Assembly: GCA_031259095.1 (NCBI GenBank)
Contig: JAIRLW010000090.1
Coordinates: 1 to 12,681 of the forward strand
Direction: 5' to 3'
Length of the DNA: 12,681 nt
Source of the DNA: Planctomycetaceae bacterium
Lineage (GTDB): Bacteria; Planctomycetota; Planctomycetia; Pirellulales; Thermoguttaceae
Below, piece by piece: positions 1 through 12,681 of this stretch. The notes under the pieces are model-generated. The model did no database searches, was not told the origin of the DNA, and saw only the letters and a list, made by a program, of their open reading frames with translations. Position 1 is the first letter of the stretch; every line of letters begins with the position of its first letter. A program made the translations under genes and the position numbers.

Positions 1-10
1 GCAGAAAGGG

Positions 11-27
11 GATATTTAGAGGTTCCC
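11..27 (+). repeat. Degenerate copy of the TTTTTAGAARTTCCC motif
   Basis: The bases GATATTTAGAGGTTCCC resemble the motif seen more completely at 5200-5219 and 8921-8940. Only the general pattern is preserved, so this copy is weak on its own and is listed because the motif recurs through the intergenic DNA. Confidence 0.35.
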
Positions 28-181
28 ATTGGGTTTTATTTATGTTATACCGTTTTCCTTTTAAAAACCTGTTTTATGATTTCGTTTAACTCCGCAATTT
101 AATGTGTTTTTACATTTCAAAAAACGATTTTCAAAAGGGCTAGGGTATAACTCAAAATCCGAAGTATTACCAAAAAACGAA

Positions 182-200
182 AATTCCGCTGAAATATTAC
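182..200 (-). mobile_element. Solo end of the GTAA/TCAGCGGAATT palindromic element
   Basis: Read on the minus strand this begins GTAA, then four variable bases, then TCAGCGGAATTTT. That is the same terminal sequence found at both ends of the two complete elements at 2077-2381 and 11581-11880. No matching opposite end was found between here and the left edge of the window. A full 300-bp copy would start about 100 bp beyond the edge, so it may be cut off by the window or be a remnant. The inner sequence (1-181) does not visibly match the conserved core of the complete copies. It ends about 18 bp before the exporter gene start, so it could influence that gene's transcription. Confidence 0.5.
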
Positions 201-218
201 AAATCATCGTTGAATTTT

Positions 219-854
219 ATGGATGCTGAAAGTTTTTCCTATTTTTGGAAGGGTATTTTGTTGGGAATTCACGCTGGAATTTCTCCGGGGCCGGTCACCA
301 CTCTTCTGATTACGGAGTCGTTATTGCATGGACAGCGTGCCGGAATGCGGATTGCTTTTGTTCCGGTGTTGACGGATATTCCGGTCATTGGCGTGATTAT
401 TCCGTTGCTTTATTATCTAACATTTGATACGTCGGCGGTGATTGGCGTTATCTCGATGGTGGGAGCGTTGATTCTTGGCAGGTTAAGTTATGAAAGTTTT
501 TCGGTGACGGAATCGCGTTATGAACGGGGCGAGGTTGCGCGGATATCGTTATTGAAAGCGGTTGGAGTCAATTTTTTCAATCCGAATTTATATCTTTATT
601 GGATAACAATTTGCGGACCTCTTGCGGTTTCGGCTTTTTCGCATAGTTGGGCGGTGATGTTTTTATTTCTTATCACTTTTTATATTAGTCTTACTTTGAT
701 TAAACTGCTTCTTTCCTTGACGGTTGGCAGTGTGCGGCACACGTTGAATTTGAAGGTAATTATTGGGATCAACCGTTTTCTTGGCGCGGCGATGTTATTA
801 TTTGCGATCCTTTTTTTCTATCAAGGACTGCTGAAATTAGTTGATGGCGGATAG
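219..854 (+). CDS. LysE/RhtB-family amino-acid exporter-like membrane protein
   Basis: This is a 211-aa hydrophobic protein, the usual size for the LysE/RhtB family, which exports amino acids or related small molecules across the inner membrane. An early hydrophobic helix is followed by the family motif G-x-SPGPVTTLL near residues 18-27. About six membrane helices are visible, with a charged loop (SRYERGEVAR) near the middle and a conserved-looking FFNPNLYLYW stretch after it. The ATG at 219 was chosen; a TTG in frame at 210 would add three residues. No clear ribosome-binding site precedes either. An insertion-element end lies about 18 bp upstream, and a strong intrinsic terminator lies 100 bp downstream, so it is probably transcribed alone. 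The substrate cannot be told from the sequence. The family assignment is fairly secure. Confidence 0.85.
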   Translation: MDAESFSYFWKGILLGIHAGISPGPVTTLLITESLLHGQRAGMRIAFVPVLTDIPVIGVIIPLLYYLTFDTSAVIGVISMVGALILGRLSYESFSVTESRYERGEVARISLLKAVGVNFFNPNLYLYWITICGPLAVSAFSHSWAVMFLFLITFYISLTLIKLLLSLTVGSVRHTLNLKVIIGINRFLGAAMLLFAILFFYQGLLKLVDGG

Positions 855-868
855 TTGATAGCGGATAG
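841..868 (+). repeat. 14-bp tandem duplication across the exporter stop codon
   Basis: Two adjacent 14-bp units, TTGATGGCGGATAG and TTGATAGCGGATAG, differ at one base. The first contains the last codons and the TAG stop of the exporter gene; the second lies just downstream. It looks like a slippage duplication and has no evident function. Confidence 0.7.
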
Positions 869-894
869 TAACTGAAACATGAGTATCTCATTCT

Positions 895-930
895 GTCCCA
901 TTAGTCCCTATCGTCCTCAATGTCCCTAAT
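895..930 (+). repeat. Four 9-bp tandem units of GTCCCTAAT type
   Basis: Successive 9-bp units read GTCCCATTA, GTCCCTATC, GTCCTCAAT and GTCCCTAAT, followed by a partial CCCTAAA. They lie between the exporter stop and its terminator, so they would be in the transcript's 3' untranslated part. A related single unit lies near 1676-1685 on the opposite strand. Confidence 0.65.
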
Positions 931-955
931 CCCTAAAACTCAAATGATCTGCTCA

Positions 956-993
956 GTAGGCGATGTTTTGCCGAAACATCACCTACCTTTTTT
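956..993 (+). terminator. Intrinsic terminator of the exporter gene
   Basis: GTAGG-C-GATGTTT pairs with AAACATC-A-CCTAC around a TGCCG loop, giving twelve base pairs with one C/A mismatch, followed by C and six T residues. This is a classic rho-independent terminator for plus-strand transcription. There is no T-run on the opposite side, so it is probably one-directional. The hairpin loop resembles repeated hairpins at 12071-12090 and 12171-12199. Confidence 0.8.
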
Positions 994-1070
994 CTGAAAG
1001 GGCGTGCCGGTTGAGCATTGACGTGAAAAGCCAAAAAACAAAACCGAATTTTAAAATGTAGAGAGTATGT

Positions 1071-1582
1071 TCAACATGCCGCCGCAATTTCTGAAGCCAA
1101 AAATGAAAAGGTAAACGCTGAAAATATGGCGATGGATTGAGCAATGATACACAAAGTAAATGCGAGTTTTTGTTGAAGATAAAAAATAGTGATATAACCC
1201 CAAAGGTTCGTTGCAATAATCAAAGCAATAATCAAAAAAGAGGGAATTAGAAGAAAATCACCCAATGTAGGCGGGAGAATAATGATCGCCAATATAAACA
1301 AACCTACCGACAAGGCAACATAACAAATCATACAATCTCTAAAAATCCGAAGCAATCGGCAAGATTGTTGCCGAACATTCGCCCATGCCGTGAATCCGTA
1401 ACATGGAATAGAAAGTAAGGAAGTGAAGAAAAAAATGTTGCCGTACCAAAGGCTTCGCTCCCATTAAAACTAGCAAACACAAGACCAAGACCAAGTGCAA
1501 ACCATACAATACTTGCAATTAAAACGAATAGGGCAATGTTCGTTTTTTGATTTTCTTCTTGTTTGTGTTCGTTTATATCCAT
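1071..1582 (-). pseudogene. Small multi-pass membrane protein, split by a -1 frameshift
   Basis: Two overlapping reading frames (1328-1582 and 1071-1355) together encode one plausible membrane protein. The upstream part starts at ATG 1582 with a polar N-terminus (MDINEHKQEENQKTN) and a hydrophobic helix (IALFVLIASIVWFALGLGL). It then loses hydrophobic character after about residue 58. If one base is added in the run of seven A (plus strand 1429-1435), translation passes into the second frame through FFFFTSLLSIPCYGFTAW and continues through three more hydrophobic segments to the stop at 1071. With one added base the length is exactly 171 codons including stop. The cause may be a homopolymer sequencing error, a real mutation, or slippage. 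No family was recognised, no ribosome-binding site is obvious, and its terminator was not found. Confidence 0.6.
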
Positions 1583-1890
1583 AGTTCGTAACCGGTCTAT
1601 TTTTTGTCGATTATATTACATCGCTTTTTAAAAATACAACACAAACAAAAAATTGAAATAAAAATCTCTGATTTTTTAGGGACAATGGGGATAAGTGCGA
1701 CCAATGGGCGGAGGCAAACAAGACAATCTGTGTTGTAACGGTCTATTTTATTAACCCCCAAATTCACAGATCGCCTTTTTAAATTTTAATCCCAAACAAT
1801 TGGAATAATTGGAATTAAAATAAAATGTAATATTTCATCCGCCTTTACCATGATCGTATCGCCATCGTTTCAACCAACCTTATTTTCTTA
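1583..1890. other. Gene-free spacer upstream of the split membrane gene
   Basis: AT-rich DNA with no convincing reading frame. It must contain the promoter of the minus-strand membrane gene, but no confident -35/-10 pair was picked out. The string GGTCTATTTT occurs twice (near 1594 and 1740), and ATTTTAAT/ATTAAAAT flank a short TTGGAATAATTGGAAT tract near 1785-1822. A single GTCCCTAA-type unit lies near 1676-1685. Confidence 0.4.
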
Positions 1891-1974
1891 TTTTTACCAC
1901 GAAACCCGCGAAGGTTCACGAAAAAATGAGAACAATCATTTTCGTGTCTATTCGTGCATTTTGTGGTGAAAATT
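1891..1974. repeat. ACCACGAA-type hairpin repeat, copy 1
   Basis: The left arm TTTTTACCACGAAACCCGCG is followed by AAGGTTCACGAAAAAATGAG. The right arm CATTTTCGTGTCTATTCGTG is followed by CATTTTGTGGTGAAAATT. Read as reverse complements the arms align with short gaps, giving an imperfect hairpin of about 80 bp with an AACAAT loop. Each arm consists of CACGAA-like units spaced about 11 bp apart. A diverged copy in the same orientation lies at 6438-6513. Confidence 0.65.
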
Positions 1975-2076
1975 TATTAGGGGGAAATGCCGCCGATGAA
2001 TAATGAATGATAGATATTATTTTTAAGTGATGATTATCTTTCTGATCAAAAAGAAAGTGTTCAAATATTAAAATGT

Positions 2077-2381
2077 GTAATATATCAGCGGAATTTTCCA
2101 AAACATCTTTAACAGTTTTCGCAAACCTCATTTTCAACCTAATTTTTTCCTAACTAAACAACCTCAGTAGCAACAAGTTCCCCAAAGTACAAACCTCATT
2201 ACCTCATTAAAAACGTAAACGAATAATGAGGTAATAAGGTAATAAGGTAATAAGGTCGGTTTTGGCGGGATTCATTGCTACTGAGGTTTTTTGGTAAATC
2301 GTTTTGTTAAGAAAATTAGGCGTAAATAAGGTTAGTAAAAATGAAATCAAAATCTTTGTAATAATTCCGCTGATAGATTAC
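2077..2381. mobile_element. 305-bp MITE-like palindromic element, copy A, with 8-bp target duplication
   Basis: The element starts GTAATATATCAGCGGAATTT and its other end, read in reverse, starts GTAATCTATCAGCGGAATTA. The terminal inverted repeats match at 19 of 21 positions. TAAAATGT occurs directly outside both ends (2069-2076 and 2382-2389), a perfect 8-bp target duplication. Inside, the two halves are imperfect reverse complements: CCTCAGTAGCAA (2162-2173) pairs perfectly with TTGCTACTGAGG (2275-2286). The centre has four 8-bp units of AATRAGGT (2225-2256). No transposase is encoded. GTAA ends with 8-bp duplications are typical of IS66-family elements, so mobilisation by an IS66-type transposase is inferred. 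It lies between the split membrane gene and the 3' end of cheA. Copy B at 11581-11880 is the same element inverted. Confidence 0.85.
2225..2256 (+). repeat. Four 8-bp AATRAGGT tandem units in element A
   Basis: AATGAGGT followed by three AATAAGGT units. The equivalent place in copy B (on its reverse strand) has three units, so unit number differs between the copies. Confidence 0.8.
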
Positions 2382-2485
2382 TAAAATGTTAAAAAAATTC
2401 CCGCTCTGTGCTTTCTGTGGTAAAAATCTTATACGGCAGTTACTGATATTGCCTTGCAGTGTTTGGAGTTCAAAGTATTGGGAGT

Positions 2486-5113
2486 TCACACGACTTGGGC
2501 TTCGAGATCGGCGAACGAAATGTCTGTGTAACTGTTATTTGTTATTGCTGCCGGTTCATCAGACCATGCGGATGCTTTGTTGACCGGCGACGCATGGAAT
2601 GAACCTGTCATCTGGCTGACCGCACCAACATCAACAATGAGGCTTACCGTTCCGTCACCCAGAATCGTACAACCCGAAAAACCATTGGCTTCACCAATGT
2701 AATCGGGCAATCCCTTAATCACCGTTTGTTGCTGACCAATAATTTCGTCCACAAAAAACGCAAAAGATCGTCCGCTGTCTTCCGCAACAATTAGAATACC
2801 GTCTTTGAGTTTTTCGGCGCCGGGTTTACAGCCGAAAACATCGTAAAGCCGGACAATCGGAACCATTTCTTCGCGAAGCCGAAGAATTTCACGTCCTTCC
2901 GGTGTTACCGTTACCTGATTCATTGTCGGGACAAGACTTTCACGAATCGTCAATGTTGGAATCATATATTTTCCTTCGCCCACCCGAACCAACATCGCAT
3001 CGACAATCGCCAACGTCAACGGAATACGAAGCGTAAACGTAGAACCTTGACCGGCTCTGCTGTTAATATCAATCCGGCCATTCAGTTTTTCAATATTCCG
3101 TTTCACCACATCCATTCCAACTCCGCGGCCGGAAATATCGGTAACTTTATCAGCCGTCGAAAAACCGGGTTCAAACACAAGTTTGAAAACACGGTCATCA
3201 GACCAATCTCTAACTTCAGGACCGACAAGACCTTTTTCAATCGCTTTGGCAACAATTTTTTCACGGTTCAGACCGCGTCCGTCATCGGTAATCATAATCC
3301 AAACTTCACCGCCTTCGTGTTTTCCTTCGAGGGTTACGGTTCCGGTTTCCGGTTTTCCGGCTTTAATCCGGTCTTCCGGCAATTCAACACCATGATCACA
3401 ACTGTTACGGACAATATGAACCAAAGGATCGGCAATTTGTTCAATCACCGTTTTATCGACTTCGGTTTCTTCACCAACAAGATTCAATTTGATTTTTTTA
3501 CCTGATTTTGTCGCCAAATCGTGAACCAACCGAATCATTTTACGAAATGTTGCCGAAAGCGGAATCATTCGGACTGCCATTGCCACATCTTGCAAATCAT
3601 CGCAAATTCGGCGAAGTTGATGTTTTGCCCGATTGTAATATTCGTCTTCAACATGAGAAACCGCCGGACAACGTGTTACCATCGACTCCGCAATGACAAG
3701 TTCGCCGACAAGATTGATCAAAATATCGAGTTTATGCAAATCAACCCGAATATCCTGTTTACCTTTTTGAGTTGCCGTTCCGGTACCGCTTGCAGCCGGT
3801 TTAGCGGCGGCGTGATCGGGATGATCATGATCCGCGTTGGGCAATACATCGGAAACCTGAAGCGTCGTTTTGGGAACATCATGTTGTTTAACGAGTTCAG
3901 CAGGCGATGCGGCGGATGGTGTTGGTGTTTGAACCGGCTGCGCAATTACAGAAACTGCCGCATTCGGTATTGCCGAAGCCGAAACCGGAGCCGAAGAAAC
4001 CGGCAATGCCGAGGGATTCACCTGATTTCCAACATCTTGTCCCATTAACGCATTTAATGCCCGAATGTGATAATTCAAATCTTTGATCGTTCCAGAACCG
4101 CCTTCTTCTAAATCTTTAACCGCATCACGGAGAACATCAAGCAAACTAAGAAGTTTTCCGACATTTTTTTCGTCCGGTTTAATTTCACCGTTCCGCAATG
4201 CGTCAAGGAGTGTTTCCATTGTGTGGCTGAGATGTTCCAGATGAACAAGTCCCATAAAACCGCAATTGCCTTTGAAACTGTGAATATAACGAAAAGAATC
4301 TTTAAGCGGTTCCGCCGAATCAACATTTTCATCCAACACCAACAACAGGGCTTGTTCGGCAGCGTCTAATTGTTCGGTGGCTTCGGCAACAAAACCATGA
4401 CGCATTTCCGGTGAAAGTTGCAACGCCGCAAGTTCAGGCTGAACAACCGGTTCCGCAACTATTGGAGCGGAAGCGGGTTCAGGAGTTGAAACTGAAGTTG
4501 AAGCCGGAACTGAAACTGAAGCCGAAACCGATTCATTGGAAGAGGAAAAATCCAATTCGGTTGCGGGAATGGGTTCGTGAACAGGTTCATTCGCCAACAT
4601 TTCAAATGAGAGGTCATCCTTTGAATCAGCGGAAGAGACCATAACAATAGGCGCCGGGCTTGTTGACGCCGACACCGAAAGACCGCCCAATTCATTGTCG
4701 TCAACCGGTTCACCGGCAACATGTTTTTTGAGAACGGTAATAATTGCCTGAGCCGGTTCGGTAAAACCTTCATCATTCCCGCTTTCTTCGATATGTTCCA
4801 GCATTTCACGGAACAGGTCAAGCGCTTTACAAAGAGTTGCCGTAATCTGGACAGTCAAACTGGATTTTCCATTACGGATTTTGTCCAAAAGAGTTTCGGC
4901 TTCGTGAGTTACCGAAGTAACGGTGGTGAGAGAGAGAAAACCGGCGCTGCCTTTCATTGAGTGAAAGAGCCGGAACACGGAGTTGATCAATTCCGAATCA
5001 ACCGTTCCGGCATCGGCGGCTCCGTTGTTGATTTCGATCAAGGTCGGCTCGATCTCGTCAATATATTCGCGGGCTTCCTGAACAAATTCCAATATCAGGG
5101 ACATATCGTTCAT
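2486..5113 (-). CDS. cheA: CheA chemotaxis histidine kinase with two HPt domains
   Basis: This 875-aa kinase phosphorylates itself on histidine and passes the phosphate to response regulators in chemosensory signalling; it acts in the cytoplasm with CheW and receptors. Visible domains: a first HPt with the site H51 in FHSMKGSAG; a Ser/Pro/Val-rich linker (about 145-230); a second HPt with H278 in IHSFKGNCGF; another linker (about 360-450); the dimerisation helix pair (about 453-515); a GHKL ATPase with N box HIVRNSCDHG (566-575), G1 box DDGRG (610-614), G2 box GRGVGMD (662-668) and GQGST (688-692); and a CheW-like regulatory domain (about 700-835). A 40-residue tail follows. It exceeds the 654 aa of E. 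coli CheA because of the extra HPt and linkers. No CheY-binding P2 domain or receiver was recognised. ATG 5113 was chosen; GGGAG lies about 10 bp upstream. No other chemotaxis gene is present here, so its partners must lie elsewhere. Confidence 0.95.
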   Translation of the reverse strand: MNDMSLILEFVQEAREYIDEIEPTLIEINNGAADAGTVDSELINSVFRLFHSMKGSAGFLSLTTVTSVTHEAETLLDKIRNGKSSLTVQITATLCKALDLFREMLEHIEESGNDEGFTEPAQAIITVLKKHVAGEPVDDNELGGLSVSASTSPAPIVMVSSADSKDDLSFEMLANEPVHEPIPATELDFSSSNESVSASVSVPASTSVSTPEPASAPIVAEPVVQPELAALQLSPEMRHGFVAEATEQLDAAEQALLLVLDENVDSAEPLKDSFRYIHSFKGNCGFMGLVHLEHLSHTMETLLDALRNGEIKPDEKNVGKLLSLLDVLRDAVKDLEEGGSGTIKDLNYHIRALNALMGQDVGNQVNPSALPVSSAPVSASAIPNAAVSVIAQPVQTPTPSAASPAELVKQHDVPKTTLQVSDVLPNADHDHPDHAAAKPAASGTGTATQKGKQDIRVDLHKLDILINLVGELVIAESMVTRCPAVSHVEDEYYNRAKHQLRRICDDLQDVAMAVRMIPLSATFRKMIRLVHDLATKSGKKIKLNLVGEETEVDKTVIEQIADPLVHIVRNSCDHGVELPEDRIKAGKPETGTVTLEGKHEGGEVWIMITDDGRGLNREKIVAKAIEKGLVGPEVRDWSDDRVFKLVFEPGFSTADKVTDISGRGVGMDVVKRNIEKLNGRIDINSRAGQGSTFTLRIPLTLAIVDAMLVRVGEGKYMIPTLTIRESLVPTMNQVTVTPEGREILRLREEMVPIVRLYDVFGCKPGAEKLKDGILIVAEDSGRSFAFFVDEIIGQQQTVIKGLPDYIGEANGFSGCTILGDGTVSLIVDVGAVSQMTGSFHASPVNKASAWSDEPAAITNNSYTDISFADLEAQVV

Positions 5114-5159
5114 TTTAATGATTCTCCCAACAAGGTACTGAGGTAATTTTTTTATATTT

Positions 5160-5222
5160 GACTAAAATCGATTTTAGTCGAATTCGGTCGATCAAAAAAC
5201 GAGTTTTTAGAAATTCCCCAAA
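5160..5222 (+). repeat. TCGGTCGATCAAAAAAC repeat with 20-bp perfect palindrome, upstream of cheA
   Basis: GACTAAAATCGATTTTAGTC (5160-5179) is a perfect 20-bp palindrome. It is followed by GAATTCGGTCGATCAAAAAA and then GAGTTTTTAGAAATTCCCCA. The region 11486-11578, on the minus strand, contains a longer relative with the same order of blocks (GACTGAAATCG, TTTAGCCGAATT, TCGGTCGATCAAAAAAC, AAGTTTTTAGAAGTTGCC). The palindrome sits 47-66 bp upstream of the cheA start and could look like an operator, but its membership in a dispersed repeat argues against a dedicated regulatory role. Confidence 0.7.
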
Positions 5223-5520
5223 GTTAATCGACACAGAACAACGCAATTCATATTATTATACAACAAAGAAACCGATGCGGGAATCAGGGGAAAATGTTTG
5301 TTGTATTTCCTAAGATATTTTTTTTCGAGATATTCGGATTATTCCGGTTATCGGAAAATTGCTTATTTTTTCGTGTCAAGGACATTTTGGCATTGGGGAC
5401 AATCCTCAACACAACACCAATAAATTTAATTTTCTTAATTTTTTTGGGCAACAGTCTGGTCAATACCATGCAGGCGACTTTTTGATTGTTGACATAAATG
5501 GCATTTCTAATAATTCTTTT
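5223..5520. other. Gene-free spacer between cheA and the secreted-protein genes
   Basis: AT-rich sequence with short open frames on both strands, none with a plausible start region, protein-like composition or recognisable motif. No convincing promoter, hairpin or repeat was seen in this part; repeats begin again at 5521. Confidence 0.35.
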
Positions 5521-5680
5521 TTAACCGCAGAGATCACTGAGAAATGTTTTTTTGAATTTAACAACAGAACAAACGGAAATATGAAATCGACGAAATTTTT
5601 TCCTGCTATCTTCCATTATTCCGTGTGTTCCATTGTAAAAAATATTCTCTCTGTGTCCTCTGTAATCTCTGAGTGAAAAT
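5521..5680. repeat. CAGAGA-type inverted repeat
   Basis: The left end, AACCGCAGAGATCACTGAGA, and the right end, which on the opposite strand reads ATTTTCACTCAGAGATTACA then GAGGACACAGAGAGAATATT, are two related stretches in opposite orientation about 90 bp apart. Each is built from short CAGAG-containing units about 9-11 bp apart. The middle shows no clear gene. It is the same style of repeat as the ACCACGAA elements but a different sequence family. Confidence 0.55.
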
Positions 5681-5688
5681 AAAAAAAG

Positions 5689-5710
5689 TATTTTTTAAAA
5701 ATTCCCTATT
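5689..5710 (+). repeat. Degenerate TTTTTAGAARTTCCC motif
   Basis: TATTTTTTAAAAATTCCCTA resembles the recurring motif but lacks the central G. It lies immediately before a candidate promoter of the 115-aa secreted protein gene. Confidence 0.3.
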
Positions 5711-5736
5711 GATTAACGTCAAAAATCGTGTAAAAT
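5709..5736 (+). promoter_or_regulatory. Candidate sigma70-type promoter for the 115-aa secreted protein gene
   Basis: TTGATT, a 16-bp spacer and TAAAAT form a reasonable -35/-10 pair on the plus strand, about 115 bp upstream of the gene start at 5851. In AT-rich DNA such matches arise by chance, so this is only a candidate. Confidence 0.3.
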
Positions 5737-5850
5737 TATATTTATGCATTTAGAATTTTCGGGAATTGCCGTAATCTTGCTTGTAGGAAGCGAGTTTATG
5801 CCGAATTTTGCAATGTGTTATGTACGATCCGTTTAACAATCACTCTACCA

Positions 5851-6198
5851 ATGAAAAATGTTCGATTATTTGTCGCTGTCTGTCTCACGATTGTCATGTT
5901 TGTAAGCATTGCCTATGCCGCAAACGAATTCTGTGTCAATGGGAAAAAGACCACCTTGGAAGAGCAAGCGGCTTCTATGGATGATCAAGGAATTGTCACT
6001 ATAGTATACACTACTACAGTGATAATAGATGAAGATGCAACCTGTATGCCAGTGGAGTTTCCTTCAACTTGTACTACAACGAATGTGGCTAGGGTCACAC
6101 TAACATTTCGTGTAGTAATTAGAAATCCTGCTGGTATTATTGTATATGACTCAACGGATATTGCCTCATCAGAAGACACAATGAAAATTTGTGGTTGA
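5851..6198 (+). CDS. Small secreted protein with four cysteines, function unknown
   Basis: The 115-aa product has a clear signal peptide: MKNVR, a hydrophobic core (LFVAVCLTIVMFVSI) and AYA before ANEF, giving cleavage after residue 23. The mature part of about 92 residues has four cysteines (C28, C65, C74, C114), which could form two disulphide bonds outside the cytoplasm, and alternating Val/Thr/Ile stretches (VTIVYTTTVII, VARVTLTFRVVI) that suggest a small beta-rich domain. The frame is open further upstream, but ATG 5851 is preferred because it puts the signal peptide at the N-terminus. No strong ribosome-binding site is visible. No family was recognised. An inverted-repeat element starts 18 bp after the stop. 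The next genes on the same strand also encode exported proteins but are 480 bp away, so co-transcription is uncertain. Confidence 0.7.
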   Translation: MKNVRLFVAVCLTIVMFVSIAYAANEFCVNGKKTTLEEQAASMDDQGIVTIVYTTTVIIDEDATCMPVEFPSTCTTTNVARVTLTFRVVIRNPAGIIVYDSTDIASSEDTMKICG

Positions 6199-6216
6199 TC
6201 AATTGAGTCCCTAGAG

Positions 6217-6352
6217 TGTGTTGACACTAATAATATAGTGAAAATAGGTGTTAAATTGGATTGATTGGTAAAGATTTTGAAAATTTTTTTACTTATTAAA
6301 AAGCTTCAAATATCGCCATTTTCACCTAAATTTTGCGAATAGTGTCAACACA
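6217..6352. mobile_element. 136-bp inverted-repeat element (possible second MITE type)
   Basis: TGTGTTGACACTA (6217-6229) is repeated exactly in inverted orientation at 6340-6352. Inside, GTGAAAATAGG on the left and CCATTTTCACC on the right continue the symmetry imperfectly. No clear target duplication was found: the flanks CCTAGAG and TTAGACT share only TAGA. It lies 18 bp after the stop of the 115-aa gene. It could instead be a transcribed 3' structure, but the sharp ends favour a small mobile element or its remnant. Confidence 0.5.
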
Positions 6353-6376
6353 TTAGACTAATCCAGCAATAAATGT

Positions 6377-6408
6377 CAATGCGGCGTTTCGTCTGAAATG
6401 CCGCATTG
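6377..6408. other. Strong 14-bp-stem hairpin without T-run
   Basis: CAATGCGGCGTTTC pairs with GAAATGCCGCATTG around a GTCT loop, with thirteen Watson-Crick pairs and one G-T wobble. No T-run follows directly, so it is not a textbook terminator, but it could stabilise or end a transcript from the 115-aa gene. It is the most stable short hairpin seen in the window. Confidence 0.65.
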
Positions 6409-6437
6409 CTGATAGGTAACTTGCCCATCCTATTTTT

Positions 6438-6513
6438 ATTTTCACCACGAAATACTCGAAGGTTCACAAAAAGATTGGAAAAACAATGTTTGTGTTCCTT
6501 ATGTGTCTTTTGT
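6438..6513. repeat. ACCACGAA-type hairpin repeat, copy 2
   Basis: TTTTCACCACGAAATACTCG then AAGGTTCACAAAAAGATTGG closely matches the left arm of the element at 1891-1974. TGTTTGTGTTCCTTATGTGT then CTTTTGTC matches its right arm. The arms here have diverged more from each other, so the hairpin is weaker. The preserved order identifies both as copies of one repeat family. Confidence 0.6.
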
Positions 6514-6620
6514 CTAAGGATTAGTTCAAAAATAACTTGAACAATTTTTAGAAGTGTGTAATTGAAATTACCGAGTTTACCTTGATGAATTGTTCAACTT
6601 ATTATTGAACAGTTCCTAAG
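6514..6620. repeat. 107-bp inverted repeat with TTGAAC arms
   Basis: The 33-bp arms, starting CTAAGGATTAGTTCAA at 6514 and (reverse strand) CTTAGGAACTGTTCAA from 6620, match at 27 of 33 positions and end in TTGAACAATT. The 41-bp middle contains GTAATTGAAATTAC, itself an inverted repeat, and a TTTTTAGAAGTG copy of the recurring motif. It directly adjoins the preceding ACCACGAA repeat and ends 60 bp before the 447-aa gene, so it lies in that gene's promoter or leader region. Confidence 0.6.
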
Positions 6621-6680
6621 TGTTCCATTTTAATATCGTGTTCCATCCTATTGCTTTAACTTAAAACATCTTTTAATCCA

Positions 6681-8024
6681 ATGATTTCTGTAATAATTAA
6701 AAATACAGGTTTGTTCCTATGTTGTTTTTTTGCTTGTTTTTCAGTTGTGACAGCGGAGGTTCCTAGCGGTACTGACGCGAGGGATGTTTTGATACAAGCG
6801 ATTCAAAAGTCCGGTTACAATCCGCGATTGTTTAAATCCGCTTATGCCGTTTTCCAAGTAACAAACGGAAGTATTCGCACAGAGGACGCTCCGTTGTTTA
6901 AGAAAGCATTGCGCAATGCCGAATCACATTTGAGATTAAAGAATGATAAATCTCCAGAGGAATTAGAAAATTCCTTGAAAGATATCGAGAAAACTTTTCG
7001 ACGTGCGTTAGGTGCAGGTACTTATTCAGATCGTTACCGCATAACATTTTTGGTTAAGGGCACCTACTATTCTCTACAACAGCCGGTCACAGGTTCCCGA
7101 CAAGTTAGTAAAGCACATCGGCAAAGGTTATTCACTAGGCATAAGATAGAACCTACTGAAAGACAAGCATTTAGTAATGACATTCATCTACACCGTAGTA
7201 ATGTCGAAGATGAAACCAGTTGGTGGAAAGCCGATATGTATGAAAATGGAGCACTAATATCGGTTCGCGAGGATGCGTCATCAGAGCATGAAATATTGCT
7301 TTTCGGACGGGTTCAAGGATATCTGATTGAGCAATACGTTGAGACATTACTGAACGGTTCCGACTACGAAAAATTTTCTTTTTCACGAAGCGGACGAAAG
7401 AAATTTACCGATTATTGTGTGAAAAATAACGTAAAAGTTATCAATACCGGAGAAGTAACTTATGATGACAATCAAAAGGCGTCTGTTATCGAAGTTTTCA
7501 AGGAGGGAGTTAGAGAGGGAATCTTTTGGATTGACGCGAATAGAGATTACGTTTGCCCGCTCGTACAAATGGTTTTTGATCGTGATGGCGTCAATCCGAA
7601 ATTCGAATGTACCGCAAGTGAATTTGTTCAGGAAACAACAACAAAGTTATGGTATCCTCGCCAATTTAAGAGCGCTAAAAAATTGGGCAAATTCGGGACG
7701 AAGATTCAAGAGTACGTATTGGAACCTGATACGTTGCAAATCAATCAACCGGTTTCGGATGATCAGTTTGTGCTCGACACTCATCTCGGTATGACCATAT
7801 TTGACAACAGACCCAATCATGATAATCAGTATCGAATTAGCGAACCGGGCGTGTTTTCTTTCAAAGACGGGCGTTTTGAACCGGAAAAGATGGATATTCT
7901 TGGTTACCATAAAGAGTTAGTGAGACGTCCATGGATAAATATTGTTTTTATCGTTACAGGTACTGTCCTTATAGTTGTTGCGCTTGTCCGGCTGGTTTTA
8001 CTGCGGATCCGAAAAGGAAAATGA
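6681..8024 (+). CDS. Exported, C-terminally membrane-anchored protein, function unknown
   Basis: The 447-aa product has an N-terminal signal peptide (hydrophobic residues about 10-23, likely cleavage after VVTA near residue 25). A large non-membrane part follows, then one C-terminal transmembrane helix (about 418-441, from WINIVFIVTG) and the basic tail RIRKGK. The main body should therefore face the periplasm or outside. A stretch such as GIFWIDANRDYVCPLVQMVF has the look of LolA-like secreted planctomycete proteins, but this is a weak impression and no family is claimed. ATG 6681 is the only start giving a complete signal peptide; no Shine-Dalgarno site is visible. The last four bases overlap the start of the DUF1573 gene (ATGA), implying translational coupling and a shared role. 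Two inverted repeats and a hairpin crowd the upstream 460 bp. Confidence 0.75.
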   Translation: MISVIIKNTGLFLCCFFACFSVVTAEVPSGTDARDVLIQAIQKSGYNPRLFKSAYAVFQVTNGSIRTEDAPLFKKALRNAESHLRLKNDKSPEELENSLKDIEKTFRRALGAGTYSDRYRITFLVKGTYYSLQQPVTGSRQVSKAHRQRLFTRHKIEPTERQAFSNDIHLHRSNVEDETSWWKADMYENGALISVREDASSEHEILLFGRVQGYLIEQYVETLLNGSDYEKFSFSRSGRKKFTDYCVKNNVKVINTGEVTYDDNQKASVIEVFKEGVREGIFWIDANRDYVCPLVQMVFDRDGVNPKFECTASEFVQETTTKLWYPRQFKSAKKLGKFGTKIQEYVLEPDTLQINQPVSDDQFVLDTHLGMTIFDNRPNHDNQYRISEPGVFSFKDGRFEPEKMDILGYHKELVRRPWINIVFIVTGTVLIVVALVRLVLLRIRKGK

Positions 8025-8740
8025 AACCTCACTGTTCCATTCTAAAAGATTATTCTGTCATTTTGTTGCTTCTTTGTTTATCGTTTTGCGGATGCGCTGA
8101 CTCTGATAGAAAAAATGCTCATGAAACGCGGATTACGGCGAATCCGTCTGTTCTTGATGTCGGCGAGGTTCGGGCAAATCAAAATCTGATGCATCTTTCA
8201 TTCGTTCTTGAAAATCATGGTCGGAAGCCTGACCGTATTCAAAAAATTTTTTCCAGTTGCGGTTGTACTGTTGTGAAAAAACCGGACAAGCCGATTAAAC
8301 CGCGCAGTCATTTGACAATTCCAGTTACAATAAATTTGTCCGGTCAAACCGATTCTTTTGCTCATCAAATCTATGTTCAGACGGAAGGTCAGGATGCGCC
8401 TATTTTGATCGAAATAAAAGGACATGTTCTCAATGATTTCCGTTATCTATCGCCAATCCGTTTGGCTGTTGAACGGCAAACAGGCATTGCGAAAGGAACT
8501 TTTGAGATTTTTACTAATCAACATCCTGATATCCAATTCTGTTTGGACACATTGCCTAAAGGTATTACGCTTCGTGAAATTTCCCGAAACAAGTCGGTAA
8601 ATGAAATGTCCATCCGGTTCGGAATAGAAATGGTCGTTGCGGAAAAATCTTCGCCGTTCATTTATCGTCTGGTACTTCAGCCGACGGATCCCCGTATTAT
8701 TCCGCTCAACGTTGAGATACAATGTTTCACCGCTCAATGA
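8021..8740 (+). CDS. DUF1573 domain protein, probable lipoprotein
   Basis: The 239-aa protein begins MKPHCSILKD, has a hydrophobic stretch (YSVILLLLCLSF), then CGCADS. The second of these cysteines could be lipidated, though FCGC is an imperfect lipobox. Residues about 40-140 match the DUF1573 pattern, an Ig-like exported domain: NPSVLDVGEV, then LSFVLENHGRKP, the typical SSCGCT motif (78-83), then IPVTINLSGQ and IEIKGHV. The remaining 100 residues (to FTAQ) look like a second beta-rich region. The frame is open back to 7931, but ATG 8021 is chosen because it gives the signal peptide, is preceded by AAAAGGAA, and overlaps the stop of the upstream gene by 4 bp. DUF1573 proteins are common in planctomycetes and Bacteroidetes; their biochemical role is not established. 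No convincing terminator follows. Confidence 0.85.
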   Translation: MKPHCSILKDYSVILLLLCLSFCGCADSDRKNAHETRITANPSVLDVGEVRANQNLMHLSFVLENHGRKPDRIQKIFSSCGCTVVKKPDKPIKPRSHLTIPVTINLSGQTDSFAHQIYVQTEGQDAPILIEIKGHVLNDFRYLSPIRLAVERQTGIAKGTFEIFTNQHPDIQFCLDTLPKGITLREISRNKSVNEMSIRFGIEMVVAEKSSPFIYRLVLQPTDPRIIPLNVEIQCFTAQ

Positions 8741-8910
8741 AGCGATCTCTATCTTATTTTGTTTTATTAATTTCACAAGATAAAGATGATGTTGTACAAA
8801 ATATGTTTAATTTTTCTTAGTTTTCTCTATGGAATTTATAACATACGGAAACTTCTTGTTTCTTAAAAATTTTGCCCTTAAAAAATAGTAACTTGCGAAT
8901 ATTTTTCGGA

Positions 8911-8940
8911 CAAAAAATTGGTTTTTTAGAAGTTCCCCAA
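8911..8940 (+). repeat. TTTTTAGAAGTTCCCC motif
   Basis: CAAAAAATTGG followed by TTTTTTAGAAGTTCCCCAA is a good copy of the recurring motif. At 5194-5222 the same motif is also preceded by a CAAAAAAC-like run. It lies in the 296-bp spacer between the DUF1573 gene and the convergent small lipoprotein gene; the rest of that spacer before the terminator shows nothing else. Confidence 0.6.
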
Positions 8941-8971
8941 TAAGGATCCCTCAAAAATGCGAAACAATCAT

Positions 8972-9004
8972 AAAAAAGACCCAAATTATAACAATTCGGG
9001 TCTT
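8972..9004 (-). terminator. Intrinsic terminator of the small lipoprotein gene
   Basis: On the minus strand AAGACCCGAATT, loop GTTAT and AATTTGGGTCTT form a 12-bp stem with one G-T wobble, followed by a T-run. It lies 33 bp after the stop of the lipoprotein gene and fits a rho-independent terminator. On the plus strand only weak T content follows, so it mainly serves the minus strand. Confidence 0.85.
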
Positions 9005-9036
9005 ATGCGTTTCATAAATTAAAAACCGCAGCGGTT

Positions 9037-9246
9037 TTAATTTGCAGGAGTTCCATCGACTGGTTTGTCGTCGGTTTTAGGTGCATCCGAGTCGGCAGCG
9101 GGTTTCTCCACATCCGCAGCAGGCGATTCCGTTGCTGATGTTTCAGTTGGAGGCGGAGTGGTTGGAGTTTCGGGCTTCGGTGTGCAACCGAGAGCAAACA
9201 GTCCAAGACAAACAGTCGTCAGACTCAACGTAATCAATTTTTTCAT
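9037..9246 (-). CDS. Small Pro/Thr/Ala/Asp-rich lipoprotein
   Basis: The 69-aa precursor starts MKKLITLSLTTVCLGLFALGC, a short lipoprotein signal peptide with an ALGC lipobox and lipidated cysteine C21. The mature 49 residues have almost no hydrophobic content and are rich in Pro, Thr, Ala, Glu and Asp (for example PTTPPPTETS and PAADSDAPKTDD), so they are probably disordered, like a tether or surface tail. AAGGAA lies about 10 bp upstream of ATG 9246, a good ribosome-binding site. A candidate promoter (9353-9381) and a strong terminator (8972-9004) suggest a single-gene transcript. The full set of expression signals makes it a real gene despite its size. Function unknown. Confidence 0.8.
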   Translation of the reverse strand: MKKLITLSLTTVCLGLFALGCTPKPETPTTPPPTETSATESPAADVEKPAADSDAPKTDDKPVDGTPAN

Positions 9247-9352
9247 GGTTGAAGTTTCCTTAAACTTGGTTTTGGAAAATGAAACAAAAAATCAGAAACA
9301 GACCCGCTCAAAAACATAACGAATCCTTCGTTTCCAATTACAGTTATCATAT

Positions 9353-9381
9353 ATCATAGACGGTAATCAAAAATTTCTCAA
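9353..9381 (-). promoter_or_regulatory. Candidate promoter of the small lipoprotein gene
   Basis: On the minus strand TTGAGA, a 17-bp spacer and TATGAT form a good sigma70-type -35/-10 pair about 107 bp upstream of ATG 9246. A T-rich tract lies further upstream on the plus strand (about 9406-9424). Sigma70 rules are assumed to hold in this organism. Confidence 0.4.
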
Positions 9382-9487
9382 TAGAGCGCGCGAAAAAATA
9401 ACAAATTTTTTTTAATTTTTTTTTGCCGTCAATCTGTTTAGACAAAATGACCAGTTCCAACAACGTAAACGTTAATCTTTGTCTTTC

Positions 9488-11404
9488 CTATTTTCCTTCG
9501 CCAGACGGCAAAATTCGATAAACTTTGTAGAGTTCATTGGCGTAAACAACCTGAAACGTTTTGTGGTGCGGCAATTCGGGGTAGGCGGAACAAAGAATAT
9601 AGTCAAATCCGTAGCGGATTCGTAATCGCTCAATCTCTTCATCGGTTTTACACCAAAGTAAAATCGTGAGCGACCGATCATCACAGAGTTGTCCTTCTTT
9701 ATTGCGGTAATAAAAAAGGTCGTGCATCATCTGCCGCCACTGGACAATTCCTTTCGCGTCTTGCGGAATATTTTTCCATGTTCCAATGTCACTCCGATGA
9801 GCGTGCCATTTGAATGTTGTCCCGTCGCGCGGAACCCAAAATTTCGCCGTTTTGGGCGTGTTTTGCGGATCGGCAATCCATCGGCAAGCGTCAATCCAAT
9901 AATATGCAACATAAGAACGACCCGGCTCAATTCGTGAATACGCTATGCTTGTTCGGGCGTCGCCCAACGTTTTGAGCGAATCGAACGGAGCGTAAAACAA
10001 AATAACCGCATAAAGTCCAACAAATCCCCAAACACAAAATGTTTTAAACTCTGCCCGATGCTGTAAAAACCGTTTGGAGAATACGAGAAATCCCCAACAA
10101 ACCAGTATCGTCAACGCCCAAGGAATTCCCGATTCGACGGCGGTATTTGAAAAATAAATCCGCCGACTAAAAATAATGGCGTCGAACAAAAGATAAACAC
10201 CAAACGGAACTCCGAACAAAATCAACCAACCGGAAATCGATAGAAAACGTAAACCGGATTCCTGAATCCGAAAATTTTGACCTGTTTGATCTGTTTGAAC
10301 TATTGGATGTTTTTGAATTGTCTGAATTTTTTGAACTTTTTGAACTTTTTGAATTTTTTGAATAATTGTTAAAAAATGCCGAAGAGTACCGATTGCCACT
10401 CCCGCAGGAATAAAGACGTCCGAAAGCCGAAACCAATAAAACCGAAGGATTTCCGCTGAAAGCGTTCGATTGTTACGAAATCCGTAAGCCGTCAACATTC
10501 CGATCAGGAATAACATTAACGTTCCCCAGAGAAAATATTCAAACCGTTGTTGGCGTTGGTTTCGCTGCTGACCGAAACGCCCAACCGTTATCCAGATTAC
10601 CGCCAATAAAATAAAACGAACCAGATAAGTCAAAGGAAATTGATAGGGTACTAAATGATGATACAGCCGTTCAAAAACATAAATTTGATGAGCATTCCGA
10701 ATTGTTTCTGCGGCAACACCGTAATCGAGCAATAATGCCGGAATCAGTCCGAACAAGGCCAAAAGTCCTCCGGCAAAAAATCCCCAGGGAACGGTAAAAT
10801 GTCGGGGAAAATTTGGGGTACGGCGATGGCAATCCAACAGCAAAACCAAACCGGCAACCAAAACCGACCAACCGCCGACAAGAACATGAAACGCGGAAGC
10901 GAGCCCAAGAAAAATCCAAGTTCGCTGCCAACGTCCGCGCAACATTGCTTCGAGCGCGAGAAAGACAAACGGAAACGCAAACGATTTTCCTTCGACGCCT
11001 CCGAGAATCCATTCACCGGCGGCGTGAAAGGAATCGACATAATACGCCAATGCCCAAGCGGTTAGGATGGAGGTCCCTCGTAGCGGAATCAGGGTAAAAC
11101 TGAGCCGTTGCCAACTCCATGCGAGCAAACCCCAAGTCAGAAAACGTCCGATCCACGCCATCGCGTCGGGTGAAAGAAAAAAAAACAACCAACCGAAAAC
11201 AACATAAAAAGTCCAATGAGCATCTTTGCTTTCCAGAAAGGAATCATTCGGAATCCAATCGGGATTCCAAAAATGAATTGCTTTACCGATATAATACGGT
11301 TCGTTTGAATCGGGAACAGACCAAGCGCCGAAAATGTAAAAAACCGCAAAAACTCCAAGAAATTCGAGCAATATTTTCAAACGATTTCTATATTTTGGGG
11401 TCAT
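9488..11404 (-). CDS. Large multi-pass membrane protein, DUF6798/GT-C-like
   Basis: The 638-aa protein has about ten or more membrane helices in the first 490 residues and a soluble C-terminal part of about 150 residues. Features recalling the planctomycete DUF6798 group, which looks like GT-C glycosyltransferases, include the acidic first loop VPDSNEPYYIGKAIHFWNP (30-48), FLESKDAHWTFY (56-67), GEWILGGVEGKSFAF (130-144), FHVLVGGWSV (172-181), and the C-terminal IPQDAKGIVQWRQMMHDL. By analogy it might transfer a lipid-linked sugar across the membrane, but that is inference. ATG 11404 is preferred; a TTG at 11488 would add 28 residues, but it lies in a dispersed repeat and those residues look unlike the rest. 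No clear ribosome-binding site. A central loop carries a run of three-residue IQK/VQK repeats. It is separated from the lipoprotein gene by 241 bp, so it is probably a separate transcript. Confidence 0.75.
   Translation of the reverse strand: MTPKYRNRLKILLEFLGVFAVFYIFGAWSVPDSNEPYYIGKAIHFWNPDWIPNDSFLESKDAHWTFYVVFGWLFFFLSPDAMAWIGRFLTWGLLAWSWQRLSFTLIPLRGTSILTAWALAYYVDSFHAAGEWILGGVEGKSFAFPFVFLALEAMLRGRWQRTWIFLGLASAFHVLVGGWSVLVAGLVLLLDCHRRTPNFPRHFTVPWGFFAGGLLALFGLIPALLLDYGVAAETIRNAHQIYVFERLYHHLVPYQFPLTYLVRFILLAVIWITVGRFGQQRNQRQQRFEYFLWGTLMLFLIGMLTAYGFRNNRTLSAEILRFYWFRLSDVFIPAGVAIGTLRHFLTIIQKIQKVQKVQKIQTIQKHPIVQTDQTGQNFRIQESGLRFLSISGWLILFGVPFGVYLLFDAIIFSRRIYFSNTAVESGIPWALTILVCWGFLVFSKRFLQHRAEFKTFCVWGFVGLYAVILFYAPFDSLKTLGDARTSIAYSRIEPGRSYVAYYWIDACRWIADPQNTPKTAKFWVPRDGTTFKWHAHRSDIGTWKNIPQDAKGIVQWRQMMHDLFYYRNKEGQLCDDRSLTILLWCKTDEEIERLRIRYGFDYILCSAYPELPHHKTFQVVYANELYKVYRILPSGEGK
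10280..10368 (-). repeat. In-frame 9-bp repeat tract inside the membrane protein gene
   Basis: TTTTTGAAC-like units, 9 bp each, encode repeated xQK triplets (IQKIQKVQKVQKIQTIQK), with a looser continuation (VQTDQTGQ). In the 638-aa numbering this covers about residues 345-377, a polar segment between membrane helices. The regular units point to replication-slippage expansion that keeps the frame. Confidence 0.75.
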
Positions 11405-11485
11405 AGATTCATTTTCAATGGTGAATGAATTGCTTAAATTCAGGTTAGTATAATCCGCGATTGAGTTTAGAAAAATCACGATAGG

Positions 11486-11578
11486 CAACTTCTAAAAACT
11501 TGTTTTTTGATCGACCGAAATCAATCAAATTCGGCTAAATTCAATTTTGGTCGATTTCAGTCGAAGTTTTTAGAAATT
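11486..11578. repeat. 93-bp palindromic repeat ending in TTTTTAGAA motifs
   Basis: The left end AACTTCTAAAAACTT and the right end AAGTTTTTAGAAATT are inverted copies (13 of 15 matching). Between them lie GATCGACCGAAAT, CAAATTCGGCTAAATTC and GGTCGATTTCAGTCG, further pairs in opposite orientation. On the minus strand it aligns block by block with the shorter element at 5160-5222. It covers the region upstream of the 638-aa membrane protein start, and element B is inserted at its right edge. Confidence 0.65.
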
Positions 11579-11580
11579 AT

Positions 11581-11880
11581 GTAACATGTCAGCGGAATTT
11601 TCATATAGATTTAAATTCATCTTTAACAAAACCTCATTTTCAACCTGATTTTTCTTAACAAAACGATTTACCAAAAAACCTCGGCAGCAATGAATCCCGC
11701 CAAAACCGACCTCATTACCTTATTACCTTATTATTCGTTTATGTTTTTAATGAGGTAATGAGGTTGAATAGATATTGTATTTTTGGCTGCTGAGGTTGTT
11801 TTGTTTGGAAAATTAAGTTAAAAATGAGGTTACCAATGGTGCGGTTTATATGTTATTAAAAAATTCCGCTGATCGATTAC
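11581..11880. mobile_element. 300-bp MITE-like palindromic element, copy B, inverted relative to copy A
   Basis: It starts GTAACATGTCAGCGGAATTT and its other end, read in reverse, starts GTAATCGATCAGCGGAATTT. The flanks are GAAATTAT (11573-11580) and GAAACTAT (11881-11888), an 8-bp target duplication with one change. The reverse strand aligns along its whole length with copy A (2077-2381). It is most similar in the central 130 bp, including a 33-bp identical block beginning GAGGTTTTTTGGTAAATC. The outer parts near the ends differ more. It has no coding capacity. GTAA ends and 8-bp duplications suggest IS66-type mobilisation. It lies about 175 bp upstream of the 638-aa membrane protein gene. 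Confidence 0.85.
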
Positions 11881-12002
11881 GAAACTATCTATCATAGATT
11901 CAACATATCCTAGCGGAAAAAATGGTATTTTCAATATCTTCCGATAAATTTTGGGAGATATTCAAATTCGTTTTTTGCATGCTATAAATAAGTTCCGAAG
12001 GG

Positions 12003-12199
12003 GTCGGATGATTGCCGTCCGCACACGGGGTATCTCTGACACTCCGACACGATGGCGGGTGACGACTCTTCAGCGAAACATCGCCTATCTCTGGATTATC
12101 GCCGACTTACTCCTGTTTATGGATGGCAATTAAAAACCAACCGCATACAACACAAGAACAAATCAACCGGCGCGACCTTTCGGCGAAAGACCGCCCATC
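12003..12199. repeat. GC-richer hairpin-repeat region
   Basis: This stretch is GC-richer than its surroundings. GTCGGA (12003-12008) and TCCGAC (12043-12048) are inverted. CAGCGAAACATCGCCTATCT (12071-12090) and CGACCTTTCGGCG followed by AAAGACCGCCCATCT (12172-12200) resemble the hairpin of the terminator at 956-986, with its GCCGAAACATC and CCTAC. It reads as degraded dispersed repeats. A 60-codon open frame here (11951-12133) lacks a ribosome-binding site and protein-like features. Confidence 0.45.
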
Positions 12200-12248
12200 T
12201 AATATTGCCCATCTAATATTGCCTACCGGATATTGCCTACCGGATATT
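12193..12248 (+). repeat. Four 14-bp tandem units in two pairs
   Basis: GCCCATCTAATATT occurs twice and is followed directly by GCCTACCGGATATT twice. The two unit types differ at four positions. The paired identity suggests stepwise duplication. The first unit grows out of the hairpin repeat to its left. Confidence 0.85.
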
Positions 12249-12389
12249 GACCGGACGGCTGCCCGCCAAATTCCAAAATAATCAGCAAAATCTTTATGAA
12301 AGGCATTGCTTGTTAGCGTCGATTAATTAAAATACCCAACTGGTGTAACCCGTAGGTCAAAGAACCTTCATCACGATATTTTTTTATCA

Positions 12390-12422
12390 ATCCTGTAAAT
12401 CTTGTTATCTTGTTATCCTGTC
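12390..12422 (+). repeat. ATCCTGTAAATCTTGTT-type short-period repeat
   Basis: ATCCTGTAA, ATCTTGTT, ATCTTGTT and ATCCTGTC follow each other with an 8-9 bp period just upstream of the restriction-type gene. On the reverse strand this reads as AACAAGAT/ACAGGAT units. No function is evident. Confidence 0.6.
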
Positions 12423-12442
12423 AAAAAAAAGAGAAACTAAAA

Positions 12443-12681
12443 ATGAACATCAGAACAATAATTAAACAAATTGCCGACGTAAAAAATTCGGCGCGCGATC
12501 AGGGAACGCGTTTTGAGGAAATCGTGCGGATTTATCTTTTGCACGAACCGGACTATAAAACACAATATAAAAGTGTTGTTCTCTGGAAAGATTGGAATAA
12601 ACGGACAACCGGCGATACCGGAATTGATCTTGTTGCGGAAATGAGGGACGGTTCGGGATTTGTTGCGGTTCAATGTAAATG
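12443..12681 (+). CDS. N-terminal part of a type ISP-like restriction-modification enzyme (Mrr-like nuclease domain), cut by window end
   Basis: Only the first 79 codons are present. The protein begins MNIRTIIKQIADVKNSARDQ and continues GTRFEEIVRIYLLHEP, VVLWKDW and GDTGIDLVAEMRDGSGFVAVQCK. This is the PD-(D/E)XK nuclease pattern of Mrr-like domains that open type ISP restriction-modification enzymes and related helicase-nucleases: the helix with FEE (24-26), the catalytic-type D62 in TGIDL, and Q77-x-K79. Such enzymes are single large polypeptides that combine nuclease, translocase and methyltransferase and cut unmethylated invading DNA. ATG 12443 is preceded by AAAGAGAAAC, a weak purine-rich site. 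The region upstream is full of repeats, which suits the edge of a defence-gene segment. A restriction-type helicase without a methyltransferase is also possible, because the downstream part is not seen. Confidence 0.75.
   Translation, partial: MNIRTIIKQIADVKNSARDQGTRFEEIVRIYLLHEPDYKTQYKSVVLWKDWNKRTTGDTGIDLVAEMRDGSGFVAVQCK

Follow-up and report, generated by a model that had tools for sequence, protein, structure and literature searches.

A high-copy palindromic MITE family in Planctomycetaceae with ends of probable IS66 type

Positions 2069-2389 of the window (the whole stretch of DNA analysed, 12,681 nucleotides, which is the entire contig C554 of its source genome) are best explained as one copy of a high-copy, non-autonomous MITE of IS66 type that is mobilized in trans by an IS66 transposase, a reading to which we assign a probability of about 0.86. 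Sequence tests identify the segment as a MITE, and we infer that it is of IS66 type. The 21-bp ends would be recognised in trans by a DDE transposase of the IS66 family, the product of a single ORF located elsewhere in the genome. This enzyme would carry the 305-bp segment into spacer DNA rich in AT, a staggered cut at insertion presumably giving rise to the 8-bp target duplication. The family is probably mobile now, or was so recently.

Anatomy of the element and its neighbours in the window

The MITE proper is a 305-bp segment (2077-2381) whose ends can be read directly: a left terminal inverted repeat, GTAATATATCAGCGGAATTTT (2077-2097, plus strand), and a right one (2361-2381, minus strand) that reads inward as GTAATCTATCAGCGGAATTAT, each 21 bp long and identical to the other at 19 of 21 positions. 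It is flanked by two exact copies of the 8-bp target duplication TAAAATGT, at 2069-2076 and 2382-2389. When the window was searched for an exact 8-bp repeat accompanied by ends agreeing at 17 or more of 21 positions and spaced 60-600 bp apart, one case was found, versus none in 50 shuffles of two-base blocks. The interior is dominated by the class-A core, an imperfect palindrome at 2123-2334, with an inner stem formed by AACCTCAGTAGC (left arm, 2160-2171) and GCTACTGAGGTT (right arm, 2277-2288), both given on the plus strand. Also on that strand lie 8-nt repeats of the CCTCATTA type on the left (2193-2209) and 8-nt tandem repeats of the TAATAAGG type on the right (2224-2256), the latter varying in number among copies. 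Folded as RNA with its ends included, the element gave z scores of -9.8 (plus strand) and -13.0 (minus strand) relative to shuffles. It contains no ORF reaching 80 aa, the longest stop-to-stop frame being 56 aa.

A sequence-only reading of the window had proposed a palindromic MITE at 2069-2389, and its inverted ends (19 of 21), exact 8-bp duplication and lack of coding capacity are all borne out, as is, by the folding, the description of the interior of 2077-2381 as an imperfect palindrome. What that reading could not reveal was the likely IS66-type motor or the variety of interiors described below. A CheA-like gene (2486-5113, minus strand) with Hpt, H-kinase_dim, HATPase_c and CheW domains has the element 104 bp downstream of it.

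A second class-A copy lies at 11573-11888 on the minus strand (element 11581-11880); it is 77% identical over the aligned part, its ends agree at 17 of 21 positions, and its duplication, GAAATTAT/GAAACTAT, matches at 7 of 8. There is also a solo right end of a different shell subtype at 147-200 (minus strand; end motif 180-200), for which no left partner was seen in the preceding 146 bases. The spacers of the window hold further palindromic or repeated sequences in which MITE ends are absent (1885-1975, 5158-5221, 6433-6495, 6514-6620 and 11484-11578), and the repeats lacking MITE ends include CACGAAA-type and TTTTTAGAA-type sequences. Within a DUF6798 gene, eight copies of a 9-nt repeat of the TGAACTTTT type (10269-10372) encode a short peptide repeat.

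Dispersal, target duplications and empty sites

The expectation of many copies with differing 8-bp flanks held when the source genome (G000; 3.84 Mb, 653 contigs, 78% complete) and its sisters were searched, and dispersal is directly observed. A BLAST query with the full element returned 84 matches, which is not a copy number because it includes the query itself, counts palindromic copies on both strands and comes from the scoring of 40 of 390 first-look candidates. Allowing up to three mismatches, 274 forward and 306 reverse end motifs were counted, 580 in all, versus one for a reversed control. Among the 39 exact-match rows listed for this motif, 16 start in the first 500 bases of a contig, where the mean contig is ~5.9 kb long, so that assemblies seem to break at the MITE repeats.

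When the element was used to query 40 genomes, 16 matched: its own, 15 of the 20 others of the same genus, and none of the 19 from outside the genus. A stricter scan of 296 genomes of the order for the end motif with at most one mismatch, which overlooks carriers whose ends have diverged, G008 among them, gave five positives, with 346 motifs in the source genome, 679 in G018, 61 in G153, 13 in G011 and one in G017. In public genome contigs there are at least 105 matching stretches, and among the matches listed all belong to MAGs named Planctomycetaceae bacterium. G153, with its 61 motifs, is from a different genus of the same family, and another member of its genus, G267, has none, a pattern for which transfer between genera or loss can be suggested. 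The same-genus genomes that do not carry the element (G002, G003, G006, G010 and G015) measure 2.5-3.6 Mb and the 15 carriers 3.5-5.5 Mb; genome size and element load may be associated in the genus. Sample codes hint that the sister MAGs may come from termite guts, though three of those codes are absent from the main text of a paper checked for them.

Pairing inward-facing ends 60-1200 bp apart in loci of the source and sister genomes yielded 120 distinct pairs, and 29 of these have an exact 8-bp duplication, with 29 different words, compared with 0.47 expected from shuffled right flanks. The length of the duplication is equally a direct observation, lengths of 4-7 and 9 bp being at background level in the same pairs. 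Another nine pairs have an 8-bp duplication with one mismatch, and 82 have more mismatches, which cross-pairings and decayed copies may explain. The exact duplications are AT-rich (82%, versus 64% for the flanks and 60% for the window). Once rejoined, 4 of the 29 sites span a reading frame of at least 120 aa, compared with 281 of 400 positions drawn at random from the one window; insertions tend to avoid reading frames.

The sequence-only reading had also pointed to empty sites in related strains as a check, and here the outcome was divided: an empty site is seen for a sibling copy and could not be demonstrated for the copy in the window. The sibling, a 172-bp element of another interior class (L040:874-1045, on contig C113 of the source genome), lies between two genes whose orthologues adjoin without a MITE in all eight sister genomes aligned (G001, G005, G011, G012, G013, G014, G016 and G018). 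The alignment with G014 runs through the junction, whereas the remaining seven sisters have a shorter spacer, so that the exact target word cannot be read in them. For a second element of the same locus (2365-2557), the flanking genes are on separate contigs in the sisters listed, which makes it unusable for an empty-site comparison. For the window copy, the DNA that follows cheA in 16 sister genomes (at least 857 bp of it in 15 of them and only 58 bp in one) matches neither flank, and an empty site for this copy therefore cannot be shown.

Nesting is also seen directly. In L041 one MITE (483-768) lies inside the loop of another (423-883), and both have exact 8-bp duplications. The halves of the outer MITE form a palindrome of the GTCCCGCAGGGAC type. 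A search of the source genome for an unoccupied paralogue of this outer element gave, as its best further match, a partial one on contig C143 (86% over 80 of 115 bases); the weaker or shorter matches include positions 147-200 of the window.

Linkage of the ends to an IS66 transposase gene

In sister species the MITE ends are physically linked to an IS66 transposase gene, and in the source genome to a fragment of one. Of the transposase profiles used (PF03050, DDE_Tnp_IS66; NF033517, IS66 transposase; and PF01797, RAYT, Y1), PF03050 identified IS66-family transposases in 11 of the 21 genomes of the genus and had no match in the source genome (78% complete). A 391-aa transposase query from G018 has relatives in 12 of the 21, now including the source genome, where an N-terminal piece (~120 bp of gene) at the end of contig C24 is 98% identical to the query over residues 5-47 (87% over residues 1-47 in another search) and has a MITE-type end 71 bp ahead of residue 1.

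The spacing between end and gene is narrow. On the 5' side, all six distinct loci that match from residue 15 or earlier (two in G018, one each in G014, G005 and G004, and the C24 fragment) have a MITE-type end whose outer edge is 48-72 bp ahead of residue 1; no MITE-type end was found upstream of the gene piece in L131, which starts at residue 24. On the 3' side, in a comparison drawn from 20 fetched loci, an end lies 23-26 bp past the last residue at five of the nine with at least 60% identity to the query (L299, where the query itself lies, L310, L300, L301 and L317, the last-named and L300 with 4 mismatches each; the misses are L311, L303, L318 and L312), and at none of the six loci below 50% identity that reach the C-terminus. 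In L094 a perfect 21-bp end pair surrounds a truncated IS66 gene, with no 8-bp duplication around the pair. The longest IS66 copy (G018:C241) lacks a duplication and has weak right ends, and its gene is spread across two reading frames; in the genus, we saw no intact autonomous element with MITE ends and no duplication around an IS66 gene copy itself, although exact 8-bp duplications occur in the MITEs.

The partner proteins match PF03050 and, as partial sequences, score 164 and 111 bits against NF033517, under its whole-protein cut-off of 180, which a canonical-end relative passes; public sequence also contains longer relatives, such as P0003 (478 aa, 61% identity). The 48-72 bp that precede the partner gene are too short to hold tnpA or tnpB. 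The MITE is probably driven by an IS66-family transposase of the single-ORF subgroup, which is called ISBst12-like.

Two kinds of end accompany the IS66 transposases of the genus, one of the GTAACCGTTCACGG type (L100 and L103-L107) and the other of the MITE type, and the MITE ends agree with the canonical-type end of the genus at 14 of 21 positions and differ at 7. Published IS66 elements make 8-bp duplications and have ends beginning GTAAGCG (PMC3281130, PMC11946415). Set beside that motif and the genus IS66 end GTAACCGTTCACGG, the MITE ends (GTAATATATCAG) begin GTAAT, so that GTAA agrees with the published ends and GCG does not. GTAA and the 8-bp duplication fit and the bases that follow do not. 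Taken with the linkage to IS66 genes, the MITE appears to work like an IS66-mobilised element. It has in common with IS66-family insertion sequences ends of ~21 bp starting GTAA, 8-bp duplications and a linked DDE_Tnp_IS66 transposase, but unlike them it is gene-less.

The departure from the canonical-type end at 7 of 21 positions, together with the presence in the source genome of an IS66 fragment only and no PF03050 match, would also fit movement by a transposase of some other family that makes 8-bp duplications, the IS66 genes having picked up similar ends or been invaded by the MITE. Chance invasion would not be expected to leave such narrow end-gene spacing both at the 5' side (48-72 bp at 6 of 6 loci) and at the 3' side (23-26 bp at 5 of 9), and the perfect pair in L094 brackets what remains of an IS66 gene. 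We therefore consider another transposase family an unlikely source of movement, and favour an IS66 transposase, which would act on the window MITE in trans.

Palindromic interiors and comparison with known elements

Within the shared ends the interiors are diverse. Clustering the 111 distinct elements of at most 420 bp that have an end on each side gave 30 interior clusters, 11 of them with at least two copies and 13 holding at least one exact 8-bp duplication; the threshold used may divide interiors that are related (GCCCTGAAAGGGC motifs are common to two large clusters), and single end pairs without a duplication among the clusters may be chance pairings. Class A, to which the window element belongs, has 22 copies, 16 of them from the source genome. 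In the first 30 loci of that genome, class-A cores occur at 31 places, 14 with both ends, and the distance from the core to the outer edge of each end found is 44-49 bp (60 bp in one). Most of the other places are cut off by the end of the contig; six lack one end despite having room for it (L006/L025, L020, L023, L024, L026 and L030). The arms beside the ends are of few types that are variously combined, and these differing combinations suggest that recombination between MITE copies may lie behind the mixed arms.

Self-complementarity is widespread among the interiors: when 28 cluster representatives were folded without their ends, 24 were strongly self-complementary (z < -3). At the level of copies, this mark was reached by 74 of 78 shell interiors versus 35 of 80 random spacer windows outside shells, a contrast that is only indicative because the spacer controls were not palindrome-centred and many loci had been picked for the end motif. 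Most interior classes occur chiefly beside one or both ends, and several occur without ends as well, again in a set with many loci chosen for end motifs. For class A, arms of the same copy pair at 0.690 and arms of different copies at 0.706 (sd 0.007, 22 copies), in a test where the palindromic core makes orientation ambiguous and the pairs were taken from one copy's fold. As same-copy arms pair no better, neither a selected hairpin nor conversion between arms is supported, and the palindromic interior gives no sign of selection on base pairing.

REP and BIME palindromes with RAYT are extragenic, palindromic and of high copy number. Several MITE interiors have what we take to be a REP-like appearance, which we counted, with the strong self-complementarity of the element and the frequency of self-complementary sequence in spacers outside shells, towards a REP/BIME-like palindrome spread by a RAYT (Y1) or towards a selected structured RNA or terminator hairpin. 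Both are highly improbable: a REP/RAYT system is made unlikely by the lack of PF01797 matches in the source genome (78% complete), as against 5 of 14 control genomes positive, and runs counter to the exact 8-bp duplications and long common ends, and a structured RNA is made unlikely by the lack of any Rfam match in the window at gathering score and by the absence of within-copy covariation (0.690 versus 0.706 when arms were shuffled among copies). The MITE family is likewise extragenic, palindromic and high-copy when set against REP/BIME palindromes (on which see PMC3733652), but differs in its long terminal repeats and target duplications, and in a genome without a RAYT match.

Other bacterial MITEs offer parallels. 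MITECca01 of Cardinium is IS982-derived and reported to be present in 169 copies that make up 3.5% of the chromosome (PMC9769881); it too is a high-copy bacterial MITE with a parental IS, but involves another IS family in a single strain, whereas here, across a genus, a single pair of ends encloses many interiors. MITEPsy1 of Pseudomonas syringae probably derives from ISPsy2 (listed as 'IS5?') and is reported to have been shown to move (PMC3189936); it is similarly a short IS-dependent element, but is 100 nt long, with a 4-nt duplication and six copies. We recognised no description of an IS66-derived MITE or of a planctomycete MITE among the open-licence papers searched.

The IS66 reading can be extended, more tentatively and with the odds somewhat against it, to a picture in which one set of IS66-type ends forms an exchangeable shell and has, time after time, taken up palindromic cargoes unrelated to one another, so that a single transposase serves many distinct MITEs genus-wide. 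Cargo that folds back might have an advantage, for instance because it brings the ends together or is tolerated in spacers. If so, the reason for the frequent palindromy of MITE interiors would become testable.

The element is ordinary in kind; what gives it moderate interest is the size of its family, the transposase that probably drives it and the exchangeable, palindromic nature of the interiors. It adds a MITE family linked to IS66, one that is part of the repeat load of these planctomycetes and perhaps lies behind the fragmentation of their assemblies.
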